A DNA stretch of 56,451 bases from a virus. This document shows positions 1-56,451 of the stretch, piece by piece (positions within the stretch are counted from its first letter, which is position 1; each line of letters opens with the position of its first letter). The stretch spans positions 1 through 56,451 of the IMG/VR virus record IMGVR_UViG_3300026518_000669; one strand, given 5' to 3'. Made by a program: the position numbers and the translations under genes. Below the pieces are notes generated by a model that was given only the letters and a program-made list of their open reading frames with translations, had not been told where the DNA came from and did no database searches.

Positions 1-1095
1 CTAGGCTTTCTTTTTCCTCCCCAGCAGTGCCTCGATATTCTCCACCGGTTCTTTAACGTGATGAGAACGTGATTGCAGCTTGGCCACGGCGTCCCTTGCG
101 CGGTGGGGTGCTAGGTGCGCATAACGCTCGGTCATGTTGATGGTGGAATGCCCCAACACTTCCTTTACATCGGCCAGCGGTACGCCTTCCGACACCAGCC
201 AGCTTGCGCAGGTATGCCGCAAGTCGTGAATGGTGAAGTCTTTGATGCACGCCAGCGCGCACGCCTTTTTGAATACCGGGTTAGGGTAGACGTATCGGCT
301 GCCGTCACGCTTGCAGAATACCCAAGGGCAAGAAGGGCAGTAGGTTTGCGCGTATCGGTGCCGCCGTTTGAGCGCGGCCACGGCCGACTCGTTGAGCGGT
401 ATCGTTCTGCGCTTACCAGCTTTGCTGTCCTCTGGCTCCAGGGTTATCAGTGCGTGCTCCCAATTAACGCGCCGCCATTCCAGCTTTAATAGCTCGCCTT
501 TGCGTGCGCCGGTGTGCAGGGCTAGCTCGATGAAGTCGGCCAAGCGCTCGCCTTCGCGGGTGGTTTTGGCTTTCTCGATCAGCGTGTCCGCTTCCTTGCG
601 GGTAATCCAACGCACGCGCCCGGGCGGCTCTTTCAGCATCCGGCCCTTCACAGGGTTGGGTAGCGACCATTCAAGATGCGTGACCGCGTGGGTAATCATG
701 GCGGCGAGTATGGCCAGCTCTCGGTTGATCGTGGCAGGCCCGACGCCTTCACGTTGCCGAAAGGCAATAAAGGCGCGAACGTCTGCGCCTTCTAGCTTGC
801 CCATTACTTTGTCGGCACCAAAGAAGTCGTAGAGTTTGCCGGTGCGCATCTTGATGTCGGCCAATGAGCGCTTGTCCTGACTGGCCAGCAGGTACTCGGT
901 GGCCACTTCGGCAAAGCTGCGCTCGGGGACTTCGTCCCAATAGGATTGGCGATAGAGCTGCGCCTTCCATTTCCCCTCTAGCGCTTCAGCCGCTTGCTTG
1001 TCGGTCGTCCGAGTAGAGCGTCTAATTGGCTCGCCGCCTCCCGGCGGGGATAGGTAGACCCACCAGTAAGGCGAGTCTGGGCGCTTATACGGCAT
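1..1095 (-). CDS. int: Tyrosine-recombinase phage integrase
   Basis: This 364-residue protein should insert the phage into, and help cut it out of, a tRNA-Ser gene. An N-terminal arm- and core-binding part (about residues 1-155) precedes the catalytic domain. The expected residues are visible: Arg198 in TGARKGELL, Lys225 in EDSKAGKRR, His290 and Arg293 in HDLRHT, His316 in LGHS and the nucleophile Tyr325 in TERYAHL. The ATG at 1095 follows GGGAGGT at a good distance. The stop codon is the first base triplet of the window, so attL lies just outside. Its start lies inside the excisionase-like gene, so the two are probably translationally linked. Family assignment is firm; the target is inferred from attR at the other end. 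Confidence 0.96.
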   Translation of the reverse strand: MPYKRPDSPYWWVYLSPPGGGEPIRRSTRTTDKQAAEALEGKWKAQLYRQSYWDEVPERSFAEVATEYLLASQDKRSLADIKMRTGKLYDFFGADKVMGKLEGADVRAFIAFRQREGVGPATINRELAILAAMITHAVTHLEWSLPNPVKGRMLKEPPGRVRWITRKEADTLIEKAKTTREGERLADFIELALHTGARKGELLKLEWRRVNWEHALITLEPEDSKAGKRRTIPLNESAVAALKRRHRYAQTYCPSCPWVFCKRDGSRYVYPNPVFKKACALACIKDFTIHDLRHTCASWLVSEGVPLADVKEVLGHSTINMTERYAHLAPHRARDAVAKLQSRSHHVKEPVENIEALLGRKKKA

Positions 1096-1310
1096 GGCTT
1101 ACCTCCCGTTATCGCGCCGGGTGCATCGGTAGTGTGGCTGACCGGTGCATCTCCGGCAATCATCGCTTTGAGTGCTTGTTTGTTGACGTAGGTTTTGCCG
1201 CCGATCTTTAGACCTGGCAGCGTGCCGCTATTTACCCACTTAGAAATGGTGGCGGGGTGGCACGACAATTCTTTAGCCGCTTCATCACGGCTCATTAGCA
1301 TTTCGCCCAT
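978..1310 (-). CDS. Excisionase-like helix-turn-helix protein
   Basis: The 110-residue product begins with a compact winged-helix/MerR-like DNA-binding module (MSRDEAAKELSCHPATISKW, then LPGLKIGGKTYVN), typical of AlpA and Xis-type 'helix-turn-helix domain' proteins. It would bend attachment-site DNA and direct the integrase towards excision. The ATG at 1310 has a GGGAG ribosome site seven bases upstream. The last ~118 bases overlap the integrase start in another frame. The C-terminal 40 residues are basic and unstructured in appearance, and may exist mainly because of the overlap. The excisionase role is inferred from position and fold, not from a diagnostic motif. Confidence 0.75.
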   Translation of the reverse strand: MGEMLMSRDEAAKELSCHPATISKWVNSGTLPGLKIGGKTYVNKQALKAMIAGDAPVSHTTDAPGAITGGKPCRISAQTRLTGGSTYPRREAASQLDALLGRPTSKRLKR

Positions 1311-1332
1311 GGCTTTCTCCCAGGCAAAAGAA

Positions 1333-1351
1333 AGCCGCCTCCTGGGCGGCT
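1333..1351 (-). terminator. Intrinsic terminator upstream of xis/int
   Basis: On the minus strand a 7-bp perfect stem (AGCCGCC/GGCGGCT, 5-base loop) is followed by TTTCTTTT. It lies between the 122-aa gene and the excisionase-like gene, so xis-int expression from the early operon would need read-through or antitermination. Confidence 0.75.
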
Positions 1352-1375
1352 GTTAATCGTTGCTTGTTAGCGGCT

Positions 1376-1744
1376 TCATGCGTCACCTGGTTCTGGTGCG
1401 GCTGATCGCATTTCTCTCCACGTCTCTATAGCCGCGCATCCTGGGTATGGCGCAGAATCAAGCATTTCATCCGTCGGTTCTACCGGCACGGCTTGCCAGC
1501 CTTCCGGGCATGCAATCTTCCAAGTTTCCCACGCTGACTGCGCCTGCATCAGCCTATAACCTTCACCGCTTCGCTCTACCGACTGCGGCCACTTGCCTTG
1601 ATCGCTAAACCAGCGCTCAAAACGCTCCCGCTGGCTTGGCCTTACAATCTCCGCTTCCCGCTGCCGTGCCTCGATAGCCCGAAGCGCCTCTTCTTCCTCC
1701 GGCGTGCATACTGCAAACTGGTCATCAAATGCTGTGCTAGTCAT
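1376..1744 (-). CDS. Conserved small phage protein, unknown function
   Basis: The 122-residue acidic protein is not assigned a function. Its middle (ERFERWFSDQGKWPQS followed by YRLMQAQSAWETWKIA) and the later GWQAVPVEPTDEMLD phrase are of a kind that recurs in small early proteins of many temperate phages. A GAGGTG ribosome site precedes the ATG at 1744. It sits in the terminal part of the leftward early operon and ends just before an intrinsic terminator. Confidence 0.75.
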   Translation of the reverse strand: MTSTAFDDQFAVCTPEEEEALRAIEARQREAEIVRPSQRERFERWFSDQGKWPQSVERSGEGYRLMQAQSAWETWKIACPEGWQAVPVEPTDEMLDSAPYPGCAAIETWREMRSAAPEPGDA

Positions 1745-1755
1745 TATTCACCTCG

Positions 1756-1932
1756 TTAAAGATTGTTATCACCAGGATCCCAGCAAGAAGCACAAACTCT
1801 ATCGTCTGGGTTAGCGTTGGCGTCAGCTATGCGATCAACTAAGCGCTCTTGGTTTCGCGGCGCGTTTTCCTTGATCGTGCAGCCGCACTTGGTGCACTCG
1901 TATTCAAGGAACGGGCCTCTAACGTGTCCCAT
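1756..1932 (-). CDS. Small zinc-ribbon protein
   Basis: The 58-residue product has two CxxC-type pairs (CTKCGC near the N terminus and CASC near the C terminus), so it probably folds around a zinc ion. The ATG at 1932 is chosen because GGAGG lies four bases before it. The reading frame extends upstream to a TTG at 1962, but that would cover the terminator at 1949-1969. Function is unknown. It is one of several small cysteine-pair proteins in this operon. Confidence 0.65.
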   Translation of the reverse strand: MGHVRGPFLEYECTKCGCTIKENAPRNQERLVDRIADANANPDDRVCASCWDPGDNNL

Positions 1933-1948
1933 AAAACCTCCATCCAAT

Positions 1949-1969
1949 AAAAAACCGCTCAACGGCGGT
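1949..1969 (-). terminator. Intrinsic terminator
   Basis: On the minus strand an ACCGC/GCGGT stem with a six-base loop is followed by six T residues. It separates the 61-aa gene from the zinc-ribbon gene. Confidence 0.7.
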
Positions 1970-2022
1970 AGTCTTTAAACAGTCGTGTCGATAGTCGCCA
2001 TGGCGGCGTATTGAGTATGCGC

Positions 2023-2208
2023 CTACGCACTGCCAGCGCGGCGATGCGGCGTGCGTTGGGTAGTTGATCGAGCATATTCAGTGCACCGAACTATGACGAC
2101 GCCCTTGTGCTTGCTCATTGGCGGCATCTGGCTAAACGGTAGGTGGTTGCAATCGGATAGGGCGTGGCGGCATGCTGTGCACTGCCCGCCCTTGGGCTGA
2201 TGGGTCAT
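2023..2208 (-). CDS. Small cysteine-containing phage protein
   Basis: This 61-residue protein starts MTHQPKGGQCTACRHALSDC. Such short proteins with two or three Cys residues near the N terminus are common in early regions of temperate phages of gammaproteobacteria. The ATG at 2208 has a GAGG-type site upstream and follows the coiled-coil gene by 13 bases. No function can be read from it. The C terminus is Arg/Thr-rich and carries no motif I recognise. Confidence 0.6.
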   Translation of the reverse strand: MTHQPKGGQCTACRHALSDCNHLPFSQMPPMSKHKGVVIVRCTEYARSTTQRTPHRRAGSA

Positions 2209-2221
2209 TGCTGGGCCTCAG

Positions 2222-2653
2222 TCACAAACTTGTACTCCCAAATTCGCACCGCTTCCCTATGCTCTCAATTCGTTGCATCACACGCTTGGCAAGCGGCTGG
2301 TATTGTGGAGCGCGGTAAATTGACGGATGTGCGACTACCGCTACACACCGTTTTGCATCAACCAATACGTATCGGATGCTCTCGACATGCGCCGCCAGCA
2401 CCTGTTCTCGCCCCTCAAGCTCAGCAACGCGCTCAGTCAGCACCGCATTTGCATCACGCTCACTTTCTAGCGCCCGCGGATTGCACTCAGCATGCAGCCG
2501 CTTGGCTTGTTCCAATTCGGAACATGCCACCGACTTGGCCGCATCCATACCCTGCTGGGCGGCTTTAGCCTGGCGTGCCAGCAAATACTCCAGCTCGGCA
2601 ATGCGCTTCTGTGCGTCGCTCAGCTCGCCCTCTATTCGCTCCATTGGTGTCAT
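2222..2653 (-). CDS. Coiled-coil early protein, unknown function
   Basis: The 143-residue product is dominated by long amphipathic helices. The first ~95 residues show heptad-like spacing of Leu, Ile and Ala with many Glu, Lys and Arg (IEGELSDAQKRIAELEYLL). A less regular C-terminal third includes YQPLAKRVMQRIESIG. A GAGGG site precedes the ATG at 2653. It lies five bases after the next upstream gene. It may be a structural or regulatory partner, but no homologue is recognised. Confidence 0.7.
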   Translation of the reverse strand: MTPMERIEGELSDAQKRIAELEYLLARQAKAAQQGMDAAKSVACSELEQAKRLHAECNPRALESERDANAVLTERVAELEGREQVLAAHVESIRYVLVDAKRCVAVVAHPSIYRAPQYQPLAKRVMQRIESIGKRCEFGSTSL

Positions 2654-2658
2654 TTTGA

Positions 2659-2910
2659 TCAGCCCTCTAATTGCTCACGCAGCTTAGCAACATAGGTTTC
2701 AAGGTATTTCAGCTTACACGCTGGGCATATAAGCCCGTTGGTAACACCATACGGCTGGCTGAATCTCAGTTCGGCAGTGATATAAGCAGGCCCAACGTCA
2801 CGACCATCGCCGCTATTTACTCGCGCCCTAATAACCCCGTCGCTCTCACCGCACTCTTTACCGCAAATATCGCAAGTAACCTCACTGATTGTTCTCTGCT
2901 TAATGCCCAT
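2659..2910 (-). CDS. Zinc-finger-like small protein
   Basis: The 83-residue protein carries CDICGKEC near residue 14 and CPAC near residue 64, a probable zinc-binding pair of knuckles. The chosen ATG at 2910 overlaps the stop of the upstream gene by one base (TGATG), the normal coupling in this operon. A GTG three bases earlier is possible. Function is unknown. Confidence 0.68.
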   Translation of the reverse strand: MGIKQRTISEVTCDICGKECGESDGVIRARVNSGDGRDVGPAYITAELRFSQPYGVTNGLICPACKLKYLETYVAKLREQLEG

Positions 2911-3119
2911 CACGCCGCCCTCATGCTAGCCAACTGCTTAGCCTGCTCGGCTACCTCAAGCCGCAGCTTGGCATTCTCAATCGCCAGTGCGTCGTTTTCT
3001 GCTAGCGCGGCCTCTTTTTCATGCTCGCAATCTTCCCAGCGCGATAAAACGTGATCAAGAAAGTCGTCAATCACTGCTTCGCGTTCGGCAGCGGTGCCGT
3101 TATGTACGGGTATCAGCAT
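2910..3119 (-). CDS. Short coiled-coil protein
   Basis: The 69-residue product begins with a hydrophobic strand and continues as one charged helix rich in Glu, Ala and Leu (LAENDALAIENAKLRLEVAE), so it is probably an oligomeric coiled coil. GGAGA stands six bases before the ATG at 3119. It overlaps the upstream zinc-ribbon gene by 20 bases. No function is evident. Confidence 0.68.
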   Translation of the reverse strand: MLIPVHNGTAAEREAVIDDFLDHVLSRWEDCEHEKEAALAENDALAIENAKLRLEVAEQAKQLASMRAA

Positions 3120-3297
3120 GGTTATCTCCAGTAATGATGTAGCGGTCGCGGCTTGGGCCGACTAGCGGTTTCTGCCCAGGCGCTAAGTGCCAGTCGAATT
3201 CATGCAAGCACTCGTCGCACTGTTTCAGATTGATTGAGCGAAACAGCCGTAGGCGCTCACTGCCGCACTTTGGGCAGCGTTTGGTTGTGGGTTTCAT
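3100..3297 (-). CDS. Zinc-ribbon protein
   Basis: This 65-residue protein has a textbook zinc-ribbon pattern: CPKCGS at residues 8-13 and CDEC at 27-30, separated by a short beta segment (ERLRLFRSINLKQ). Such domains bind nucleic acid or partner proteins. It starts immediately after the methyltransferase stop codon, so the two are likely co-translated. The specific role is unknown. Confidence 0.72.
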   Translation of the reverse strand: MKPTTKRCPKCGSERLRLFRSINLKQCDECLHEFDWHLAPGQKPLVGPSRDRYIITGDNHADTRT

Positions 3298-4074
3298 TCA
3301 TGCTGCCTCTTCGCTATCAGCGAAAATGTCTAGCTGCTGTTCGCTGCTAGGCTTCTCTATGAATTCGCAGGTGACGATCTCGACCTTTGGGCTAACGCCA
3401 TGCCACTCGGCTTGATAAACGGTGGTGTCGATGCCGCAGTTATTGCTAAGAGTGATGCCGGTTTGCTTCATGAATGTTCGGCACCGGTCATTGATCTCTT
3501 CGCGATAGCAGCGCTCACCCGAGTAGCGAAAAGATGCGGACTCTTGAGGAATGATAAAGGCGCCGAAGCTGGATATTCGCGAGCCCATTTCGATCACTCT
3601 GTACTCGAATAGACCGCCGCGGTAATTTCCTTCGTAATTGCCTGTCTTGATTTTCCCAAACGGCGGATTCGAGACTGACCAATCAAAGAAGCCCAGCCCG
3701 CGATACAGCTCCTTGTCGAACACGTCGCCTTGTATCCATTCCGCATCCGGCAGCACTCGCTTGCCAACCTCAATGTAAGCCTCGCAATACTCGACGCAGA
3801 CCAAGCGCGTCGCTTTCTGCTCTAAAGCAAAGCCCAGGCGGCCTATCCCAGCGCAAAGATCAATAATCGATACGCCATCGCTGACCTCTATCGCAAAGTC
3901 GCGGGCCAATCCCTCAGGCGTAAAAAAGGCGCCGCTTAAACTGTTAAGGGCGCCCGCTGATTCTTGGTAGTTTTCGAGGATGAAATATCGCTCATTCTCG
4001 CTAAGCCTTCGGTCTGAGTGCACAAGCTCCATCACTTGATTTTGAAGCTGTGACTGTTTTTTCGATAGCCTCAT
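3298..4074 (-). CDS. N6-adenine DNA methyltransferase
   Basis: The 258-residue protein carries an S-adenosylmethionine-binding motif (IIDLCAGIGRLGF, ~residues 70-82) and the catalytic NPPF tetrapeptide in SVSNPPFGK (~133-141), which is typical of enzymes that methylate the exocyclic amine of adenine. No target-recognition domain is obvious, so specificity cannot be read. A GGAGG site lies four bases before the ATG at 4074. No cognate endonuclease is nearby, so it is an orphan phage enzyme, plausibly protecting phage DNA from host restriction or altering regulation. Confidence 0.88.
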   Translation of the reverse strand: MRLSKKQSQLQNQVMELVHSDRRLSENERYFILENYQESAGALNSLSGAFFTPEGLARDFAIEVSDGVSIIDLCAGIGRLGFALEQKATRLVCVEYCEAYIEVGKRVLPDAEWIQGDVFDKELYRGLGFFDWSVSNPPFGKIKTGNYEGNYRGGLFEYRVIEMGSRISSFGAFIIPQESASFRYSGERCYREEINDRCRTFMKQTGITLSNNCGIDTTVYQAEWHGVSPKVEIVTCEFIEKPSSEQQLDIFADSEEAA

Positions 4075-4083
4075 TCAGCCTCC

Positions 4084-4287
4084 TTATGCGCTATACCGCG
4101 TCACGTAGTTTGTAATGTCTCTTGCCGCACTCACGCCGCAGCCGTACTTCAACGCTAAGCGCCGATAGCTCATGCCGTGGCGCTCTCGGTCGTGGCGCAT
4201 TGCTCTAACCTGGGCGTCAGATAGCACGGCCTTTTGATGGCATTCGCCGCAGCGGTGGCCGGTGGGTGCGCGGGCTATCTGGCTCAC
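4084..4287 (-). CDS. Small helix-turn-helix protein
   Basis: The 67-residue product pairs a CxxC motif (CGEC) with a C-terminal helix-turn-helix (LSDAQVRAMRHDRE then MSYRRLALKYGCGVSAARDI), the resolvase/sigma-like type found in many small phage proteins and at the end of HNH endonucleases. I choose the GTG at 4287 because it overlaps the upstream stop as GTGA. A longer frame to 4365 would sit over the membrane-protein gene. It probably binds DNA; the target is unknown. Confidence 0.62.
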   Translation of the reverse strand: MSQIARAPTGHRCGECHQKAVLSDAQVRAMRHDRERHGMSYRRLALKYGCGVSAARDITNYVTRYSA

Positions 4288-4463
4288 AGCACACCGAACC
4301 ACACCAGCCAGCCGTGCAGCACGCCTACCGGAAATATCACAGCGCCCAGCACTAGCAGCACCCACATTTCTTCATTAATGGCTGTAACGAAGTGCTGGAT
4401 ATAAGCGCCAAAAGTGGCTAGCGCGATACCGATAAAAAAGATGATTCCGAATAGTGACTGCAT
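4284..4463 (-). CDS. Small two-helix membrane protein
   Basis: The 59-residue product has two hydrophobic helices (about residues 4-24 and 33-57) joined by a short polar loop (FVTAINEEMW). A GGAG site lies seven bases before the ATG at 4463. Upstream in-frame codons would run through the terminator at 4481-4500, so the shorter start is preferred. It could be an inner-membrane protein that modulates infection. It is not in the lysis cassette, so a holin role is unlikely. Confidence 0.65.
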   Translation of the reverse strand: MQSLFGIIFFIGIALATFGAYIQHFVTAINEEMWVLLVLGAVIFPVGVLHGWLVWFGVL

Positions 4464-4480
4464 AATGATCTCCAGATAGT

Positions 4481-4500
4481 AAAAAGCCCCTTTCGGGGCT
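4481..4500 (-). terminator. Strong intrinsic terminator overlapping a stop codon
   Basis: On the minus strand AGCCCC-GAAA-GGGGCT is followed by TTTTTACT. The stop codon of the 126-aa gene (4499-4501) lies in the 5' arm of the stem. Confidence 0.85.
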
Positions 4501-4879
4501 AGGCTCTGCGTTGTTCGGCGGCTAGCTGCCTGCCAACCGTTTGATGTGGCCACGACTGCCATAGCTCTGCTGGCAGCAAGCGCTTGAGCGTACCGTAGTA
4601 AATGCCTATGTCAGCGGCTAGCTCTGTTCGTGATAAACGTCTGGCCATGTAATGCTTTGCCACCTCAACCAGCGGCTTACCCTTTTGCTGCTCAAAGTTA
4701 CTTACCGCTAGCTCAGTGCAGTGACGGGGCCTGACCAGGCCGAGCGCCCTGGCGCGTACGCAAACCTGCTCACGAGGCCTTTTCAAGAAGGCGGCTATGT
4801 CGTCAATGGGGGTGCTAGTTGGGTAGTGGCGCTTAAGGTAAGCGTAATCAGCTAGCGTCCAGGGAGGTTTCGTAGCCAT
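4499..4879 (-). CDS. Putative DNA-binding regulator
   Basis: The 126-residue protein opens with a Myb/SANT-like or GcrA-like segment (PWTLADYAYLKRHYPTSTPI, then IAAFLKRPREQVCVRARALGL). A second helix-turn-helix-like stretch lies near residues 84-105 (LSRTELAADIGIYYGTLKRL). Two DNA-binding modules suggest a transcriptional regulator, but no target is known. The ATG at 4879 follows GGAGGG at five bases. Terminators flank the gene on both sides. Confidence 0.68.
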   Translation of the reverse strand: MATKPPWTLADYAYLKRHYPTSTPIDDIAAFLKRPREQVCVRARALGLVRPRHCTELAVSNFEQQKGKPLVEVAKHYMARRLSRTELAADIGIYYGTLKRLLPAELWQSWPHQTVGRQLAAEQRRA

Positions 4880-4893
4880 AAGCCCTCCAAAAG

Positions 4894-4912
4894 AAAAGGC
4901 CCCGCAGGGCCT
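4894..4912 (-). terminator. Intrinsic terminator
   Basis: On the minus strand AGGCCC-TGCG-GGGCCT precedes TTTTC. It lies between the DUF2303 gene and the regulator gene. The short T-run makes it weaker than its neighbours. Confidence 0.65.
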
Positions 4913-4928
4913 CGTTGTGGGTGAGTGC

Positions 4929-5735
4929 TTAGCGCGGCGCGTCGGCGTGGAGGATCATCACGTCATCGCCCAGCGTTTCTTTGATGCTGGCCATGGTCTG
5001 CGAGAACGCATCTTCTAGCAGGCGCTCAGGGCGCAGTAGGTCGAACCACATCACCAGCTGGCCGTCACCAATGCGATAGCGCAGCCGGGCATCTAGCGCG
5101 TAGTGGTCACCACCTTCAAATACTGGAATGCCCAGCTTGAACACCTCGGGAATTTCAATCGTCCCTTTGCCAGCCGTGCCTTGAATTTCCTCGTTGTAGG
5201 TAATCTGCACCTCGCCGTTATCCAGGCGAACGCCGCTTTGGAAGTCGACTTTCTTTTTGGCTTCCAGCGTGCGGCTCACCATAAGAATGTCACTTCCGCT
5301 GGGCTCTTGAACGTCCGGCAGGTTGTCTTCGATGAACTTAGCGAAGTCATGCTGCGTCATCTTCTTGCCGTCTGCTTTCGACCACGTTTCCCAGCTGCGT
5401 GAGTGCGGACAGGCGTAGGTGGCGCGATGCCTGCCCCAAGCAGGCGCATCTTTTTCAGGATGATCAATCACAGCGGTGAAGCGTGTGTTCGACAGGTCTG
5501 CGTACACCGTTGTAGCTTCGTTCTTGAAGCGATTTACGTAGATGGTGAAGTCGGTGGCGTTATGGATGGTGACCGTTTGCGCTGTGATCCGGGGTGCTTT
5601 GCGATACTGCTCAAGGTCTTCAATGCGGTAGCCTTCTGGCAGCATGACCGCTTCGTCTTTTTCTGGATCAAATCCAGCCATTTGCGTACCGGCGGCGATA
5701 GCGTCAGCAACGAAGGTTTGGTTTAGCTCTGTCAT
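4929..5735 (-). CDS. DUF2303 family phage protein
   Basis: The 268-residue protein matches the DUF2303 (YfdQ-like) family by overall pattern: an N-terminal helical start, the HPEKDAPAWGRHRATYACP region (~residues 92-110), WSKADGKKMTQHDFAKFIEDN and a C-terminal beta-rich half ending in a helix. Members occur next to recombination genes in temperate phages; their biochemical role is not established. It starts four bases after the 125-aa gene in the operon. An AGGTG site precedes the ATG at 5735. Confidence 0.82.
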   Translation of the reverse strand: MTELNQTFVADAIAAGTQMAGFDPEKDEAVMLPEGYRIEDLEQYRKAPRITAQTVTIHNATDFTIYVNRFKNEATTVYADLSNTRFTAVIDHPEKDAPAWGRHRATYACPHSRSWETWSKADGKKMTQHDFAKFIEDNLPDVQEPSGSDILMVSRTLEAKKKVDFQSGVRLDNGEVQITYNEEIQGTAGKGTIEIPEVFKLGIPVFEGGDHYALDARLRYRIGDGQLVMWFDLLRPERLLEDAFSQTMASIKETLGDDVMILHADAPR

Positions 5736-5738
5736 TAC

Positions 5739-6116
5739 TTACACCTGCTTCAGTTGGGTGGGTTTGGTTTCTTCAGCGAGCTGCTTGGCTTCACGCTTCT
5801 GTAGCTCTACTTCGCGAAGGTCCATCTTCTGCTGACGCGGGTCTTCTAGCTGCAGCTGCATGTTGGCGTCCTCAAACATGACGCTTGCCCCGCGATCGAA
5901 CTGTGGCAGCTTCGATTTAATTTCATCGGACAGCATGAACATGCCGGGCATGCCTTTTTCTGGCTTGATCTTCACCTTTAGGGTGATCTCGGCCATCTTG
6001 CCCGTGTCTTTGCAGCGCTCTTGCGCTTCGACCAGGGCTTCTGATAGCTCTTCCAGTGTTTGGCCACGGCGTAGCTTGGCCAGCATCATGGTGAATGCTT
6101 GCGGGTTGATTTCCAT
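5739..6116 (-). CDS. Conserved phage protein, unknown function
   Basis: The 125-residue protein begins MEINPQAFTMMLAKLRRGQT and contains a mixed beta segment (EITLKVKIKPEKGMPGMF) followed by a charged helical tail ending near KPTQLKQV. Proteins of this pattern often sit beside DUF2303 genes in phages, as here. I choose the ATG at 6116, which has AGAGG upstream; a GTG at 6149 is possible but lacks a ribosome site. No function is established. Confidence 0.72.
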   Translation of the reverse strand: MEINPQAFTMMLAKLRRGQTLEELSEALVEAQERCKDTGKMAEITLKVKIKPEKGMPGMFMLSDEIKSKLPQFDRGASVMFEDANMQLQLEDPRQQKMDLREVELQKREAKQLAEETKPTQLKQV

Positions 6117-6180
6117 TGCGTGTTGCCTCTTGCGGTGGGTTGGGGCCACTGGCCCCAGGTGGGTAAATCGTCAGGGCATT

Positions 6181-6203
6181 AAAAAGCCCCTGCGTGAGGG
6201 GCT
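6181..6203 (-). terminator. Strong intrinsic terminator overlapping a stop codon
   Basis: On the minus strand a perfect 7-bp stem AGCCCCT/AGGGGCT with a five-base loop is followed by TTTTTAA. The first bases of the stem are the stop codon region of the exonuclease gene. Confidence 0.85.
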
Positions 6204-7839
6204 AGGCTGCGTTCAGTTGGGCCATGGCTTCGGGATACCCTGACCAGTTATCCACGCCTGCGGCTTTCAAGGCGTCGAGCATGGCCTGGGCAGCGAGCAA
6301 TCGGTCATACTCCTTGCGCGAGATAGTGACTTGCTCGGGCGCTTTCGCCTGGCTGCCACGCTGGAATGATTCGGCGGCAGCATGAAGGCGGCTAGCATCA
6401 AGCGGCTTATACTCGGCAGCGGCGGGCAGTGGTTCAGGCTCTGGCTGCGGCTCTGGTTTGCGCTTCTCAGCTTCCTCGGCTTGGCGTTTAGCTTCAGCCT
6501 CGGCGGCGTCACGCTGCGCCTTGGCCGCTTCCTCCTGGCGGATGCGCTCGCGCTCGGCGTCTAGCTTTGCTTGCTCGGCGGCTTTGTGCTGTGCGATGCG
6601 TGACGCAATCACCGCCTGCAAGTCGTCGCGCTGTTTCTGAATCAGGTCGCGCCAATCGCTAAACAGGAAGGCATACTCGCCTTGCTCGGTATCTAGCAGC
6701 GCCTTGTTGCCATTGATCTCGTTTGCTAGCTGCTGGCATTCGACTTTGGCGCGGGCTACCTCGTCATCGGCGGCAGCTTGCAGGGTGGCGATGGTCTTTT
6801 TTCCCTTCATCGCGCCTACAATATCCAGGCTGTGCGCGGGCACGATTGGGCAATCCAGCTTGGCAAGAAAGGCATCAAACGCTGCAGCCGCATTGCGCTG
6901 AATCTCGATGCGCCGGTTTTCTTTCTCTGCCTTCACCAGCTTGTTCAGATAGAGCCGCTTTTGCCGCATGGTTTCGCGCAGCTCGTCGATGGTGTCGAAC
7001 AGCTCGGCAATGCTGGCGGTTTGCTCTAGTGCGCGCTGCTTGCTTTCTTCAAGCTGCTTCTCGCCTTTCTGCAGGAACTTGACCGTGCTTTCTGCGTCGG
7101 CAAAGTCCTTATCGGTGACTAGCTCCGTCTTGATACTGTCGATCATCGCCAGCGCTTTGGCTTTGAAGTCCGGTAAGTTCGACGCCTGCACGCCGCCGGT
7201 CATTTGAATGCTGAGCGCGGGCAGCTTGTCCGGCGCTTCGCCTTGCGGCGCTACTTTTTGCTCTTGCGGCTGATAGGCTTCCAGATCCGCTTTGAACTGT
7301 TCCCAGCCTGCAAACAGCGCCGCGATGCGCTCCGGCGTGGTGGTGTACCAGAACCAGTTGCAATCCTCCTCGGTACCGTTACTCGACATAAATAGGCACT
7401 TCTCGGCACCGCTGACGGCTAGCTGCTGGTCCATCTGCACTTTGTAATGCTCGGGCAGCGTTTCGGCGGTGGCGGTGCGCAGCTCGTCGTTCGCCAGTTT
7501 GTGCTCCCAGATCACCGTTTCCATCATGGTGCAGCCGTCGAAGCTGGCTAGCATCCATGGGTGCTCGTCGTGGGTGGCGGTGCAGGGGTAGAGCTCCTCA
7601 CCGATGATGCGCTCGGCAATCGGGCGTGCGCTGGCTTCGGCGGCATGGCCCTTGTCGAAGATGCGCTGCTGCGCTGGCGTTATCTCCGGCACTTCGCCTG
7701 TGTATTTCTGCTTGAGCAGGTCAGATCGTGACTGGTACTTGCTGACCCCCGCCATTGCCGGTGCTTCGCTAGCCGTAAAACAAGAGGCGCGTAGCGCGCC
7801 CCATTCGGTTGAGCCTTGAACTACGTCATGGATGTTCAT
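6202..7839 (-). CDS. YqaJ-like viral exonuclease with long coiled-coil extension
   Basis: The N-terminal ~210 residues resemble the YqaJ/lambda-exonuclease family of PD-(D/E)XK nucleases: GSTEWGALRASCFTASEA at the start, then SFDGCTM (~residue 98) and the WEHKL triad (~110), with a glutamine-rich helix after it. It would resect double-stranded ends for annealing by the RecT/Bet protein encoded just upstream (ATGA overlap). At 545 residues it is much longer than single-domain family members (about 200-320). The remainder is a charged coiled coil, including an Ala/Glu/Arg-rich helix near 440-490. The fold call is confident; the purpose of the extension is unknown. Confidence 0.85.
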   Translation of the reverse strand: MNIHDVVQGSTEWGALRASCFTASEAPAMAGVSKYQSRSDLLKQKYTGEVPEITPAQQRIFDKGHAAEASARPIAERIIGEELYPCTATHDEHPWMLASFDGCTMMETVIWEHKLANDELRTATAETLPEHYKVQMDQQLAVSGAEKCLFMSSNGTEEDCNWFWYTTTPERIAALFAGWEQFKADLEAYQPQEQKVAPQGEAPDKLPALSIQMTGGVQASNLPDFKAKALAMIDSIKTELVTDKDFADAESTVKFLQKGEKQLEESKQRALEQTASIAELFDTIDELRETMRQKRLYLNKLVKAEKENRRIEIQRNAAAAFDAFLAKLDCPIVPAHSLDIVGAMKGKKTIATLQAAADDEVARAKVECQQLANEINGNKALLDTEQGEYAFLFSDWRDLIQKQRDDLQAVIASRIAQHKAAEQAKLDAERERIRQEEAAKAQRDAAEAEAKRQAEEAEKRKPEPQPEPEPLPAAAEYKPLDASRLHAAAESFQRGSQAKAPEQVTISRKEYDRLLAAQAMLDALKAAGVDNWSGYPEAMAQLNAA

Positions 7840-8603
7840 GCCTGCACCTCGTTAATAGCTTGCTTCTGTTCGTCGGTGAGAATCGCCTTGCTGCTGACCA
7901 TGGCGATAATCTGATCGGGCGTGCGCTTACCTGACTCAATGGCGGACTGCCAAGTGGGAAAGTTCTTCTTAAAGTCGACGTCGCTGTAATACTCCAACGC
8001 CTCACGCTGCGGCGTAACGTCCCGCTCAACGTTGGCGCTGCGGTAGCGGTCGGCCTCGTCCTCGTCGATAATCCCAGAGAGGCCGAAAGCGTAGCGGGCG
8101 CACTGAATTGTGGCCTTGTGGCGCAGCATGCGGACTGGCCATTTCTTCCATGGCTCAGAGTTACCCTGGCATTCGCTCAGATACTCAGTGACCTCGGTGG
8201 CGCGCCCCCGATCTTTGCGGTAAATGCGGCAAGTGATCGCCATTAGTCCGCCGTTATCGTTCAGCTTGTCATCAAACTCCATGCCATCGAACTGCGGGTG
8301 GGTATTAATGACTTTTAGCCAGCCATCTATGCTGACAATGGGCTGAATGGCACCGCGATTGTTGAACGCGTAAATCTCTTTTGTTAGCGGGTTAAGACGG
8401 TACTCGTTGGCAATGGACATAAAGACCATCAGCTCTTCATGGCTGACCTGTTGGTTGCCGCCTTTCGCCTTCATCAGCGTGTTGGTCATGATCTGCTGGA
8501 CAGTGTCAGGGTCGACGCTAATACGGCTGGCCATTGCCTGAAATGGGTTCGTGGCCTGCACCTGTTGGCTTGGGTGCTGATGTACTTGGGCTGATTGACT
8601 CAT
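7836..8603 (-). CDS. bet: RecT/Bet single-strand annealing recombinase
   Basis: The 255-residue protein contains the hallmark block LNPLTKEIYAFNNRG followed by IVSIDGWLKVINTHPQFDG (~residues 70-107) and a later MLRHKATIQCARYAFG helix. These mark the RecT/Redbeta-type annealing protein family. It coats single-stranded DNA made by the YqaJ exonuclease and anneals it, supporting phage recombination or circularisation. AGGAG lies seven bases before the ATG at 8603. The start overlaps the upstream HNH gene stop (ATGA). Confidence 0.92.
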   Translation of the reverse strand: MSQSAQVHQHPSQQVQATNPFQAMASRISVDPDTVQQIMTNTLMKAKGGNQQVSHEELMVFMSIANEYRLNPLTKEIYAFNNRGAIQPIVSIDGWLKVINTHPQFDGMEFDDKLNDNGGLMAITCRIYRKDRGRATEVTEYLSECQGNSEPWKKWPVRMLRHKATIQCARYAFGLSGIIDEDEADRYRSANVERDVTPQREALEYYSDVDFKKNFPTWQSAIESGKRTPDQIIAMVSSKAILTDEQKQAINEVQA

Positions 8604-9046
8604 GCTGCATCTCCTGATTGATGTTTGCGTCGCTTGCCGGTAATTATCATGCTGACTTGTGACTGGGTTATGCCGAACCTCTTGGCTAGCTGGTATTGAT
8701 TGCGGTCTTTTGAGCGAGGCTTGTAGAGACGCCTTATCTCTTCCGCTTGTTCATCTGTCAGCTTTGAATTACCAATCATCTCTCCTTTAAGCCCGCGACC
8801 TCTTGAGTGCATATCGGCTATATTGTCAGCCTGCGTTCCTAGCTCCAGGTGCTCTGGATTGACGCACTTTGGGTTGTCGCATTTGTGACGAACTACCTGC
8901 GCATCTATATCTGAAATGTCTAGGCCGTTGGCCTGGCAGTAAGCGAGACGATGAGCCAAAACCTGCTTACCTCGGTGTTGCAGGTAGCCGTATCCAGCGC
9001 CTCTACACTTAAACTGATGTTCTGAGCATTCGCTTTTAAGCAACAT
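8600..9046 (-). CDS. HNH homing-type endonuclease
   Basis: The 148-residue protein has the HNH_3-like core: HRLAYCQANG, then VVRHKCDNPKCVNPEHL and GTQADNIADMHSRGR (~residues 30-85). A C-terminal helix-turn-helix (LTDEQAEEIRRLYK, FGITQSQVSMIITG) would read the target. Such genes are usually selfish insertions that cut cognate sites lacking them. Here it sits between the DUF551 gene and bet and is coupled to bet by ATGA. It has its own GGAGGG site. The family call is sure; homing activity is inferred. Confidence 0.92.
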   Translation of the reverse strand: MLLKSECSEHQFKCRGAGYGYLQHRGKQVLAHRLAYCQANGLDISDIDAQVVRHKCDNPKCVNPEHLELGTQADNIADMHSRGRGLKGEMIGNSKLTDEQAEEIRRLYKPRSKDRNQYQLAKRFGITQSQVSMIITGKRRKHQSGDAA

Positions 9047-9092
9047 GGTGTTACCCTCCTCATTGATTCGTTTTGCGATGGATCGATGAACG

Positions 9093-9124
9093 GCCCGCTA
9101 CCTGTTCGCGCAGGAGCGGGTTTT
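9093..9124 (+). terminator. Hairpin with T-run on the plus strand
   Basis: A CCCGC/GCGGG outer stem and CCTG/CAGG inner stem are followed by TTTTCTT on the plus strand. It is oriented against the operon and could stop antisense transcripts; on the minus strand it is only a hairpin. Confidence 0.4.
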
Positions 9125-9125
9125 C

Positions 9126-9452
9126 TTATTTCTGCGGCAGTGGCGGCAGGGGCATCCAGTGAGTTGGCGTCACATCACAGCGGTCGCCGTCCAGATAGCG
9201 CCAGGGCCGGTGAGGGTTTCCGCAGCGCTGAACGAAGAACGGACCCAGCTCCTTTCGCTTACCTTTGCGATACGCCAGCACCTCTTGCCCATTCTCCGGA
9301 AGCCTCTCCTCAACGCTTATCCACCCAGCCAACAGCGCCTCTAGCTCGTCTTGCTCAGCAGCATTAAACCGGCTGCCACCTTTGGCCACCGGGTAGACCA
9401 TGCCGACGCCTTCAACGAAGCGTGGCGGGCCGGTTACTTTCCACTGGTTCAT
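9126..9452 (-). CDS. DUF551 domain protein
   Basis: The 108-residue protein ends in a clear DUF551 module: WISVEERLPENGQEVLAY (~residues 45-62) to THWMPLPPLP at the C terminus. The family is common in small early phage genes, and its role is unknown. The ATG at 9452 has GGGAGA seven bases upstream; the GTG at 9458 would be too close to it. It overlaps the next upstream gene by four bases. Confidence 0.85.
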   Translation of the reverse strand: MNQWKVTGPPRFVEGVGMVYPVAKGGSRFNAAEQDELEALLAGWISVEERLPENGQEVLAYRKGKRKELGPFFVQRCGNPHRPWRYLDGDRCDVTPTHWMPLPPLPQK

Positions 9453-9703
9453 ATCCACTCTCCCGCTTGAACCTGCTTATCCCACGCCGCAATCGCGCTA
9501 TCTCGGTGGTGGGTGGCGTTGCGCTCAAAGAAGATGTCGCACAGCCAGTGCTCGTTTTCGGGCTGCTGTGCCCAGCGGATCAGCGAATCACAGGCGGCTC
9601 GCTCGCCTTCCTCGATGCAATCGGTGGGCGTTTTGTCGGCTTCTGGCGAGAACTGCGGATACCGCACGGCGGTTTTGTCGGGTACTGCATAAGCCATGTT
9701 CAT
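9449..9703 (-). CDS. Small phage protein, unknown function
   Basis: The 84-residue product starts MNMAYAVPDKTAVRYPQFSP and has a C-terminal helical half with several Trp residues (LIRWAQQPENEHWLCDIFFE, AAWDKQVQAGEW). The start is fixed by an AAGGAG site six bases before the ATG at 9703; upstream in-frame codons have none. It is coupled to the DUF551 gene by overlap. No function is recognised. Confidence 0.7.
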   Translation of the reverse strand: MNMAYAVPDKTAVRYPQFSPEADKTPTDCIEEGERAACDSLIRWAQQPENEHWLCDIFFERNATHHRDSAIAAWDKQVQAGEWI

Positions 9704-9713
9704 GTGGTTCTCC

Positions 9714-9947
9714 TTAATCAGCAGGACGTAGACCAGGGCAAATCTCGGCAGCGTTGCCGCGGTAATCGGGGTGTCCGGTGCGGTGGTGCGGGTCAATGCC
9801 CCGCGCCGCCTCAGCGGCCCATACGGCGACCTCTTGGCAGTATTGGCGGTGCATCTGCTCGTTATCGGATGCGTCTAGATTGCTAGCCACGATCATGCTG
9901 CCGATGATGGCGGCCAGCGCGATGAGGCTAAGGGTTTTCGTTGGCAT
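9714..9947 (-). CDS. Small exported or membrane-anchored protein
   Basis: The 77-residue product has an N-terminal hydrophobic segment (LSLIALAAIIGSMIVASN) after MPTKT, consistent with a signal peptide or anchor. A polar body with two Cys residues (YCQEVAVW and EICPGL) could form a disulfide in the periplasm. AAGG precedes the ATG at 9947. Function is unknown. Confidence 0.65.
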   Translation of the reverse strand: MPTKTLSLIALAAIIGSMIVASNLDASDNEQMHRQYCQEVAVWAAEAARGIDPHHRTGHPDYRGNAAEICPGLRPAD

Positions 9948-10020
9948 GCTTACTTACCTTCTTGATCAGTTTCGGCGGGTAGCCTAGGCGCTTGGCCGTG
10001 GTGCGGGCCAAACGCAGGCC

Positions 10021-10045
10021 AAAAAAAACGCCCAGGTCAGGGCGT
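10021..10045 (-). terminator. Strong intrinsic terminator
   Basis: On the minus strand ACGCCC-TGACCT-GGGCGT is followed by eight T residues. It follows the gene at 10092-10406. Confidence 0.85.
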
Positions 10046-10091
10046 GGCGTGATGATGTCTCCGCGCTTCTAGCGGATCAGGTAGCGTGTGG

Positions 10092-10406
10092 TCATGTCTC
10101 ACCTCGAGCTTTGGCTAGGGCAGCATGGGCGGCTCGCACAACATCACCTTCAAGTGGTGAAATCTCATCTATCAATTCAAGGCATCCGCATAGCGACTCG
10201 AAAAGCTCAGGGGCGGCGGCGATTAGGTGGGCGTTGGCCTCGTCTTCCTTGGTTGGTATTGGTGGGTCGAACATGCCATGGCTCGCATGTACAAATGCGA
10301 CAATATGGGAGACGTACTGACTATCAATATGCTCAATAAATGATCCGCCAGTTTCTTTTGACAGACTACGCTGCCACGGCCCCGGCGTTGCTCTCAGCTC
10401 GCTCAT
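10092..10406 (-). CDS. Conserved small phage protein
   Basis: The 104-residue protein has the recurring phage pattern TPGPWQ near the N terminus, NAHLIAAAPELFESL in the middle and AHAALAKARGE at the end. Proteins with this layout are widespread in temperate phages and remain without a known role. GAGAGGTG lies five bases before the ATG at 10406. An eight-codon frame (MTTRYLIR) overlaps its stop and may be chance. Confidence 0.75.
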   Translation of the reverse strand: MSELRATPGPWQRSLSKETGGSFIEHIDSQYVSHIVAFVHASHGMFDPPIPTKEDEANAHLIAAAPELFESLCGCLELIDEISPLEGDVVRAAHAALAKARGET

Positions 10407-10785
10407 AGATCACCTCTCATAGAATTAGGCGCGCTGCCTCGCGGCTCTCGCAGTGCCAGTGCAGTGTTGATTGAGGGAAGCAGCGCGGGAATGCAGCCGA
10501 TGCGGCAACATTCCGGTGCAAAAAAGCCCGCTGGGCGCGGGCGAATGCTTGCTCTTCCTGAGCGGGCACGTGATGTCGGGTGACATCGGAAAGAGCGCCT
10601 GTCGCTAGCAGGGGCTGGCTTTGTGACTTCACCGTTAAGACGGCTAGTATCCAGCTTGTCATGTATGCGAGACGCGCTACTCGCACTACAGAGCGCTTGC
10701 TCCACACTCTTTCCGATGGCCCTTGGTATTCTCAGCGGAGAGGGAGCGCTTTAGGCCGCGTTTTACCCAGCGGAACGGGTGGTGC
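10407..10785. other. Intergenic stretch without a convincing gene
   Basis: Overlapping open frames exist on both strands (minus 10417-10707 and 10403-10705, plus 10580-10912). Those on the minus strand run through the terminator at 10520-10542, none has a good ribosome site, and their composition is Arg/Ser/Pro-rich as in shadow frames. I see leader RNA with one terminator and nothing else that I can support. Confidence 0.5.
10520..10542 (-). terminator. Intrinsic terminator in early operon leader
   Basis: On the minus strand GCCCGC-GCCCA-GCGGGC is followed by TTTTTTG. It lies downstream of the P-loop gene and before the gene ending at 10092. Confidence 0.8.
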
Positions 10786-11013
10786 TCAAAAATCTTCTTC
10801 CCTTAGAACAAATACCGTTTTTTCGTTTCGCGTGGTTTGCCTTGTGTGCCTTGCTTCCTCTATTCCACCCACAGGGTTAACGCCAGCGATCTTAATGTGC
10901 GTTCGCGGATAGCCGAGGTGCTCGTCAAGAGCGTTGCGGATAACCTCAAGCACTTCGCTTTTTCCGCACCCGACTTTTCCGCTAACTGTTATTTCTATTA
11001 CGTTCGTCTTCAT
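10786..11013 (-). CDS. Small P-loop protein, first gene of the leftward operon
   Basis: The 75-residue product carries a Walker A signature near its N terminus (SGKVGCGKSEVLEVI), followed by a helix and two short strands (HIKIAGVN). It is too short for a complete ATPase, so it may be a minimal nucleotide-binding protein or work as part of a complex. The ATG at 11013 has AGGAGGT upstream. As the first gene after the leftward promoter and boxA-like site it occupies the place of lambda N, but it is not N-like in composition. Function is unknown. Confidence 0.72.
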   Translation of the reverse strand: MKTNVIEITVSGKVGCGKSEVLEVIRNALDEHLGYPRTHIKIAGVNPVGGIEEARHTRQTTRNEKTVFVLREEDF

Positions 11014-11035
11014 ACCCACCTCCTGTTTCATCCAT

Positions 11036-11058
11036 CAGCGCCCTCAAGGAAGGCGCTG
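11036..11058 (-). other. Leader hairpin
   Basis: CAGCGCC and GGCGCTG form a 7-bp stem with a nine-base loop in the untranslated leader between the boxA-like site and the first gene. It lacks a T-run on the minus strand, so it is more likely a structural or boxB-like element than a terminator. Confidence 0.45.
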
Positions 11059-11149
11059 TAAGATGGCCTGATACTTCGACAGCCTCAGGCAGGCGTATGC
11101 CTGACGCGCTCTCGCAGATGCAATCCACTACGGCGGGGCAGGCTATAAC

Positions 11150-11162
11150 TTGTTAAAGAGCG
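11150..11162 (-). promoter_or_regulatory. boxA-like antitermination site
   Basis: Read on the minus strand the sequence is CGCTCTTTAACAA, nearly identical to the ribosomal-operon boxA that binds NusB/NusE and related to lambda nut boxA. It lies about 45 bases into the predicted leftward transcript and ahead of a chain of intrinsic terminators. Confidence 0.75.
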
Positions 11163-11208
11163 GCGGCCTGTGAGGGCCTGAGCACGTTGTGGTGTGTTCG
11201 TGCCTCTA

Positions 11209-11237
11209 AATATAGGCATACCTTTCAAATAGGTCAA
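11209..11237 (-). promoter_or_regulatory. Leftward early promoter (PL)
   Basis: On the minus strand TTGACC (11237-11232) and TATATT (11214-11209) are separated by 17 bases, close to the sigma-70 consensus. Two repressor operator-like palindromes overlap it. It would drive the integrase-to-recombination operon. Confidence 0.85.
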
Positions 11238-11250
11238 CAGGAATACCTAT
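11212..11250. promoter_or_regulatory. Left operators (two ATAGG-N4-CCTAT sites)
   Basis: Site 1 (11212-11225) reads ATAGGCATACCTTT and covers the -10 and spacer of PL. Site 2 (11237-11250) reads ACAGGAATACCTAT and abuts the -35. Their centres are 25 bases apart. The same palindrome recurs at the right operator, so both are probably bound by the S24 repressor and Cro. Confidence 0.8.
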
Positions 11251-11267
11251 ATTTTTTTATAGGGACG

Positions 11268-11295
11268 AAAAAAAGCCCACCTCGGAGGGTGGGCT
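11268..11295 (-). terminator. Intrinsic terminator of the repressor operon
   Basis: On the minus strand a perfect 8-bp stem AGCCCACC/GGTGGGCT is followed by TTTTTTTCG. It ends the transcript carrying the repressor and the downstream membrane-protein gene. Confidence 0.88.
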
Positions 11296-11314
11296 GATTG
11301 CTTCTAGGTGTTTT

Positions 11315-11629
11315 CTACCACATTGAAATTGCTAGGTATGTGCCGATAATTATCGCGATAGGAGAAAAGAAAAGCATGGTCTCGCCTAGCTTTGAGGCAA
11401 AGAATGTCATTACAGGCATAGCCGCTATGGTTATAACGATGGCGTAAGCCAGGGTTTCCCATTCAGAGTTAAGCGCAAGTCTTCCCAGAAAAGCCAGTGC
11501 AAACAAAAAACCTGCAATCGAAGCGACAGGAAGTGCCAGCTTAAGCCATTCCCATGACCCCCTAAAGTTTCGAGCATGGACATTCACCAGCCACATACAG
11601 CATCTAAAAATGGCCCACTCAATCAGCAT
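11315..11629 (-). CDS. Membrane protein downstream of the repressor (possible exclusion gene)
   Basis: The 104-residue product has three hydrophobic segments (about residues 28-52, 58-78 and 82-103) and a Cys-Cys/Trp-rich N terminus (MLIEWAIFRCCMWLV). GGGGAGG lies five bases before the ATG at 11629. It is read with the repressor, so it would be made in the lysogen, the position of rex and superinfection-exclusion genes in lambdoid phages. No homologue is recognised; the exclusion role is inference from position and membrane topology. Confidence 0.7.
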   Translation of the reverse strand: MLIEWAIFRCCMWLVNVHARNFRGSWEWLKLALPVASIAGFLFALAFLGRLALNSEWETLAYAIVITIAAMPVMTFFASKLGETMLFFSPIAIIIGTYLAISMW

Positions 11630-11643
11630 ATGCGCCTCCCCAT

Positions 11644-12363
11644 TCAATCAAAAACTTCCCACCAAAACACGCGGCCTATAATTTTCGGTGAGTCCGGCCC
11701 CATCAGGCTATAAGTCTCTTCGGGATACTCGTCTGCATTGTCGCTAACCAAGCGCACGCGCCCCAGGGGCATCTTGTAGAGGCGCTTAATGCGCAGCATG
11801 CCCCCGTGGTCGAGCGCGTAAATCTTGCCATCGATGATGTGGCGAGTGCCCTTGTCGATAGCAATAGGGGAGCCATCGGCAATCGTGGGCATCATGGAAG
11901 TGCCGCTGGCAGTTGCGCAGGCGGCATTGCTGGGCGAAACGTTGCGCGCAGCCAGCTTGCTTAACGGGAAGCGCATGGTGTGACCACCGTTTTCAACTAC
12001 CTGCGTGCGGCCATCACCAGCAGCAAACTCTACTTCTCTAAAGCACGGCAGCTCTACCTCATCAGGCCTTAGTGGCGCGGCGCCTTCTACAATTTCGGTC
12101 GGGTGCAGTATTAACTCATCCGTACCCGCCGAATATCCAGCGCGAGGATCGCGGGCACCTTCCATCATGCCTTCGCCAGTCGCCAGCCAGCGGGCATCCA
12201 CCCCGCAGACAGAAGCTATCTGAACGAGGTACGCGCTTGAGCGTGATTCTCCGCGCTCAAGTTCAGAGAGAGAGGGTTGGGTAATGCCAATCGCCTTGGC
12301 CAACTCTCGCTGATTCAGCCCTGCGTGTTTGCGGGCACGCTTCACCCGGTCGCCGATATTCAT
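11644..12363 (-). CDS. cI: CI-like repressor (HTH plus S24 peptidase)
   Basis: The 239-residue protein has an XRE helix-turn-helix (residues ~5-60, LNQRELAKAIGITQPSLSEL) and a C-terminal S24 self-cleavage domain with Ser156 in SGTSMMP and Lys193 in RIKRL. An Ala-Gly bond in EFAAGDG (~115) is a candidate cleavage site. It would hold lysogeny and be inactivated by RecA after DNA damage. I start it at 12363, where no ribosome site is present, because the PRM -10 lies only eight bases away. The message is thus probably leaderless, as lambda cI from PRM. An in-frame start at 12450 would lie across the operators. Confidence 0.93.
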   Translation of the reverse strand: MNIGDRVKRARKHAGLNQRELAKAIGITQPSLSELERGESRSSAYLVQIASVCGVDARWLATGEGMMEGARDPRAGYSAGTDELILHPTEIVEGAAPLRPDEVELPCFREVEFAAGDGRTQVVENGGHTMRFPLSKLAARNVSPSNAACATASGTSMMPTIADGSPIAIDKGTRHIIDGKIYALDHGGMLRIKRLYKMPLGRVRLVSDNADEYPEETYSLMGPDSPKIIGRVFWWEVFD

Positions 12364-12371
12364 ATTTAAGC

Positions 12372-12400
12372 AAGATATAGGCTGGCCTATATGCTTGCAA
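12372..12400 (-). promoter_or_regulatory. Repressor maintenance promoter (PRM)
   Basis: On the minus strand TTGCAA (12400-12395) and TATCTT (12377-12372) stand 17 bases apart. Transcription would start at about the ATG at 12363, giving a leaderless message. The -35 hexamer is a palindrome shared with PR on the other strand. Confidence 0.65.
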
Positions 12401-12456
12401 AAAGGAGTTCCTATATCTAATATATCGGTAATCCTTTCAGTATTAGGCATACCTAT
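12377..12456. promoter_or_regulatory. Right operators (ATAGG-N4-CCTAT array)
   Basis: Three good sites are visible: 12377-12390 (ATAGGCTGGCCTAT, flanked to TATAGGCTGGCCTATA), 12401-12414 (AAAGGAGTTCCTAT) and 12443-12456 (TTAGGCATACCTAT). A weaker one is at 12424-12437 (ATCGGTAATCCTTT). Centres are 24, 23 and 19 bases apart. They cover the PRM spacer, the PR spacer, the PR start and the Cro start codon. Confidence 0.82.
12395..12423 (+). promoter_or_regulatory. Rightward early promoter (PR)
   Basis: TTGCAA (12395-12400) and TAATAT (12418-12423) are 17 bases apart and precede the Cro-like gene at 12455. An operator fills the spacer. Confidence 0.82.
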
Positions 12457-12664
12457 GGAAACCCCCGTTCAGAAATTGATAAAGCACTTTGGTAACCAGC
12501 AGAAAACTGCAGAAGCCCTGGGTGTAAAGCAGGGAACGGTTTCCGGCTGGGCCACAGGTCGCCACGGCGTTTCTGAGGTTCATGCCTTGATAGCCGAAAA
12601 GCTGACTGGCGGAAAAGTTAAGGCTGTGGAGCTTTGCCCGCGCCTTATTGCTGTAGCCGCTTAA
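12455..12664 (+). CDS. cro: Cro-like repressor
   Basis: The 69-residue protein has a Cro/YdaS-type helix-turn-helix at its N terminus (IKHFGNQQKTAEALGVKQGT, then VSGWATG). As the first gene of the rightward early transcript, divergent from the CI-like repressor, it should bind the same operators and favour lytic growth. The ATG at 12455 lies within the last operator. A longer frame from 12329 crosses the promoter and operators and is rejected. Confidence 0.88.
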   Translation: METPVQKLIKHFGNQQKTAEALGVKQGTVSGWATGRHGVSEVHALIAEKLTGGKVKAVELCPRLIAVAA

Positions 12665-12676
12665 CCCCAACCGCCA

Positions 12677-12688
12677 GCCTGTGAAGGC
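12677..12688 (+). other. GTGA-loop hairpin in early leader
   Basis: GCCT-GTGA-AGGC lies between cro and the next gene. It is the one early-region member of the GNRA hairpin family described for the late genes. Confidence 0.4.
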
Positions 12689-12719
12689 CGCGATATTCTC
12701 ACGGTACAGAGGTAATTCC

Positions 12720-13046
12720 ATGACTCGATACCTGAATGATGATCGTCGCCGTAAGCAAGAAGGCGAACACTTAACCAACGTCGTGAAAGTGCGCTTCACC
12801 GATGCTGAGCTAGAGGACATTGAGCGCGCGGCGGCAATGACCACTGGCGGGCGCATCGCGCCGTTGCTTCATGAGCTTTCTTTGGAAGCCCTGGAAGCGC
12901 GACGCATTCATCAAGCGCAGCTGTTAGACGACTTAGCCAACGGGCGCCCACTGGATGAGCGGGCTCGCCAAACCCTAGCCGAGCTAATGGCAAAAACCGC
13001 TGAACGCCACTTATTGGAAAGCGTGGCACAGCGCGCAATGGCCTGA
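12720..13046 (+). CDS. Putative ribbon-helix-helix-like early protein
   Basis: The 108-residue product contains a strand-helix-helix pattern (VVKVRFTDAELEDIERAAAM, then GRIAPLLHELSLEALEARR) resembling MobC/Arc-type DNA-binding folds. A charged C-terminal helix follows. It takes the lambda cII position. A GAGGT site precedes the ATG at 12720. It may be a lysis-lysogeny regulator, but CII homology is not visible. Confidence 0.62.
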   Translation: MTRYLNDDRRRKQEGEHLTNVVKVRFTDAELEDIERAAAMTTGGRIAPLLHELSLEALEARRIHQAQLLDDLANGRPLDERARQTLAELMAKTAERHLLESVAQRAMA

Positions 13047-13065
13047 CAGGGCCGAGGAGTAAGCA

Positions 13066-13278
13066 GTGATTGATCGTCAGGTAATCGCGCTCGCAGTAGC
13101 GAGTATGTCGGCAGAGGGGTTGCAGGCAGCACGGCAAGAAGCTGCGCATCGGCGTATGAGCGTCGAGGACGTAGTGCTGGAGGCAAACCTTAGCGCCGTA
13201 AAAGAGCAGCTGTACGCGCTACGGCAATCCGTTGTTGCTGCGCCGTCGTTAACCGTGATCGAGGGAGGTCGGGCGTAA
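13066..13278 (+). CDS. Small early protein, unknown function
   Basis: The 70-residue product is largely helical, with a hydrophobic start (VIALAVASM) and alternating Ala/Glu/Arg segments. The GTG start at 13066 is well supported by GAGGAG six bases upstream. It lies between the CII-position gene and the replication initiator, before a strong terminator. No function is recognised. Confidence 0.6.
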   Translation: MIDRQVIALAVASMSAEGLQAARQEAAHRRMSVEDVVLEANLSAVKEQLYALRQSVVAAPSLTVIEGGRA

Positions 13279-13325
13279 GTCCGGCTTTTCGATAGTAGGC
13301 CCTGGTAGGGCAGTCCTGAAACGAC

Positions 13326-13362
13326 AAAGCCCGGCATATCGCTGGGGAGCGTGCCGGGCTTT
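13326..13362 (+). terminator. Long hairpin, probable early terminator (tR-like)
   Basis: An 11-bp perfect stem (AAAGCCCGGCA/TGCCGGGCTTT) with a 15-base loop stands just before the replication genes. T-runs are only three bases long, so termination may be partial. A smaller GCCCT/AGGGC hairpin precedes it at 13299-13311. Confidence 0.6.
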
Positions 13363-13388
13363 GAATCGCAACTTGATGGAGAAAGCTT

Positions 13389-14498
13389 ATGTCATCCGCA
13401 GAGATATATCAATTCCCTTCAACGCCTCCCGGCGAAGTCAGGGAAAAGCGAGGTCCGCAGGTGGAGGACGGATACACGCGCATCGCGAATGAGCTGCTAG
13501 AGCAGGTCATGGCAGCGCCTTTCACACTGAGAGAGCTTCGTGTGGTGATGGCCGTCATTCGCCTCACCTATGGCTGGAATCGCAAGCAGGCTCGCGTTAC
13601 AGGCGGTCTGCTGGAAAAACTGACGGGTATTCATGCGACCACTTGCGCAAAAGTTCTTTCCAGCCTTATCGAGAAAGACGTCATCGTTCGCAAGGGTGGC
13701 AGCAGGTCGCCAGTATCGTTAAACAAGCACGCTGAAGAATGGAAGGTTGAGCAGCCGAAACGCGCCATTCCTGAGCCATTAACAAAATGCACTGACTCAG
13801 GTCAAAACGACCTATCTGACTCAGGTCAAAACGACCTACCTTCTAAAGACATGAAAGACATAACTACTGCTGACGCAGTAGTTAATGCGCAAATTCTGCG
13901 TGACGCCTTCGAGGTTTTTTACAACGCCGGTCTGCCGAAAAAAGACCGCAAGCGTGCTGAAGACAAATTCAAGAAAACCGCCAAGCGGCTAAAGCGTGAG
14001 CCAATGGAGTTTGCTGAATTCCTGGCTAGCGACATTGGCAAGCGCCTTGCTGCTGAACAACAAGGTTTTGAATTGCTTCACCCCACCACGTACCTGAACA
14101 ACGAGCGCTGGCTGGACGATATCGAAGAGCGGCAGACGCCTGCGGCAAACAGTCCCGATATCCCCGCCTGCCCCCATGCTGACCTGCTCGCTATCTGGGA
14201 CGAGACGTGCGGCAAGGTGAAAGGCAAGGCCCCTAACCTGCTGGACTGGCAAGGCACGAAGTCTGCTGACGCACTGGCTGAGCGCTGGGCAGAGTTCTAC
14301 GGCGTCGAGGTTAATGGCCGCGTTCGCTATGACTCGCTGGAGACCGGCTTGAAATGGTGGCGTATGGCGTTAGAAACCATCGCTGCCAAACAGGACTTCC
14401 GTAGCGCTGATGCAGACATTTGGAGTCTGTTTTACAAGGGCCGCTTTGGCCGCGCCGCCAATGGCAACCTCTGCAGCCAAGGAGGTGCCACGCGATGA
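13389..14498 (+). CDS. Lambda O-like replication initiator
   Basis: The 369-residue protein has the N-terminal winged-helix Phage_rep_O domain (residues ~25-110: DGYTRIANELLEQVMAAPFT, LRVVMAVIRLTYGWNRK). Next comes a linker containing the repeated peptide DSGQNDL, then a C-terminal part that in this class recruits helicase. It would bind the iterons in its own gene and load the DnaB-type helicase encoded downstream (ATGA overlap). The linker repeat is the protein reading of DNA repeats that look like an origin. Confidence 0.9.
   Translation: MSSAEIYQFPSTPPGEVREKRGPQVEDGYTRIANELLEQVMAAPFTLRELRVVMAVIRLTYGWNRKQARVTGGLLEKLTGIHATTCAKVLSSLIEKDVIVRKGGSRSPVSLNKHAEEWKVEQPKRAIPEPLTKCTDSGQNDLSDSGQNDLPSKDMKDITTADAVVNAQILRDAFEVFYNAGLPKKDRKRAEDKFKKTAKRLKREPMEFAEFLASDIGKRLAAEQQGFELLHPTTYLNNERWLDDIEERQTPAANSPDIPACPHADLLAIWDETCGKVKGKAPNLLDWQGTKSADALAERWAEFYGVEVNGRVRYDSLETGLKWWRMALETIAAKQDFRSADADIWSLFYKGRFGRAANGNLCSQGGATR
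13793..13884 (+). other. ori: Candidate replication origin inside the initiator gene
   Basis: Two identical 22-base direct repeats (13793-13814 and 13817-13838, period 24) each contain the inverted repeat AGGTC-AAAAC-GACCT. An A-rich stretch follows, and then a perfect 10-bp inverted repeat TAACTACTGC-TGAC-GCAGTAGTTA (13861-13884). The order iterons, A-rich DNA, dyad and the site within an O-type gene match lambda ori. Confidence 0.75.
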
Positions 14499-15799
14499 GC
14501 GAACTACTCCACTACGAAACCCTGCTAATCGGTGCCTGCCTACGCTCCCCTGAGTTAATAGGCCAAGTTTTTGTCCGCGCCGATGACCTAAGTGGTGAGT
14601 TTCACGCAGAAATTTGGCAGACGATGAAGGCGCTGATCGCGAAGGGGCAAACTCCTGATTTGGTGTCTGTCTCTGACAGTTGCGCCGCCCCTATTGGAGT
14701 CATGGCCGAGGCTATGCGTGAGTGCTACAGCACAAGCCCGGAGCTGGTCATCGCGTGGTCTGAGGTTATCTGTAGTAAGGCGCGCCGCCGTCGCTTGGCT
14801 ACTGGCCTTGCAGCGTTAGCCGACTCTGACCATGACGCCGATATGCTGCTTCATTATGCCCGTGAGCTTCTGCTGGGTGTTGAAGACGATGCGCCCAAGG
14901 CAGAGCGCACAAATCGGGACATTATCGACGAGCGCATCATGGCGCTTGAAGACCGGATGCTGGGCAAAGCCTCTCACATCGGGCTGACATTCGGCGTTAA
15001 AGACCTCGACAACCTCAGCTACGGCATGCGCCCCGGTGAGCTGGTGGTGATGGCGGCACGGCCTGCTATGGGCAAGAGCGCCATGGCCCTTCAAGCTGCC
15101 CGCCTCAATGCCGTCGCGGGCAAGCGTGTTGCGTTCTTCTCGCTGGAAATGGACACAGGCGAGCTGTTCGACCGGATGCTTTGCCAGGGTGGCAAAGTGT
15201 TTGCCGACCGCTACGCAGCCCCGGCGCGGGATGATGACCGTCTCTATCAAAATATCAGCGAGACGGTTAAAGCGCTCAAGGCGGCTGACCTGCATTGCTT
15301 CGATAACATTTTCGATATTGAGGGAATCACCGCCAAGTGTCGCTCACTTCACCAGGGCAAGCCGCTTGACCTGATCGTTGTTGATTACCTCCAACTGGTG
15401 GGCTCCAAAGGCAATCGTAACGCCAACCGCGCTATCGAGGTGGGCGAGTATAGCCGCGCCTTAAAGATGCTTGCCATGCAGCTTGGTTGCCCCGTTCTGC
15501 TGCTTTCCCAGCTTAACCGTAACGTCGAGACCCGCCCTGACAAGCGCCCGCTCATGGCTGACCTGCGCGAATCGGGAAGTGTCGAGCAGGACGCGAACAA
15601 GATCGTGATGCTCTACCGCGATGAAGTTTACAACGAGCAAACGCCAGACGAAGGCATCGCTGAGCTGATCGTTCGTAAGCACCGTGGCGGCAACATCGGC
15701 ACCGTTCGCGCTGCTGGGCATCTTCGCTGGTTCACCTTTAGCGACCTCGCTTTCACCTCACAACAAACGGGGGCGGCCAACTATGACCCTTTCAATTAA
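14495..15799 (+). CDS. dnaB: Replicative DNA helicase, DnaB family
   Basis: The 434-residue helicase has a short N-terminal helical domain and a RecA-like motor with Walker A in ARPAMGKS (~residues 188-195), Walker B in LDLIVVDYLQL (~291-301), the SQLNRNVETR segment and a C-terminal KHRGGNIGT motif. It unwinds DNA at the phage origin after loading by the O-like protein, replacing the need for a host helicase loader of P type. The ATG at 14495 overlaps the previous stop. A longer frame from 14420 lies inside the O gene. Confidence 0.95.
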   Translation: MSELLHYETLLIGACLRSPELIGQVFVRADDLSGEFHAEIWQTMKALIAKGQTPDLVSVSDSCAAPIGVMAEAMRECYSTSPELVIAWSEVICSKARRRRLATGLAALADSDHDADMLLHYARELLLGVEDDAPKAERTNRDIIDERIMALEDRMLGKASHIGLTFGVKDLDNLSYGMRPGELVVMAARPAMGKSAMALQAARLNAVAGKRVAFFSLEMDTGELFDRMLCQGGKVFADRYAAPARDDDRLYQNISETVKALKAADLHCFDNIFDIEGITAKCRSLHQGKPLDLIVVDYLQLVGSKGNRNANRAIEVGEYSRALKMLAMQLGCPVLLLSQLNRNVETRPDKRPLMADLRESGSVEQDANKIVMLYRDEVYNEQTPDEGIAELIVRKHRGGNIGTVRAAGHLRWFTFSDLAFTSQQTGAANYDPFN

Positions 15800-15980
15800 G
15801 CAGCGTGCCCAGCTCCGCGCCAAGCAGATCATCGTGAGAATTGAGTACGCAAATGGGTCGGTGAAGTGCAGCACGCCCGAAGGCGAGCGGTATTACACGG
15901 CAGGCGAGCTAAAGCAGCTGGCCAAGCCTGGGTTTATGGATCGGTTTACAGCATGGATTGGAGGTGCGTCATGCGGCTAA
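15783..15980 (+). CDS. Small basic protein
   Basis: The 65-residue product starts within the end of the helicase gene (MTLSIKQRAQLRAKQIIVRI). It is basic with one predicted beta-rich centre (RYYTAGELKQL) and a Trp-containing C terminus. It may be a translationally coupled accessory protein. No family is recognised. Confidence 0.62.
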   Translation: MTLSIKQRAQLRAKQIIVRIEYANGSVKCSTPEGERYYTAGELKQLAKPGFMDRFTAWIGGASCG

Positions 15981-16189
15981 CTAAATACGACAAACCAATG
16001 ACGGCAGCGCTATCTCAGCCAGAGCCCTTGCCTGGGGGCAAGAGCCGTCCATCCATTCTCGGCAATGCTGATTATGTTGCCGATCTCAAGACCAAGACGA
16101 AAGGAAAGGTCGTGGCCGCCAAGTGGGGCTTAGCCCTCAACACGGTCTGGCAGCACCGCTCGATTCTACGCAAGCGGGGTGAGTTATGA
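15971..16189 (+). CDS. Small HTH-like protein
   Basis: The 72-residue product carries a C-terminal helix-turn-helix-like segment (KGKVVAAKWGLALNTVWQHRS), with a proline-rich front half. It overlaps both neighbours slightly (ATGA at its 3' end). It could bind DNA in the Nin-like region; no homologue is recognised. Confidence 0.65.
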   Translation: MRLTKYDKPMTAALSQPEPLPGGKSRPSILGNADYVADLKTKTKGKVVAAKWGLALNTVWQHRSILRKRGEL

Positions 16190-16428
16190 AGCCTATTGAG
16201 CCGGGGTGCTTAGCCCTAGTCGTGAATGCGAATAAAGACAGAAGCATGATCGGCAAAGTGATGAAAGTAACTGAGCGCGCTCAAGACAAAGACCATTTTT
16301 TTGATGGTAATCCAGCATGGCGGCTAGATAAACCTATTCCAAACTTGGCTTGCGAGGACTGGCTGATTCGCATTGACGATCATGATTTAAACGTCGAAGA
16401 GCAAGAGCTGGAGGTGGAGCATGGGTAA
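16186..16428 (+). CDS. Small acidic phage protein
   Basis: The 80-residue product opens MKPIEPGCLALVVNANKD, a beta-barrel-like pattern (SH3-type strands with GKVMKVTERA) also seen in small unknown phage proteins. It closes with an acidic tail (VEEQELEVEHG). The ATGA overlap with the upstream gene fixes the start. Function is unknown. Confidence 0.66.
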   Translation: MKPIEPGCLALVVNANKDRSMIGKVMKVTERAQDKDHFFDGNPAWRLDKPIPNLACEDWLIRIDDHDLNVEEQELEVEHG

Positions 16429-16876
16429 GCAGCTCACGTACACCATCCGCACCTTTGAGGAAATGCAGGGCACCTTGGCGCGCATTTCCAGCGCCATCGG
16501 GCGCGGCATCGAGCGCGCACCGGTGGAGGTATCGCTTCGGCACCAGGACGGAAAGCGCACACTCGATCAAAACCGCAAGCTCTGGCCGATGCTGACCGAC
16601 GTATCCCGCCAAGTGCGGTGGCCCATCAATGGCGCTATGGGCCACCTGCCGCCCGAAGACTGGAAAGACATTCTGACGGCGGGCCTGGACAGCGAGCAGC
16701 GCGTAGCCCCGGGCATCGACGGCGGGTTCGTCATGCTCGGCAAGCGCACTAGCAAGATGCGTAAGGCCGAGTTCGCGCAGCTTATTGAGCTGATCTATGC
16801 CTTTGGCAGCCAGCACGGCGTTCAGTGGAGTGAGCCCGCCTTGGCGGTATATGACGAATATCGGGAGGCGGCATGA
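16421..16876 (+). CDS. ninB: NinB-like recombination protein
   Basis: The 151-residue protein matches the NinB (lambda Orf) family: VEVSLRHQDGKRTLDQNRKL in the first third, LPPEDWKDILTAGL in the middle and RTSKMRKAEFAQLIELIYAF near the end. NinB/Orf binds single-stranded DNA and helps annealing recombination in the absence of RecFOR. It starts eight bases before the end of its neighbour and lies in a row of recombination genes with the YbcO-like and RusA-like proteins. Confidence 0.9.
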   Translation: MGKQLTYTIRTFEEMQGTLARISSAIGRGIERAPVEVSLRHQDGKRTLDQNRKLWPMLTDVSRQVRWPINGAMGHLPPEDWKDILTAGLDSEQRVAPGIDGGFVMLGKRTSKMRKAEFAQLIELIYAFGSQHGVQWSEPALAVYDEYREAA

Positions 16877-17082
16877 GCAGCTTAGGCGGCGCATGGATGG
16901 GTCTGATCAATCAGCTTAATCGAATTGGCTCTAGTCCAGCGCCCAAGAAAATCGAGCTATCGCAAAATCTTATCAGGGTGTCAGAAGGGCCAGGGCAGAT
17001 TAATCGCGGCTGCCGTGCCATAGGGCTTAAGTATTTAGCCGAAGCGGTGGTGGATAAAGATCGCAAGGAGCTCGCTGCATGA
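16873..17082 (+). CDS. Small phage protein in the Nin-like region
   Basis: The 69-residue product (MSSLGGAWMGLINQLNRIGS, later NRGCRAIGLKYLAEAVVD) is coupled by ATGA overlaps to ninB before it and the YbcO-like gene after it. No motif or family is recognised. Confidence 0.66.
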   Translation: MSSLGGAWMGLINQLNRIGSSPAPKKIELSQNLIRVSEGPGQINRGCRAIGLKYLAEAVVDKDRKELAA

Positions 17083-17375
17083 TGAAGACGAAACCCTACC
17101 GCAGCCGAAAGTGGCTATCTGCCGTGCATGAGATCGACCAGTGCGTTTTATGCGGCGCTTGGGGCGTACAGGCCGCGCACAGTAACCAGCACCGGGGTCG
17201 CGGCCAGAAAGCGTCCGACGCGCTCACCGCCGCGCTGTGCCCGTCGTGTCACGGTGAGATCGACAACGGCAAGAACCTTTCGCGGGACGAGCGGCGCGCG
17301 CGGATGAACGAAGCGATCGTGCTGACCCTCGATCAATTGGCCCGGCGGCAACTGGTCAAGGCGGTGAAGGCATGA
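17079..17375 (+). CDS. YbcO-like (DUF1364) HNH-fold nuclease
   Basis: The 98-residue protein has the DUF1364 pattern: CVLCG (~residues 22-26), AAHSNQHRGRGQK (~32-44), CPSCHGEIDNG (~57-67) and a basic C terminus. YbcO-type proteins adopt a beta-beta-alpha metal nuclease fold and sit in Nin regions, where they are thought to process recombination intermediates. Overlaps with both neighbours confirm the start at 17079 (ATGATG; either ATG is possible). Confidence 0.86.
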   Translation: MMKTKPYRSRKWLSAVHEIDQCVLCGAWGVQAAHSNQHRGRGQKASDALTAALCPSCHGEIDNGKNLSRDERRARMNEAIVLTLDQLARRQLVKAVKA

Positions 17376-17785
17376 AGTTGTTCATTCCCTACCTGGCCAC
17401 CAGCACCAACGTAGGCACCCGCCAGCACTGGACCAAGCGCAAACGCGAGGTCGATAGCTGCCATCTGCTTGTGCGCAGTGTCGTGAAGCGCGAGGGCGTC
17501 CAGCCGATCGGCCAGCGTGTGGATCTGGTATTCCGCCCCAGGCTTGGCAAGGGCGTGCGCCGGCGCGACACCAGCAACTACAGCCTGAACGTGAAGCACC
17601 TCGAGGACGGACTGGTCGCCGCAGGCTTGCTTCCCGACGACCGCGGCGAGTATGTGCGCCGGGTGATCATGGAGCCGCCCGAGATCGACCGGGGGGCAGA
17701 GACGGGGACGTGGATCGAGATCATTCCAGTACAAAACGAGCAGCAAAATATAACCGGCGACATAACCGAGGTGACAAATGGGTGA
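17372..17785 (+). CDS. rusA: RusA-like Holliday-junction resolvase
   Basis: The 137-residue protein has the RusA signature RRRDTSNYSLNVKHLEDGL, followed by LLPDDRGEYV. These contain the acidic cluster (Asp in RDTSN and the Asp-Asp pair) that binds metal for cleaving four-way junctions. It would resolve joints made by the recombination proteins and replication. The ATGA overlap with the YbcO-like gene sets the start. The C terminus is slightly extended and polar. Confidence 0.85.
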   Translation: MKLFIPYLATSTNVGTRQHWTKRKREVDSCHLLVRSVVKREGVQPIGQRVDLVFRPRLGKGVRRRDTSNYSLNVKHLEDGLVAAGLLPDDRGEYVRRVIMEPPEIDRGAETGTWIEIIPVQNEQQNITGDITEVTNG

Positions 17786-17975
17786 CGTGATCGACATTGG
17801 CGGCAAGCCACGCGCTGGCGAAACCGTATTCCCAGCCTGCCGGTGCGGCGAAACCTTCGTGCCGCTGGCCATCATGGGCGACCGGCCATTCATAGCCGCG
17901 TTGGTCTGTCCAGCCTGCGAGGCTGAGGTGTCAGTAAACCAGGGATATATCGGGCAGGGAGGTGATAGCGAGTGA
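17778..17975 (+). CDS. Small zinc-ribbon protein
   Basis: The 65-residue product contains CRCG near residue 22 and CPAC near residue 44, a likely zinc ribbon. It starts eight bases inside the resolvase gene and is coupled to the next gene. Function is unknown. Confidence 0.66.
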   Translation: MGDVIDIGGKPRAGETVFPACRCGETFVPLAIMGDRPFIAALVCPACEAEVSVNQGYIGQGGDSE

Positions 17976-18292
17976 TCGAGCGTCCGACGCAGTGGCCAGA
18001 CGGTCGCCCGTTGGGAGGCACCAATGGCTATCCCCCTGAGTGGCACGATTGGGCGCGTCAGTGCGAAGTGAAGCACATCGCTCGGCAAATGCTCAAGGCG
18101 CCACAAGCTCAACGAAAGGCCGTGCATGAGCAGTGGGTAAAGAAGTTCCCGCACGCAACACCGCAACGGATAAAAGATGTTTGGGAACAAGTAGTTGAAG
18201 AAGAACGCGCAACGCGGCAGGGCAACAAAACGCAACAGACGCGAAATATCGCAACGAAAACGCAACGGCAGCGCAACGGCAGGGGGTGGTGA
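17972..18292 (+). CDS. Phage protein with low-complexity basic tail
   Basis: The 106-residue product has an ordered front (WPDGRPLGGTNGYPPEWHDW, helices through VWEQVVEEERATR) and a Thr/Gln/Arg/Asn-rich tail. In DNA that tail corresponds to seven copies of CGCAAC within about 130 bases. The GTG start at 17972 overlaps the previous stop. No function is recognised; the repeat-bearing tail is odd and may exist for a DNA-level reason. Confidence 0.68.
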   Translation: MIERPTQWPDGRPLGGTNGYPPEWHDWARQCEVKHIARQMLKAPQAQRKAVHEQWVKKFPHATPQRIKDVWEQVVEEERATRQGNKTQQTRNIATKTQRQRNGRGW

Positions 18293-18906
18293 TGCGTTAC
18301 GGCTCGGCACGGCAGATGATTTTTGATTGCTACCATGAACAGCGTGGCAGCGTGATGCAGCACGCTGCAGAGATAGCGCGCATGGGTGCGCAGATACAGA
18401 CGACGCAGCGCAATAACAACGACTGGCGGATAGTGCATGGTCTTGAAGCGGGGCAAGTTATTAGCGTCGTTGAGCGCTTGCCGCAGCACCTGCAGTCATT
18501 GGCGCGGTACTGCTTCGGCCCGTTTACCCGCGACGAACTTGCCGAGGATCGGGAATGGCTGCATGCCGCGCTGATGCACGCTGGCATGCAGATGCGGCTA
18601 CCAGGGCAGGGGCAGAGCGAATATCCGACAGCAGAGGCAGCGCGTCAGCTGCGCTGGATAGTATCGGCAGCAATTCACCACCACGCTGAGACCACGTACC
18701 CGTATAACCGACCAGGGCTGCATAATCCTCGGCGCATTGCTGCGTGGATTGAAGCAGAGCATGGGGAAGCGGTAGATGTTGGTCGCTGGTCACGATCAGG
18801 GCGCGCTTGTTGGGGTGGCGTTTGGGAGCGGTTGCTGGATGTGCTGGATACATGGGAGTGTTCAGCGCTTGCGCCGGTGGCTGCGCTGATTAGTAAAGCG
18901 GCTTAG
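18292..18906 (+). CDS. Possible late-gene regulator (Q-position)
   Basis: The 204-residue protein lies last in the rightward early operon, where lambdoid phages keep the antiterminator Q. A promoter-like site and several terminators before the lysis and head genes follow it. Visible features are a helical core (VISVVERLPQHLQSLARYCF) and a C-terminal WSRSGRACWGG segment. I do not see the Q zinc finger, so the late-regulator role rests on position. The ATG at 18292 (TGATG overlap, AGGGGG upstream) is chosen over GTGs six and three bases earlier. Confidence 0.6.
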   Translation: MRYGSARQMIFDCYHEQRGSVMQHAAEIARMGAQIQTTQRNNNDWRIVHGLEAGQVISVVERLPQHLQSLARYCFGPFTRDELAEDREWLHAALMHAGMQMRLPGQGQSEYPTAEAARQLRWIVSAAIHHHAETTYPYNRPGLHNPRRIAAWIEAEHGEAVDVGRWSRSGRACWGGVWERLLDVLDTWECSALAPVAALISKAA

Positions 18907-18930
18907 ACTAAAGGCGAACAAAAATAATAT

Positions 18931-18959
18931 TTGCAAGGGGAAATAATTTCCCATAAGCT
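18931..18959 (+). promoter_or_regulatory. Candidate late promoter with operator-like palindrome
   Basis: TTGCAA (18931-18936) and TAAGCT (18954-18959) lie 17 bases apart, and the spacer holds the inverted repeat GGGAAATAATTTCCC (18938-18952). The -10 is a poor match. The site lies just after the Q-position gene and ahead of all late genes. Confidence 0.45.
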
Positions 18960-19004
18960 GTGGTTATCGAAGCAGCAAACACCAACCGCAGCGGAGAAAA
19001 TAAC

Positions 19005-19262
19005 ATGAGCTACAACATCCAAGGCCAGCTTTTCAACACGCGCGATGAAGCACTTACCAAACTAGTAGCGCTATGGGTTTCTAATGGCGGCGAGCAAACC
19101 GACTGGGATGAAATCAAAAGAGCCCTGAACGACAGCGATACCCCCGCCGAGATTATCGAAGAATGGGGCGGCAGTCTGGGCGAATTTGTGGAAGAAGCCG
19201 ACGAAGGTGAGCTGGTCGATCATATCAAAACCCGCAAAACTGACATCATCGCCGCTTGCTAA
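19005..19262 (+). CDS. Small acidic protein in the late leader
   Basis: The 85-residue acidic product (MSYNIQGQLFNTRDEALTKL; later TPAEIIEEWGGSLGEFVEEA) has a helical pattern and no cysteine cluster. GGAG precedes the ATG at 19005 by eight bases; an earlier in-frame GTG lies in the promoter-like region. Function is unknown. Confidence 0.66.
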   Translation: MSYNIQGQLFNTRDEALTKLVALWVSNGGEQTDWDEIKRALNDSDTPAEIIEEWGGSLGEFVEEADEGELVDHIKTRKTDIIAAC

Positions 19263-19318
19263 TAAAAAACCAAACCCTGGCAATGACCAGAGCCTGAAAA
19301 CACAAAGGAGCTTCTATC

Positions 19319-19609
19319 ATGGCGGCAGTAACTCAAGACGATATTAATACTTTTATATCTACATTCATTGACGTAACAGAAGGCACGCGGGAAGGAACTT
19401 TCTGCTGGGCACTAAGCAAAATGGCAAATGTGACCAGCGCAAGAGAAATGCAGATCATGGGCGACGGGCACAAAACACACCAATCAGCCATGTTTGCAGG
19501 TATTGGTTACATCAAGAAATGCCGGAATGATCTTTATCGGGCAGCGCAAAAAGAAGCAATCGAAAGCGCTCGCTACATTGCGATGAAAAACAAGGCCGCT
19601 AATGCATGA
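19319..19609 (+). CDS. Small helical protein
   Basis: The 96-residue product begins MAAVTQDDINTFISTFIDVT and ends in a helix with several Lys and Ala residues. AGGAG stands eight bases before the ATG at 19319. It is coupled by ATGA overlap to the following HTH gene, which suggests a two-gene unit. No function is recognised. Confidence 0.68.
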   Translation: MAAVTQDDINTFISTFIDVTEGTREGTFCWALSKMANVTSAREMQIMGDGHKTHQSAMFAGIGYIKKCRNDLYRAAQKEAIESARYIAMKNKAANA

Positions 19610-19806
19610 TCGACGCCCGCACCCACTACGACCCGGCCAGAGCGCCGGGCTTAATCGCCTCAGCAACCAAAACGGCAGGCTCACAAAAAGAGCTAGCGGA
19701 GCAGCTGGGCGTGACGCCGCGCACACTTCGCCATCTATCCCGCCGCGAGCGCGATATGTCGTACACCATGCAAGTAGCGTTAGAACAGATCACGAATAGC
19801 GGATAG
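19606..19806 (+). CDS. Small XRE/Cro-like HTH protein
   Basis: The 66-residue product contains a clear helix-turn-helix (AGSQKELAEQLGVTPRTLRHL, residues ~24-44) and little else, like Cro-type DNA-binding proteins. Its ATGA overlap with the preceding gene suggests joint regulation. It may tune the late leader or act on the partner upstream. A frame from 19602 on the same strand is a shadow. Confidence 0.75.
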   Translation: MIDARTHYDPARAPGLIASATKTAGSQKELAEQLGVTPRTLRHLSRRERDMSYTMQVALEQITNSG

Positions 19807-19855
19807 CTTGCAGGATGGGCACGAACCAACCATAATATCCCCACTATCTAATTCT

Positions 19856-19883
19856 ACGCCCTGGCTTTGAGCCGGGGCGTTTT
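19856..19883 (+). terminator. Intrinsic terminator before the lysis genes
   Basis: An 11-bp stem with one wobble pair (ACGCCCTGGCT/AGCCGGGGCGT, loop TTG) is followed by TTTTCG. Late transcripts must pass it, in keeping with control by antitermination. Confidence 0.82.
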
Positions 19884-19929
19884 CGATTCAGGCCCTGCCA
19901 GTCTCTGGTGTGGCTTTTCTGTTTTCCCC

Positions 19930-19941
19930 CGCCGTGAGGCG
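19930..19941 (+). other. GTGA-loop hairpin before endolysin
   Basis: CGCC-GTGA-GGCG lies 12 bases before the endolysin start and is a member of the GNRA hairpin family. Confidence 0.6.
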
Positions 19942-19953
19942 CTGGAGCCCTAC

Positions 19954-20580
19954 ATGACAACCTCCCTCAAGCAACGACTGGTCGCCTCGGTCATGGATCG
20001 AGAGGGTGGCTACGTCAATCACCCGTCTGATCGTGGCGGCCCGACCAATTACGGCATCACTGTCGCGGTAGCGCGTGAGAACGGCTACCAGGGTGATATG
20101 CGCAGCCTGCCGAAGTCACTGGCCGTGCGTATCTATGAAGCACGCTACTGGACAAGCATTCGCCTCGACCGCATCGCGCCGATCAGCGCCACGCTGGCAG
20201 AATACCTGTTTGACTTCGGCGTTAACTCTGGCCCAGGCCGAGCGGCGCAAGAGCTGCAGCGCACGCTTAACGTGCTGAATAGTCGCGGCAAGCTGTTTCC
20301 TGATCTCAATGTGGATGGTGCCGTGGGGCCTGTCACGCTGAACGCGCTTGCCGATTACCGCAAGGCGCGTGGCGGCGCTGGACTGTACGTGCTGGCAGAA
20401 TCTATCAACGGTGTGCGCATCGCCTTCTGTCGCGGGCTGGCTGAGCGAGACGAACGACAAGAGGACTTCGCATACGGGTGGTTTAAGCGCGTCGTCAATC
20501 TGCGCAACGAAGTTGAAAGCGATCAGGCGGACAGCATGGCGGTTTCGCTGTATGCCGAAATTGATACTGAGGTGGCCTGA
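19954..20580 (+). CDS. Endolysin, glycoside hydrolase family 108
   Basis: The 208-residue protein has the GH108 muramidase front: VMDREGGYVNHPSDRGGPTN with the catalytic Glu near residue 17, followed by YGIT and YEARYWTSIRLD. A C-terminal peptidoglycan-binding-like part (NVDGAVGPVTLNAL) follows. It would cut the glycan strands of murein at the end of infection. No signal peptide is visible, so release depends on the adjacent holins. GGAG lies six bases before the ATG at 19954. Confidence 0.92.
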   Translation: MTTSLKQRLVASVMDREGGYVNHPSDRGGPTNYGITVAVARENGYQGDMRSLPKSLAVRIYEARYWTSIRLDRIAPISATLAEYLFDFGVNSGPGRAAQELQRTLNVLNSRGKLFPDLNVDGAVGPVTLNALADYRKARGGAGLYVLAESINGVRIAFCRGLAERDERQEDFAYGWFKRVVNLRNEVESDQADSMAVSLYAEIDTEVA

Positions 20581-20900
20581 TGCCATGGCGAAACACCGGA
20601 CTGATACAGGAGGTGCTGCTGGCGTTAGGTACGTCAGTGGCAGTCGTTATGGGTCTACTCGCTAAGATCGCTCACGAGGTCAAAAGCGGTGAGCGTGAAC
20701 GTTTCTTCACGCGCCGATTGTGGCTGGATGCGCCTGCGCTGGTCGTCATGATCACGATGGCTGCCGGTATCAATCTCTATTTCGACCTGACCGGCTGGCC
20801 TGCGTCTGCCGTGGCAGCGGTATGCGGCTGGGCGGGCCCGCGCAGTATCGACCTAATGCTCCTGGCCCTGGCTGACCGCGTGAGGGGTGCCAAAAAATGA
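20580..20900 (+). CDS. Holin-like membrane protein
   Basis: The 106-residue product has three hydrophobic stretches (about residues 9-30, 49-68 and 73-97) and positively charged ends, and directly follows the endolysin (TGATG overlap). This fits a phage holin of the LydA/holin-3 type that permeabilises the inner membrane. A second holin-like gene overlaps its end, so one may act as antiholin. Confidence 0.78.
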   Translation: MPWRNTGLIQEVLLALGTSVAVVMGLLAKIAHEVKSGERERFFTRRLWLDAPALVVMITMAAGINLYFDLTGWPASAVAAVCGWAGPRSIDLMLLALADRVRGAKK

Positions 20901-21340
20901 ATCTAGTCACGAAAGCGCTGAGCGCCATCACTGGCCCGCTGTTCGGCGTCATCGATAAGGCAGTGACCGATAAAGACGAAGCCAACCGGCTCAAGTCGGA
21001 GATTCGGTCGCAGCTCATCGAGTCGCAAGACTCACTGCTCAAGGCTCAGATGCAGATCATCTTGGCGGAAGCGCAGGGCGAGAGCTGGCTGCAGCGTAAC
21101 TGGCGACCGCTGCTGATGATCGTGATTGTCGCCGTGATTGCGAACAACTACCTGCTGGCCCCTTATCTAGGGGCCATCTTTGGTGTGGGACTGCAACTCG
21201 ATCTGCCAGAGCGGCTATGGGATTTGATGACCATCGGCGTGGGCGGCTACGTCACCGGTCGCACGGTGGAGAAGGGCATTAGCTCATGGCAGCAAGGCAA
21301 GGCGCAGTCAGGCTTCTACCGTGAAGCTGACACCAAGTAG
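20897..21340 (+). CDS. 3TM-family holin
   Basis: The 147-residue protein resembles the 3TM holin family of phages and gene-transfer agents: an amphipathic N terminus (MNLVTKALSAITGPLFGVID), a charged helix, the conserved SWLQRNWRPLLMIVIVAVIA segment and further hydrophobic stretches around 100-125. It probably forms or controls the membrane lesion for endolysin release. It starts inside the end of the preceding holin-like gene. Confidence 0.85.
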   Translation: MNLVTKALSAITGPLFGVIDKAVTDKDEANRLKSEIRSQLIESQDSLLKAQMQIILAEAQGESWLQRNWRPLLMIVIVAVIANNYLLAPYLGAIFGVGLQLDLPERLWDLMTIGVGGYVTGRTVEKGISSWQQGKAQSGFYREADTK

Positions 21341-21422
21341 GCGCGTTGAAGCGTGGCTTCGGCTGCGCTGGATTATCGTCACGTTTTTACTGTCCGCGTA
21401 CTGGCATCGCAAAAGGCGCTGA
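21321..21422 (+). CDS. Possible 33-residue membrane protein
   Basis: A short GTG-started frame overlaps the end of the 3TM holin gene in another frame. Its product has a basic start (MKLTPSRRVEAWLRLR), a hydrophobic stretch (WIIVTFLLSAYW) and a basic end (HRKRR). This is the charge pattern of a small membrane protein, in the place where spanin or other lysis accessory genes occur. No lipobox is present. It could be chance. Confidence 0.35.
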   Translation: MKLTPSRRVEAWLRLRWIIVTFLLSAYWHRKRR

Positions 21423-21430
21423 CTCTATCT

Positions 21431-21596
21431 CGCCGTGAGGCGACACGCCACGCTGTGAAGCGTTGCGCACTGAATCCCCGTCCACGTAGGAGGTGATCCG
21501 TCTCGGATACCCCTGACCGTTAGATGGGGGAGGTAGTCACGCCATGCTGTGAAGCACCGCCGACACTACCGACACCCGCCGCACGCTGTGAAGCGT
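21431..21596 (+). other. Array of four GTGA-loop hairpins upstream of terS
   Basis: Hairpins lie at 21431-21442 (CGCC-GTGA-GGCG), 21450-21463 (ACGCT-GTGA-AGCGT), 21545-21556 (TGCT-GTGA-AGCA) and 21583-21596 (ACGCT-GTGA-AGCGT). Between them are ATCCG-TCT-CGGAT and CCCC/GGGG pairings. The stretch 21423-21644 has no convincing gene. It may be a structured RNA leader or part of a packaging site. Confidence 0.6.
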
Positions 21597-21615
21597 CCGG
21601 CATCTATTTATGGAG

Positions 21616-21644
21616 GCGCTACCAGTGATGGTGGCGTTTTTTTT
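21616..21644 (+). terminator. Strong terminator abutting the terS start
   Basis: CGCTACC-AGTGAT-GGTGGCG (one wobble) is followed by eight T residues, and the terS ATG begins at the next base. Either the upstream RNA ends here or late transcription is antiterminated. Confidence 0.8.
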
Positions 21645-22184
21645 ATGGCGAAGCTGAAAAGTCCAAAGCAAGAAGCATTCGCCCAGCATTACGTCTTGAC
21701 TGGCAACGCGAGCGAGGCGTACCGCAAGGCGTATAGCACTAAGACAAAGAGCAGTCAGACAGTAAATGTCAATGCCGCCACCCTGCTTAAAAACACTAAT
21801 GTCGCACTAAGGGTAAATGAGCTTCAACATAAGGCGTCAGAAGCGGCTGATAAATCGTTCGGCATTGATGCTGAGTGGATGCTTGGTCGCCTTAAGTCCA
21901 TTGACGAACTGGACATTGCTGACCTGTTGGATGATGACGGCACCCCCCTGCCAGTAAAACAGTGGCCCAAAGTCTGGCGAACGTCTATCAGTGGCTTGGA
22001 TATCAATACGCTGATGACTGGCGACATTGAAACTATTGTTCGTAAAATCAAGATGCCAGATAAGCTGAAGAACCTAGAGCTGATTGGTCGCCACGTTGAG
22101 GTTCAGGCATTCAAGGACAAGGTGGAGGTTTCTACTGGCAAGAGCCTAGGAGACTTGCTAGCAGAGGTGCGTTCTGAGCGATGA
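21645..22184 (+). CDS. terS: Terminase small subunit
   Basis: The 179-residue protein starts MAKLKSPKQEAFAQHYVLTG and continues NASEAYRKAYSTK, the terminase_2-type helix-turn-helix that recognises packaging sites. A helical oligomerisation region (to ~110) and a C-terminal tail ending GKSLGDLLAEVRSER follow. It would select phage DNA and pass it to TerL, whose ATG overlaps its stop. The ATG at 21645 directly follows a T-run and has no normal ribosome site. A GTG at 21549 would lie inside a leader hairpin and is rejected. Confidence 0.9.
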   Translation: MAKLKSPKQEAFAQHYVLTGNASEAYRKAYSTKTKSSQTVNVNAATLLKNTNVALRVNELQHKASEAADKSFGIDAEWMLGRLKSIDELDIADLLDDDGTPLPVKQWPKVWRTSISGLDINTLMTGDIETIVRKIKMPDKLKNLELIGRHVEVQAFKDKVEVSTGKSLGDLLAEVRSER

Positions 22185-23776
22185 CTAGGGCGGAAGAGGT
22201 TAAGCGAGCCAATGCGTACTTGCGCGCACTTGAGAAAGGCCGCCTGACTGAAAAGGCTGATTTGGTCGAGGCCTTGGCGCTCAAGTGGTTTCGTATCTGC
22301 GCGCTGTACAAGATCAAAGATAAGGATGGTCGCGTTCAGGTGTTCACACCGAACGATGCGCAGAGAGAGCGTTATATCAACCGGCATTGCCGCGACATTA
22401 TCTTGAAAGCCCGGCAACTTGGCTTCACGACCTTTGAAATGATCGACGCCCTGGATGACTGCTTGTTCATCGATAATTTCAGCGCTGGCTGCATCTGTCA
22501 CAAGCTCGATGACGCACAGGATATATTCCGCAACAAGATCACGTTTGCATACCAAAATGTCAGCGATGCATGGCTCGCCATCTTCGACATGATCGGCTTG
22601 AGGTTTCCTAAGCCGTCGAGCGATAAAAGCGGCAGCGGTGCTTACGTCTTCGATAATGGCTCAAGCATTCGGGTCAGCACGTCTTATCGTGGCGGCACGC
22701 TGCAGCGCCTGCACGTATCGGAGTTCGGCAAGATATGCCGCCAGTTCCCACACAAAGCACAAGAGATCGTCACCGGCGCGTTTGAAGCTGTTGGGCTGGG
22801 TAATCAGATAACGCTGGAATCAACAGCCGAAGGGCGCGAAGGCTATTTTTTCAGCTATTGCGAGTCAGCCCGCCAACTGCAGGATCAAGGCCGAAACCCC
22901 ACTTCGATGGACTTCCAGTTTCATTTCTTCCCTTGGTGGCAAGAGTCAGCGTATACGCTCGACCCTAAAGGTGTGGTGATACCGCAGCGGCTAAACGAAT
23001 ACTTCGAGCAGCTAGAGCATAAGCACGGCATCAAGACTAGTGATGGACAGCGCGCCTGGTATGCAAAGAAATCAGAGGTGCTGCAAGACGATATGCAGCG
23101 CGAGTACCCCAGCACACCAGAGGAGGCGTTTAGCCAGTCGGTGGAAGGTGCGTATTTCGCCACGCAAATGCAGCATCTACGGAAGAACAAGCGCCTCACG
23201 TCTGAGGTGCAGGTCAACCCGAGCCTGCCGGTTTATACTGGTTGGGACTTGGGCATGAACGACACCATGGCGATTTGGTTTGCCCAGGTCGTTGGGCGTG
23301 AAGTTCATCTAGTGGACTACCTCGAAGGCGAGGGCGAAGGCATCGAATACTACGCTGACCTGCTGAACAAGAAGGGCTACCGCTATGGTGGCCACTTCGG
23401 GCCGCACGATCTGGCGGTTAGAGAGCTAGGCACTGGCCTGAGTCGTTCCGATGTTGCCAAAGGCTTTGGCATTAACTTTGAAACAGTGCCACGCATTAGT
23501 AATCACGCCGAGGGCGTGCAGGCCACGCGCCAGTTCTTGCCGATGTGCTGGATAGACGAGGAAGCATGCCACCAGGGCGTGCTATGTCTCGACAACTATC
23601 GCAAGGAATGGGATGACAAGCGCGGCGTATACAAATCGACGCCTCGCCACGATTGGGCATCCCACGGTGCCAAAGCGCTAGAAACCCTCGCACGCTCATC
23701 GCTATTTACCAGAGCGCAGCTGCCCACCACCTCCGCTAACCGCGAGTCGCGTGGCGGCTGGAACGCTCATACCTGA
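22181..23776 (+). CDS. terL: Terminase large subunit
   Basis: The 531-residue protein is the packaging motor and nuclease. The ATPase half holds an arginine-type Walker A segment (ILKARQLGFTTFEM, ~residues 73-86) and the RLHVSEFGKI region. The nuclease half begins near YTGWDLGMNDTMAI (~353-366), with acidic residues for metal binding. It pumps DNA through the portal encoded downstream. Family assignment is secure from motifs and position; headful or cos cutting cannot be told. Confidence 0.94.
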   Translation: MTRAEEVKRANAYLRALEKGRLTEKADLVEALALKWFRICALYKIKDKDGRVQVFTPNDAQRERYINRHCRDIILKARQLGFTTFEMIDALDDCLFIDNFSAGCICHKLDDAQDIFRNKITFAYQNVSDAWLAIFDMIGLRFPKPSSDKSGSGAYVFDNGSSIRVSTSYRGGTLQRLHVSEFGKICRQFPHKAQEIVTGAFEAVGLGNQITLESTAEGREGYFFSYCESARQLQDQGRNPTSMDFQFHFFPWWQESAYTLDPKGVVIPQRLNEYFEQLEHKHGIKTSDGQRAWYAKKSEVLQDDMQREYPSTPEEAFSQSVEGAYFATQMQHLRKNKRLTSEVQVNPSLPVYTGWDLGMNDTMAIWFAQVVGREVHLVDYLEGEGEGIEYYADLLNKKGYRYGGHFGPHDLAVRELGTGLSRSDVAKGFGINFETVPRISNHAEGVQATRQFLPMCWIDEEACHQGVLCLDNYRKEWDDKRGVYKSTPRHDWASHGAKALETLARSSLFTRAQLPTTSANRESRGGWNAHT

Positions 23777-23785
23777 GAGAACGAT

Positions 23786-24025
23786 ATGCAGCCAGTCAAG
23801 CAAGACATCTTGTGCCAAATGGTTATTCAGGACATCGAAGGGGTCGTTGATGCGACCCGGGAAGAAGATGGAGCGCTTCGTATTTACTACATCAGGCAGG
23901 ACGGAAAAGAGCGAGTCATGCTATGCGTCCCACCAATTCCAGACGATCTGGATGGCCGTTACTCCTGGCTGGAGCAGGTACGCCGCACTATCACTGCCGA
24001 CAATCGGCTAGCCGCCCACACCTGA
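23786..24025 (+). CDS. Small protein between terminase and portal
   Basis: The 79-residue product (MQPVKQDILCQMVIQDIEGV; later RIYYIRQDGKERVMLCVPP) looks like a small alpha-beta protein. A GAGAG stretch precedes the ATG at 23786. Its role in the head region is unknown. Confidence 0.66.
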   Translation: MQPVKQDILCQMVIQDIEGVVDATREEDGALRIYYIRQDGKERVMLCVPPIPDDLDGRYSWLEQVRRTITADNRLAAHT

Positions 24026-24045
24026 TACCACCGCCGGGAGTCGCT

Positions 24046-24495
24046 ATGATCCACACCACACCGAACGGCTCGCAACAGCAGCGGGCGCGCACGGCAGCAT
24101 TGCGCCTCGCGGGACTGCAAAGCCGTGACATTGAGAAGTTTGCCCGCGATGCCGCCATGGGTATTGCGCAAGAGCTGATGAAGTACGGTATCCCAATTCC
24201 CTCCAAGCGTTTCCGTCCCGACGTTGGCAACGTGCAAATCGATATGATCCTCATCGAAGAGAAGGTGACCACGCCAGAGCCTGGTATGCGCCTGCAGTTT
24301 GAGGTCGAGGGCAACATGGGCGTGACGTTCAACGTCAAGCTATTGGAGTTCCTAGACGACCCCGCTGGCTACGTGACCGACCTCTTTAAACAGCTAGGCC
24401 CGATGCGCCGCAACGTACAGCGCATGCGTACCCACAAGCGCGCTGCCGATGCCGCTATCTACAAGGCGATAACGCAGGGTGCTGCTAATGGCTAG
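24046..24495 (+). CDS. Head-region protein, unknown function
   Basis: The 149-residue product starts MIHTTPNGSQQQRARTAALR, is helical and basic at both ends, and has a central beta segment (RLQFEVEGNMGVTFNVKLLE). It lies in the terminase-portal interval and overlaps the portal start by eight bases. It may be a head or packaging accessory. GGGAG lies six bases before the ATG at 24046. Confidence 0.68.
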   Translation: MIHTTPNGSQQQRARTAALRLAGLQSRDIEKFARDAAMGIAQELMKYGIPIPSKRFRPDVGNVQIDMILIEEKVTTPEPGMRLQFEVEGNMGVTFNVKLLEFLDDPAGYVTDLFKQLGPMRRNVQRMRTHKRAADAAIYKAITQGAANG

Positions 24496-26743
24496 TTTGG
24501 GACTACTGCAGTACAAGTCGGCGACTGAGATGCACGCCGAGCAGGCCGCCGAAGCCCAGCAAATGCAGGCCGAGGAAGAGCGCCGTCGCCAGATCATGGA
24601 GTCGTCGCTTGGTGCGCATATTCGCCGGTCATGGGAATCCGCCAAGACCGCTAAGCAGGAGGTCGAGTACCGCTTGCTTGATTGCCTTCGCCGCCGTAAA
24701 GGCGAGTACGACCCCAACAAGCTAGCGGCGATTCGCAAGGAAGGTGGTGCTGAGATTTACATGATGTTGACCGCCACCAAGTGCCGCGCCGCCGGTGCTT
24801 GGATTCGCGACATTATGATGCCTGCGAATGAGCAGCCGTGGGGCTTGCAGCCTACACCAGTGGCTGACGTGCCCGATGAGTACGTAATGCCCGTGTTTCA
24901 GCAGCTCCAGCAGCAAGCGATGCAGGCGCAGCAGCAGGGCCAGCAGGTGGATATGGTTTCGCTGATCGAACAAGCCCGCGAGCAAGTGCGGCAAATGGCG
25001 CAAGAGAAGGCCGAGGAAGCTGCCGAACGCCATGAAGACGTGATTGCCGATCAGCTAGCCGAAGGTGGCTGGTCTGAGGCGTTTGAGCAATTCGTGGACG
25101 ACTTTGTCACTTATCCTGCTGCGTTTGTGCGAGCACCAATCCTGCGTCGCGTGCCTACGCTGGAATGGCTAGAAGGCTGGCAGCCGGTCAAGAGCACCAC
25201 TATCCGACCTGAGTTTGAGCGGGTATCACCGTTCGATATGTACCCCAGCCCGGACGCCACCAGCGTAGACGACGGCGCATTCATCATTGAGCGCGCGCGC
25301 TTTACCCGGATGCAGCTTAACCAGCTGATTGGCGTGCCGTCGTTCAATGAAGAGTCGATTCGTCGTGTGCTGGAGCAGTACGGCCAAGGCGGATTACGTG
25401 ACTGGCTATGGACAGATGGCGAGCGTGCCGAGCTAGAGGGGCGTGGCCATGAGTGGCTTACCCATGGTGAAACTATCGATGGCCTGATCTACTCCGGCGG
25501 TGCTCAGGGCGTCACGTTACTGCAGTGGGGCGTCAACCCTGACGAGATCGAGGACCCGCTGGCAGAGTATGAGATTGAGGCCATCTTGATTGGCCAGCAC
25601 GTTATTCGCGTTCGCATTAACCGTGACCCGTTGGAGCGTCGGCCGTACCACAAGGCGAGCTATCAACCGGTGCCAGGCAGCTTCTGGGGCCAAGCTATCC
25701 CCGAGCTGATGGCTGATATTCAAGACGTGTGCAACGCCACGGCACGCAGCTTGGTGAACAACCTCGCTATTTCCTCCGGGCCGCAGGTGGAGGTGTATGA
25801 AGACCGCCTGCAACCTCAGGAAGACCCGACCAACATTTATCCGTGGAAAATCTGGCGTACCAAAGATAGCCAGGTCACCGGTAATAACGCCGCCGTTCGC
25901 TTCTACCAGCCCAGCAGTAACGCGGCTGAATTGCTCGCTGTTTACGATCAATTTGAGCGCCGTGCCGATGATGCGACCAACATACCTCGCTACACCTATG
26001 GCAATGAGAACGTAGGCGGTGCTGGTAATACTGCGAGTGGCCTATCGATGCTCATGGAATCCGCGAATAAGGGGATCAAAGACGCCATCCGGCATATTGA
26101 CCGCGGTGTGTTGCGCCGAGTGATCGAGGCGCTTTGGCTCTACAACATGCAGTACAGCGAAGACCCGAGCATCAAAGGTGATTGCAACGTTGTCGCGCGT
26201 GGTAGCTCTGCCATGCTGATTCGCGAGCAGACGAACATGCTACGCCAGCAGTTCCTGCAGCTGACTCAAAATGAAATGGATATGGGTATTGTGGGTATGG
26301 AAGGCCGTCGCAAGCTGTTGGATAGCGTGGCTGAGAAGCTGGATATGCCAGGCCTGATCCCCACGCAAGAGCAAATGGAGCAGAACCTAGCCGAGCAGCA
26401 GAAGGCACAGCAAGCGCAGCTAGAGGCTCAACAACAGATTGAGCAAGCCAAGGCGCAGGCTGAAGTGGCCGTCAAGCAGGCTCAGGCTCAGAAGTACGGC
26501 GCCGACGCGGCTGAAACCCAAGCCGACACCCAGATCGCCCAGCAAATGGCACCGCTGGATGCCCAACACCTGCTGGCACAGATTGCCAAGCTCATTGCCG
26601 AAACGCAGAGAGGCCAGAATGAACGAGCAGCAGTGGAAAGCCCTGTCGCGAATCAACAGCAGCCCAGAGGGCCAGCACCTGCGGGAAATGCTCAAGTCCC
26701 AGCGCGAGGATTGTCGCAGCCTGCTGGAGCAATGCCGCGATAG
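24488..26743 (+). CDS. Portal protein (podovirus type)
   Basis: The 751-residue protein forms the dodecameric DNA channel at the head vertex. Its length and motifs (FVTYPAAFVRAPILR, FERVSPFDMYPSP, QPVPGSFWGQAIPEL and NTASGLSMLMESANKGI) fit large portals of short-tailed phages. A Gln-rich insertion near 140-180 and an extended Gln/Ala-rich C-terminal coiled coil (from ~640) may form a barrel into the head. The ATG at 24488 is used; a GTG nine bases earlier is also in frame. Confidence 0.92.
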   Translation: MASLGLLQYKSATEMHAEQAAEAQQMQAEEERRRQIMESSLGAHIRRSWESAKTAKQEVEYRLLDCLRRRKGEYDPNKLAAIRKEGGAEIYMMLTATKCRAAGAWIRDIMMPANEQPWGLQPTPVADVPDEYVMPVFQQLQQQAMQAQQQGQQVDMVSLIEQAREQVRQMAQEKAEEAAERHEDVIADQLAEGGWSEAFEQFVDDFVTYPAAFVRAPILRRVPTLEWLEGWQPVKSTTIRPEFERVSPFDMYPSPDATSVDDGAFIIERARFTRMQLNQLIGVPSFNEESIRRVLEQYGQGGLRDWLWTDGERAELEGRGHEWLTHGETIDGLIYSGGAQGVTLLQWGVNPDEIEDPLAEYEIEAILIGQHVIRVRINRDPLERRPYHKASYQPVPGSFWGQAIPELMADIQDVCNATARSLVNNLAISSGPQVEVYEDRLQPQEDPTNIYPWKIWRTKDSQVTGNNAAVRFYQPSSNAAELLAVYDQFERRADDATNIPRYTYGNENVGGAGNTASGLSMLMESANKGIKDAIRHIDRGVLRRVIEALWLYNMQYSEDPSIKGDCNVVARGSSAMLIREQTNMLRQQFLQLTQNEMDMGIVGMEGRRKLLDSVAEKLDMPGLIPTQEQMEQNLAEQQKAQQAQLEAQQQIEQAKAQAEVAVKQAQAQKYGADAAETQADTQIAQQMAPLDAQHLLAQIAKLIAETQRGQNERAAVESPVANQQQPRGPAPAGNAQVPARGLSQPAGAMPR

Positions 26744-26843
26744 CGCAGAGTTAGCGCGTAAGCAGGGCGAGGCCACTGCACTAGCGGGCCTTATCGAAAA
26801 GTTAGAAACCGCGCGTGATGTTATCGACACGCGCTTTAAGTAG
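26619..26843 (+). CDS. Small helical protein overlapping the portal gene
   Basis: The 74-residue product begins MNEQQWKALSRINSSPEGQH and is one long charged helix with two Cys residues. It starts 125 bases before the portal stop in another frame, with GAGAGG six bases upstream of its ATG. Genes of this size and place occur after portals in several podoviruses; the function is unknown. Confidence 0.72.
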   Translation: MNEQQWKALSRINSSPEGQHLREMLKSQREDCRSLLEQCRDSAELARKQGEATALAGLIEKLETARDVIDTRFK

Positions 26844-26867
26844 CCGGATGCGTCCGGCCTCACAAGC

Positions 26868-26896
26868 AAGCCGCTTCTTTGGAGGCGGCTTTTTTG
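26868..26896 (+). terminator. Intrinsic terminator after the portal gene
   Basis: A 10-bp stem with one wobble (AAGCCGCTTC/GAGGCGGCTT, loop TTTG) runs into TTTTTTG. A smaller hairpin GCCGGA-TGCG-TCCGGC precedes it at 26843-26858. Confidence 0.85.
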
Positions 26897-26969
26897 TGGG
26901 CAACGCTCAACACTGCAGGTTGAACACGTTACCCGAATCGTGAACCCCGGCTAAGACCGGCTCACAGAC

Positions 26970-26983
26970 ACGCCGTGAGGCGT
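26970..26983 (+). other. GTGA-loop hairpin before the scaffold gene
   Basis: ACGCC-GTGA-GGCGT, 13 bases before the scaffold ATG. The outer A-T pair differs from the T-A pair at 27971, a compensatory difference. Confidence 0.65.
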
Positions 26984-26996
26984 CATAGGAGTTGAA

Positions 26997-27947
26997 ATGT
27001 CATTACCCCAGTCCGTACAGGCACAAGCTGCCGCTGCCGCTAAGCACTTTGACCGCGAGCCAGAGAATCCCGACGCCAATAAGGCCAAGGCTCCTGACAG
27101 TGAGCAAAACCCGCCACGCGACGCTGAGAAGCCGGACACTGACAAGCCCGATACGCAATCCGCCGAGCCACCGAAAGACGAGCCGAAGCCAGAAATCCAA
27201 GATGCGCTGTATTGGCAGCATCGATTTCAAGTGCTGCAAGGCAAGTACAACGGTGAGCTTCCAGCGCTGCGCAAAGAGATCGAACAGCTAAAACAGCACG
27301 TCGCTGGCAAGGATCGGCGCATTAATGAGCTTGAAAAACAAGCGCCTGCACCCGATAGCAGCGGCATCACTGACGACCAGCTCGCCCACTTCAAGCAGGA
27401 GTTTGGCGAAGACCTGGTGACGTTCATTGAGCGCATGACCCAAAAGGGAGCGGCCCCAACTGATGCCGGTAACACCAAAGAGCTGCAGGAGCGTCTGGAT
27501 CGTCTCGAATCCGAGAAGCACGAAGACGCTGAAGCACGCTTTTGGGTGAGCTTAGAGCAAGCGGTGCCCAATTTCCGACAGGTCAACAGTGATCCCGCGT
27601 TCCTGCAATTCCTTAGCACGCTCAATCCACAAACGGGTAAGCAGTACCAACAGGCACTCAGCCAGGCGCAACAGAGCCTAGACGCGAAAGGGGTGGCTGA
27701 CGTTTTCAAACTCTATCTGAACCAGGCGAAGCCAACGCAGCAGCAGCGCCAAGTCCCCGATGAACAAGTGGAGCCGCGCACCACGAAAGCAACGCAAACG
27801 CCGAATTCTCAAGGCGGCAAGTTGTGGACGGGTGCCGACATTGCCCAGTTCTATCGAGACAAGACCGCTGGCCGCTATGCCGCCGATGAAGCGCAACGCC
27901 TGGAAGCCGACATATTCGCCGCCCAACGTGAAGGCCGGGTTCGCTAA
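26997..27947 (+). CDS. Scaffolding protein
   Basis: The 316-residue acidic protein has a Pro/Asp/Glu/Lys-rich disordered N terminus (to ~65), a coiled coil (LRKEIEQLKQHVAGKDRRIN, ~93-115) and a helical C terminus. It sits between portal and coat, the usual place of scaffold genes. It would guide coat assembly and then leave the procapsid. AGGAG lies upstream of the ATG at 26997. The call rests on composition and order. Confidence 0.82.
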   Translation: MSLPQSVQAQAAAAAKHFDREPENPDANKAKAPDSEQNPPRDAEKPDTDKPDTQSAEPPKDEPKPEIQDALYWQHRFQVLQGKYNGELPALRKEIEQLKQHVAGKDRRINELEKQAPAPDSSGITDDQLAHFKQEFGEDLVTFIERMTQKGAAPTDAGNTKELQERLDRLESEKHEDAEARFWVSLEQAVPNFRQVNSDPAFLQFLSTLNPQTGKQYQQALSQAQQSLDAKGVADVFKLYLNQAKPTQQQRQVPDEQVEPRTTKATQTPNSQGGKLWTGADIAQFYRDKTAGRYAADEAQRLEADIFAAQREGRVR

Positions 27948-27970
27948 CCCGGCTGGCGGTTCAACGATTC

Positions 27971-27984
27971 TCGCCGTGAGGCGA
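27971..27984 (+). other. GTGA-loop hairpin before the coat gene
   Basis: TCGCC-GTGA-GGCGA, followed by an AAGAGG ribosome site and the coat ATG at 28000. Confidence 0.65.
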
Positions 27985-27999
27985 TAAGAGGTTATTCCA

Positions 28000-28944
28000 A
28001 TGGCAGGTCCAGTACGCGACGCAAGTCATCCCGACTACTCCAGCACGTCCGCCTCCGGGTTCATCCCGCAGGTCTGGTCGGGAAAGATGGTTGAAAAGCT
28101 GTATCAGCGAACCTGTTTCGCTGAAATCTCCAACACTTACTACGAGGGTGAGATCAAGTCGCAAGGCGACACGGTGATGATCCGCACCACACCGTCTATC
28201 ACGATCAACGACTATGAGATTGGTGGTGGCCTCAATTATGAGAAGCCGACCAGCGACAAAGTAGAGCTGCACATCGACAAGGCGAAGTATTTTGCCTTCG
28301 AGGTGAACGACGTTGACGAGTATCAAGCCGATATCAAGTTGATGGACAACTGGTCGGACGATGCTGGCCAGCAGATGAAGATCGCCATCGACAAGGTGAT
28401 TCTCGGTGACGTGTTCGCCGATGCGGCTGCAGAGAACGCAGGCGCTGCCGCTGGTCGTGAGTCTGGCGGGTACAACATGGGTGCGGCCGGTGCGCCGGTG
28501 TCCGTGAGCAAAACCAACATCCTCGATGTACTGGTTGATTGTGGTTCGGTGCTGGATGAGCAGAACGTGCCTGACGACGGTCGCTGGATTGTTCTGCCCG
28601 CCTGGATGAATGGCATGCTCAAGAAGTCCGACCTGCGCGACGCGAGCCACATGGGGGATAACACCTCGGTGTTCCGTAACGGCAAGGTAGGCATGCTCGA
28701 CCGCTTCGACGTGTATATCAGCAACAACATGTCGAAAGTCACCGACGCCACCACCACACGGCAGGCTACTAACTGCCTCTTCGGTCACAAGAAGGCGCTT
28801 ACTTTTGCGTCGCAGATGACCAAGATGGAGAACTTGCCTAACCCGCAGGACTTCGGCCAGCTAGTGCGCGGCCTAAACGTATTTGGCTATGAGGTCATTG
28901 ACCCTAACGCCATGGGTCACCTGTACGCCGAGCGTGCCGCCTAA
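28000..28944 (+). CDS. Major capsid protein
   Basis: The 314-residue protein follows the scaffold gene and shows the layout of a podovirus HK97-fold coat: FIPQVWSGKMVEKLYQRTCF near the start, GDTVMIRTTPSITINDY, KYFAFEVNDVDEYQADI in the central region and a C-terminal domain ending NVFGYEVIDPNAMG. It would form the icosahedral shell. No protease gene is seen nearby, so maturation may occur without cleavage. A terminator follows, setting coat expression apart from downstream genes. Confidence 0.9.
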   Translation: MAGPVRDASHPDYSSTSASGFIPQVWSGKMVEKLYQRTCFAEISNTYYEGEIKSQGDTVMIRTTPSITINDYEIGGGLNYEKPTSDKVELHIDKAKYFAFEVNDVDEYQADIKLMDNWSDDAGQQMKIAIDKVILGDVFADAAAENAGAAAGRESGGYNMGAAGAPVSVSKTNILDVLVDCGSVLDEQNVPDDGRWIVLPAWMNGMLKKSDLRDASHMGDNTSVFRNGKVGMLDRFDVYISNNMSKVTDATTTRQATNCLFGHKKALTFASQMTKMENLPNPQDFGQLVRGLNVFGYEVIDPNAMGHLYAERAA

Positions 28945-28955
28945 GGGCTCCATAT

Positions 28956-28979
28956 CGCCATCCTTCGGGGTGGCGTTTT
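28956..28979 (+). terminator. Intrinsic terminator after the coat gene
   Basis: CGCCATCC-TTCG-GGGTGGCG (one wobble, TTCG loop) is followed by TTTTA. It can reduce transcription beyond the highly expressed coat gene. Confidence 0.82.
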
Positions 28980-28981
28980 AC

Positions 28982-28995
28982 TTTCCGCGAGGAAA
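28982..28995 (+). other. GCGA-loop hairpin
   Basis: TTTCC-GCGA-GGAAA ends six bases before the ATG at 29001. It is a GNRA-loop variant of the family, and its 3' arm GGA may serve the ribosome. Confidence 0.6.
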
Positions 28996-29000
28996 TACGC

Positions 29001-29321
29001 ATGACTAAATCACTGATTGAGCAGATTGAAGAAGCGGTAACCAAAGATGATTTTGAGCCGCTAGCCGAAACACTGGGCGTTGAGATCAATAAGCGCCAAG
29101 GCGTCGAGACTATCCGCGCCGAGCTGCTTGAAGCCGCTGAAACGTTAGCAGAGCAAGGTGTAACGGAAGAGGGCGAGCTAGGCACTGGTGAAGCGCCGAG
29201 CGAAGCTGTCGAGCCTGAAAAACCGAAGTACAAGGGCCGAATGCTCAAACACTTAAAGAACGGGCGAACCTTCCCGTGGACGGCTGCCTTGGCTAAAAAC
29301 CGCTACATGCAAGAGGTGTAA
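29001..29321 (+). CDS. Small head-completion or decoration candidate
   Basis: The 106-residue acidic protein has a LEM/HeH-like helical front (LIEQIEEAVTKDDFEPLAET, LGVEINKRQGVETIRAELL) and a basic C-terminal patch (KYKGRMLKHLKNGRTFPWT). It lies between coat and connector genes. I infer a head accessory role; no family is recognised with certainty. Confidence 0.68.
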   Translation: MTKSLIEQIEEAVTKDDFEPLAETLGVEINKRQGVETIRAELLEAAETLAEQGVTEEGELGTGEAPSEAVEPEKPKYKGRMLKHLKNGRTFPWTAALAKNRYMQEV

Positions 29322-29324
29322 GTC

Positions 29325-29975
29325 ATGGCGGAGACCGTCGGCGGCGTTATTGATCGCGCTAAGCGCATCCTTCAAGAGCGAGGCAGCGGTATTCGCTGGA
29401 CAGTGGAAGAGCTGGTGGCATGGCTCAACGAGGCTTATGTCATTGTTGCTACTCAGCGACCGGATGCCCACAGCAAGCTAGCCATGATCAGCTTGGTGGC
29501 GGGTGCGCGGCAAGAGATACCCGCTGACGGGCTGCGCCTTATGGACGTTCTTTCTACAGAGCAAGGGCGAGCGATTCGCGCTTCAGAGCGCCGTACGCTG
29601 GCGACTATGCGCCCTAATTGGATGAACGAGCGCGCTTCATTGGCCACTGAATTCTTTGTGTTTGATGAACGCATGCCTCGTGAGTTTTGGGTCTATCCGC
29701 CGGCAAAAGCAGGTGCTCGTGTAGAGGCGAGCTACGTCGCTAAGCCAGCGTCGCATACGGTGGCCGATATGGCGAGCAGCTTGAGCGTGAGTGAGCGTTA
29801 CGCCCCGGCCTTGCTTGATCTTGTGTTGTATCGCGCCTTTTCAAAAGATGCTGAAAACCCAGCCAATCTAAGTCGCGCGCAAATGCACTACCGCGCTGCA
29901 ATGGAAGGCATCGGTATGAAAACACAGGGCGATGCGATGACCTCACCTAATGGAGGCGGGCAAGATGCTGGATGA
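29325..29975 (+). CDS. Head-tail connector (DUF6682-like adaptor)
   Basis: The 216-residue protein has the pattern of podovirus adaptor proteins: VIDRAKRILQERG, WTVEELVAWLNEAYVIVATQ, a central beta part (REFWVYPPAKAGARVEASY) and a C-terminal helical half (ALLDLVLYRAFSKDAENPAN). It would sit under the portal as the first connector ring. It overlaps the next connector gene by 11 bases. The family name is my recognition by pattern. Confidence 0.76.
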   Translation: MAETVGGVIDRAKRILQERGSGIRWTVEELVAWLNEAYVIVATQRPDAHSKLAMISLVAGARQEIPADGLRLMDVLSTEQGRAIRASERRTLATMRPNWMNERASLATEFFVFDERMPREFWVYPPAKAGARVEASYVAKPASHTVADMASSLSVSERYAPALLDLVLYRAFSKDAENPANLSRAQMHYRAAMEGIGMKTQGDAMTSPNGGGQDAG

Positions 29976-30519
29976 GCTAATCGACAGCGCGGCCCTTGAG
30001 GTGCCAGACGCGCCACGAGCGACGATACGGGACATGCTCTCCTGGGCGTCGCGCGAGTTCTGCACCGAAGCTGACGCCTGGGTAACGGAAGAAGGCCCGG
30101 TGATTTATGGCGCCGACTCTGACTACCCGCTAATAGTCGCTCCCACAGGAGAGGCGATTCGGATTGTGTCGCTCACTATGGATGGCCGAATGGTCACGCA
30201 AGGCGAAGGCTTCGAGCAGCGGTCGCCCACTGAGATCGTGTTTAGCCAGACACCCAGCCAGGCAGTGATAAGCGGTCGCTTGGCGTGCCGACCAAAGCGA
30301 GGTGATTTTCCAGCCGATGTGGTGCTGTCGCGCTGGGGTGAGCCTATCGCCGACGGCGCGCGATGGCGATTGCTCTTACTGCCCCAGTCCTGGCGAGACC
30401 CTGAGCTAGCCAGCTACTACCAACGACGCTTCTTGGCAGGCATTACCGATGCTAAGCAGCAATCCCGACTCGGCTATGCCCGAGGTGGCGCGCGCGTCAA
30501 GATGCGGCGCTTTGTCTAA
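29965..30519 (+). CDS. Second head-tail connector protein
   Basis: The 184-residue protein starts MLDELIDSAALEVPDAPRAT and carries a central beta domain (GEAIRIVSLTMDGRMV; TEIVFSQTPSQAVISGRL) and a C terminus of helices rich in Arg. It lies directly after the adaptor and before the tail genes, so it is probably a connector or tail-nozzle component. GGAGG stands eight bases before the ATG at 29965; the ATG at 29950 lacks such a site. Confidence 0.72.
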   Translation: MLDELIDSAALEVPDAPRATIRDMLSWASREFCTEADAWVTEEGPVIYGADSDYPLIVAPTGEAIRIVSLTMDGRMVTQGEGFEQRSPTEIVFSQTPSQAVISGRLACRPKRGDFPADVVLSRWGEPIADGARWRLLLLPQSWRDPELASYYQRRFLAGITDAKQQSRLGYARGGARVKMRRFV

Positions 30520-30532
30520 ATCCACTCCCCAC

Positions 30533-30546
30533 TTGCCGAGAGGTAA
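30533..30546 (+). other. GAGA-loop hairpin
   Basis: TTGCC-GAGA-GGTAA (one wobble) lies six bases before the ATG at 30552. The loop and 3' arm contain the AGAGG ribosome site, so folding would hide it. Confidence 0.6.
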
Positions 30547-30551
30547 CCCCC

Positions 30552-30977
30552 ATGGGAGCAATGTCGAACTATCTTGAACAGCGCATGATTAATGCCACGC
30601 TACGGGGTGATAACTTCACTGCCCCTGCTGTGTCTGATCTACACCTTGCGCTCTTCATCGCCGATCCTACCGACGACAACGTCACCACCAACGAGGTGGG
30701 CGAAACATGGTATTTGAGAAAGCAAACGGGCAATTGGTCTAGCCCCAGTGTTGATGTCGAAGGGCGCACGCGGACGGATAACGCCGCGAGCATTACGTTT
30801 GATGCTGTTCAGAATGCGAACCCGGCGCACACCATCACCATCACCCATATCGGTATTTATGATTCCGATGTGGCGGGCAACCTGCTGTATCACGAAGCGC
30901 TAACGACGCCGAAAACCCTCGAAGTGGGTGACGTTATTTCGTTCGCCTCAGGCGCGCTTATCCTGCGTCTCGATTAA
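30552..30977 (+). CDS. Phage tail-region protein
   Basis: The 141-residue protein shows the pattern of a common tail-associated family: SNYLEQRMINATLRGDNF near the start, LHLALFIADPTD, then a conserved HIGIYDSDVAGNLLYHEAL stretch and a beta-rich end. It probably forms part of the short tail or fibre base. The ATG at 30552 is preferred by spacing to AGAGG; an ATG nine bases later is possible. Confidence 0.75.
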   Translation: MGAMSNYLEQRMINATLRGDNFTAPAVSDLHLALFIADPTDDNVTTNEVGETWYLRKQTGNWSSPSVDVEGRTRTDNAASITFDAVQNANPAHTITITHIGIYDSDVAGNLLYHEALTTPKTLEVGDVISFASGALILRLD

Positions 30978-30988
30978 GGGGATAGGCA

Positions 30989-32185
30989 ATGTTTAACGGC
31001 TCCCGTTTCAATGGGGCAGCATACAATGCTGGCTCTGGGGGTGTTCGCGTCCTGCTGGCATCGGCTGTGCTGGCGGTTTCATCTACCGGAAATGCGGAGC
31101 CGTTGCGCACCCAGTATGGCGCAACGGATGCGCCTGTTCAGGCTGGCATCCATGAGCCACGAGCGGTAGCTGAGCGCGCAGCCTCAACACTGATCTACCC
31201 AGCGGCCATCTTTGATGTTTCGCGGCCATGGGACTTGGCCACCGCCGAGATGTGGGCGACGGGCAGCTTAGAACCTGAGCACCTAGTTATTCGGGCTGGC
31301 GTCGCGGGCATTGAAGCAAAGGCTGTCTTGGGTGCTGACGCCATTCGCTACGCCTTCTTCTCTGACATGCAGGCGTCGGCGCAGATTGGTCCGGTTCAGG
31401 CTTGGGGCATTCGCCCTGGCGTCGCTGAGATTCAGGTAAACGCTACCGGCGAGATATTTGCAACGCGAGAGCGGCCCGGGGCAAGCGGCCTGCTGGCAAC
31501 AGCAACAGCGTCGTTTGATGGAGATATATTCGCTGGCGGCATTACTGATTTTGTGCCGTACAGCGCCTTCTTTGCAGAGCCCCACCTAAACGGCATCCAG
31601 CCCGGGTGGTCTGCCCTAGATGTTGTTACCCGTCTAACTGTCGGCGGCGACCGCATGGCGGGCGGAAATACGGACGGCTTAGTGGCGTCTTGGTTTGATG
31701 CGTCGGCTTTGCCAGGGCGCGGCGCGCAGGTAAACGAAGGCATCGTTACCGCTGAGCTAACGGCTGTTTGGTGGGCGTTCAACTATGAAAAGTGCACGTT
31801 CACGACTCAGTCAGCCCTGACGGCAAACCCTACGCGAACGTCAGCAGGCGTCTCTACGCTCGATGCGAAAGCATTTGTAACAGCCCCCTGGTCGCTGATT
31901 GTTGAGCCCCGCAAAACCCTCGTTGTTAGTGGCGCATCACTAACGGCCACGCCTTGGCGCATACGACCTGTAGCAGCTGATGCCAGCGTGGAAGGCACTG
32001 CCTACGCCTACGCCAACCGCATCTACTACTTGAGCGTTACCTTCGATGGGGTGGGGTCGGTTATGCGCAATCGCTTGAGCGTCAATCTAACGAATCAAGC
32101 GCCCCCTGCTCGCCAGATGGTCGCGCCTTTCGAGTCGCGCGCCATGGTGGTGCCTGCGGAAAATCGGACAATGGTGGTTTTTTAA
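30989..32185 (+). CDS. Virion structural protein, unknown function
   Basis: The 398-residue protein begins MFNGSRFNGAAYNAGSG and is beta-rich with repeated Ala/Thr/Val segments of similar type (for example IRAGVAGIEAKAVLGADAIR and IRPGVAEIQVNATGEIFATR), as if built of repeated beta modules. It lies within the tail genes just before the fibre adaptor. It may be a tail or fibre shaft component; no family is recognised. Confidence 0.7.
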   Translation: MFNGSRFNGAAYNAGSGGVRVLLASAVLAVSSTGNAEPLRTQYGATDAPVQAGIHEPRAVAERAASTLIYPAAIFDVSRPWDLATAEMWATGSLEPEHLVIRAGVAGIEAKAVLGADAIRYAFFSDMQASAQIGPVQAWGIRPGVAEIQVNATGEIFATRERPGASGLLATATASFDGDIFAGGITDFVPYSAFFAEPHLNGIQPGWSALDVVTRLTVGGDRMAGGNTDGLVASWFDASALPGRGAQVNEGIVTAELTAVWWAFNYEKCTFTTQSALTANPTRTSAGVSTLDAKAFVTAPWSLIVEPRKTLVVSGASLTATPWRIRPVAADASVEGTAYAYANRIYYLSVTFDGVGSVMRNRLSVNLTNQAPPARQMVAPFESRAMVVPAENRTMVVF

Positions 32186-32481
32186 TGGCTATTTTAGGCA
32201 CGTTCACGATGCAGCCCGCTGACGAGTGGGATTACGACATTGATTACAGCGAGTGGATGCCCGAATCCGACGGCCTTTCGGAAAATGTCGCGCCGGAAGT
32301 GACGGCATCGCCGGAGGGCTTGATGGTCGAGTCAGTGACGCGTGACTACGACAACAAGCGCGTGAAAGTTTGGCTGTCTGGCGGTGCGGATGGCGAGCGC
32401 TATAAGATAGAGATAACGACGCGGACGCGAGAAGGCCGTGTCCGCCAAGATGAATTTTTTGTCATCGTGAGAGAATTTTAA
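32185..32481 (+). CDS. Fiber-tail adaptor-like protein
   Basis: The 98-residue protein has the pattern of the small phage fibre-tail adaptor family: an N-terminal WDYDIDYSEWM segment, then one immunoglobulin-like beta domain (VESVTRDYDNKRVKVWLSGG; YKIEITTRTREGR) and FFVIVREF at the end. It would join the diversified fibre protein, encoded next, to the tail. Its ATG overlaps the preceding stop by one base. Confidence 0.78.
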   Translation: MAILGTFTMQPADEWDYDIDYSEWMPESDGLSENVAPEVTASPEGLMVESVTRDYDNKRVKVWLSGGADGERYKIEITTRTREGRVRQDEFFVIVREF

Positions 32482-32482
32482 C

Positions 32483-34366
32483 ATGCCGGAAATTTACGCG
32501 AACAACGCTCGCGGCAAGCTAGCTTCTCCTGTCACGGCAGGGGATCAAAGCCTGCCCCTTGAGGCGGGCCATTCTTTCCCAGATCCGGGCGGTGATTGGT
32601 ACCGCGCGACGCTTTATCGCTGGGAGTTTGCGAGTGACGGCATCCGTGAATTTGACCACGAGATCGTTAAGGTGACCGCGCTCTCATCCAATACAATGAC
32701 AGTTGAGCGCAGCCAAGAGGGTACGGTGGCATTCGCCTATGACCCTGGCACGCCTGTTGAGCTGCGCATGACAGCGGGCAGCCTGGCCGAGAAGCCTGCA
32801 GATACGCTTGCGGTGATGCAGTCGCTCACTTCACCGCCTGAAATTCGCGATATCGATACTTGGTCGATTGATGCCACGGCCATTAGTCGCCAGAGCGGTG
32901 GCAGTATCGCGTCGTTTGAGGTGACGTGGTGGGACGGCAGTACCGAAGCAGTGGCGGCAGCTGGCGGCGCGGCCACGCTCTCCAGAGCGGTGGATCAGCC
33001 AGTAGGAGGTGTCGTTTCAGCAACCGTGCGAGCGCTTGACGACATCGGCAATGCCAGCGCACCCGAGACCGTTACGGCTGATGTAGTTGCCAACCGCGTG
33101 CCGGAAGGCCCTGTTGTGATAAGCGCGCCCACCCAGACCGGCAAGAACAGCACGTTCCAAGTTTCTTTTAGTGGCGCGACCGACCCGGACGGCGATTCGA
33201 TCAGCTACACGATCACTGACACAGGCGCGTTCACCTTTGCCAAGACGTCGGGCATTGCTGGCGGAGAGATTGTAGAAGTCACGGCGCCCGATGTTACTGA
33301 CGATATCGCTATCACGTTTAGCGTGAAGGCAGTGGACAGCCTTGGCGCCTCGACAGCCACCTATAGCGAAACAGTGACCGTGCTGGCTGCCCAGGTTATT
33401 GGCGTCGCGCTGCGCGCCACGGGCGGCCCTGGCGGTACGTGGGATCATATCGACGATACCGGCGCAACCATTGCCACTCCTAGCGCCTCCTGGTTTAACG
33501 CTCATCCTATTTTTGGCGGCATGCAAGATGTCACGGTGGATGGTCAGGCTATGGTCGAAGTGCCGAAATTCTACGTAAAGCGCGGCACCGCAGGCGGCGA
33601 CCCCGCGTGGTGGATTAGCGACCAACCGCTGGCGGGGTATGAGGTGCATCCTGCGTTTCTGCTAGATGGCGTCGAGGTGCCCGCGTTTCAGTACGGCAAA
33701 TATCAGGCATCGCTCAGCGGCGGCAAGCTGCAGTCTGTGCCGGGCGTTACGCCAACGGCATCGCGCAGCTTGACGCAGTTCCTGGCAGATGCCGAGGCCC
33801 GTAACGTGGGCGGCGTCGCTGGCTTTAGGCTGCACCACTACGACATGTGGCTGGCCATTCAGTGGTTATACCTGGTCGAAAACGCGACGATGGATAGCCA
33901 AACGAAAACGGGCGAGGGCCGCGTTAATCAGTCCAGCGCCGCCGCTGTCGATGCCGCTGACGTAGCCCAAGCGACGTATCGCGGCATCGTTGGGCTATGG
34001 GGTAACGTCTATCAGTGGATGGACGGAGCCCGTACGCTCAATAGTGTCATTGAGCGGCGTGACTATAACGGCGCGTGGCAAAGTACGGGCGAGAGCGTTC
34101 CTAACGCTGGTGCCGCCACTTACCCCATCACGTTCCGCAATTCAGCCCCGCTAGAATTTATCCCCGACACCTATTCAACCAGTAACGACAGCACCGCCAC
34201 GCTGCCGGACTACGTGCGGTGGCGTGATGCTGGGGAGTATTACCCCTACGTCGGCGGCTACTGGAGCGTTGGCGCGATTGCCGGGCTTTGGTACGTGTAC
34301 TGCGGCAATTCGGCGTCGAGCTCGAGCAGCTTCATCGGGGCGCGTCTCGCGAGGGTCGTGTCATGA
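32483..34366 (+). CDS. DGR-diversified tail/receptor-binding protein
   Basis: The 627-residue protein has an N-terminal tail-attachment beta domain (~1-105), a cadherin/fibronectin-like module (~205-300, GATDPDGDSISYTITD) and a C-terminal formylglycine-enzyme/C-type-lectin fold (~380-627, GIVGLWGNVYQWMDGA). The last 40 residues are encoded by the variable repeat. Residues matching template Asn codons are Y593, V596, I599, Y606, G608, N609, S613, S615 and F617, on the face that binds ligand in this class. It would be the receptor-binding tip, diversified by the adjacent reverse transcriptase. The stop overlaps the avd start (ATGA). Confidence 0.93.
   Translation: MPEIYANNARGKLASPVTAGDQSLPLEAGHSFPDPGGDWYRATLYRWEFASDGIREFDHEIVKVTALSSNTMTVERSQEGTVAFAYDPGTPVELRMTAGSLAEKPADTLAVMQSLTSPPEIRDIDTWSIDATAISRQSGGSIASFEVTWWDGSTEAVAAAGGAATLSRAVDQPVGGVVSATVRALDDIGNASAPETVTADVVANRVPEGPVVISAPTQTGKNSTFQVSFSGATDPDGDSISYTITDTGAFTFAKTSGIAGGEIVEVTAPDVTDDIAITFSVKAVDSLGASTATYSETVTVLAAQVIGVALRATGGPGGTWDHIDDTGATIATPSASWFNAHPIFGGMQDVTVDGQAMVEVPKFYVKRGTAGGDPAWWISDQPLAGYEVHPAFLLDGVEVPAFQYGKYQASLSGGKLQSVPGVTPTASRSLTQFLADAEARNVGGVAGFRLHHYDMWLAIQWLYLVENATMDSQTKTGEGRVNQSSAAAVDAADVAQATYRGIVGLWGNVYQWMDGARTLNSVIERRDYNGAWQSTGESVPNAGAATYPITFRNSAPLEFIPDTYSTSNDSTATLPDYVRWRDAGEYYPYVGGYWSVGAIAGLWYVYCGNSASSSSSFIGARLARVVS
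34243..34353 (+). repeat. DGR variable repeat (VR)
   Basis: This 111-base segment at the end of the tail-protein gene aligns without gaps to 34809-34919. It differs at 11 sites, each an adenine in the template (six now T, five now G). The GC-rich last 20 bases are identical and would be the initiation-of-mutagenic-homing region. Confidence 0.95.
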
Positions 34367-34776
34367 GTCAGGCAAATCAGCGTCAAGCTCAGGGGCGCGG
34401 TAGCGCCCCGTACCAACACCTTCGACCCTTTGAGGGCATGCTCACTAAGGTGGAAGAGCTGGAAGATTACAGTCGTCGAGCCCTGGTGAATTTTCCGAAA
34501 AGTGAGCGACACTTGCTCAGCGCGGAGGTGCGGCTGTGTATTGAGCGCATCGAGCGAATCACGCTTACTGCATGGAAGCGCTATCAGAAGAAAACCACCC
34601 TCACCGACTTGGATATTGAGATAGAGATACTACGCCGCAAGGTGCGCAAGGCCGAGCGGTACGGCTATATCTCAGGTCGCCAATATAGAGATTGGGCAGA
34701 ACACATAAGCGCTCTGGGGTCTATTCTTGGCGGCTGGCTGCGCCACGAACGGGCCAAGCAGGGCTATAGCAAGTAG
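34363..34776 (+). CDS. avd: DGR accessory variability determinant (Avd)
   Basis: The 137-residue basic protein is nearly all helical (MLTKVEELEDYSRRALVNFP, LCIERIERITLTAWKRYQKK, IEILRRKVRKAERYGYIS, ISALGSILGGWLRHERAKQG). This is the four-helix-bundle pattern of Avd, which forms a pentamer that binds the reverse transcriptase and template RNA. Its position between the variable repeat and template repeat, and its size, match Bordetella phage Avd. The ATG at 34363 overlaps the fibre stop; a frame opening at 34288 runs through the variable repeat and is rejected. Confidence 0.92.
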   Translation: MSQANQRQAQGRGSAPYQHLRPFEGMLTKVEELEDYSRRALVNFPKSERHLLSAEVRLCIERIERITLTAWKRYQKKTTLTDLDIEIEILRRKVRKAERYGYISGRQYRDWAEHISALGSILGGWLRHERAKQGYSK

Positions 34777-34808
34777 AGCAAGAAAGGGAAGTCGCTTATT
34801 TCGATGTG

Positions 34809-34919
34809 CCCCTACGTCGGCGGCAACTGGAGCAATGGCGCGAATGCCGGGCTTTGGTACGTGAACTGCAACAATTCGGCGTCGAACTCGAACAGCAACA
34901 TCGGGGCGCGTCTCGCGAG
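34809..34919 (+). repeat. DGR template repeat (TR)
   Basis: This 111-base noncoding segment lies between avd and the reverse transcriptase. In the register of the tail gene it holds nine Asn codons (AAC/AAT), the codons that give widest change under adenine mutagenesis. Eight of the nine differ in the variable repeat. It has 24 adenines; 11 are changed. Confidence 0.95.
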
Positions 34920-34943
34920 CGACCGCTTTACCGGCCAGAAACC

Positions 34944-35043
34944 GCCCGCCTACGGGTTGGCGGGCAGTGCCACATCCCTCGGGGCGGCTTTCCTCGCTTC
35001 ACGGCGAAACATCAATAGAGCGCGGCGGCCTACGGGTGGCCGC
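34944..35043 (+). other. DGR spacer RNA with two hairpins sharing a loop
   Basis: Between template repeat and reverse transcriptase lie GCCCGCC-TACGGGTT-GGCGGGC (34944-34965) and GCGGCC-TACGGGT-GGCCGC (35025-35043). Both carry the loop TACGGGT although their stems differ. In known retroelements the spacer RNA binds the reverse transcriptase and primes cDNA synthesis. Confidence 0.65.
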
Positions 35044-35078
35044 GTTTCATTTTGCACAAACTGCATAAGGACAATGCG

Positions 35079-36125
35079 GTGTCGCTTTATCAAGACATTA
35101 TTGATTTCGATAACCTCATGCGCGGCTATCATGCCGCCAGAAAGCGCAAGCGCTACCGGCCAGAGGTGGTGAAATACACCGCCAACCTGGAAGAAAACCT
35201 CCTAAACCTTCACAACCACTTGGTTCACGAAACATGGCAACCGGGCCGCGCCAGAGAGTTTGTGGTGCTGGAGCCTAAAATGCGGATGATTCAAGCCCCA
35301 CCGTTTAAAGATCGGGTGCTGCATCACGCCGTGGTGGACTTGGTAGAACCACTATTTGAGCGCAGGTTTATCTATCACAGCTACGCCTGTCGCAAGGGAA
35401 AGGGCACCCAAGCAGGGGTGCTTGCTCTGCAACGCATGCTCAGAAAAGCTAAGCGGCGCTGGGATAGTGTGTACGTCGTACAGGCAGACGTAAGCAAGTT
35501 TTTCGACTCGCTGCCCCATGATGCCGTACTAGACAGTATTTCTCAGACGATTGACTGCCCAGATACACTGCAACTGTGGCGCGCCATGATACGCGGCTAT
35601 GGCCATGATGACGGCATCGGACAACCGGTGGGCGCGCTTAGCAGTCAGCTAAACGCTAACGCCACCCTAGATGGTGTCGACCATGAAATGACCGACGACC
35701 ACGGCGCAGGGCAATACGTGCGCTATATGGATGACATAGTGATCGTTTGCCCAAGCAAAGCCGAAGCCTGGCAGCGGCTACACCAGCTGCAAGCGGCGCT
35801 AGAGCGGCGCGGTCTATCACTCAACCCTAAAACCCAAGTACGCCCTGCCAGCGCGGGCGTGGATTGGTGCGGCTACCGCATATGGGCCACCCACATACTG
35901 CCCCGCAAGCGCAACATTCAGCGCTTTAAGCGCCGCCTGAAAATCCTACAGCGCCGTTATGCCCGAGGTGACGCCAGCCTGGACGAAGTGCAGCAACATC
36001 TACACGCCTTCCTGGCTTACGCCAAGCACTGCGATAGCTGGAATACCGTTAACCACCTAGTGGACCAACTCACCCTGAAGCGAGATTTTGCCGATGTCGA
36101 ATTTGCAGATTGTCACTACGCCTGA
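35079..36125 (+). CDS. brt: DGR reverse transcriptase
   Basis: The 348-residue enzyme has the retroelement palm: catalytic Asp137 in QADVSKFFDS, the DGR-specific VGALSSQ block (184-190) in place of the usual motif 4, YMDD at 216-219, and a C-terminal thumb (RFKRRLKILQRRYARG). It would copy the template RNA with errors at adenines; the cDNA replaces the variable repeat. I choose the GTG at 35079, which has TAAGGA seven bases upstream. An in-frame TTG at 35052 has no ribosome site and follows a hairpin directly. Confidence 0.95.
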   Translation: MSLYQDIIDFDNLMRGYHAARKRKRYRPEVVKYTANLEENLLNLHNHLVHETWQPGRAREFVVLEPKMRMIQAPPFKDRVLHHAVVDLVEPLFERRFIYHSYACRKGKGTQAGVLALQRMLRKAKRRWDSVYVVQADVSKFFDSLPHDAVLDSISQTIDCPDTLQLWRAMIRGYGHDDGIGQPVGALSSQLNANATLDGVDHEMTDDHGAGQYVRYMDDIVIVCPSKAEAWQRLHQLQAALERRGLSLNPKTQVRPASAGVDWCGYRIWATHILPRKRNIQRFKRRLKILQRRYARGDASLDEVQQHLHAFLAYAKHCDSWNTVNHLVDQLTLKRDFADVEFADCHYA

Positions 36126-36708
36126 CGGGCGCGCCCTTGAGCACGATGGGCAGCAAATCCCGCTGCCTGCGTTAGCCGTTGATGCCATTGTTCACGCTTA
36201 CGCTACCCCCGCTGGACTGTGGGCGGGCGTGCAGAAGCCCGGCGAGCCGCGCCCGGTCTATCCTGGCGGCGGTGGGCAAAAGCTGGGGAGCGTTGAGCTA
36301 GAGGCCGATGCGGTCGCACTGCTTGAGGCGGAGCGTAATCGTAAGCAGGCCGACTTAAACGCTGCGCGTGATGACGCCTTTGCGGCAGGGATGCTCTACC
36401 AGTTTGATAACGGCGACGATGTCGTTCAGACGCGCCCGCAAGATCAGATCAACCTTATAGGGTTGTCAGCGAAGGCACAGCGACAAATAGCGGCAGGTGA
36501 CAACACGCCAATGCCGTTTCGTGGCTTATCCAACGAAACGCGACTGTTAGAGCCTCGCGAGATGGACGCCATGGCTATGACCGCGCTTGCTCACATCGAA
36601 GGCATATACGCGCGAAGCTGGGCGAGAAAAGACGCTGTAGATGCAGCGACAACCCAGGCGGAGATCGACGCTATTAGCTGGGAGGTAGGCAGTGAAGATC
36701 CAGCATAG
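36094..36708 (+). CDS. Tail-fibre-associated protein, DUF4376-like
   Basis: The 204-residue protein has a small N-terminal beta domain (MSNLQIVTTPDGRALEHDGQ) and a DUF4376-like helical domain (~75-200: ERNRKQADLNAARDDAFAAG, YQFDNGDDVVQTRPQDQ, IDAISWEV). Such domains occur in fibre-assembly and tail proteins. The ATG at 36094 overlaps the end of the reverse-transcriptase gene. It may assist folding of, or attach to, the diversified fibre. Confidence 0.8.
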   Translation: MSNLQIVTTPDGRALEHDGQQIPLPALAVDAIVHAYATPAGLWAGVQKPGEPRPVYPGGGGQKLGSVELEADAVALLEAERNRKQADLNAARDDAFAAGMLYQFDNGDDVVQTRPQDQINLIGLSAKAQRQIAAGDNTPMPFRGLSNETRLLEPREMDAMAMTALAHIEGIYARSWARKDAVDAATTQAEIDAISWEVGSEDPA

Positions 36709-38359
36709 CGCCTTTCGTGGCGAGCTACCGATTCTTGATCCTCGCCTGCTGCCTGAGAATAACGCGCAGGTAGCGCGCAATGTTTACCTGAAGCGCGGCA
36801 CGCTGCGGCCTGAGAAAGCCCCTTCCACGGTGGTATCACTGCCAGGCGTTACCAGCCCCGCCAACTTGTACCACTATGACGTGGGTAGCGATGGCGATGG
36901 ATTCTGGTTTTCCTGGGGGCAGTCTTATGATGTTGACGTGGTTCGCTCGCCGATTGCCAGCGATGCTTATGCCCGGGTGTACTGGACAGGGCAGGGTCCG
37001 CCTAAAATGTCATCGCTCGATATGGCAACCGGCGGGAGTGGGCCATACCCCTCTAGCTGGTATCAGTTGGGCGTACCAGCACCCAGTGAAGCGCCCAGCG
37101 TTGCCACGCCATCTGATCGTGTCCCTCCCGAGCCTATCCGCAACGAACAAGGCGATGTGATTGAAGAGATCACGTTCCCGCCAAGAACCTCGCTGGAAAC
37201 CGTTTATGTAGTGACCTGCGTTACGCGCTTTGGTGAGGAAGGCCCGCCAAGCAATCCGTCTGGCTTTATTTCGCGCTGGGACAGTGGCGAAGATATTCCA
37301 GCAGGCGGCTCGGTTGAGGTAAGCCTGCCCAGCATTCCGAGCGGCAACTTTGATATTGTCGCCAAAAGGATTTACCGCGCAGAGAGCGGCGGGCAGTACC
37401 AAATGGTGGCCGAGGTAGACGCGTCGGCAGCGAGTTACACCGATGGCGTTAATTCAGCAGCGCTGGGCGTTACACTGCAAAGCCTGGAATGGGACATGCC
37501 GCCTGCACAGTTAACCGGCTTAACGCAGCTTCCTAACGGCATATTGGCAGGGTTCTTTGATAGCACCCTAGCGTTTAGCGAAGCCTATCGACCCCACGCC
37601 TGGCCAGTGGGTTACCAGCTGGCGTTCGATGATCCTATTGTCGGTATCGCATCGATCAGCGTCGGCTTGGTCGTTGTGACTACCGGGCAGCCCTGGCTGG
37701 TGACTGGCTCGAGCCCAGCCGCTATGTCGCAAATGCAGCTTGACGTTAACCAATCCTGCGTTGCCAAGCGCTCCCTGGTAGACATGGGCGGCTTTGCGCT
37801 CTACGCCTCTCCGGATGGTATTGTGGCGGCTGGTGGTGACGGCGCCCGAGTGGTAACGCGAGAGCTATTTACTCGCGAGCAGTGGCAAGCACTAAACCCT
37901 AGCACCATTCACGCGTACCGCCACGATGGCCGCTATCTAGCGTTTTACAGCGGTGGCTGCTTTGCGCTCACGCTGGGCCAGGGCGTGGAGTTTTACGACC
38001 TGAGCGCAAGCGGTGGTTACTACGATGTCACGCGCGACATACTGTATCTTATCCAAGGCGGCAGCGTTTCAGCCTGGGGTGAGGGTGAGGCCATGACGTA
38101 TACATGGCGGTCACGACTACACGAAATACCGCCAGGCGCTGCAGGGTTTAGCTGTGCCAAGGTGATTGCTAGCCAGTATCCGGTAACGCTTCGCGTGATT
38201 GCCGATGGAGAGATGGTTCTTGAGCATGAGGTGATCGACGCACATCTCTTCCGATTGCCCGCAGGCTACACGCTGTCGCGAAACTGGGAAATTGAAGTGT
38301 CCGGCAGCCACGAAGTGCACTCCGTGCAAGTCTCAACGTCGCCGGGAGAGCTCATTTAA
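36692..38359 (+). CDS. Large virion protein, unknown function
   Basis: The 555-residue protein begins MKIQHSAFRGELPILDPRLL and is beta-rich, with repeated propeller-like segments (FALYASPDGIVAAGGDGARV, HAYRHDGRYLAFYSGGCF, DVTRDILYLIQGGSVS). A C-terminal beta domain (SCAKVIASQYPVTLRVIADG) follows. Proteins of this start and length occur in tail regions of podoviruses and are taken as tail or stopper components. The GTG start at 36692 has GGGAGG six bases upstream. Confidence 0.74.
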   Translation: MKIQHSAFRGELPILDPRLLPENNAQVARNVYLKRGTLRPEKAPSTVVSLPGVTSPANLYHYDVGSDGDGFWFSWGQSYDVDVVRSPIASDAYARVYWTGQGPPKMSSLDMATGGSGPYPSSWYQLGVPAPSEAPSVATPSDRVPPEPIRNEQGDVIEEITFPPRTSLETVYVVTCVTRFGEEGPPSNPSGFISRWDSGEDIPAGGSVEVSLPSIPSGNFDIVAKRIYRAESGGQYQMVAEVDASAASYTDGVNSAALGVTLQSLEWDMPPAQLTGLTQLPNGILAGFFDSTLAFSEAYRPHAWPVGYQLAFDDPIVGIASISVGLVVVTTGQPWLVTGSSPAAMSQMQLDVNQSCVAKRSLVDMGGFALYASPDGIVAAGGDGARVVTRELFTREQWQALNPSTIHAYRHDGRYLAFYSGGCFALTLGQGVEFYDLSASGGYYDVTRDILYLIQGGSVSAWGEGEAMTYTWRSRLHEIPPGAAGFSCAKVIASQYPVTLRVIADGEMVLEHEVIDAHLFRLPAGYTLSRNWEIEVSGSHEVHSVQVSTSPGELI

Positions 38360-38367
38360 TAACGCCT

Positions 38368-38379
38368 AGCCGTGAGGCT
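38368..38379 (+). other. GTGA-loop hairpin
   Basis: AGCC-GTGA-GGCT ends three bases before the ATG at 38383. Its GAGG is the only evident ribosome site. Confidence 0.62.
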
Positions 38380-38382
38380 CGC

Positions 38383-40041
38383 ATGAATAATCGACGTAAG
38401 ACGCTGCCCCCGATTGACCCCAAGACCGACCCGAAGCTGCGCCCGCTTCTCGAAGCGCTTAAGGAAATCACTGAAACCGGTGACGGCGTGCGCGGTGATC
38501 CTATGGATCGCAAGCTGACGATTCGCGACTTGGTGGATGCAGGGCTAGCCCGCCTCAGGCCAGGCAGCATGACGGAGTTTGGCCCCGCTGATGACGAGGC
38601 CATCGACAACGACCCGCCTGGTTCAACGCTGATTCCGCCGCGCCCAACAGGCTTTAACGCTATCGGAAGCTTTGGCTATATTGTGCTGTCCTGGGATATT
38701 CCCGGTGACCAGTATCTTAATCATGCCTTTACCAATATCTATCGCAGCGAGACCGACAACTTCGCTAATGCGGAGATGATAGGCCGCGATACTGGGATGA
38801 TGTATACCGATCATATCCGAGAGGTTGAGGAGGATGGCGTTGGGTTTTACTACTGGATCACCTTTACCAGCACGGAGGACAGGGAAGGGCCAGCCAACAG
38901 CACTAGCGGTACCTATGCCGAAGTCATTCCGGATATTGGTTTTTTACTGGATAAGCTTTCTGGCCAGGTAAACGAAGAGGTGTTGACGCCTGCTTTTAAA
39001 AATAGGCTTAATGGCTTTCAGGAAACAATCAGTGATTTAGGCGACCGTTATACGCTGTCGGTGACCAATAACGGGTACGTTTCTGGCTTTACCATCTTCA
39101 ATACTGGGCAGCAAAGCGACTTCGCTGTCTTGGCCGACCGCTTTACGATAGCCAATCAGTTTGGCGATGAACGTCATCCATTCTTTGTGACCGGCGGAAA
39201 GACCTACATTGATACCGCATTTATCAGAAACGCCTCTATCCAAGAAGGCCAGCTTGGCCCTATATCGTTTGGCAAAATAACCGATAGTCGCGGGAATCCT
39301 GTTACTACCGTTGCAGGCAAGCTAAAGGGTGAGCTGATTGAGGCGGATAATTTAAGCGTTGCTGAAGCAGCAAAGTTTTATGGCAACGTTTTTTCAAATA
39401 ATTTTCGGTCAGGTGTTTCTGGCTGGGCGATATACCAGAGCGGTAACTTCGAGCTAAACGAGGGGCGCATTAGAAACTCGGTTCAGATTGGCAATACGAC
39501 GGCTGGCGATATAGCTCAGGGCGTAGGTAGTATTAATAACTGGAAGCGCCCTAACTCTACTCTTATTGATGGCAATAAGATTTTCACCGGCGATGCATAC
39601 GTCGATACTTTGCAGATCAAGGGTGAAGCTGTAACAGTGCCTGTGGCTTCTTTCACTGAATCTGGGATAAGTTTAGGTACTAACTGGACTACCGTACAAA
39701 CACTTTGGGTTAGTCGTGCCAATGCTCCTATACATCTGACGTTTGGTTGTTCTTGTCGCGCAGACGACTCATCGTCGGCAGTTGCCGATGCGTCTGTATC
39801 TGCCCGGTTGGTAATAAACTATCGGGAGGCTGCGGTCTATAACACAATCGTCAGTGACTCTGCTAGGGCATATAACACCGGTTCGGGGACTGTATTTGCG
39901 CGCGCACGTGGCTTGTTTTCGGGAGGCTATCTGTTAGGCGCTGGTACTGGCGCAGCTATAGTGCAAATACAACTGTCCCGAACTGGAAACTCGGGTGGTG
40001 CCTTTAATCGCTTCATTCAAGCACTTACCGTTAAGAGGTAA
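38383..40041 (+). CDS. Tail-tip protein with fibronectin-III and gpJ-like segments
   Basis: The 552-residue protein has a proline-rich start, a fibronectin-III-like domain (~85-165: RPTGFNAIGSFGYIVLSWDI) and a segment typical of lambda J C termini (RYTLSVTNNGYVSGFTIFNT, DFAVLADRFTIA, ~225-270). A beta-rich tip ends in NRFIQALTVKR. J-like tip pieces are usual in siphoviruses, so their presence here suggests modular exchange. It probably contributes to host contact. Codon use becomes more AT-rich towards its end. Confidence 0.8.
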   Translation: MNNRRKTLPPIDPKTDPKLRPLLEALKEITETGDGVRGDPMDRKLTIRDLVDAGLARLRPGSMTEFGPADDEAIDNDPPGSTLIPPRPTGFNAIGSFGYIVLSWDIPGDQYLNHAFTNIYRSETDNFANAEMIGRDTGMMYTDHIREVEEDGVGFYYWITFTSTEDREGPANSTSGTYAEVIPDIGFLLDKLSGQVNEEVLTPAFKNRLNGFQETISDLGDRYTLSVTNNGYVSGFTIFNTGQQSDFAVLADRFTIANQFGDERHPFFVTGGKTYIDTAFIRNASIQEGQLGPISFGKITDSRGNPVTTVAGKLKGELIEADNLSVAEAAKFYGNVFSNNFRSGVSGWAIYQSGNFELNEGRIRNSVQIGNTTAGDIAQGVGSINNWKRPNSTLIDGNKIFTGDAYVDTLQIKGEAVTVPVASFTESGISLGTNWTTVQTLWVSRANAPIHLTFGCSCRADDSSSAVADASVSARLVINYREAAVYNTIVSDSARAYNTGSGTVFARARGLFSGGYLLGAGTGAAIVQIQLSRTGNSGGAFNRFIQALTVKR

Positions 40042-40044
40042 TTT

Positions 40045-40404
40045 ATGTTCAATAGATATGCTTTTGTTTCAGTTGAAGGTCGTATAGAAAGCATCATTTC
40101 TGGGCCGATGCGTTATGTCGAGTGTAGTAGTGAAATAAGGGACACAACTCATTACTTTGACAATACATTGGGCGTTATTTGTAGAAAGGAAGCACTCAAT
40201 TATCAGCAAAACACTAGAGGATTGGTCGTTACTTTTGAAGGGGTTCCGTCTGGTGTAAAGGTTGAAACCAACGGCATGGAAACTATTGCGGATAATGAAC
40301 CGCTAGTGATTGAGTATGATGTTCCGGGCACTTATACGATCATCTTTAGTGGACACGTTCGTTATCTAGATCATGAGCTGGAGGTGACGGTTGGCAACGC
40401 TTAA
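40045..40404 (+). CDS. Small tail protein with AT-rich composition
   Basis: The 119-residue protein starts MFNRYAFVSVEGRIESIISG and ends with an Ig-like beta segment (EYDVPGTYTIIFSGHVRYLD). It follows the tip protein by three bases. It is visibly more AT-rich than neighbouring genes, as is the end of the previous gene, which suggests that the tip module was acquired as a block. Function is unknown. Confidence 0.72.
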   Translation: MFNRYAFVSVEGRIESIISGPMRYVECSSEIRDTTHYFDNTLGVICRKEALNYQQNTRGLVVTFEGVPSGVKVETNGMETIADNEPLVIEYDVPGTYTIIFSGHVRYLDHELEVTVGNA

Positions 40405-40768
40405 AGCCAGTACGTTTAATGATCGTGATAGCGCCGAACGCCACTTTCTCGGCCTTGTGGATCAGGGGGCAGAGAACGCTCGTATGCGACATTTGACTCC
40501 TGGCCCCGGTCAGTCGATGACGTATGAACTCAAGCATCAGGAAGCGCTTGCAGGCGGTGGGCCAATGATTGCTGCCGAGGCTGAAGCGCTAGGCGTCACA
40601 AATCAAGAGGTGGTTGACTCGGTGCTGCTGGCCCGTCAAAAGTGGCAGGCGTTGAGCGCCAAGATTGAATCTGCGCGACTGAAGGCCAAAAAGCAGATAC
40701 GTGAAGCCGAGACGGCGGTCGAAATGCACCGCATTGCCAGTGAGCTACAAGGCCAGCTCGCGCCGTAA
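40391..40768 (+). CDS. Tail/virion protein, unknown function
   Basis: The 125-residue protein (MATLKASTFNDRDSAERHFL; helices ESARLKAKKQIREAETAVEM) is mostly helical. I use a TTG start at 40391 with GAGGTG six bases upstream, because no ATG or GTG lies near and the frame overlaps the preceding gene. It may be a chaperone or tail component. Confidence 0.65.
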   Translation: MATLKASTFNDRDSAERHFLGLVDQGAENARMRHLTPGPGQSMTYELKHQEALAGGGPMIAAEAEALGVTNQEVVDSVLLARQKWQALSAKIESARLKAKKQIREAETAVEMHRIASELQGQLAP

Positions 40769-40796
40769 CCTGCTACACTGTTCCTTTAAATTGCCC

Positions 40797-40808
40797 CACC
40801 GTGAGGTG
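40797..40808 (+). other. GTGA-loop hairpin
   Basis: CACC-GTGA-GGTG lies four bases before the ATG at 40813; the GAGG inside it is the apparent ribosome site. Confidence 0.62.
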
Positions 40809-40812
40809 CCGC

Positions 40813-41298
40813 ATGCCCCGTCAAGATGAAGCTGTGTTTTTACGCAGCGTGCTACAAAATAATGAAAGCGCCGCTGCCTTCTGTGAGTCGCTTTTCCGCA
40901 TTTCTCAGACCCTCGATGACCTGATTGATAAAGACAATCCGGTCACCGACGCGACGCTTATCCGCACGTTTTGGGAAGCGCTGATCGAGCTGCCCGCTAA
41001 CCCGTTCTATCGCCAGCACGAGCCCTACCTTCGCCCACTAATGGCCAGCGCATTACAAGACTGGCGAGATAGCGCGTGCCTTGAGCGCACCGACAATCAC
41101 CACTACCGCTCGATTGCCTTTGTGCTCCGCGACCAGCTCGCCACGGTACTGATCCAGTGCGCCTACTTGGTAGGTGGTTACGATTGGATGAATCAGGTCA
41201 GCGTGCCGGTTCGTCAGCATATTCACGAAGATACACTTGGCGATTACATGGCATCGCTCAACAAGACGCCAGCAGTAGAAGAGGAGGAAAGCCAATGA
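40813..41298 (+). CDS. Virion-region protein, unknown function
   Basis: The 161-residue protein (MPRQDEAVFLRSVLQNNESA) is helical, with DDLIDKDNPVTDATLIRTFW in the middle and an acidic tail. It starts the ejection-protein block and is coupled to the next gene by ATGA. The ATG at 40813 is chosen over a GTG at 40801 that lies in the hairpin loop. Confidence 0.7.
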   Translation: MPRQDEAVFLRSVLQNNESAAAFCESLFRISQTLDDLIDKDNPVTDATLIRTFWEALIELPANPFYRQHEPYLRPLMASALQDWRDSACLERTDNHHYRSIAFVLRDQLATVLIQCAYLVGGYDWMNQVSVPVRQHIHEDTLGDYMASLNKTPAVEEEESQ

Positions 41299-41963
41299 GC
41301 GGCGACGGCGGTGGTGGTGACAACACGGTTAAGGATACGCCTGAGCAACGCGAGCTGGCAGCGGTCGCTGCGGAGAAATGGAACTTCGCACAAGAGAAGC
41401 TGGCACCGCTGGAAAACGCTTACATGGAATCAGTGGGCGATATGACCAATGCGGGCAATATGAGCTACATCGCAGGCCGCACCATGCAGAGCCAGCAGCA
41501 GGCCACAGGCGAGGCAAGCCAGCAGGTTGGGGCACAGCTCGGGCAGGCAGGTATTAACCCTGCTAGCGGCCGCTATCAGTCGGCTATGAGCGGCATTGCT
41601 CTTGGCGGTGCCAGCGCAGGCGGCGAAACCCTCGGGCGCGCTCAGTTCGAGCAAGAGAACCAGCAGATTCAGGGCCTGCAAAATATCGTAGCCATTGGTC
41701 AGGGCCAAGCGGGACAGGCACAGCAAGGCTTATCGAATATTGCCAGCCAATCAGCCGCCGATGCCCGCCAGTCAGCGGCGAATCAGTTCAATCGACGCAG
41801 CGCTAATTTGCAGCTTCTTGGTCAGGTTGCCGGTGCCGGAGCCGCTTACGGCTTGAACAGCAGTGGTAGTACCCCGCCAGCTGCAGGTCTTGATCTTTAC
41901 CAGCAAGTCAATACGGGAAGCGTCGCTCCCGGTCAGGGTGCTGGCTACTTTGGCGGTTTCTAA
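41295..41963 (+). CDS. Putative ejection protein, small internal virion protein
   Basis: The 222-residue protein is rich in Gly, Ala, Gln and Ser, with long Gln-rich helices (QSQQQATGEASQQVGAQLGQ; QAGQAQQGLSNIASQSAADA) and a C-terminal Gly/Ala stretch. This composition and its place before larger internal proteins are typical of podovirus ejection proteins that leave the head with DNA to form a trans-envelope channel. No catalytic motif is visible. Confidence 0.72.
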   Translation: MSGDGGGGDNTVKDTPEQRELAAVAAEKWNFAQEKLAPLENAYMESVGDMTNAGNMSYIAGRTMQSQQQATGEASQQVGAQLGQAGINPASGRYQSAMSGIALGGASAGGETLGRAQFEQENQQIQGLQNIVAIGQGQAGQAQQGLSNIASQSAADARQSAANQFNRRSANLQLLGQVAGAGAAYGLNSSGSTPPAAGLDLYQQVNTGSVAPGQGAGYFGGF

Positions 41964-41972
41964 GGAGGTGCT

Positions 41973-42449
41973 ATGCAATACCAACCCACGCTAGGGCAGA
42001 TTAGTTACGCCCCCTCTGAAACCGCGCAGCAGCGCGTCGACCCCAATCAAGCCATGCGCGGCGACCAAGGGGCCTCGCGGCTACTCGGCCAGCTCAACCG
42101 CGCCCAATGGGCAGACTGGAGAAACCGCTTCGCCCCCTACGTCGATGAGCTGGCCCGTGTGGCCCAAGACAACAACGCCCCAGGCGCAGCCGCTGCCAAT
42201 GCCAGTAACGCGGTGGGCTTGGCATTCGACAGCAGCCAGCAAGGGCTTGCCCAGCAGCGCCAAGGATTCGGCATCAACCTAACGCCACAGCAGCAAGCGG
42301 CAGAACAGCGCCGCACCAGCGTTGAGCGCAGCGCCTCAATGGTGAGCGCAGGCAACGAAGCGCGCATCTCTGCCCAAGACCGTCAAAATGCCATTCTGGC
42401 GGGCGGCATGGGCCTCTCCAATATTCCTGACAGGGTGATGAACCAATGA
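41973..42449 (+). CDS. Putative internal virion protein
   Basis: The 158-residue product (MQYQPTLGQISYAPSETAQQ) is helical and rich in Gln, Ala and Asn, similar in style to its neighbours. A perfect AAGGAGGT site lies before the ATG at 41973. ATGA coupling to the next gene supports joint assembly. Role inferred from composition and position only. Confidence 0.68.
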   Translation: MQYQPTLGQISYAPSETAQQRVDPNQAMRGDQGASRLLGQLNRAQWADWRNRFAPYVDELARVAQDNNAPGAAAANASNAVGLAFDSSQQGLAQQRQGFGINLTPQQQAAEQRRTSVERSASMVSAGNEARISAQDRQNAILAGGMGLSNIPDRVMNQ

Positions 42450-42685
42450 GCTACGGACTATTAGGCCTTCGCCAACAAATGGAAGGCCAGGCCATGCAAG
42501 GATTAAGCGACCTCGCAGGCCAGCAGCGTCAAGCCAAGCTGCAAGAAGAGCAGATGAAGCAGGCCGAGCGCGCCCAGAAGATGAGTGCCGTCGGCACCGG
42601 CGCAGGTATCGGCATGATGGCCGGTGGGCCAGTAGGCGCTGCGATTGGCGCGGGCGTTGGCTTTCTTGCCAGCTCAATCTTTTAG
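42446..42685 (+). CDS. Small glycine-zipper internal protein
   Basis: The 79-residue product has a Gln-rich amphipathic helix (to ~45) followed by a glycine-zipper membrane segment (GTGAGIGMMAGGPVGAAIGA, GVGFLASSIF). This is the pattern of a protein that inserts in the cell membrane during DNA injection. It is coupled on both sides to the ejection genes. Confidence 0.7.
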   Translation: MSYGLLGLRQQMEGQAMQGLSDLAGQQRQAKLQEEQMKQAERAQKMSAVGTGAGIGMMAGGPVGAAIGAGVGFLASSIF

Positions 42686-42694
42686 GAGGTCACT

Positions 42695-43954
42695 ATGTCA
42701 GGACTCGATACACGCGGCTTGGCCAGCGGCTTTGCGCAAGGCTTTGGGCTGATGAACCAGTATCAGCAACAGCAATTCCAGAACGAGCGCGCTGAAAAAC
42801 AGGATGCGATGCAAGCCGAGCAATTCGACATGCAGAAGCAACAGTTCAGCGCCCAGCAAGAAGATGTGCAGCGGCAGCGCGATATGGAAGAAATACAGTT
42901 CACGCTCGGCAAGATCGGCTCCGGCATGGACGTCGCCGAAGACGAGCTGGAAACCCTGCGCCGGTACCCGAAGTTTTGGGCCGCGCTAGACCCGCAGACA
43001 GACGCCTCTATTAATCAGGCCATGGCGGTGATTGACCCCAACACCACGGTAGATGCTAACGATCCCGAAAGCCTGGAAGCGCTCAACCAGATGTTTGGCG
43101 CCGAGATTAACCGTGGCGAGGGTGGCCAAAAGCGTGTGGTTGGTATGTATCCCGGCACGGACGGGCAGAGCGTCATGCTTGAGCTGGAAGTAGTGGGCGA
43201 GGACGGCAATACCTACCGAGCGCCGATGACCGAAGGGCGCGGTACCGCTGATGACGACCTGGTTAAAGCGGTGCCAATTGAAAAGCTGGTGGAGCAGGTG
43301 CAAGGCATGCGTTTGCTACGCAATACCATGCGCACGCCAGAAGCCCAGCAGCGTGCGACACAAGTGCTTGGTTTATTGCGTGGTGATAGCAACGAGCGTT
43401 GGGAGCAAGTGCAAGGCCCTGGCGGCTCTATCCTGCAGCGTAATACGGTGACCGGCGAAACTAGGCAGGTGCTAGGACGCGCGCCTCGCGCCGCTGGTGG
43501 CAGTGGCAGCACGCCAAGCCGTATTCAGGAGGCACAGGCGCTGGTGGATCGCGAGGTATACCCAACCTTTGCTGAAGCCTACGAAGCGGTGCGCGCCAGG
43601 GCTGGACAAAATAACCCTGCAGCTAATGCTCGTGACGAACTGGACTACGAGCTTAATCAGCTAGAAAGCATTATGAGTGTACTTAATGACCCTTTATCCC
43701 GAAACCGGCTAAGCGAAGAAGACCTTCAGCGCTACGAGCAAAGAGCGGCGGCTATTCAGGAGCGCATACCTAACCTTGAGCGGCAGGCATTTAATAGAAG
43801 CGCCGAGCCAGCCGGTCAGCGAACGCCTGCCCCGAGCGCCTCTCCACAGTCACAGCCGCAGCCTGAGCGTGAGCGCGGCTTAAGGCCTGGACCAGCACCT
43901 AGCGAAGAAACTGACGAAGACCCTGCTGCTGCCATTTTGAACAAATACTTCTAA
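42695..43954 (+). CDS. Putative ejection protein
   Basis: The 419-residue protein has a long Gln/Glu-rich coiled coil near the start (QNERAEKQDAMQAEQFDMQK), a folded central part (~95-250, VVGMYPGTDGQSVMLELEVV) and a disordered Pro/Gln/Glu-rich C terminus. It immediately precedes the giant internal protein and is probably one of the proteins packed in the head and expelled with DNA. GGAGGT stands before the ATG at 42695. Confidence 0.72.
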   Translation: MSGLDTRGLASGFAQGFGLMNQYQQQQFQNERAEKQDAMQAEQFDMQKQQFSAQQEDVQRQRDMEEIQFTLGKIGSGMDVAEDELETLRRYPKFWAALDPQTDASINQAMAVIDPNTTVDANDPESLEALNQMFGAEINRGEGGQKRVVGMYPGTDGQSVMLELEVVGEDGNTYRAPMTEGRGTADDDLVKAVPIEKLVEQVQGMRLLRNTMRTPEAQQRATQVLGLLRGDSNERWEQVQGPGGSILQRNTVTGETRQVLGRAPRAAGGSGSTPSRIQEAQALVDREVYPTFAEAYEAVRARAGQNNPAANARDELDYELNQLESIMSVLNDPLSRNRLSEEDLQRYEQRAAAIQERIPNLERQAFNRSAEPAGQRTPAPSASPQSQPQPERERGLRPGPAPSEETDEDPAAAILNKYF

Positions 43955-43971
43955 TCAAGAAGGAGCCGCGT

Positions 43972-46900
43972 GTGAACGCCGCCGAAGACCGCACACCGCC
44001 CAAGTGGACAGATATCGCCAATGACCCAGATTTTCAGGCCGCTGACTGGCAGACAAAGCAGCGCGTGCGAGGCGAGTTCTACCGCCGCGCCATTGAGCCC
44101 AATACGCCAGCATCGCTGCGCGAAGATGTGCAAAGCCAGTTCTTTGCCCGCACGGCATCTGACGTGTTTGGTGAGCGCGAAACACCCAATTTAGCCAGCA
44201 ACGCTTTGCGTAACGCTGGTGAGCGCGGCCTCGATTTGGCGGGCAATGCGCTGCAGTTCGTGGGCAACGTGGCAGACCGTGGAGAGCAGGCAATTACCGA
44301 CGCGCTTGGAGGCATTAACCCGGGCGTGATCGGTGGCAGCGTTGACGAGATGCGCGAGCGGGGCTACGAACCGGATGTGGCGCTAGGTGGCTTTGGCCTA
44401 GACTTCACGATGCGCGCCAAGCCAGAGGATACCAGCACCGGGCTTATCGACACTGGGCAGGCGGTTGAAGACATTAGCCTAGGCTACCAGCCTAACTACA
44501 CGATTGACCGTGCCCTTGATGAACCAAGCATTAGAACCATCGCGGGCGCTGCTGCCGAGCAAGGGCCAGCAGCACTGGCCGATATGGCAGGCCTAGTGGT
44601 AAGTCTGCCTGCCTACCTAGCGGCGCGAACACAGGAGATAGGCGAAGGCCGTGTTGAGAACGACAACCGCGAAGGAATGCCGGAAGGTCGCGATTATGCC
44701 GTCTCTGGCCCGACGGCTGCCGCCTCTGTGCTGCTAGACCGCTTTGCTCTTGGCCGATTACTTCCAGGCAGTGGAAATGCGGTAACTAGCGCACGACAAA
44801 TACCCGGGGCTGTTGGTCGCGCCGCAGCTACAGAAAGTGTTACTGAGGCGATTCAAGAGGGTGGTATTGAGTACGCTGGGGAGTCTGTGGGCACTGAGAC
44901 AGGCTGGAATGCCACAACCGCTGCGCGCCGTGCGGCAGGTGGCGTGATTGTTGGCGGCCCCACCGGGGGCGCTGTGCGAGCTGGTACCGCCGCCATGGAG
45001 TTGCGCGGAAATAATCAGCAGGGAAGTGAGCAACCAGAGCCTAGCGAATCCCCTGCTGAGCAATCTTCCCCCGCTCCAGAGGAAGCGCCGACCCCAGAAG
45101 CTGAAACCGCTAATGACGAGGCAATCGGCACCGCTGCCGAACTAATCGCCAAGCCTCGTTTTGAGCTGTCATCCGCTGAGCGCGAAGTGCGCGACTCCAT
45201 TAGCTACGGCGATGCCTTTAAGGCTCTGCGAGCGGCTGCTGAAGCGCGCGGCGATAGTGACGCCGTTGCAGAACTGGACGCCGTTAGCAGCGAGATTTCA
45301 GCGGCGCTGGAAGCGGAAACCATAGCGCGCTCGCGAAACGATAGCGACGCTTTCACACCTATTCGTGAGCAGCTGAAAAGCGCGTCAGAGCGCTTCACGC
45401 GTGTAATGGATCGCCTTAACACGCCCGAGGCTGAGAGCAAGGCAAGCGCGCCCAGCGCTAACAAGGATGGCAACGCCCAGTGGGAAGAGGCTTGGCGCGA
45501 GCAAGCCGCCCAAGACGGCATTGCAGACTACGACCCTAACGCCAACCTGCCTGACACCACGATCACGATTAACGGTGAACAGGTGGCTGATGAATCTCTG
45601 GTGCCGCCCGAAACACTTGACGTTGCGCGCCAAGACGAGCAAGCAGAAGAAGTGACTAAAGAAGTGGGGCAGCCAGCAGTGGCCCAGCCTGAGCCAGCGC
45701 TTGCCCCCGACCAGCCTTCACCCAATCCTGACACCAAGACTCCGCGCCGCGTGCCGGTTGAAAGCATCCAGGTAGACCCCGAGGCCTACCAGTTCCGCGC
45801 CGAGGTAAACGATCAGGGCGTGGACACTCGCCTGGAAGGCATCGAGAAATGGGACGACCTACGTGCTGGCAACCTGATTCTGCATGAGCGTACCGACGGT
45901 AGCGTGTACGCTGCTGATGGTCACCACCGCATTAACCTAGCTCGCCAGCTACAACAGCCAGACGTGAACGCGATTGTGCTGCGTGAAGCCGATGGCGTTA
46001 CCGTTGAGGATGCGCGCCGTGCCGCCGCTGAGGCGAACATTGCCGCAGGCAGCGCTACTGCTTTGGATTCCGCGAAGGTATTCCGTAATAGCAATGGTGA
46101 TATCGATACGGTGATTCGTGAGAGTAACCTGCCGCGTACCCAGCTTGTGCGCGACGGTGCCGACATTGCCAAGCTGGACACTGAGCCGTTTGGTGCGGTG
46201 CTTAACAAGGTAATCACTGAGAAGGACGGCGCGGTTATCGGTCGTTCTTTTGCCGACCCCGACCAGCAGCTTGCCGCCGTGGGCGTCTTCCAGCGAGTGA
46301 AGCCGACCAACGACAATCAGCGCGAGTTGCTAGCCAATGAAGTGCGCCAAGCAGGCTTTGCCGAAAGCCAAGGCGAGCAAGGCGGCTTGTTTGGTAATGA
46401 TCCAGCAGAGTCGCTTATTGGCGAGCGCGTAAAGGTAATGGATAGCCTTCGCCAAACCCTGGTGCGCGACAAGCGCTTATTCGCTACGCTGAACGATAAC
46501 GCCCAAACGGCTGAGCAGGCAGGCAACCGCATTGCCAAGGACCGCAACAACGCCCTACAGGAAACCTCGGCAGACGCCATTGCACTGCTAGAGCGGGCGA
46601 CGACCACGCCGGAAATTAACCAGCAGATCAACGACGCCGCGCGCCGTGTGAAGGATGGCGAAACACTTGCCAGCGTGACGCGAGAACTTAAAGAGGCATT
46701 ACTAAATGGCACAAACAGCCCAGCAGCGAGCGAAGGACGTACACCAGCACCTAGCAGCGGACAGGCTGATCAAGCAGGGCAAGACGCTGGAAGAAGTGAA
46801 CCAGTACCTGCAAGCAACGACGCACGAACAGCGCGTTCAGGAGAACAACGCCCACGCCCTGGAGCAGGAGCGCAAGCAGAACCAGCGGTAACTCTAAAGA

Positions 46901-49900
46901 CTGACGGCACGCCTTTCCAAACCCGTCGCGCTGTTGAACTGTCTAGGCGCTTCCGCGACACGCCTAACGCCCAGCCCGTTGAAGTAGAGGGTGGATGGGG
47001 TTTTGCTGTGGCTGACACGCCTATGCAGAATGCAGAAAGCACTAAGCCAGCAGGCCAGAATGTTAGCGGCCTTACCTCGTTGCCTTATGGGGGCAAGCGT
47101 TGGAACAAGGGCACCAAAACGGCAGAGGAAATGAGCGGCCAGGCGCCTATCGTTGATTACTCCGGTCGCCGCGTTGTGCTGAAAGACGTTAATGGCGTTA
47201 CCGTGCCGTTCTATCAAAGCACTGGCGCCGGCGGCAAGGCAGCCACCAAGCCTGGGCAGTGGTATCCATTCACCGGCATTGGTAGCGATGGCTGGATTAA
47301 CAAGCTGGGCGATGCTGATATATCGCAATACTACGGCAGCCCAGCGCTGCGCCAGGCAGCGCAAGAGCTAGATGCTACGGTTGGTGACATTCGCAGTCGT
47401 GACGATATCCCTAAGACCGGCACGACCGGCACCGGCCAGGCGTTTATTGATGCGGTGAACAGTGCCTTTGATGGACAGCAGGTGTCAGCAAACAATCAGC
47501 CTGACTCAAAAATCAACGTTCAATCCAGCGTTGATGCACTAAAAACAGCCGTTGATTCACAGACCTCCGATCTGGCCCTCGAAACCCAAACAGAAGAAAG
47601 CCTTGCGCAACGCGAGCAGGAAGTTCAGGCCGCTGAACAGACCGAAGCCGACCAGCGCAACCAAGAAGCGCAGCGCGCCCAAGCAGACGCCGAGGTCGAC
47701 GACTTTACTCTATCCGGCAGCAATCGCACCGCTGATGTGGCTGCTGCACGCGGGCAGAGTGACCTGCTTGGCGCGCAGCCAGCGTCTAATGAAAATACTC
47801 CGCCAAGCGAGCAGCAGTATTACCGCGACTGGCCACTATTAGACGAGATGCCTGACGGCTGGAAGAGAGATCCGACCGCCGGATCACCCTTGGCCAGGTA
47901 CGAGTTTGCTACTAACGGCCGTAGCGTGCTGTCTGGCCAGCAAGAGCGTGCGTTAGTGCGAATCAGGCCCGCACCTGCAGCCGGCCAGAACACTGATTCA
48001 CCTACGGCCCAAGTCCAGCAGGATTTAGCCAACGAAGCGCCCAAGCCCAAGCGCCGTAACCAGCCGCTGCAATACACCGGCTACTCAGGCGAACAGCGCA
48101 GCGTGCGCAGCTATCAAGAGGTTGGTAACTTCCGCATTGCCAAGGTGAACGACAGCCTTTACGAAGTGATTAACCCTGATGGTCAAGCCGTTAGCCAGCG
48201 AGCGGGGGCGGACGGTGCCGCACAAGAGGCTCAGCGACTAAACGACCTCCCCGCCGACGACCAGCGCTACGCTATCGGCCAAAGCGACGCCCGCCCGGTA
48301 AGCCGTGACGCCATCGAGGAAGCGCTGGCCAGCTCGCCCGAACTATCCGATGTAACGGTGATCCAGTCCGCAACCGAGCTGCCGCCGCAATCCATCCTGA
48401 TGATGGCCTTGCAAGGCGTGACGCCACGCGACGTGCGCGGCCTGTTCGTGGGCGACCAGCTCTATGTGATTGCGGATAACGTTGATGACGTACAAGAGGG
48501 CGTGCGTACCGCCGTTCATGAAGCCGTAGGTCACAAAGGTATGCGCGCCGTGCTGGGCGACGAGCTAGAAACAGTCATGCGCCAAGTCTATAACTCGCTA
48601 CCATTAGATCCGCGAGGACGCGAGGCGCTGAACGAAGTGCTAGAAAGCTACCCGTTCCTTGATCAGTCCAACCCTGAACATCAGCTTACCATCGCTGAAG
48701 AGATGGTCGCCCACCTCACCGAGAAGGGCTGGCAGCCTAACGTAATACGCCGCGCCGTGGCTAAAATCCGCGAGCTGCTGCGCCGCTACTTCCCCAGCAT
48801 GAACTGGACGGATGCGGACGTTATGCAGCTATCCGAGCGTTCGCGTGAGTACCTGCGCAGCCAGCAGGAAAAGGCGCAAGCGAGTACTGATCCTTGGTCA
48901 GATATGCGCTTTTCAATGGCTACGCCCCCCGGCGGCAACTTTAATCCCAATGACAGCACCAACTTCGCGCTGCCTGATGAAACGCTAAGCCAAACCGCGT
49001 TACGTAAAATGGCTGACAAAATGAACCGCCTCAAAGTCACGCAAGAAGCTATCAAACAAGCCGGTGGCAACATCAATGAAGACAATGATGTGTACCTAGC
49101 GGAGGAGCTTTTCCACGGCAAAACAGAGCGTGACTTGAATGAGCTAAGCCGCAACTACGTCGAGAAGCTAGCCAAAGGCATGGCTGCGCGCGGCATTCAG
49201 CAAGAAGAGTTGGACGCCTACCTTTATGCTCGTCATGCTCCAGAGCGAAATGCCCGAATAGCTGAACGCAATCCTAATGATCCCAAGTACGCAGATGGCG
49301 GCTCAGGCATGACGAATGCCGAAGCGGCCGCCATCATGCAAGAGGCCGAAAGCAGCGGCAAGAAGCTCCGGCTTGAGCGCTTGGCCGCTATCGTGGATGA
49401 CATGCTGGCACATCGCCGCGAGATCATCCGCGAAGGCGGACTGGAGACGGATGAGGTGCTAGATGCTTGGGATGCCAGCTATGACTACTACGTACCGTTG
49501 AAAGGTTGGGCAAATGATGAAGATGTTCCTGTGGGCCAGGACGGCAGTGGCCGGATGCGTTCTGGTCGCGGCTATGAGATCGGTGGGCGAGAAACTAAAA
49601 CGGCGCTTGGTCGCCTATCAAAAGCGGCTTCACCTTCTACGCAAGCGATTGTCGATACCACTGAGTCTGTTATTCGCAAGCGCAAAAACGAAGTTGGCAA
49701 TGCCTTGCTATCACTGATCACGGATAACCCCAACCCCGATTTGTGGCAGGTGTTCACCAACAACGACCCGGATACTCAGCGTACTCAGGTCGAGCGCACT
49801 AACCCAGACGGCACCAAACGCATTGAAGTAGAAGAGCGCCCGGTAGCCATGGAAATGAACGAGCGTTACTTCAAAACCAAGAAGGCGGGCCGGACATACT

Positions 49901-51708
49901 ACATTAAGATCAACGACCAGCGCCTGCTGAACGCAATGCGCAATGTAGGGCCAGAGCAGAACAACCTGCTGGTACGTACTGCCGCAGCTGGCACACGCGC
50001 TCTATCCGCTATGATGACCAGCTATAACCCTGAGTTCATGCTGTCCAACTTTACCCGAGACGTGCAGACGGCGCTTCTGAACGTGGCGGCAGAGCAGACC
50101 AGGGACGACGGCAAGATAAAAGGCCAGAAGATTGCCAGGCAGACGGCGAGAGATATTCCCCGCGCCATGAAGGCAGCCTATCGAGGGCTTGCTGACCCTG
50201 ACGCATCACGAAACACTGAGTGGGATCGTTGGTTCGATGAGTTTATCGAGGATGGGGCCAAGACAGGCTACTTCGATATGAAGGATTTGGCTGGTCAAGC
50301 CAAAGAGATCAAAAGCATTATTGGCCGTGAGAACGGCGGCACTATGGGCAATATGCTGAAGGCGAAGAAGACCGTAGCCGACTTCGTTGAGAACATGAAT
50401 GGCTCCGTTGAAAACGCGGTGCGCCTATCCGCCTACGTCAATGCACGCAGGGCAGGCATTAGCCGCAAGAAGGCCGCCAGCTTGGCCAAAAACCTAACGG
50501 TCAACTTTAACCGCAGAGGGGAGGCCGGCACTGCGCTTAATGCTGCGTACATGTTCGCCAACGCCTCCATCCAGGGCACCATGAACGTCGCCCGCACAAT
50601 GGTCACTGTGAAAGATACGCCGGTGGGCGGTAATAGGATGAACATCTGGGGCCGCATGAACGCCGCTCAAAAGCTAGCGGTAGGTATGGCCGTAGGCAGT
50701 TACGCAATGGCCATGTTCAACCGTATGATGTCAGACGAGGATGATGACGGCGAGCTGTTCTATGACAAAATTCCCGGTCACGTTAAAGAGCGCAACCTGA
50801 TCATCATGACAGGCGGCAAGGACTATGTCCGCATTCCTTTGCCTTATGGATACAGCGTCTTCTCAAACATTGGCACGCACGCTGAATCCGTCATGTCGGG
50901 TAAATCATCACTGACGGAGGCAGGAAAGGACATGACGCTGGCCATTCTTGGCAGCTTCTCACCTATTGGCTTCCAGGATTCAGAGGATATATCCAATTTG
51001 GTGATGAAAAACCTCACACCTACGCTGTTAGGTTCGGTGACCCAGGTGGCAGTCAATGAGGACTTTGCAGGCCGCGTGATCTTTAAAGAGAACTTCCCCT
51101 CCGGCACGCCCAAGCCGTATAGCTCACTTGCCTTCCGCTCTACGCCATCGGCTTACCAAAGCTTTGCCCAGTTTATTAACGAGCTGACAGGCGGCAGCGA
51201 GTACCGGTCAGGCGGTATTGATGTTAGCCCTGACGTACTACAGCACGTGGTCAACTATTACGGTGGCGGTGCTTGGTCGTTTACTGAGAAAGTGGCCGAC
51301 AGCATTAAGCGTACAGCGACTGGCGAGACCATCGACGCCCACCGTATTCCGTTTGTGGGCCGCTTCAAGTCTGAGGTCAATGAGTACGGCGATATTCAAA
51401 CGTTCTACGAGCGCCGTACCGAGGTTGGGCAACTGCATGAGGAGTTTATCAATCTGCCTAGAGAGGAAGCGCGCAGTTTCTATGACGAACATGGCGGCAA
51501 GATAGCGCTGTTTGATATGGCGAAAGATCTTGAAAAAACGCTGACAGAACTACGCAAGGTGCGTGACGCCATCGAGGCCGATGAGCGCCTTACTCCTGAA
51601 GAACGCGACGAACAGCTCGACGAGATTGAAGACGCGATGGATAGCGAGGTGGATTTCTTTAACCTGCTTTACAACCAGGCCGAAGGGACGGTTCAGTCGG
51701 CAAAGTAA
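43972..51708 (+). CDS. Giant polyvalent ejection protein (ParB-like, zincin-like and LPD38 domains)
   Basis: At 2578 residues this is the largest gene. Visible parts in order are: an Ala/Gly-rich N terminus; a disordered Pro/Glu linker (~345-390); a ParB/sulfiredoxin-like nuclease domain (~593-700, DGHHR at 649-653); a helical part to ~915; a folded module (~1040-1150); a metallopeptidase-like VHEAVGHKGM (His1516, Glu1517, His1521); a helical region; and a C-terminal LPD38-like domain (NPEFMLSNFTRDVQTALL, ~2018-2035). Such multi-enzyme polyvalent proteins are injected with DNA to act on host defence or the envelope. The GTG start at 43972 has AAGGAG upstream. Enzyme activities are inferred. 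Confidence 0.85.
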   Translation: MNAAEDRTPPKWTDIANDPDFQAADWQTKQRVRGEFYRRAIEPNTPASLREDVQSQFFARTASDVFGERETPNLASNALRNAGERGLDLAGNALQFVGNVADRGEQAITDALGGINPGVIGGSVDEMRERGYEPDVALGGFGLDFTMRAKPEDTSTGLIDTGQAVEDISLGYQPNYTIDRALDEPSIRTIAGAAAEQGPAALADMAGLVVSLPAYLAARTQEIGEGRVENDNREGMPEGRDYAVSGPTAAASVLLDRFALGRLLPGSGNAVTSARQIPGAVGRAAATESVTEAIQEGGIEYAGESVGTETGWNATTAARRAAGGVIVGGPTGGAVRAGTAAMELRGNNQQGSEQPEPSESPAEQSSPAPEEAPTPEAETANDEAIGTAAELIAKPRFELSSAEREVRDSISYGDAFKALRAAAEARGDSDAVAELDAVSSEISAALEAETIARSRNDSDAFTPIREQLKSASERFTRVMDRLNTPEAESKASAPSANKDGNAQWEEAWREQAAQDGIADYDPNANLPDTTITINGEQVADESLVPPETLDVARQDEQAEEVTKEVGQPAVAQPEPALAPDQPSPNPDTKTPRRVPVESIQVDPEAYQFRAEVNDQGVDTRLEGIEKWDDLRAGNLILHERTDGSVYAADGHHRINLARQLQQPDVNAIVLREADGVTVEDARRAAAEANIAAGSATALDSAKVFRNSNGDIDTVIRESNLPRTQLVRDGADIAKLDTEPFGAVLNKVITEKDGAVIGRSFADPDQQLAAVGVFQRVKPTNDNQRELLANEVRQAGFAESQGEQGGLFGNDPAESLIGERVKVMDSLRQTLVRDKRLFATLNDNAQTAEQAGNRIAKDRNNALQETSADAIALLERATTTPEINQQINDAARRVKDGETLASVTRELKEALLNGTNSPAASEGRTPAPSSGQADQAGQDAGRSEPVPASNDARTARSGEQRPRPGAGAQAEPAVTLKTDGTPFQTRRAVELSRRFRDTPNAQPVEVEGGWGFAVADTPMQNAESTKPAGQNVSGLTSLPYGGKRWNKGTKTAEEMSGQAPIVDYSGRRVVLKDVNGVTVPFYQSTGAGGKAATKPGQWYPFTGIGSDGWINKLGDADISQYYGSPALRQAAQELDATVGDIRSRDDIPKTGTTGTGQAFIDAVNSAFDGQQVSANNQPDSKINVQSSVDALKTAVDSQTSDLALETQTEESLAQREQEVQAAEQTEADQRNQEAQRAQADAEVDDFTLSGSNRTADVAAARGQSDLLGAQPASNENTPPSEQQYYRDWPLLDEMPDGWKRDPTAGSPLARYEFATNGRSVLSGQQERALVRIRPAPAAGQNTDSPTAQVQQDLANEAPKPKRRNQPLQYTGYSGEQRSVRSYQEVGNFRIAKVNDSLYEVINPDGQAVSQRAGADGAAQEAQRLNDLPADDQRYAIGQSDARPVSRDAIEEALASSPELSDVTVIQSATELPPQSILMMALQGVTPRDVRGLFVGDQLYVIADNVDDVQEGVRTAVHEAVGHKGMRAVLGDELETVMRQVYNSLPLDPRGREALNEVLESYPFLDQSNPEHQLTIAEEMVAHLTEKGWQPNVIRRAVAKIRELLRRYFPSMNWTDADVMQLSERSREYLRSQQEKAQASTDPWSDMRFSMATPPGGNFNPNDSTNFALPDETLSQTALRKMADKMNRLKVTQEAIKQAGGNINEDNDVYLAEELFHGKTERDLNELSRNYVEKLAKGMAARGIQQEELDAYLYARHAPERNARIAERNPNDPKYADGGSGMTNAEAAAIMQEAESSGKKLRLERLAAIVDDMLAHRREIIREGGLETDEVLDAWDASYDYYVPLKGWANDEDVPVGQDGSGRMRSGRGYEIGGRETKTALGRLSKAASPSTQAIVDTTESVIRKRKNEVGNALLSLITDNPNPDLWQVFTNNDPDTQRTQVERTNPDGTKRIEVEERPVAMEMNERYFKTKKAGRTYYIKINDQRLLNAMRNVGPEQNNLLVRTAAAGTRALSAMMTSYNPEFMLSNFTRDVQTALLNVAAEQTRDDGKIKGQKIARQTARDIPRAMKAAYRGLADPDASRNTEWDRWFDEFIEDGAKTGYFDMKDLAGQAKEIKSIIGRENGGTMGNMLKAKKTVADFVENMNGSVENAVRLSAYVNARRAGISRKKAASLAKNLTVNFNRRGEAGTALNAAYMFANASIQGTMNVARTMVTVKDTPVGGNRMNIWGRMNAAQKLAVGMAVGSYAMAMFNRMMSDEDDDGELFYDKIPGHVKERNLIIMTGGKDYVRIPLPYGYSVFSNIGTHAESVMSGKSSLTEAGKDMTLAILGSFSPIGFQDSEDISNLVMKNLTPTLLGSVTQVAVNEDFAGRVIFKENFPSGTPKPYSSLAFRSTPSAYQSFAQFINELTGGSEYRSGGIDVSPDVLQHVVNYYGGGAWSFTEKVADSIKRTATGETIDAHRIPFVGRFKSEVNEYGDIQTFYERRTEVGQLHEEFINLPREEARSFYDEHGGKIALFDMAKDLEKTLTELRKVRDAIEADERLTPEERDEQLDEIEDAMDSEVDFFNLLYNQAEGTVQSAK

Positions 51709-51941
51709 TGCTTTTTTTCAAGATAACGCAACCGCTCTAACCGGCGGTTGTTTTCTTTGTATTCTTCATTTTCCAATATCATCCAAGCTACCGGTGCCAC
51801 AAAAAATATGCAAACAACAGCTACTACAGGTGCTTTAATCCACCATGGAGCGAATTGAAGGTTATCATTTTGCCACGCTATCAAGAAAAAGGCGGCAGTA
51901 TATAATTGCGCTACTACTATGAATTTTATTGCGTTAAGCAT
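51693..51941 (-). CDS. Small membrane protein, accessory (moron-like)
   Basis: The 82-residue protein has two hydrophobic helices (about 3-23 and 33-58) and a basic, coiled-coil-like cytoplasmic tail (EENEEYKENNRRLERLRYLE-type composition). It is read against the late operon and overlaps the end of the giant gene by 16 bases. AGGAG lies six bases before the ATG at 51941. Position suggests expression in the lysogen; function is unknown. Confidence 0.68.
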   Translation of the reverse strand: MLNAIKFIVVAQLYTAAFFLIAWQNDNLQFAPWWIKAPVVAVVCIFFVAPVAWMILENEEYKENNRRLERLRYLEKKHYFAD

Positions 51942-51965
51942 AAGCCGCTCCTGATGGCGTTGCTG

Positions 51966-52439
51966 TTATTCATCCAAGGGGCTTGAAGCATCCCTATCAA
52001 ATGCGTCAAAAACATTTCTGTCCAGGTCGGACTCTGTACGATCCATAAACACGGTTCGCACCTCTTGTTCAAGCTCCTCTCTTTGCTCTTTGGTCATGCT
52101 TGGAATTATCACCCAATCAAGGAATTTTCTGCGCATAAGGTCTCGCGCATCCCTATCGGCCAATAAAAAATCTTCTGAGCTAGCCACTTGCCTCCAAGTT
52201 ACCGCCACGCTGTCGTCAACATCGTCTGACTTGGCAACCGCAGGCTCTGACTGACCTCTAAGGTTGGTTTCATGCTTGCGCGCGCAAGCCCGAAGAAGCT
52301 CGTCGGCTGCAAAATCGGATCTCGCTATCGACACAAACTCTAATACGCAGTCATTAAAACCATCAGGGTCATAAGCGCTTACGGCTTGAGGTGAAAGAAT
52401 CGCGACTGTAGCAACTGCTATCAAAATTCCTTTTATCAT
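51966..52439 (-). CDS. Exported protein, unknown function
   Basis: The 157-residue product has a classical signal peptide (MIKGILIAVATVAILSPQAV, then SA-YDPDG as a likely cleavage site) and an acidic mature part with two Cys residues. It would act in the periplasm. GGGAG precedes the ATG at 52439 by eight bases; a longer frame to 52529 lacks this. It is probably an accessory gene carried for the lysogen. Confidence 0.7.
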   Translation of the reverse strand: MIKGILIAVATVAILSPQAVSAYDPDGFNDCVLEFVSIARSDFAADELLRACARKHETNLRGQSEPAVAKSDDVDDSVAVTWRQVASSEDFLLADRDARDLMRRKFLDWVIIPSMTKEQREELEQEVRTVFMDRTESDLDRNVFDAFDRDASSPLDE

Positions 52440-52516
52440 TGAAGCGCTCCCATGTTTAGCGGTGAGGGCCTGATCTTGCCATGTTAGCTTGCTTGGCGAT
52501 AAGCAGCGAGGGCCTG

Positions 52517-52924
52517 CTATTGCATGCACGCTCTAACAACTGCTTCTTGGGCTTCAGAAATATCCAGGCTATCAACCGCGCACTCCTGAAGTTCTTTCAG
52601 TATTGCGGCGTCAAGCGTGCAGATATCGGAAATAACACCGGAGAACTTCTTCTGAAGCGCTTCGCTTGCCTTGAGTTCATAGTAAACGTCTAGGCACACC
52701 CAAGTTGTTTTCTGTAGATAGCAGGTATGCAGCGGAAGATGGAAGTTTGGGAATCGGTCTTCAGGCTGGCAACCATAAACATTGCCACGCCCATGCTGCT
52801 TGGAGGTGGTTTTAGCCACGACGGCGACACCGTCTTTGAAGCCCAAGACAACAAATAATTTCTCGCCCGATACGCCATCATGGAAATGAAAATCTCTATC
52901 GAAAAACACTGACCCTGGCGTCAC
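52517..52924 (-). CDS. MazF/PemK-like toxin candidate, partner of DUF4065 gene
   Basis: The 135-residue protein has a beta-barrel-like front (GSVFFDRDFHFHDGVSGEKL, FVVLGFKDGVAVVAKTTSKQ), then FPNFHLPLHTCYLQKTTWVC and a helical end. This resembles the small SH3-barrel (PemK/MazF-like) ribonuclease toxins found with SocA/Panacea-type antitoxins. It follows the DUF4065 gene with a 29-base overlap, the usual antitoxin-toxin order. The GTG at 52924 gives the family-like start PGSV. Toxin activity is inferred from context and pattern. Confidence 0.66.
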   Translation of the reverse strand: MTPGSVFFDRDFHFHDGVSGEKLFVVLGFKDGVAVVAKTTSKQHGRGNVYGCQPEDRFPNFHLPLHTCYLQKTTWVCLDVYYELKASEALQKKFSGVISDICTLDAAILKELQECAVDSLDISEAQEAVVRACMQ

Positions 52925-53477
52925 CGCGTAAGCTCTCCATTAGCTGCTGATGCTCGTTGGCAACGGCCATGACCTCATCGCGCTCTTGCGCTCGCACTGC
53001 AAGATCGTAAGGAATTTTTTCTTGCTGCCCGCCCCATTGATTGAATACCTTGTCCCATGGCTGGTTTTCCAGGTGGGTCGCTTCAATCATGTCTTCGGCC
53101 TTATGATGCTCAAATTCTTTAGCAAGGCGCTCCATAAGCTTGCGCTCTCGCTTGCTGAAATGGGAACCATCAAATTGAGCCTTAGGCTTGAAGGTAAGCA
53201 TAGGGCGGCCATACCCAGTGGGTATTTCGGTAAAATCAATCGCCTTTGCCATGTCCGGTTCAGGGCAGTTGATCTCATCAAAAAGGCTCTGCGGAACCGG
53301 TCCCATCTTCCAGGCGTAGTAATCCTGACCGGTCACATTGCGGCCAGTATCCTTAAAATGCTCAAAATCGAGGAAGTAGAGCAGCTTGAAAAGCTTAATC
53401 TTCCCGCATTTCTGTGTGTTCTGTGCGAAGTAGATGATCGTATTAATCAACTTCTCGCGTTCGTGTGTCATTAACAT
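52896..53477 (-). CDS. DUF4065 (Panacea/SocA-type) antitoxin
   Basis: The 193-residue protein has the DUF4065 core near its N terminus: EKLINTIIYFAQNTQ, KIKLFKLLYFLDFEHFKDTG, then GQDYYAWKMGPVPQSLFDEI. In PanAT systems this domain neutralises very different toxins by direct binding; SocA is a proteolytic-adaptor relative. The gene overlaps the partner gene by 29 bases. Such pairs can act as anti-phage abortive systems. GAGG nine bases before the ATG at 53477 decides the start over one at 53501. Confidence 0.85.
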   Translation of the reverse strand: MLMTHEREKLINTIIYFAQNTQKCGKIKLFKLLYFLDFEHFKDTGRNVTGQDYYAWKMGPVPQSLFDEINCPEPDMAKAIDFTEIPTGYGRPMLTFKPKAQFDGSHFSKRERKLMERLAKEFEHHKAEDMIEATHLENQPWDKVFNQWGGQQEKIPYDLAVRAQERDEVMAVANEHQQLMESLRGDARVSVFR

Positions 53478-53608
53478 GGTGGCGACCTCGCGTACTGGCA
53501 TTGCCAGCGCGCTCGATATAGCTCCTGCTGAATTTTTTTTGCGTACGCTACATACGTTACAACATAGCGCATATTGCTACATCTTAGATAGCGAATAGGG
53601 GAGAAGGT

Positions 53609-53884
53609 TTAGGCTTTCTTGCTCTTTTCCCTTTCCTCCATCTGCTTCAAAAGCCTCTCCTCAACCATCTCGGCGATCATCGAGGCCAGCAGCTCCCGGC
53701 GTACTTCTTCGGTCAGATCAGGACTTTCAACAGAAGATGTGTAGGTGTTTTCTTCGTCGAAGCTTTCTTGCAAGCGAGCCACTATCTCCGCATTCATGGA
53801 GCGGTGATTTTCTTCTGAGGCTTGCTTGATTTTTTCTTTCAAATCAGCGGGCAAGCGCAATTTGTACTGAGGGTCTGTTTGCAT
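53609..53884 (-). CDS. mnt: Mnt/Arc-type ribbon-helix-helix repressor
   Basis: The 91-residue protein has an Arc-family N terminus (MQTDPQYKLRLPADLKEKIK, then HRSMNAEIVARLQ) in which the beta strand reads DNA, and a C-terminal coiled coil (LLASMIAEMVEERLLKQMEE) that could form tetramers as in P22 Mnt. It is divergent from an Arc-like gene and an antirepressor, as in P22 immI. It would keep the antirepressor silent in the lysogen. No ribosome site precedes the ATG at 53884, so the message may be leaderless. Confidence 0.85.
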   Translation of the reverse strand: MQTDPQYKLRLPADLKEKIKQASEENHRSMNAEIVARLQESFDEENTYTSSVESPDLTEEVRRELLASMIAEMVEERLLKQMEEREKSKKA

Positions 53885-53910
53885 AGTGTAAATAATGAAC
53901 CAGATAGGTG

Positions 53911-53962
53911 TTGACGGCAATAAACCTAACAGGTACCTTTTAACGGTACCTACAAGGTACCT
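53911..53962. promoter_or_regulatory. Operators and promoter of the immI-like cassette
   Basis: Three copies of the palindrome GGTACC (53932-53937, 53945-53950, 53956-53961), two of them as AGGTACCT, lie between the divergent repressor and Arc-like genes. Half sites TAGGT (53905-53909) and ACCTA (53924-53928) flank them. TTGACG at 53911 is a possible rightward -35, with TACCTT 17 bases on. These are probable Mnt/Arc binding sites. Confidence 0.68.
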
Positions 53963-53983
53963 TAGCAAAAAGGAGAATCACTA

Positions 53984-54142
53984 ATGAAACGAAACGGGCA
54001 GCAGTTCAAAGCACGATTCAACGCGGACGTAAAAGCTTGGATTGAAGAGAAGGCGAGAAAGGAGGATAGAAGTCAGACCTGGATTATCAATCATTACTTA
54101 GAGAAGGCAATGCGCCATGAATCCAAACACTCAGCAGCCTAA
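53984..54142 (+). CDS. arc: Arc-like ribbon-helix-helix repressor
   Basis: This 52-residue protein begins MKRNGQQFKARFNADVKAWI and continues with KARKEDRSQTWIINHYLEKA, the strand-helix-helix of the Arc family, whose P22 founder is 53 residues. AGGAG lies upstream of the ATG. It overlaps the first possible start of the antirepressor frame by 26 bases. It would damp antirepressor synthesis during infection, as Arc does in P22. Confidence 0.82.
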   Translation: MKRNGQQFKARFNADVKAWIEEKARKEDRSQTWIINHYLEKAMRHESKHSAA

Positions 54143-54149
54143 AAACGAA

Positions 54150-54181
54150 GAAGCCCCAGCGTTGAGGGACGCCAGGGCTTC
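54150..54181 (+). promoter_or_regulatory. Attenuator-like hairpin between arc and ant
   Basis: GAAGCCC/GGGCTTC (7 bp) encloses an inner GCGT/ACGC stem with loop TGAGGG. No T-run follows. It lies just before the antirepressor start and may limit its translation or transcription. Confidence 0.55.
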
Positions 54182-54215
54182 GGATTACCACCAACCATCT
54201 ACGAAAGGTGACAAC

Positions 54216-55175
54216 ATGAACGCAACCAGAAAAGGTAACGCTCAAATGAATGATAGCATCACCGACCAAAGCTCGCATCTACCCGTCATCGCAGGCCATG
54301 AGATCACAACCGACGAGCATGGGCGCTTCAACCTTAATGCCATCCACCGGGCCAGCGGAGAAGGGGAGCACAAGCGCCCATCAAAATGGGCCGTAACAGC
54401 CCAGGCAAAAGAGCTTATTGAAGAGCTTGAAGCCCAAGGCCCGATTTCGGGCTTTGCTCCACTCGGCTCAAAACATGGCGGTTCAGGGCGCGGCACCTAC
54501 GCTCATGAGCTTCTAGCCATCAGCTACGCCGGATGGATCAGCCCCAAGTTTCAGCTTCAAGTGAATCAGGTGTTCCTCGACTACCGCATGGGTAAGCTGC
54601 AGCAAGTCGAAACAAAGCCCGCTTGTGAGGCCCTGCCAAACCCTCTTACCCCAGCGCATCAGCGCGGCATCCAAAAAGCCGTTGGTCGCCGCTGCTTCAA
54701 TATGCCAGAAGCGGCACGCCCTAAAGCCTACAAACGCATCTATTCATACCTGAAAGACCGCTTCGGCGTGGCCAAGTACGATCAGATACCGGACGAACTC
54801 TACACCGAGGCGCTTGGTGCGGTGGAATCTTACACGTTCAATGGCGATTTTCTGGAAGCTGAAACGCTGCCGCAAGCCAAGCCGGTTAAGGTGCTGGATA
54901 TCGACGAATGGCTGAACATGAATTACTACATGAAGTCTCGCCAGCAAAATTCAGGGCGACTCTTGGTGACCGCTAAATTCTTGCTGGATTCGGAATACCG
55001 CTCACCCTGTATGCGTTTGGTGAAAGAGCTAGAAGCAGAAGGGCATAACTTGGACGCTTGCCGCCTAGAGATCGCCAGCTTGCGACACCACTTAGAAAGC
55101 GCAGTGGCAAAACTCGAGCATGTCATATCAATGGCGCAAGGCGTCAACATTCAGGCGGTTAGCTTTGCACGCTGA
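54216..55175 (+). CDS. ant: KilA-N/ORF6C-type antirepressor
   Basis: The 319-residue protein has an N-terminal KilA-N-like DNA-binding domain (~20-115: HEITTDEHGRFNLNAIHRAS, RGTYAHELLAISYAGWISPK) and a C-terminal ORF6C-like domain (~145-200: TPAHQRGIQKAVGRRCFNMP, AYKRIYSYLKDRFGV), plus a final coiled coil. Such proteins inactivate phage repressors to allow induction. I start it at 54216, after the attenuator hairpin, where AAAGGTGACAAC precedes ATG. Earlier (54117) and later (54246) ATGs are in frame. It follows the Arc-like gene as in P22. Confidence 0.88.
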   Translation: MNATRKGNAQMNDSITDQSSHLPVIAGHEITTDEHGRFNLNAIHRASGEGEHKRPSKWAVTAQAKELIEELEAQGPISGFAPLGSKHGGSGRGTYAHELLAISYAGWISPKFQLQVNQVFLDYRMGKLQQVETKPACEALPNPLTPAHQRGIQKAVGRRCFNMPEAARPKAYKRIYSYLKDRFGVAKYDQIPDELYTEALGAVESYTFNGDFLEAETLPQAKPVKVLDIDEWLNMNYYMKSRQQNSGRLLVTAKFLLDSEYRSPCMRLVKELEAEGHNLDACRLEIASLRHHLESAVAKLEHVISMAQGVNIQAVSFAR

Positions 55176-55202
55176 ACGCCAGCTATATTAAGAAGCTCAC
55201 TC

Positions 55203-55225
55203 AAGCCGCCTACGGGCGGCTTTTT
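55203..55225 (+). terminator. Intrinsic terminator after the antirepressor
   Basis: AAGCCGCC-TACG-GGCGGCTT runs into TTT. The stem ends where the convergent small gene stops. Confidence 0.88.
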
Positions 55226-55386
55226 GGTGCTTGGTCACTGGATGGCTTCGGGTAGCGATGCCCCGTTAGCTCCTCGATCCTATCCGCCGCTTCACGGCAT
55301 GCACGATTAGCGGGCAGCTTGCGCAGTTTGGTGACCAGTTCTTCATCGGTGAGCTTTCGATCAAAGTATTCGGCAGGGGTTTCCAT
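55210..55386 (-). CDS. Small phage protein at the right end
   Basis: The 58-residue product (METPAEYFDRKLTDEELVTK, later RACREAADRIEELTGHRYP) is a short helical protein of a kind common in phage early or accessory regions. AGGAG six bases before the ATG at 55386 decides the start; a frame to 55572 is open but poor. It is read against the antirepressor gene. Function is unknown. Confidence 0.66.
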   Translation of the reverse strand: METPAEYFDRKLTDEELVTKLRKLPANRACREAADRIEELTGHRYPKPSSDQAPKSRP

Positions 55387-55630
55387 GGGTGGCTCCTGTT
55401 CGTTTTGAACCAGGATAGCAGGGCAGGGGTGTAGCGGGGAGGTATGGCAGGCAAAGCATTCAAGCATGCAGCCATGCCTGAAAACTCTGTGAGGAGTTTG
55501 TGAGCGCGTCACCTTTGCTGACGTGAGTAACAGCACGTTATGCGCCGTTGATGTAGCAAATTCACGTTGCACCCAGCAGATAACTATATAAATATCAGTT
55601 GCTTATATTCAGGCGGGGTATGGTTTCGGT
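55387..55630. other. AT-rich right end of the prophage
   Basis: No gene is supported here. The last ~60 bases are AT-rich, as expected for an attachment-site arm. A hairpin with a GTGA loop (AAACTCT-GTGA-GGAGTTT, one wobble) lies at 55482-55499. Confidence 0.5.
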
Positions 55631-55691
55631 GTCTTGAAAACCGGCATAGGTTAATAGCCTATCCAGGGTTCGAATCCCTGTCCCTCCGCCA
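55631..55691 (+). pseudogene. attR: attR: 3' remnant of tRNA-Ser(UGA)
   Basis: The stretch has the anticodon loop (CTTGAAA, anticodon TGA), the 3' side of the anticodon stem, the long serine variable arm (ATAGG-TTAA-TAGCCTAT), the T arm (GGTTCGAATCC) and the acceptor 3' side with CCA. The 5' acceptor strand and D arm are missing: upstream bases do not give GGAGGGA or a D loop. This is the copy left when a phage inserts in a tRNA gene; the intact gene should lie just left of the window. Confidence 0.85.
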
Positions 55692-55696
55692 TTATT

Positions 55697-55740
55697 AAAA
55701 AAGCCCGTAGAGTCAACGACTTGCGGGCTTTGATTTTTTT
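55697..55740 (+). terminator. Host terminator of the original tRNA gene
   Basis: AAAGCCCG/CGGGCTTT with a 16-base loop is followed by GATTTTTTT. It lies six bases after the tRNA remnant and also has an A-run for the other strand. Confidence 0.8.
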
Positions 55741-56178
55741 GCATTCTAACCACTTTTTCTAACCATTTTTTTGAGAGCTATTCTCAGGTAGTCATACTGG
55801 ATAGATTTCCAGTTTCATGGTGAAAAGTCGGTTCCCCTCCTGACCTTCTTTCTAGCCTTTCATTCTGCTGGGCACCTAACCGATATGGGCCGCCGCGCTG
55901 TAGCGAGCGCCACCGATCCCGCCGCTAGTCAGCCGACACGCCCCGCCGAACTCCCGCTGGGGCCGGGTGACAAGTAGCGCTGAAATTGATGTGAGCGAGC
56001 CGCACCGGGTGCGGTTGATTGTTGTTTAGTCGAAGTCTCAAGCATTCGATGCTGTGGAGGTGGTGGTCATAGCCAGCCGTAAAAGGTGACGAACCGCACC
56101 TTTTACGCTGAAACTATGGGCAACGCATTGATTTAGCGTGATTCCTTCAGAGAGTCGGAATTATAGCCACACGCCACC
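55741..56178. other. Host intergenic stretch
   Basis: No gene longer than chance is seen. Two hairpins stand out: CCGCAC-CGG-GTGCGG near 56000, and a perfect 11-bp stem CGTAAAAGGTG/CACCTTTTACG with an eight-base loop at 56078-56107, downstream of the BrnA gene. Neither has a T-run, so their role is unknown. Confidence 0.5.
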
Positions 56179-56451
56179 TTAGCGGCTGTGGCTGTGCTCT
56201 TGAATGTACGTCTTTAGCGCCTGATCTATGCGCCGTTGCCAGCCTTCACCTTGCGCCTTGAAGTGCTCGATCACTTCCGGCGATAAGCGGATGGAAGTCT
56301 TTACCTTGGTGGGTGCCTGCTGGCGGCCACGCTGACCAATGGCGCGTTGTAGGTTAGCGGGCAACACCTCAGACATAGGGCGCATCTGCTTAACGTCCTG
56401 GTCTGTGAGTTCTCTTACTTCACCGTCTTTATTCGTGAGCCGCGTTTTCAT
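56179..56451 (-). CDS. brnA: BrnA-type antitoxin
   Basis: The 90-residue protein has the BrnA pattern: RPMSEVLPANL in the middle and a C-terminal ribbon-helix-helix (KVKTSIRLSPEVIEHFKAQG, then WQRRIDQALKTYI). BrnA binds the ribonuclease toxin BrnT and represses their operon. The start codon is the last triplet of the window. brnT normally precedes brnA, so it would lie just outside on the right. It is host DNA, beyond attR, unless a second element is present. Confidence 0.88.
   Translation of the reverse strand: MKTRLTNKDGEVRELTDQDVKQMRPMSEVLPANLQRAIGQRGRQQAPTKVKTSIRLSPEVIEHFKAQGEGWQRRIDQALKTYIQEHSHSR

What the first reader, a model, noticed from the sequence alone, without database searches (positions are those of the whole stretch)
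32483..36125. Complete diversity-generating retroelement in a prophage
Target gene with variable repeat, Avd, template repeat and reverse transcriptase lie in the order known from Bordetella phage BPP-1. The enzyme has YMDD and the DGR-type VGALSSQ block. All parts look intact, so the phage could alter its tail tip by mutagenic retrohoming. The host background and the FGE/lectin tip differ from the founder.
Basis: partly seen in the sequence, partly recalled or inferred. Interest (0 to 1): 0.95.

Follow-up and report, generated by a model that had tools for sequence, protein, structure and literature searches.

The report
Active DGR in a temperate phage
This phage carries a complete, apparently working gene-mutating cassette, a diversity-generating retroelement like that of Bordetella phage BPP-1, which keeps rewriting the tip of its tail fibre; it is a well-made new example of a known kind of system rather than a new kind.

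Summary
All parts of a diversity-generating retroelement (DGR) are present and intact at the stated coordinates: target, variable repeat (VR), avd, template repeat (TR) and reverse transcriptase. All 11 VR/TR mismatches fall on TR adenines.

Two near-identical phages (99.7% and 99.4%) have the same TR but different VRs: 11/11 and 13/13 VR differences lie at TR-adenine sites. Against one of them, all seven amino-acid changes in the 627-residue target lie in the VR. The element has therefore been active in nature.

The prophage is integrated in tRNA-Ser; its attR is in the window.

The cassette is a mobile module. A phage with a tape-measure gene (long tail) carries the block 95-100% identical in most 100-nt windows, with unrelated flanks.

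It is a new member of a known kind. The most novel unexcluded point lies in relatives: in two contigs the TR itself is rewritten at adenines towards VR sequence, either real back-transfer or an artefact.

The parts
32483..34366 (+). DGR target gene: tail fibre / receptor-binding protein, 627 aa
   Evidence: ORF; phrog_5302 tail protein 7e-41
32483..32800 (+). N-terminal virion anchor of the target (residues 1-106)
   Evidence: phmmer to podophage tail fibre 8jov_1, residues 5-117, 9e-12; 34-41% to Bcep22-type and other phage tail fibres; replaced by unrelated sequence in L003/L017 and L006/L009
32801..33394 (+). Middle region of the target, probably Ig-like/cadherin-like (residues 107-304)
   Evidence: Weak Hoc-like hit, residues 201-302; shared with relatives at about 65-70% DNA; fold inferred
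33395..34363 (+). C-terminal C-type-lectin / FGE-type variable domain
   Evidence: AF2 pLDDT 93.2, pTM 0.93; Foldseek best 5vf4 TaqVP 1.8e-15, then TvpA and Mtd
34243..34353 (+). Variable repeat (VR)
   Evidence: hypervariable at TR-A sites among relatives
34335..34362 (+). Putative IMH region: 3' end of VR that matches TR, then diverges
   Evidence: TR/VR identical 34335-34353, then diverge; function inferred from BPP-1
34363..34776 (+). avd, accessory variability determinant
   Evidence: PF22296 2.6e-19; phrog_3206 5e-27; dN/dS about 0.06 against L006 and L017
34392..34409 (+). Target-site DNA hairpin GGGGCGC-GGTA-GCGCCCC, inside the avd reading frame
   Evidence: Only GRNA-loop hairpin with stem of 7 bp or more on the + strand of the window; covaries in relatives; in 32/73 DGR loci after VR, 0/73 after TR, 16/3650 control windows; DNA fold -11.1 kcal/mol, z -2.65
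34809..34919 (+). Template repeat (TR), 24 adenines
   Evidence: unchanged in four relatives whose flanks differ by 0.65-5.7%
34920..35048 (+). Structured spacer (Sp) RNA element 3' of TR, likely priming/recruitment RNA
   Evidence: 12 of 21 pairs with changes on both sides, 92% paired against 31-50% when slid; model R1 98 bits in window, same place in most DGR relatives
35079..36125 (+). DGR reverse transcriptase
   Evidence: PF00078 3.4e-24; phrog_1423 5.7e-113; 8ub7 4e-49; tree; dN/dS about 0.03-0.04
36094..36708 (+). DUF4376 tail-fibre-assembly-like gene; its first about 90 codons travel with the cassette
   Evidence: PF14301 1.1e-17; shared with L003 over residues 1-92 only
32185..32481 (+). 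Fibre-tail adaptor (podophage GP4 gp77-like)
   Evidence: PF23148 1e-18
55631..55691 (+). attR core, 61 bp, 3' end of tRNA-Ser(TGA)
   Evidence: Identical core in L124 attL beside a whole tRNA-Ser; same site as attP in L123
1..1095 (-). Tyrosine integrase
   Evidence: phrog_1 1.2e-74
11644..12450 (-). CI-like repressor
   Evidence: phrog_4 4.2e-51

Best explanation
This is a complete DGR in a temperate phage with GP4/Bcep22-like virion genes, and it has been active in nature. Inferred cycle, by analogy with BPP-1: the avd-TR-Sp-RT transcript is made; RT and Avd bind the structured Sp RNA and prime cDNA synthesis into TR; the RT misreads template adenines; the mutated cDNA replaces the VR in the 3' end of the tail-fibre gene, with the initiation site fixed by the IMH and the GRNA hairpin, which lie only on the VR side. 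New C-type-lectin tips result and may bind different receptors. Shown here: the parts, adenine-only VR variation on an unchanging TR, purifying selection on RT and avd, and compensatory changes in the hairpin and the Sp RNA. Inferred: each biochemical step and the receptor-binding role.
For: TR/VR mismatches 11/11 at A. L004 (99.67% over 10,226 bp): 34 differences, 11 in the 111-bp VR, all at TR-A, TR unchanged; L010: 13 in VR, all at TR-A, TR unchanged; enrichment P = 3e-14 and 5e-14, and all seven amino-acid differences from L004 in the target lie at residues 589-617, inside VR. Fifteen pairwise comparisons of six relatives give only TR-A differences in VR. TR shows 0-4 changes in 17 of 22 related pairs compared. 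RT dN/dS about 0.03-0.04. RT tree. Hairpin and Sp RNA. Target fold. Lysogeny.
Against: No reads were available, so variation within one culture or sample was not seen. Relatives are metagenome assemblies. The Sp RNA model does not match BPP-1's spacer, so its role is by position, covariation and published BPP-1 work. Avd gives no sequence hit to a solved structure. The hairpin lies 38 nt from VR, just outside the published 4-34 (PMC3240598).
Confidence: 0.95

Rival explanations
1. A DGR that was active once but is now inactive in this prophage; the VR is a frozen product.
For: No direct activity assay was possible. L009, a relative, has a frameshifted RT, so such decay occurs.
Against: RT, avd, TR, Sp RNA and hairpin are all intact in the window, RT dN/dS is about 0.03, and L004, 99.67% identical, has a different VR on the same TR.
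Confidence: 0.06
2. VR alleles differ because phages exchange tail-fibre ends by homologous recombination, not by retrohoming.
For: The cassette clearly recombines between phages, and a mosaic patch at 33385-33688 separates L010 from the window.
Against: Recombination can spread alleles but does not explain why VR differences fall only on TR-adenine sites, with no silent changes between them.
Confidence: 0.03
3. The RT is a group II intron, retron or defence RT and the repeat is coincidental.
For: TIGR04416 and PADLOC RT models match weakly, as for any bacterial RT.
Against: The NCBIfam matches are all below their curated cut-offs. The RT has GALSSQ where the group II RTs have G..SP, and falls on the DGR side of a 100/100 branch; Avd, TR/VR and Sp RNA accompany it.
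Confidence: 0.01

Closest known systems
Bordetella phage BPP-1 DGR (mtd-avd-TR-brt)
   Same: Same order target-VR, avd, TR, RT; YMDD and G.L[ST]SQ; adenine-only mutagenesis; GRNA-loop hairpin after VR.
   Different: RT 33.6% identical. The target is not Mtd by sequence and resembles it only weakly by fold (1yu0, E 1.3e-3). The hairpin lies inside avd here, between mtd and avd in BPP-1. The Sp RNA does not match BPP-1's.
Thermus aquaticus DGR variable protein TaqVP (5vf4)
   Same: Best structural and sequence-profile match of the variable domain (Foldseek 1.8e-15; profile 8e-66).
   Different: Here the domain is fused to a phage virion anchor; about 20% identity in the structural alignment.
Phage DGRs of Roux et al. 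2021 (PMC8144416)
   Same: C-terminal VR with C-type-lectin fold in a tail protein; broad activity in nature; intragenic recombination of targets proposed there.
   Different: Which of their clades this RT belongs to was not tested.
DGRs of Vibrio phage vB-Vv-ZX4290 and Aeromonas phage phiWae15
   Same: RT 39.7% and 38.4%; both have the hairpin and the Sp RNA.
   Different: Hairpin upstream of avd, not inside it.
Podophage GP4 and Bcep22-type (Lessievirus) podoviruses
   Same: gp77-like adaptor, gp80-like fibre protein, tail-fibre N-terminus.
   Different: The target matches of the GP4 and Lessievirus fibres cover only its N-terminal part, without the lectin domain.

Membership tests
Diversity-generating retroelement | RT of the DGR clade with YMDD and [VL]G...SQ | tested here: met
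   Motifs; DGR RTs against group II introns 100/100
Diversity-generating retroelement | TR/VR pair with mismatches at TR adenines only | tested here: met
   11/11, P 5e-9
Diversity-generating retroelement | VR at the 3' end of a target with a C-type-lectin fold | tested here: met
   AF2 and Foldseek
Diversity-generating retroelement | Accessory protein Avd | tested here: met
   bAvd and phrog_3206; just below NCBIfam's cut-off, 76.8 of 80 bits
Diversity-generating retroelement | Cis hairpin with GC stem and GRNA loop after VR, absent after TR | tested here: met
   34392-34409
Diversity-generating retroelement | Structured spacer RNA 3' of TR | tested here: met
   Covariation and covariance model; not homologous to BPP-1's at this sensitivity
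Diversity-generating retroelement | VR varies at TR-adenine sites while TR and flanks stay fixed | tested here: met
   L004, L010, L003, L017
Diversity-generating retroelement | RT- and TR-dependent mutagenic retrohoming in the laboratory | not testable with these tools
   Needs culture
BPP-1-type element with Mtd target | Target homologous to Mtd | tested here: not met
   No sequence match to Mtd; Foldseek E 1.3e-3, TM 0.38
Temperate phage / prophage | Integrase, repressor and att sites | tested here: met

The most novel reading that the evidence does not exclude
In this DGR family the template is not an immutable master copy. In two relatives TR has been rewritten at adenines towards VR sequence. 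L005 against L017: flanks 0/1021 different, TR 7 different, all at adenines and all equal to the VR base. L006 against L007: flanks 2/1380, TR 9 different, seven at ancestral adenines (all A>T), seven equal to its own VR. If real, VR-to-TR back-transfer would store successful binding solutions in the template and narrow later search around them.
Probability: 0.3. Interest if true: 0.65.

Novelty: new member of a known kind. Interest (0 to 1): 0.4.

Why it matters
It gives a well-documented natural case in which same-phage contigs show DGR output directly. It adds two points that a specialist can use. First, the whole DGR plus lectin-tip block moves between a phage with podovirus-type virion genes and one with a tape-measure gene, joined to different virion anchors, so a self-diversifying receptor-binding module can be acquired ready made. 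Second, the cis-acting hairpin can sit inside a protein-coding gene, where the argument of PMC8144416 expects such elements to be intergenic. The possible rewriting of TR by VR would, if true, question the one-way flow usually assumed.

Tried and rejected
A second VR in the window: none. Folding the whole target from three near-identical sequences: useless, pLDDT 29; replaced by a 40-sequence alignment of the C-terminal domain. Rfam: no match above gathering scores. BPP-1 Sp homology: none even with filters off. De Bruijn chimerism as the cause of the L005 TR: the left switch would have to fall in a 10-bp shared run, which makes a k-mer artefact unlikely, but amplification chimeras or consensus errors stay open.
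Full report
WHAT IS THERE. The window is a whole IMG/VR record. At 32483-36125 lie, in order and on the + strand: a 627-aa tail-fibre gene, the variable repeat VR (34243-34353) at its 3' end, avd (34363-34776), the template repeat TR (34809-34919) and a reverse transcriptase (35079-36125). TR and VR are 111 nt without gaps. All 11 mismatches are at TR adenines, P = 5e-9 for random placement. With adenines as wildcards no other place in 56 kb comes near (43/87 against 87/87). Codons with A in TR are AAC, AAT, TAC, AGC and ATC, none of which can mutate to a stop at A; full randomisation would allow about 4e13 protein variants.

RT AND AVD. The RT matches phrog_1423 (5.7e-113) and the solved reverse transcriptase 8ub7 (4e-49), which I take from memory to be the BPP-1 enzyme. 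NCBIfam group II, retron and DRT models match only far below their cut-offs. In a tree with four group II intron RTs the 19 DGR RTs, including BPP-1, are one side of a 100/100 branch (some long branches, so inner order is rough). Avd matches bAvd. dN/dS is 0.03-0.04 for RT (against L003 and L006) and about 0.06 for avd (against L006 and L017), so both are kept by selection.

IT HAS BEEN ACTIVE. Relatives came from IMG/VR. L004 is 99.67% identical over 10,226 bp: 34 differences, of which 11 are in the 111-bp VR, all at TR-A sites; TR is identical. L010 shows 13 VR differences, all at TR-A, TR identical. Enrichment P = 3e-14 and 5e-14; against L004 every amino-acid difference in the target falls in VR. 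Among six relatives, every VR difference in 15 pairs is at a TR-A site. L003 and L017 keep TR unchanged although their flanks (avd to RT) differ by 3.6 and 5.7%. VR bases at TR-A sites in five phages are A 66, T 26, G 24, C 4.

A 7-bp GC stem with loop GGTA lies at 34392-34409, 38 nt after VR; it is the only hairpin on the + strand of the window with a stem of at least 7 bp and a GRNA loop. In BPP-1 such a hairpin (7-10 bp, GRNA loop, 4-34 bp from VR) is required for efficient homing (PMC3240598). Relatives carry GGGGCGT-GATA-ACGCCCC and GCGGCC-GGTA-GGCCGC: different stems, pairing kept. Of 73 DGR loci 32 have one within 70 nt after VR and none after TR; control windows 16/3650. In the window and its nine nearest relatives it lies inside the avd frame, because avd starts at the target's stop (ATGA, with GAGGG 7 nt upstream); in BPP-1, Vibrio ZX4290 and Aeromonas phiWae15 it lies before avd. 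The compensatory change at stem position 7 (C-G to T-A) alters Avd (AGC to AAC), and the frame survives a one-codon indel in L008. The avd start is inferred: the bAvd domain begins near residue 28.

Between TR and RT lies a structured RNA: RNAalifold finds 16 of 25 pairs with compensatory changes. On a trimmed alignment 92% of cells pair, 12 of 21 pairs have changes on both sides and no shuffle reaches it; slid versions pair 31-50%. The model finds it just 3' of TR in most DGR relatives, including Vibrio and Aeromonas phages, but not in BPP-1 and not as an Rfam family. In BPP-1 the spacer folds, recruits RT-Avd and primes cDNA (PMC12875486); the same role here is inferred.

TARGET. Residues 1-106 resemble the tail-fibre N-terminus of the podophage structure 8jov and of Bcep22-type phages. 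Residues 305-627 fold with pLDDT 93; nearest solved structures are TaqVP, TvpA and Mtd, then FGE-like enzymes such as EgtB and PvdO, and viral tail collar fibres in BFVD.

PHAGE AND INTEGRATION. Integrase, CI-like repressor, DnaB, terminase, portal and major head protein, GP4-like gp77 and gp80. The L004 contig runs past window position 1 into 55691-55443, so the phage genome is circular; L124 shows the integrase end beside a whole tRNA-Ser(TGA) whose 61-bp 3' end recurs at window 55631-55691. So 55692-56451, with a BrnA antitoxin, is probably host DNA.

A MOBILE CASSETTE. L003 and L017 match the window only from within the target to the start of the DUF4376 gene. Identity of L003 is about 52-70% per 100 nt at 32900-33400, 86-100% from 33400 to 36290 except one stretch at the end of avd (78%), and random after 36300. 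L003 has a tape-measure gene upstream and lacks the window's terminase and head protein, so the tip and DGR block is shared between a phage with podovirus-type virion genes and a long-tailed one. L006/L009 carry it on a third backbone. PMC8144416 proposed such intragenic recombination.

TEMPLATE REWRITING, UNRESOLVED. TR is usually more conserved than its flanks; L092/L093, L093/L097 and L085/L086 also differ in TR but mostly not at adenines, with diverged flanks. In L005 and L006 TR differs at adenines while the flanks are (nearly) identical: 7 changes against 0/1021, all equal to VR; and 9 changes against 2/1380, P = 6e-4 for the adenine bias. The rewritten L006 TR occurs in one contig only. 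TR variants are known in Treponema denticola (PMC4891356), but I found no report of VR-to-TR transfer in the held library, which does not show that none exists.

VERDICT. Observation and interpretation hold. It is an ordinary kind of element, unusually well supported, with modest new detail.

Noticed in passing
L005:1514-1624 and L006:5735-5845: TR itself rewritten at adenines towards VR sequence while flanking DNA is (nearly) identical to relatives.
   Followed up: partly
window 33395-36290; L003:4317-7212: DGR plus lectin-tip block shared at high DNA identity between phages with otherwise unrelated tail genes.
   Followed up: yes
L122:657-4056: Ideonella dechloratans plasmid with two DGR cores in tandem (avd-RT-avd-RT) beside an integrase, each with an Sp RNA match.
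   Followed up: no
L015:53-155 and L015:8594-8696: One TR with two VRs, the second on the opposite strand: a DGR with two targets.
   Followed up: no
L009:5962-7046: RT split by a frameshift while its VR differs from near-identical L007: recent decay or an assembly error.
   Followed up: no
window 55631-56451: attR in the 3' end of tRNA-Ser; sequence beyond it, with a BrnA antitoxin, is probably host chromosome.
   Followed up: yes
window 52896-53501: SocA/Panacea-domain antitoxin-like gene near the right end of the prophage.
   Followed up: no

What the first reader, a model, noticed from the sequence alone, without database searches (positions are those of the whole stretch)
34243..34919. 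All 11 differences between the two repeats fall on template adenines
Over 111 aligned bases (offset 566) the mismatches are at template 34825, 34834, 34835, 34844, 34864, 34870, 34871, 34886, 34892, 34897 and 34898, every one an A (six to T, five to G). All lie in positions 1-2 of Asn codons; six other adenines (Tyr, Ser, Ile and other codons) are unchanged. This shows past adenine-directed homing, plus either selection or context preference.
Basis: seen in the sequence. Interest (0 to 1): 0.9.

Follow-up and report, generated by a model that had tools for sequence, protein, structure and literature searches.

The report
Phage receptor-diversifying retroelement (DGR)
This phage carries a complete diversity-generating retroelement, a known machine that keeps rewriting the tip of a tail protein by copying a template and scrambling its adenines; near-identical phages from other samples carry the same template but different scrambled copies, so the machine has worked recently, but the system itself is of a well-known kind.

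Summary
The locus is a canonical diversity-generating retroelement (DGR) of a temperate phage, in the BPP-1 order target-VR / avd / TR / RT. The target folds like solved DGR variable proteins, and a GC hairpin with a GRNA loop lies 38 bp after VR. Relatives settle the mechanism. A sister phage has an identical TR but a different VR (11/111 differences, against 23/9986 elsewhere in 10 kb). Across 42 distinct TR/VR pairs, 488 of 503 mismatches are at template adenines. Zero of six non-Asn changes in one allele is compatible with chance (P about 0.07). What remains is a lower rate at Ser AGY codons (8/42), in an A-before-G context, and no change in the last two bases of the repeat (0/55). New member of a known kind.

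The parts
32483..34366 (+). DGR target gene: 627-aa tail protein with a C-terminal C-type-lectin/formylglycine-generating-enzyme-like fold
   Evidence: phrog_5302 tail protein 7e-41; AlphaFold model of the last 330 aa, pLDDT 84.6, matches TaqVP 5vf4 Z 26.0, TvpA 2y3c Z 14.1, Mtd 1yu0 Z 12.6
34243..34353 (+). Variable repeat (VR), the 3' end of the target gene
   Evidence: 90% identical to TR, 11 mismatches all at TR adenines; hypervariable among sister phages
34336..34353 (+). Invariant 3' end of VR, IMH-like (limits approximate): adenines in the last 2 nt of the repeat never change
   Evidence: 0/55 at 1-2 nt from the repeat end against about 50% at 20-23 nt in relatives
34392..34409 (+). GC-rich hairpin/cruciform GGGGCGC-GGTA-GCGCCCC, GRNA loop, 38 bp after VR, inside avd
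   Evidence: kept 38-40 bp after VR in the window's clade with changed but still paired stems; matches the element of Guo et al. 2011 (PMC3240598)
34363..34776 (+). avd, accessory variability determinant; start overlaps the target's stop
   Evidence: PF22296 bAvd 2.6e-19; phrog_3206 Avd protein of DGR 5e-27
34809..34919 (+). Template repeat (TR): nine AAY codons; no A>N change can create a stop in the target frame
   Evidence: identical in four sister contigs with different VRs
35079..36125 (+). DGR reverse transcriptase (GTG start with AAGGA upstream; YMDD; VGALSSQ motif)
   Evidence: RVT_1 3e-24; phrog_1423 1e-110; profile best PDB match 8ub7 reverse transcriptase 8e-64; 33.8% identical to BPP-1 brt
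33077..36300 (+). Exchangeable module: target C-terminal domain + avd + TR + RT + 5' end of the next gene, shared with an otherwise unrelated tape-measure-bearing phage (L003)
   Evidence: blastn L003 aligns only here, 93.5% over 3224 bp; L003 upstream gene is a tape measure protein

Best explanation
A complete, recently active diversity-generating retroelement in a temperate phage. TR RNA is reverse-transcribed by the RT with Avd, with frequent misincorporation opposite template adenines. The cDNA replaces the VR at the 3' end of the tail-protein gene, giving new variants of a C-type-lectin receptor-binding surface. The 3' end of the repeat and a downstream hairpin mark the recipient. Shown here: anatomy, adenine specificity, a constant TR over changing VRs, and a fixed 3' end. 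Inferred from the BPP-1 paradigm: the biochemical steps, Avd's role, the hairpin's role and a receptor-binding function.
For: All 11 mismatches at TR A, P 5e-9. Gene families avd and DGR-type RT beside it. The same order as BPP-1 mtd-VR / bbp7 / TR / brt. Sister L004: VR differs at 11/111, TR at 0/111, the rest at 23/9986. Four sisters with an identical TR carry different VRs, all mismatches at TR A. In 42 distinct related TR/VR pairs, 488 of 503 mismatches are at TR A. Non-A TR differences between relatives are mirrored in their own VRs in 255 of 264 pairwise comparisons. In L014 a TR position that is C in its relatives is A, and its VR there is G. Hairpin with GRNA loop after VR. Target fold best matched by DGR variable proteins.
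Against: No expression or homing was measured. 15 of 503 mismatches in relatives are not at TR A. The hairpin gap (38 bp) is slightly beyond the 4-34 bp quoted by Guo et al. The A>C excess in NAC context measured for BPP-1 RT in E. coli (PMC12875486) is not seen in these natural alleles (27/161 against 43/268).
Confidence: 0.97

Rival explanations
1. The 11 changes reflect an intrinsic or selective restriction of the machine to Asn codons; adenines in Tyr, Ser and Ile codons are exempt.
For: 0 of 6 non-Asn adenines against 11 of 18 Asn adenines changed in the window allele (one-sided hypergeometric about 0.013, computed by hand). AG-context adenines change less in relatives: Ser AGY 8/42, p 2e-5; GAG 0/10.
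Against: Tyr 34814 and 34859 each vary in 4 of 5 sister contigs (3 of 4 distinct alleles) and Ile 34900 in L003; L029 changes Ser 34831 and Ile 34900. Across 42 pairs Tyr 24/49 and Ile 11/23 equal Asn 384/729.
Confidence: 0.05
2. Simple duplication of the 3' end of the gene followed by ordinary divergence.
For: Two direct repeats 566 bp apart.
Against: Divergence confined to one base of one copy; one copy constant and the other hypervariable among sisters; avd and DGR RT adjacent.
Confidence: 0.005
3. A dead DGR: homing happened in the past but no longer operates.
For: No direct assay; a single record cannot show present activity.
Against: RT, avd, TR, VR and hairpin are intact, and sister phages with a 99.7% identical backbone carry different VR alleles.
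Confidence: 0.02

Closest known systems
Bordetella phage BPP-1 DGR (mtd-VR, avd/bbp7, TR, brt)
   Same: Same order and orientation of parts, adenine-directed TR/VR mismatches, C-type-lectin target, GC hairpin with GRNA loop after VR, temperate phage host
   Different: RT only 33.8% identical; target resembles TaqVP more than Mtd (Z 26 against 12.6); repeat 111 nt against 134 nt annotated; TR and VR identical to the end of the repeat, where BPP-1 IMH and its TR counterpart differ at five positions (PMC3240598); hairpin 38 bp from VR and inside avd; no A>C excess in NAC context
TaqVP, Thermus aquaticus DGR variable protein (5vf4)
   Same: Closest solved fold to the target's C-terminal 330 aa, Z 26.0, 24% identity over 248 residues
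   Different: A different organism and DGR; the N-terminal parts of the phage target were not compared by fold
DGRs of Vibrio phage 1F273_PE002 and Aeromonas phage phiWae15
   Same: Target, avd, TR and RT in the same order with adenine-restricted TR/VR mismatches
   Different: RT about 39-41% identical; no near nucleotide match to the window in phage records

Membership tests
Diversity-generating retroelement (DGR) | TR/VR near-identical repeats with mismatches confined to TR adenines | tested here: met
   11/11 in the window; 488/503 in 42 related pairs
Diversity-generating retroelement (DGR) | Adjacent reverse transcriptase of the DGR type | tested here: met
   PF00078, phrog_1423, best PDB profile match 8ub7
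Diversity-generating retroelement (DGR) | Accessory protein Avd | tested here: met
   PF22296 2.6e-19, phrog_3206 5e-27
Diversity-generating retroelement (DGR) | VR at the 3' end of a target gene with a C-type-lectin (or other DGR variable protein) fold | tested here: met
   AlphaFold model against PDB: TaqVP, TvpA, Mtd
Diversity-generating retroelement (DGR) | Constant TR over variable VRs in independent relatives | tested here: met
Diversity-generating retroelement (DGR) | Hairpin/cruciform with GRNA loop downstream of VR | tested here: met
   34392-34409, conserved in the window's clade; loop not GRNA in the more distant L011-L016 group
Diversity-generating retroelement (DGR) | RT-dependent mutagenic homing in cells | not testable with these tools
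   needs a homing assay with wild-type and RT-dead alleles

The most novel reading that the evidence does not exclude
In this phage group the template itself is sometimes rewritten from the variable copy or by its own cDNA, so the 'master' copy drifts adenine by adenine and mutable positions become fixed. L006 TR differs from the TR shared by L007 and L009 at 9 sites, seven of them A>T and 7 of 9 shared with its own VR, while the other 1.79 kb compared with L007 holds 4 differences. L005 TR carries 7 adenine changes identical to its own VR.
Probability: 0.15. Interest if true: 0.5.

Novelty: new member of a known kind. Interest (0 to 1): 0.25.

Why it matters
It is a clean natural record of DGR activity: several VR alleles over one unchanged TR in near-identical phages, and 42 related pairs from which the natural adenine spectrum can be read. 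It corrects the idea that only Asn codons are mutable. It shows that the whole cassette, with the receptor-binding domain, moves between unrelated phage types. The DGR mechanism itself is long known from BPP-1.

Tried and rejected
Asn-only restriction: rejected from the allele data. Selection against context at Ser AGY: not resolved; synonymous third-position adenines before G (GCA|G) changed in 2 of 5, too few to decide. BPP-1 RT's A>C excess in NAC context: looked for, not found (27/161 against 43/268); its preference for A>T at the first A of AAC is seen (67/171 against 26/133, p 3e-4). Second VR elsewhere in the window record: none. Avd against solved structures by single sequence: no match.

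Full report
Observation. The two repeats were found and realigned independently: 111 nt, offset 566, 11 mismatches, each at an adenine of the downstream copy (six A>T, five A>G). With 24 A among 111 bases the chance of this is 5.3e-9. Outside the repeat similarity drops at once on both sides.

What it is. The upstream copy is the 3' end of a 627-aa tail-protein gene (32483-34366). Then come avd (34363-34776; PF22296, phrog_3206), the template repeat (34809-34919), and a reverse transcriptase (35079-36125; RVT_1, phrog_1423). A profile of the RT and nine relatives matches the reverse transcriptase 8ub7 best among solved structures, at 8e-64. The order is that of BPP-1: mtd with VR, bbp7, TR, brt. 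The target's last 330 residues were predicted with a 23-sequence alignment (pLDDT 84.6, pTM 0.89). The model matches TaqVP (Z 26.0), TvpA (Z 14.1) and Mtd (Z 12.6), all DGR variable proteins. An integrase, a CI-type repressor, a terminase, a major head protein and an internal virion protein mark a temperate tailed phage; the window is a viral record of 56,451 bases. No adenine change in the TR can make a stop codon in the target frame.

Recipient marks. 38 bp after VR, inside avd, lies GGGGCGC-GGTA-GCGCCCC (34392-34409), the only hairpin of the centroid fold. In relatives of the window's clade it is kept 38-40 bp after VR with different but still paired stems (GGGGCGT-GATA-ACGCCCC; GCGGCC-GGTA-GGCCGC). 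Guo et al. 2011 (PMC3240598) describe GC-rich 7-10 bp stems with GRNA loops after VR as required in BPP-1 and common in phage DGRs, at 4-34 bp. The more distant L011-L016 group has a GC stem at 40-42 bp but not a GRNA loop, and none was found in L013. Across relatives the adenines at 1-2 nt from the 3' end of the repeat never change (0/55), while those 20-23 nt away change about half the time. This places the end of replaced sequence within the last 18 or so bases; adenine 34918 falls in this unchanged end.

Independent alleles. L004 is 99.7% identical over 10,208 bp. It differs from the window at 11/111 in VR, 0/111 in TR and 23/9986 elsewhere. L003, L004, L010 and L017 have the window's TR exactly and different VRs (16, 10, 6 and 11 mismatches, all at TR A).

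Scale and codon preference. 42 distinct TR/VR pairs were extracted from related loci, BPP-1 included: 488 of 503 mismatches are at TR adenines. The pairs were picked by a scan that requires at least 75% of mismatches at A, so this fraction is somewhat favoured by the selection. Rates by codon: Asn 384/729, Tyr 24/49 (p 0.66 against Asn), Ile 11/23, Thr 10/36, Ser AGY 8/42 (p 2e-5), and GAG 0/10. In the sister contigs both Tyr adenines vary in 4 of 5 (3 of 4 distinct alleles, as L005 and L017 share one VR) and the Ile adenine in one. L029 lacks its TR on the contig; against the window's TR its VR changes Ser 34831 and Ile 34900 and has an in-frame 3-nt insertion. Given leave-window-out rates, no change at two Tyr, two Ser, the Ile and the terminal site has P about 0.07 ((23/47)^2 x (32/40)^2 x 14/31 x 1). 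So the six unchanged adenines need no special explanation. What remains is a lower rate where A precedes G (18% against about 50%), with 9 of 10 changes A>G. BPP-1 RT in E. coli has almost no G misincorporation in NAG (0.08%; PMC12875486), which agrees with the absence of A>C there, but Ser-to-Gly selection would look alike. The counts treat alleles as independent, which related loci are not entirely.

Direction. Non-A differences between the TRs of different lineages appear in their own VRs in 255 of 264 pairwise comparisons (comparisons overlap, so this is not 264 events). At TR position 36 L014 has A where its relatives have C, and its VR has G. Together with the adenine restriction this fits copying from TR to VR with adenine errors.

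Template change in relatives. L006 and L007 differ at 13 of 1900 bp after VR, 9 of them within the 109-bp TR. L007 and L009 share one TR; the more distant window TR has A at all seven sites where L006 has T, so the L006 state is the derived one (sequences). Seven of the nine L006 differences are A>T, and seven of nine are shared with its own VR. Sites 26 and 50 are not shared, so a plain collapse of its own VR onto TR does not explain the whole pattern, but a mix with another allele could. L005 TR has 7 changes, all at adenines and all equal to its VR, which is identical to the L017 VR; the 1.2 kb after VR is otherwise identical to L017. Each case rests on one metagenome contig (for L006 a pattern scan found no second one), and repeat collapse in assembly can produce the L005 pattern. 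I hold real template rewriting at about 0.15.

Mosaic. L003 matches the window only over 33077-36300 (93.5%) and has a tape-measure gene upstream. L008 shares 36678-39645 at 92% but has a DGR region only 72.6% identical. The DGR with the target's C-terminal domain is thus exchanged as a unit; Roux et al. 2021 (PMC8144416) had inferred transfers and intragenic recombination of targets in general.

Verdict. An ordinary, complete and evidently recently active phage DGR: a new member of a known kind.

Noticed in passing
L006:5717-5825 against L007:5587-5695: The template repeat itself differs at 9 sites (seven A>T) while the other 1.79 kb compared has 4 differences; 7 of the 9 are shared with the VR of L006.
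   Followed up: partly
L005:1514-1624: The 3' part of the TR carries 7 adenine changes identical to its own VR; back-transfer or assembly chimera.
   Followed up: partly
window 33077-36300; L003:3981-7204; L008: The DGR with the target's C-terminal domain is shared as a module between otherwise unrelated phages; the 3' limit is near 36300-36313 in several loci.
   Followed up: partly
L029:3878-3991: VR allele with an in-frame 3-nt insertion (extra AGC) near the end of VR; PMC12875486 mentions slippage in multiples of three in AAC repeats.
   Followed up: no
window 33385-33688 and 35504-35564: Differences between near-identical sisters cluster in two short tracts (target gene, RT), as after recombination.
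   Followed up: no
window 34944-34965 and 35025-35043: Two hairpins after TR with similar loops (TACGGGTT, TACGGGT), present in the window, L003 and L004 but not found in the more distant loci tested; possibly part of the DGR RNA.
   Followed up: no
L009:6001-7022: The RT frame of L009 holds stop codons in the translation tried, as after a frameshift, although TR and VR look normal.
   Followed up: no

What the first reader, a model, noticed from the sequence alone, without database searches (positions are those of the whole stretch)
43972..51708. 2578-residue polyvalent protein in the ejection cluster
One chain joins a ParB-like nuclease domain (DGHHR), a metallopeptidase-like HEAVGH motif and an LPD38-like end. 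The His spacing is one residue longer than classic HExxH, so the peptidase may be unusual or inactive. Such proteins are thought to be injected and to act against host defences; several middle segments match nothing I recognise.
Basis: partly seen in the sequence, partly recalled or inferred. Interest (0 to 1): 0.75.

Follow-up and report, generated by a model that had tools for sequence, protein, structure and literature searches.

The report
Modular injected phage ParB-peptidase carrier protein
A temperate phage, probably of Halomonas-like bacteria, encodes one huge protein that is very likely packed in the virus particle and injected with its DNA; it joins a DNA-binding ParB domain to a built-in zinc peptidase and a common packaging end, and related phages swap its middle parts like cassettes.

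Summary
The 2578-residue ORF is real (43972-51708, GTG start, AAGGAG upstream). Three refinements. (1) The DGHHR domain is not the DdrB-type ParB known from polyvalent proteins. Profile comparison (E 3.5e-5, 236 columns) and a predicted structure (Foldseek E 8e-7 to Noc) align it with chromosomal ParB over the nucleotide-binding domain and the helix-turn-helix, so DNA binding is better supported than nuclease. (2) HEAVGH is not a defect. HExxxH plus EE..A is conserved in 39 aligned rows; the published account already describes a HEXXXH set; the only copies without the motif are two second copies. (3) The C-terminal module is homologous to that of JC1 gp69, found in virions by mass spectrometry. 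The gene is a mosaic with fixed borders: N-module, ParB, linker, payload slot, zincin, payload slot, LPD38 end. DGHHR-ParB and DdrB-ParB never co-occur (0 of 52). A 5.5-kb block holding all the cargo differs at 1 base from a relative whose flanks differ by 5-9%. Best reading: an ejected, self-processing cargo carrier that tethers to DNA. DNA binding, peptidase activity and ejection are untested in this phage.

The parts
43960..43965 (+). ribosome-binding site AAGGAG before the GTG start
   Evidence: read directly
43972..51708 (+). polyvalent protein gene, 2578 aa
43972..45471 (+). N-module (residues 1-~500), exchangeable: shared with L023, L024, L040, L039, L041, L043, L067; only 42% over the first ~90 residues in L021, no match in L033
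45724..46368 (+). ParB domain: N-terminal nucleotide-binding-type fold plus helix-turn-helix (residues 585-799; DGHHR at 45916-45930)
   Evidence: structure; Foldseek/VIA; profile-profile
46411..46713 (+). helical bundle following the HTH (residues ~814-914)
   Evidence: model pLDDT mostly 54-83
46888..47019 (+). small alpha-beta-beta element 'DG.PFQTRRA...GGWGF' (residues 973-1016)
47050..47556 (+). residues 1027-1195, unidentified; inside the 499-1280 stretch 94% identical in L033; 57% in L049 over 1033-1214
47554..47826 (+). recurring link element (residues 1195-1285; F.L.GS.R.AD..A.RGQ.D motif)
48109..48276 (+). small beta4-alpha2 domain in the payload slot (residues 1380-1435)
   Evidence: model pLDDT ~80
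48277..48930 (+). zincin-like metallopeptidase (residues 1436-1653)
48517..48534 (+). HEAVGH motif (residues 1516-1521)
48694..48714 (+). AEEMVAH, candidate third zinc ligand helix (residues 1575-1581)
   Evidence: E142, E143, A146 invariant, H147 90% or more
48892..51690 (+). C-terminal module (residues 1641-2573), homologous to the end of JC1 gp69
50674..50730 (+). conserved hydrophobic helix (residues 2235-2253)
   Evidence: mean hydropathy 1.0 or more in 32 of 35 rows; next best site 8 of 35
50761..51357 (+). LPD38 (PF18857)
43680..49184 (.). 5505-bp tract with 1 difference to L020, flanked by 9.2% and 5.2% divergence: exchanged cargo block

Best explanation
It is a phage-type polyvalent protein: a large protein packed in the capsid and ejected with the DNA of a Halomonadaceae-type temperate short-tailed phage. 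The C-terminal module (helical, one conserved hydrophobic helix, LPD38) is the constant packaging/ejection end. The HExxxH zincin just before it is an active processing peptidase that most likely separates cargo from that end, in the head or after entry. The main recognisable cargo is a ParB domain with its helix-turn-helix, which after entry binds DNA and probably tethers the protein to the incoming genome; its NTP pocket may act as a switch. The slots around the zincin hold interchangeable effectors in relatives (ART, PBECR1, pyrophosphatase, helicase plus methylase); in this phage they are short and hold nothing recognisable. Shown here: the ORF, module borders, homologies, conservation and mosaic exchange. 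Inferred: packaging, ejection, proteolysis, DNA binding and tethering.
For: LPD38 E 5.7e-41. JC1 gp69 C-terminus matches the C-terminal profile at E 4.5e-116, and neighbouring window proteins match JC1 gp43, gp51, gp52, gp53, gp55, tail fibres and gp61; gp69 was found in JC1 virions with 51 unique peptides (PMC9144972 passages). Zincin: H, E, H, G and E, E, A, E invariant in 39 rows; predicted zincin-like core, with lethal factor (Z 5.2) and PPEP-3 (Z 5.1) the zincins among the VIA rows. ParB: Foldseek E 8e-7 to Noc, VIA rows over model residues 11-225, profile E 3.5e-5 over 236 columns with three controls at 0.14-0.49. Module mosaic. Payload families in relatives.
Against: No virion proteome exists here for this phage. 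Foldseek against PDB gave no match at E 0.001 or better for the zincin plus C-terminal model; the zincin matches by VIA are weak (Z about 5). A first, thinner ParB profile comparison was not significant (E 0.3). The ParB CTP motifs are only partly kept (GHHR for GERR; ANIA for ENIQR), so nucleotide binding may be lost. No canonical parS was found in the window. Model confidence outside the ParB and zincin cores is low (mean pLDDT 54 and 65).
Confidence: 0.68

Rival explanations
1. The ParB domain is a DNase/nucleotidase that attacks host or rival DNA, as proposed for DdrB-like ParB domains.
For: PMC5512222 proposes DNase/NTPase activity for DdrB-like ParB domains (passages); the arginine of DGHHR is invariant.
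Against: No match to PF18763 up to E 10; profile comparison with DdrB-ParB relatives E 0.14, against 3.5e-5 for chromosomal ParB; the HTH is retained.
Confidence: 0.15
2. The zincin is a dead scaffold and the protein is ejected uncut.
For: One residue extra against HExxH; PMC5512222 notes that N4 virion RNA polymerase is packaged unprocessed; second copies without the motif exist in L021 and L025.
Against: All ligand-type residues are invariant across 39 rows including distant ones at 15-30% identity; the two copies that lost the first motif also lack the second (L021 copy shown as L003), which is how decay looks; one relative (L053) has classic HExxH at the same place.
Confidence: 0.2
3. The protein is chiefly a structural or ejection-channel protein and the mosaic middle is spacer.
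For: The C-terminal module is widespread (42 of 52) and has a conserved hydrophobic helix; many LPD38 proteins in BFVD.
Against: Payload slots in relatives hold recognisable enzymes; the ParB module is under strong purifying selection (dN/dS 0.06-0.08).
Confidence: 0.2

Closest known systems
Phage-type polyvalent proteins (Iyer et al. 2017, PMC5512222)
   Same: Multidomain giant protein in late phage genes; HEXXXH-type metallopeptidase, ParB-superfamily domain, LPD38
   Different: The ParB domain aligns with chromosomal ParB including the HTH and not with the DdrB-ParB model; module order and swap borders were mapped here
Burkholderia phage JC1 gp69 (DarB-like antirestriction protein, 4515 aa)
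   Same: Homologous C-terminal module; same position at the end of the virion module; gp69 is in virions by mass spectrometry
   Different: gp69 has HEAFH (classic spacing) and a HepA-type helicase match in the published table; the query has neither a helicase nor a methylase match
Phage P1 Dar system (DarB, DdrB)
   Same: Large internal proteins co-ejected with DNA; DdrB has a ParB-superfamily domain and a C-terminal MPTase (PMC5512222 and PMC12810830 passages)
   Different: One chain here; different ParB type; P1 is a myovirus
Chromosomal ParB / Noc / KorB
   Same: N-domain plus HTH by structure and profile
   Different: Motifs GERR and ENIQR replaced by GHHR and ANIA; no canonical parS in the window; part of a giant virion-type protein
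N4 virion RNA polymerase
   Same: Giant ejected protein with MPTase followed by a C-terminal region needed for encapsidation (PMC5512222 passages)
   Different: No polymerase match here; HEXXH there

Membership tests
Phage-type polyvalent protein | Several unrelated domains in one chain including LPD/MPTase domains | tested here: met
Phage-type polyvalent protein | Encoded among late virion genes | tested here: met
   upstream genes match terminase, portal, capsid, internal virion, tail and JC1 virion-associated proteins
Phage-type polyvalent protein | Packed in the virion and ejected | not testable with these tools
   only a homologue (JC1 gp69) has mass-spectrometry evidence
HEXXXH zincin-like MPTase of polyvalent proteins | HExxxH helix plus a downstream Glu helix | tested here: met
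   (39 rows), model helices 78-116 and 139-155
HEXXXH zincin-like MPTase of polyvalent proteins | Zincin fold | tested here: inconclusive
   VIA: lethal factor Z 5.2 (156 residues, 5.2 A), PPEP-3 Z 5.1 (139 residues, 4.7 A); no Foldseek PDB hit at E 0.001 or better
HEXXXH zincin-like MPTase of polyvalent proteins | Proteolytic activity | not testable with these tools
   needs the purified protein
DdrB-like ParB (PF18763) | Match to the family profile | tested here: not met
   no hit up to E 10, while 4 relatives (L007, L008, L029, L034) hit at 4e-36 or better; profile-profile E 0.14
ParB/Noc (N-domain plus HTH) | Fold of N-domain plus HTH | tested here: met
   Foldseek 7nfu E 8e-7; VIA 5k5d Z 8.2 over 197 residues, 4.8 A; profile E 3.5e-5
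ParB/Noc (N-domain plus HTH) | CTP-binding motifs GERR and ENIQR | tested here: inconclusive
   aligned residues are GHHR and ANIA; Arg and Asn are kept; the role of the motifs is recalled
ParB/Noc (N-domain plus HTH) | Canonical parS site nearby | tested here: not met
   0 matches with up to 3 mismatches in the window; another site is not excluded
DarB-like antirestriction protein | Helicase and methyltransferase domains | tested here: not met
   no such Pfam match in segments covering residues 1-2280 or in the whole protein; they occur in relatives L010 and L015
LPD38 (PF18857) | Match above the curated cut-off | tested here: met
   141.1 bits against 27

The most novel reading that the evidence does not exclude
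The protein is an ejected ParB-type DNA clamp: cut free by its own zincin, it loads on the entering phage genome, may slide along it under NTP control, and shields or marks that DNA while keeping exchangeable effectors at the point of entry. Phages renew the cargo by recombination between a constant C-terminal ejection module and conserved linkers.
Probability: 0.15. Interest if true: 0.82.

Novelty: new variant of a known kind. Interest (0 to 1): 0.5.

Why it matters
If the ParB reading holds, some phages inject a true ParB-family DNA-binding protein fused to counter-defence cargo, which gives a concrete mechanism (tethering to incoming DNA) for how a few ejected molecules could act at the right place. 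The mapped module borders make these giants easy to cut into testable pieces. The conserved linker and C-terminal module suggest a natural delivery chassis whose cargo is swapped by recombination.

Tried and rejected
N-terminal membrane segment: the best hydrophobic window in the first 450 residues does not exceed shuffled sequence in any protein at the 0.02 level (0 of 46); dropped. ParB identity by a thin profile: E 0.3 with 14 against 5 sequences; it became significant only with 38 against 35; both are told. Of 40 loci tried for the deep ParB set, 37 were caught by the motif search (L115, L147, L148 missed). Canonical parS site: none; the inverted repeats listed were read by eye only and showed no repeated family. 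Solved-structure sequence searches gave nothing convincing. A combined alignment of ParB and zincin fragments (A7) was visibly misaligned and not used. Link element against named phages: no match, but the tool masks low complexity and the link is coiled-coil-like, so this says little. A DarB-like helicase/methylase in this protein: rejected. In one search the proteins with at least one model match (52, query and JC1 gp69 included) are tabulated out of the ORFs over 600 aa in the loci; redundant loci were left out beforehand by a list in the script; L039 counts as ParB only through its tail element.

Papers: PMC5512222, PMC9144972 and PMC12810830 were read as passages; all others were seen in search listings only. 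Searches for a ParB-like CTPase with virion and injected, for large polyvalent with Halomonas and phage, and for LPD5 with polyvalent found 0, 0 and 1 papers; that is the whole basis for saying I saw no earlier account of this ParB type; the supplement of PMC5512222 was not opened (no look-ups allowed).

Full report
What is there. The ORF at 43972-51708 is open for 2578 residues from a GTG with AAGGAG 6 nt upstream. It lies at the end of a virion gene block: terminase, SU10-type portal, capsid, tail, and a PHROGs 'internal virion protein'. Several of these proteins match Burkholderia phage JC1 proteins in the same order. The window is an IMG/VR virus record. Close relatives of the ParB module lie in genomes of Vreelandella, Halomonas, Chromohalobacter and Bisbaumannia, so the host is probably of that family (inference).

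C-terminal module. Pfam sees only LPD38 at 2264-2462 (E 5.7e-41), but the conserved unit is larger, residues 1641-2573. Its profile matches the end of JC1 gp69 at E 4.5e-116. JC1 gp69 was found in CsCl-purified virions with 51 unique peptides (PMC9144972, passages). The module is mostly helical in the model and has one hydrophobic helix at 2235-2253 conserved in 32 of 35 rows; the next best site reaches 8 of 35. A packaging/ejection role is inferred from JC1 and from the published role of the N4 virion RNA polymerase C-terminus (PMC5512222).

Zincin. HEAVGH is HExxxH. In 39 aligned rows (query included) H, E, H, G and then E, E, A, E are invariant, with rows down to 15% identity. Of 66 zincin matches in fetched proteins (redundant contigs included), 63 carry HExxxH, one (L053) carries classic HExxH at the same place, and two carry neither; those two are the second zincin copies in L021 and L025. 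The L021 copy (locus L003 is the same contig) reads ATVVGN in place of HEAVGH. PMC5512222 already describes a set with HEXXXH. So the spacing is the norm of its clade and activity is likely, though untested. Structural support for the fold is modest: anthrax lethal factor Z 5.2 and PPEP-3 Z 5.1 (listed rows only), no Foldseek PDB match at E 0.001 or better.

ParB. Residues 575-920 are conserved in relatives. The predicted structure aligns model residues 11-225 with Noc, ParB, KorB and pNOB8-type ParB: Foldseek E 8e-7 to 7nfu, VIA Z 8.2 over 197 residues at 4.8 A to 5k5d. A deep profile comparison (38 against 35 sequences) gives E 3.5e-5 over 236 columns spanning N-domain and HTH; a reversed template, the zincin alignment and DdrB-type ParB give 0.29, 0.49 and 0.14. 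With fewer sequences the same test gave 0.3. YQFR, DGHHR and the Asn of ANIA fall on ParB's QPR, GERR and ENIQR. The DdrB-ParB Pfam model does not match at E 10 although it matches relatives L007, L008, L029 and L034 at 4e-36 or better. Hence 'ParB fold' is confirmed, 'nuclease' is not.

Mosaic. Blast and profile maps show a fixed order: N-module, ParB, link element, payload slot, zincin, payload slot, C-terminal module. Of 52 proteins with at least one model match, 15 have the DGHHR-type ParB (one of them, L039, only its tail element), 12 the DdrB type, none both; 27 have the link, 25 of these with a ParB; 42 have the C-terminal module, and in the 41 of these that also have a zincin the zincin comes first. 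The set was gathered mainly by zincin and ParB, so these counts describe order and exclusion, not abundance. In a further set picked by ParB alone, 21 of 28 ORFs have the link; several of the rest are cut by contig ends. Nucleotide matches to L011, L012, L013 and L014 all end at 47010 and resume at 47569-47578. Within one gene pair dS varies several-fold by module: L023 0.40, 0.40, 1.45, 0.22 for N, ParB, zincin, C-terminus. Against L020 a tract of 5505 bp (43680-49184) differs at one base while the flanks differ by 9.2% (292 of 3179) and 5.2% (131 of 2512): all the cargo moved as a block. A low-divergence stretch also exists at 38166-40490, so recombination is not limited to this gene, and a chimeric assembly of the metagenome contig cannot be excluded.

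Payloads. Relatives carry ART-PolyVal, PBECR1, inorganic pyrophosphatase, LPD1, LPD5, LPD23, and helicase plus methyltransferase in or near the slots. In the query the slots hold a small predicted beta-alpha domain (1380-1435) and nothing recognisable.

Mechanism. The best reading is an ejected cargo carrier: C-terminal module for packaging and ejection, zincin for release, ParB for binding DNA at the entry point. The constant-delivery, variable-cargo layout works like polymorphic toxins, but that comparison is recalled and not tested. Iyer et al. propose processing by the MPTase and counter-defence roles; P1 Dar proteins are reported as co-ejected with DNA (PMC12810830 passages).

Novelty. 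The class is known. The ParB type with HTH, the exclusion between the two ParB types, the link element without a convincing Pfam match, and the direct exchange tract are, as far as the searches named in Tried and rejected show, new details: a new variant of a known kind.

Noticed in passing
window 30989-32185: 398-aa protein between structural genes with no PHROGs (E 0.01) or Pfam (E 0.01) match.
   Followed up: no
L021:11270-13861 and L025:12092-14695: Alternative C-terminal parts after a second zincin copy that has lost its motif; no Pfam match and no match to the usual C-terminal profile.
   Followed up: partly
L024, L064, L067: Proteins with two zincin copies that both keep HExxxH.
   Followed up: no
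window 38166-40490: Another low-divergence stretch against L020, in the tail-fibre region.
   Followed up: no
window 54117-55175: Anti-repressor-like protein, with matches to PHROGs anti-repressor and transcription-regulator families.
   Followed up: no
L148 (Dunaliella viridis virus SI2): A record labelled as an alga virus is filed under Caudoviricetes and carries a stretch related to the DGHHR-type ParB module in a hypothetical protein; the host label may be wrong.
   Followed up: no
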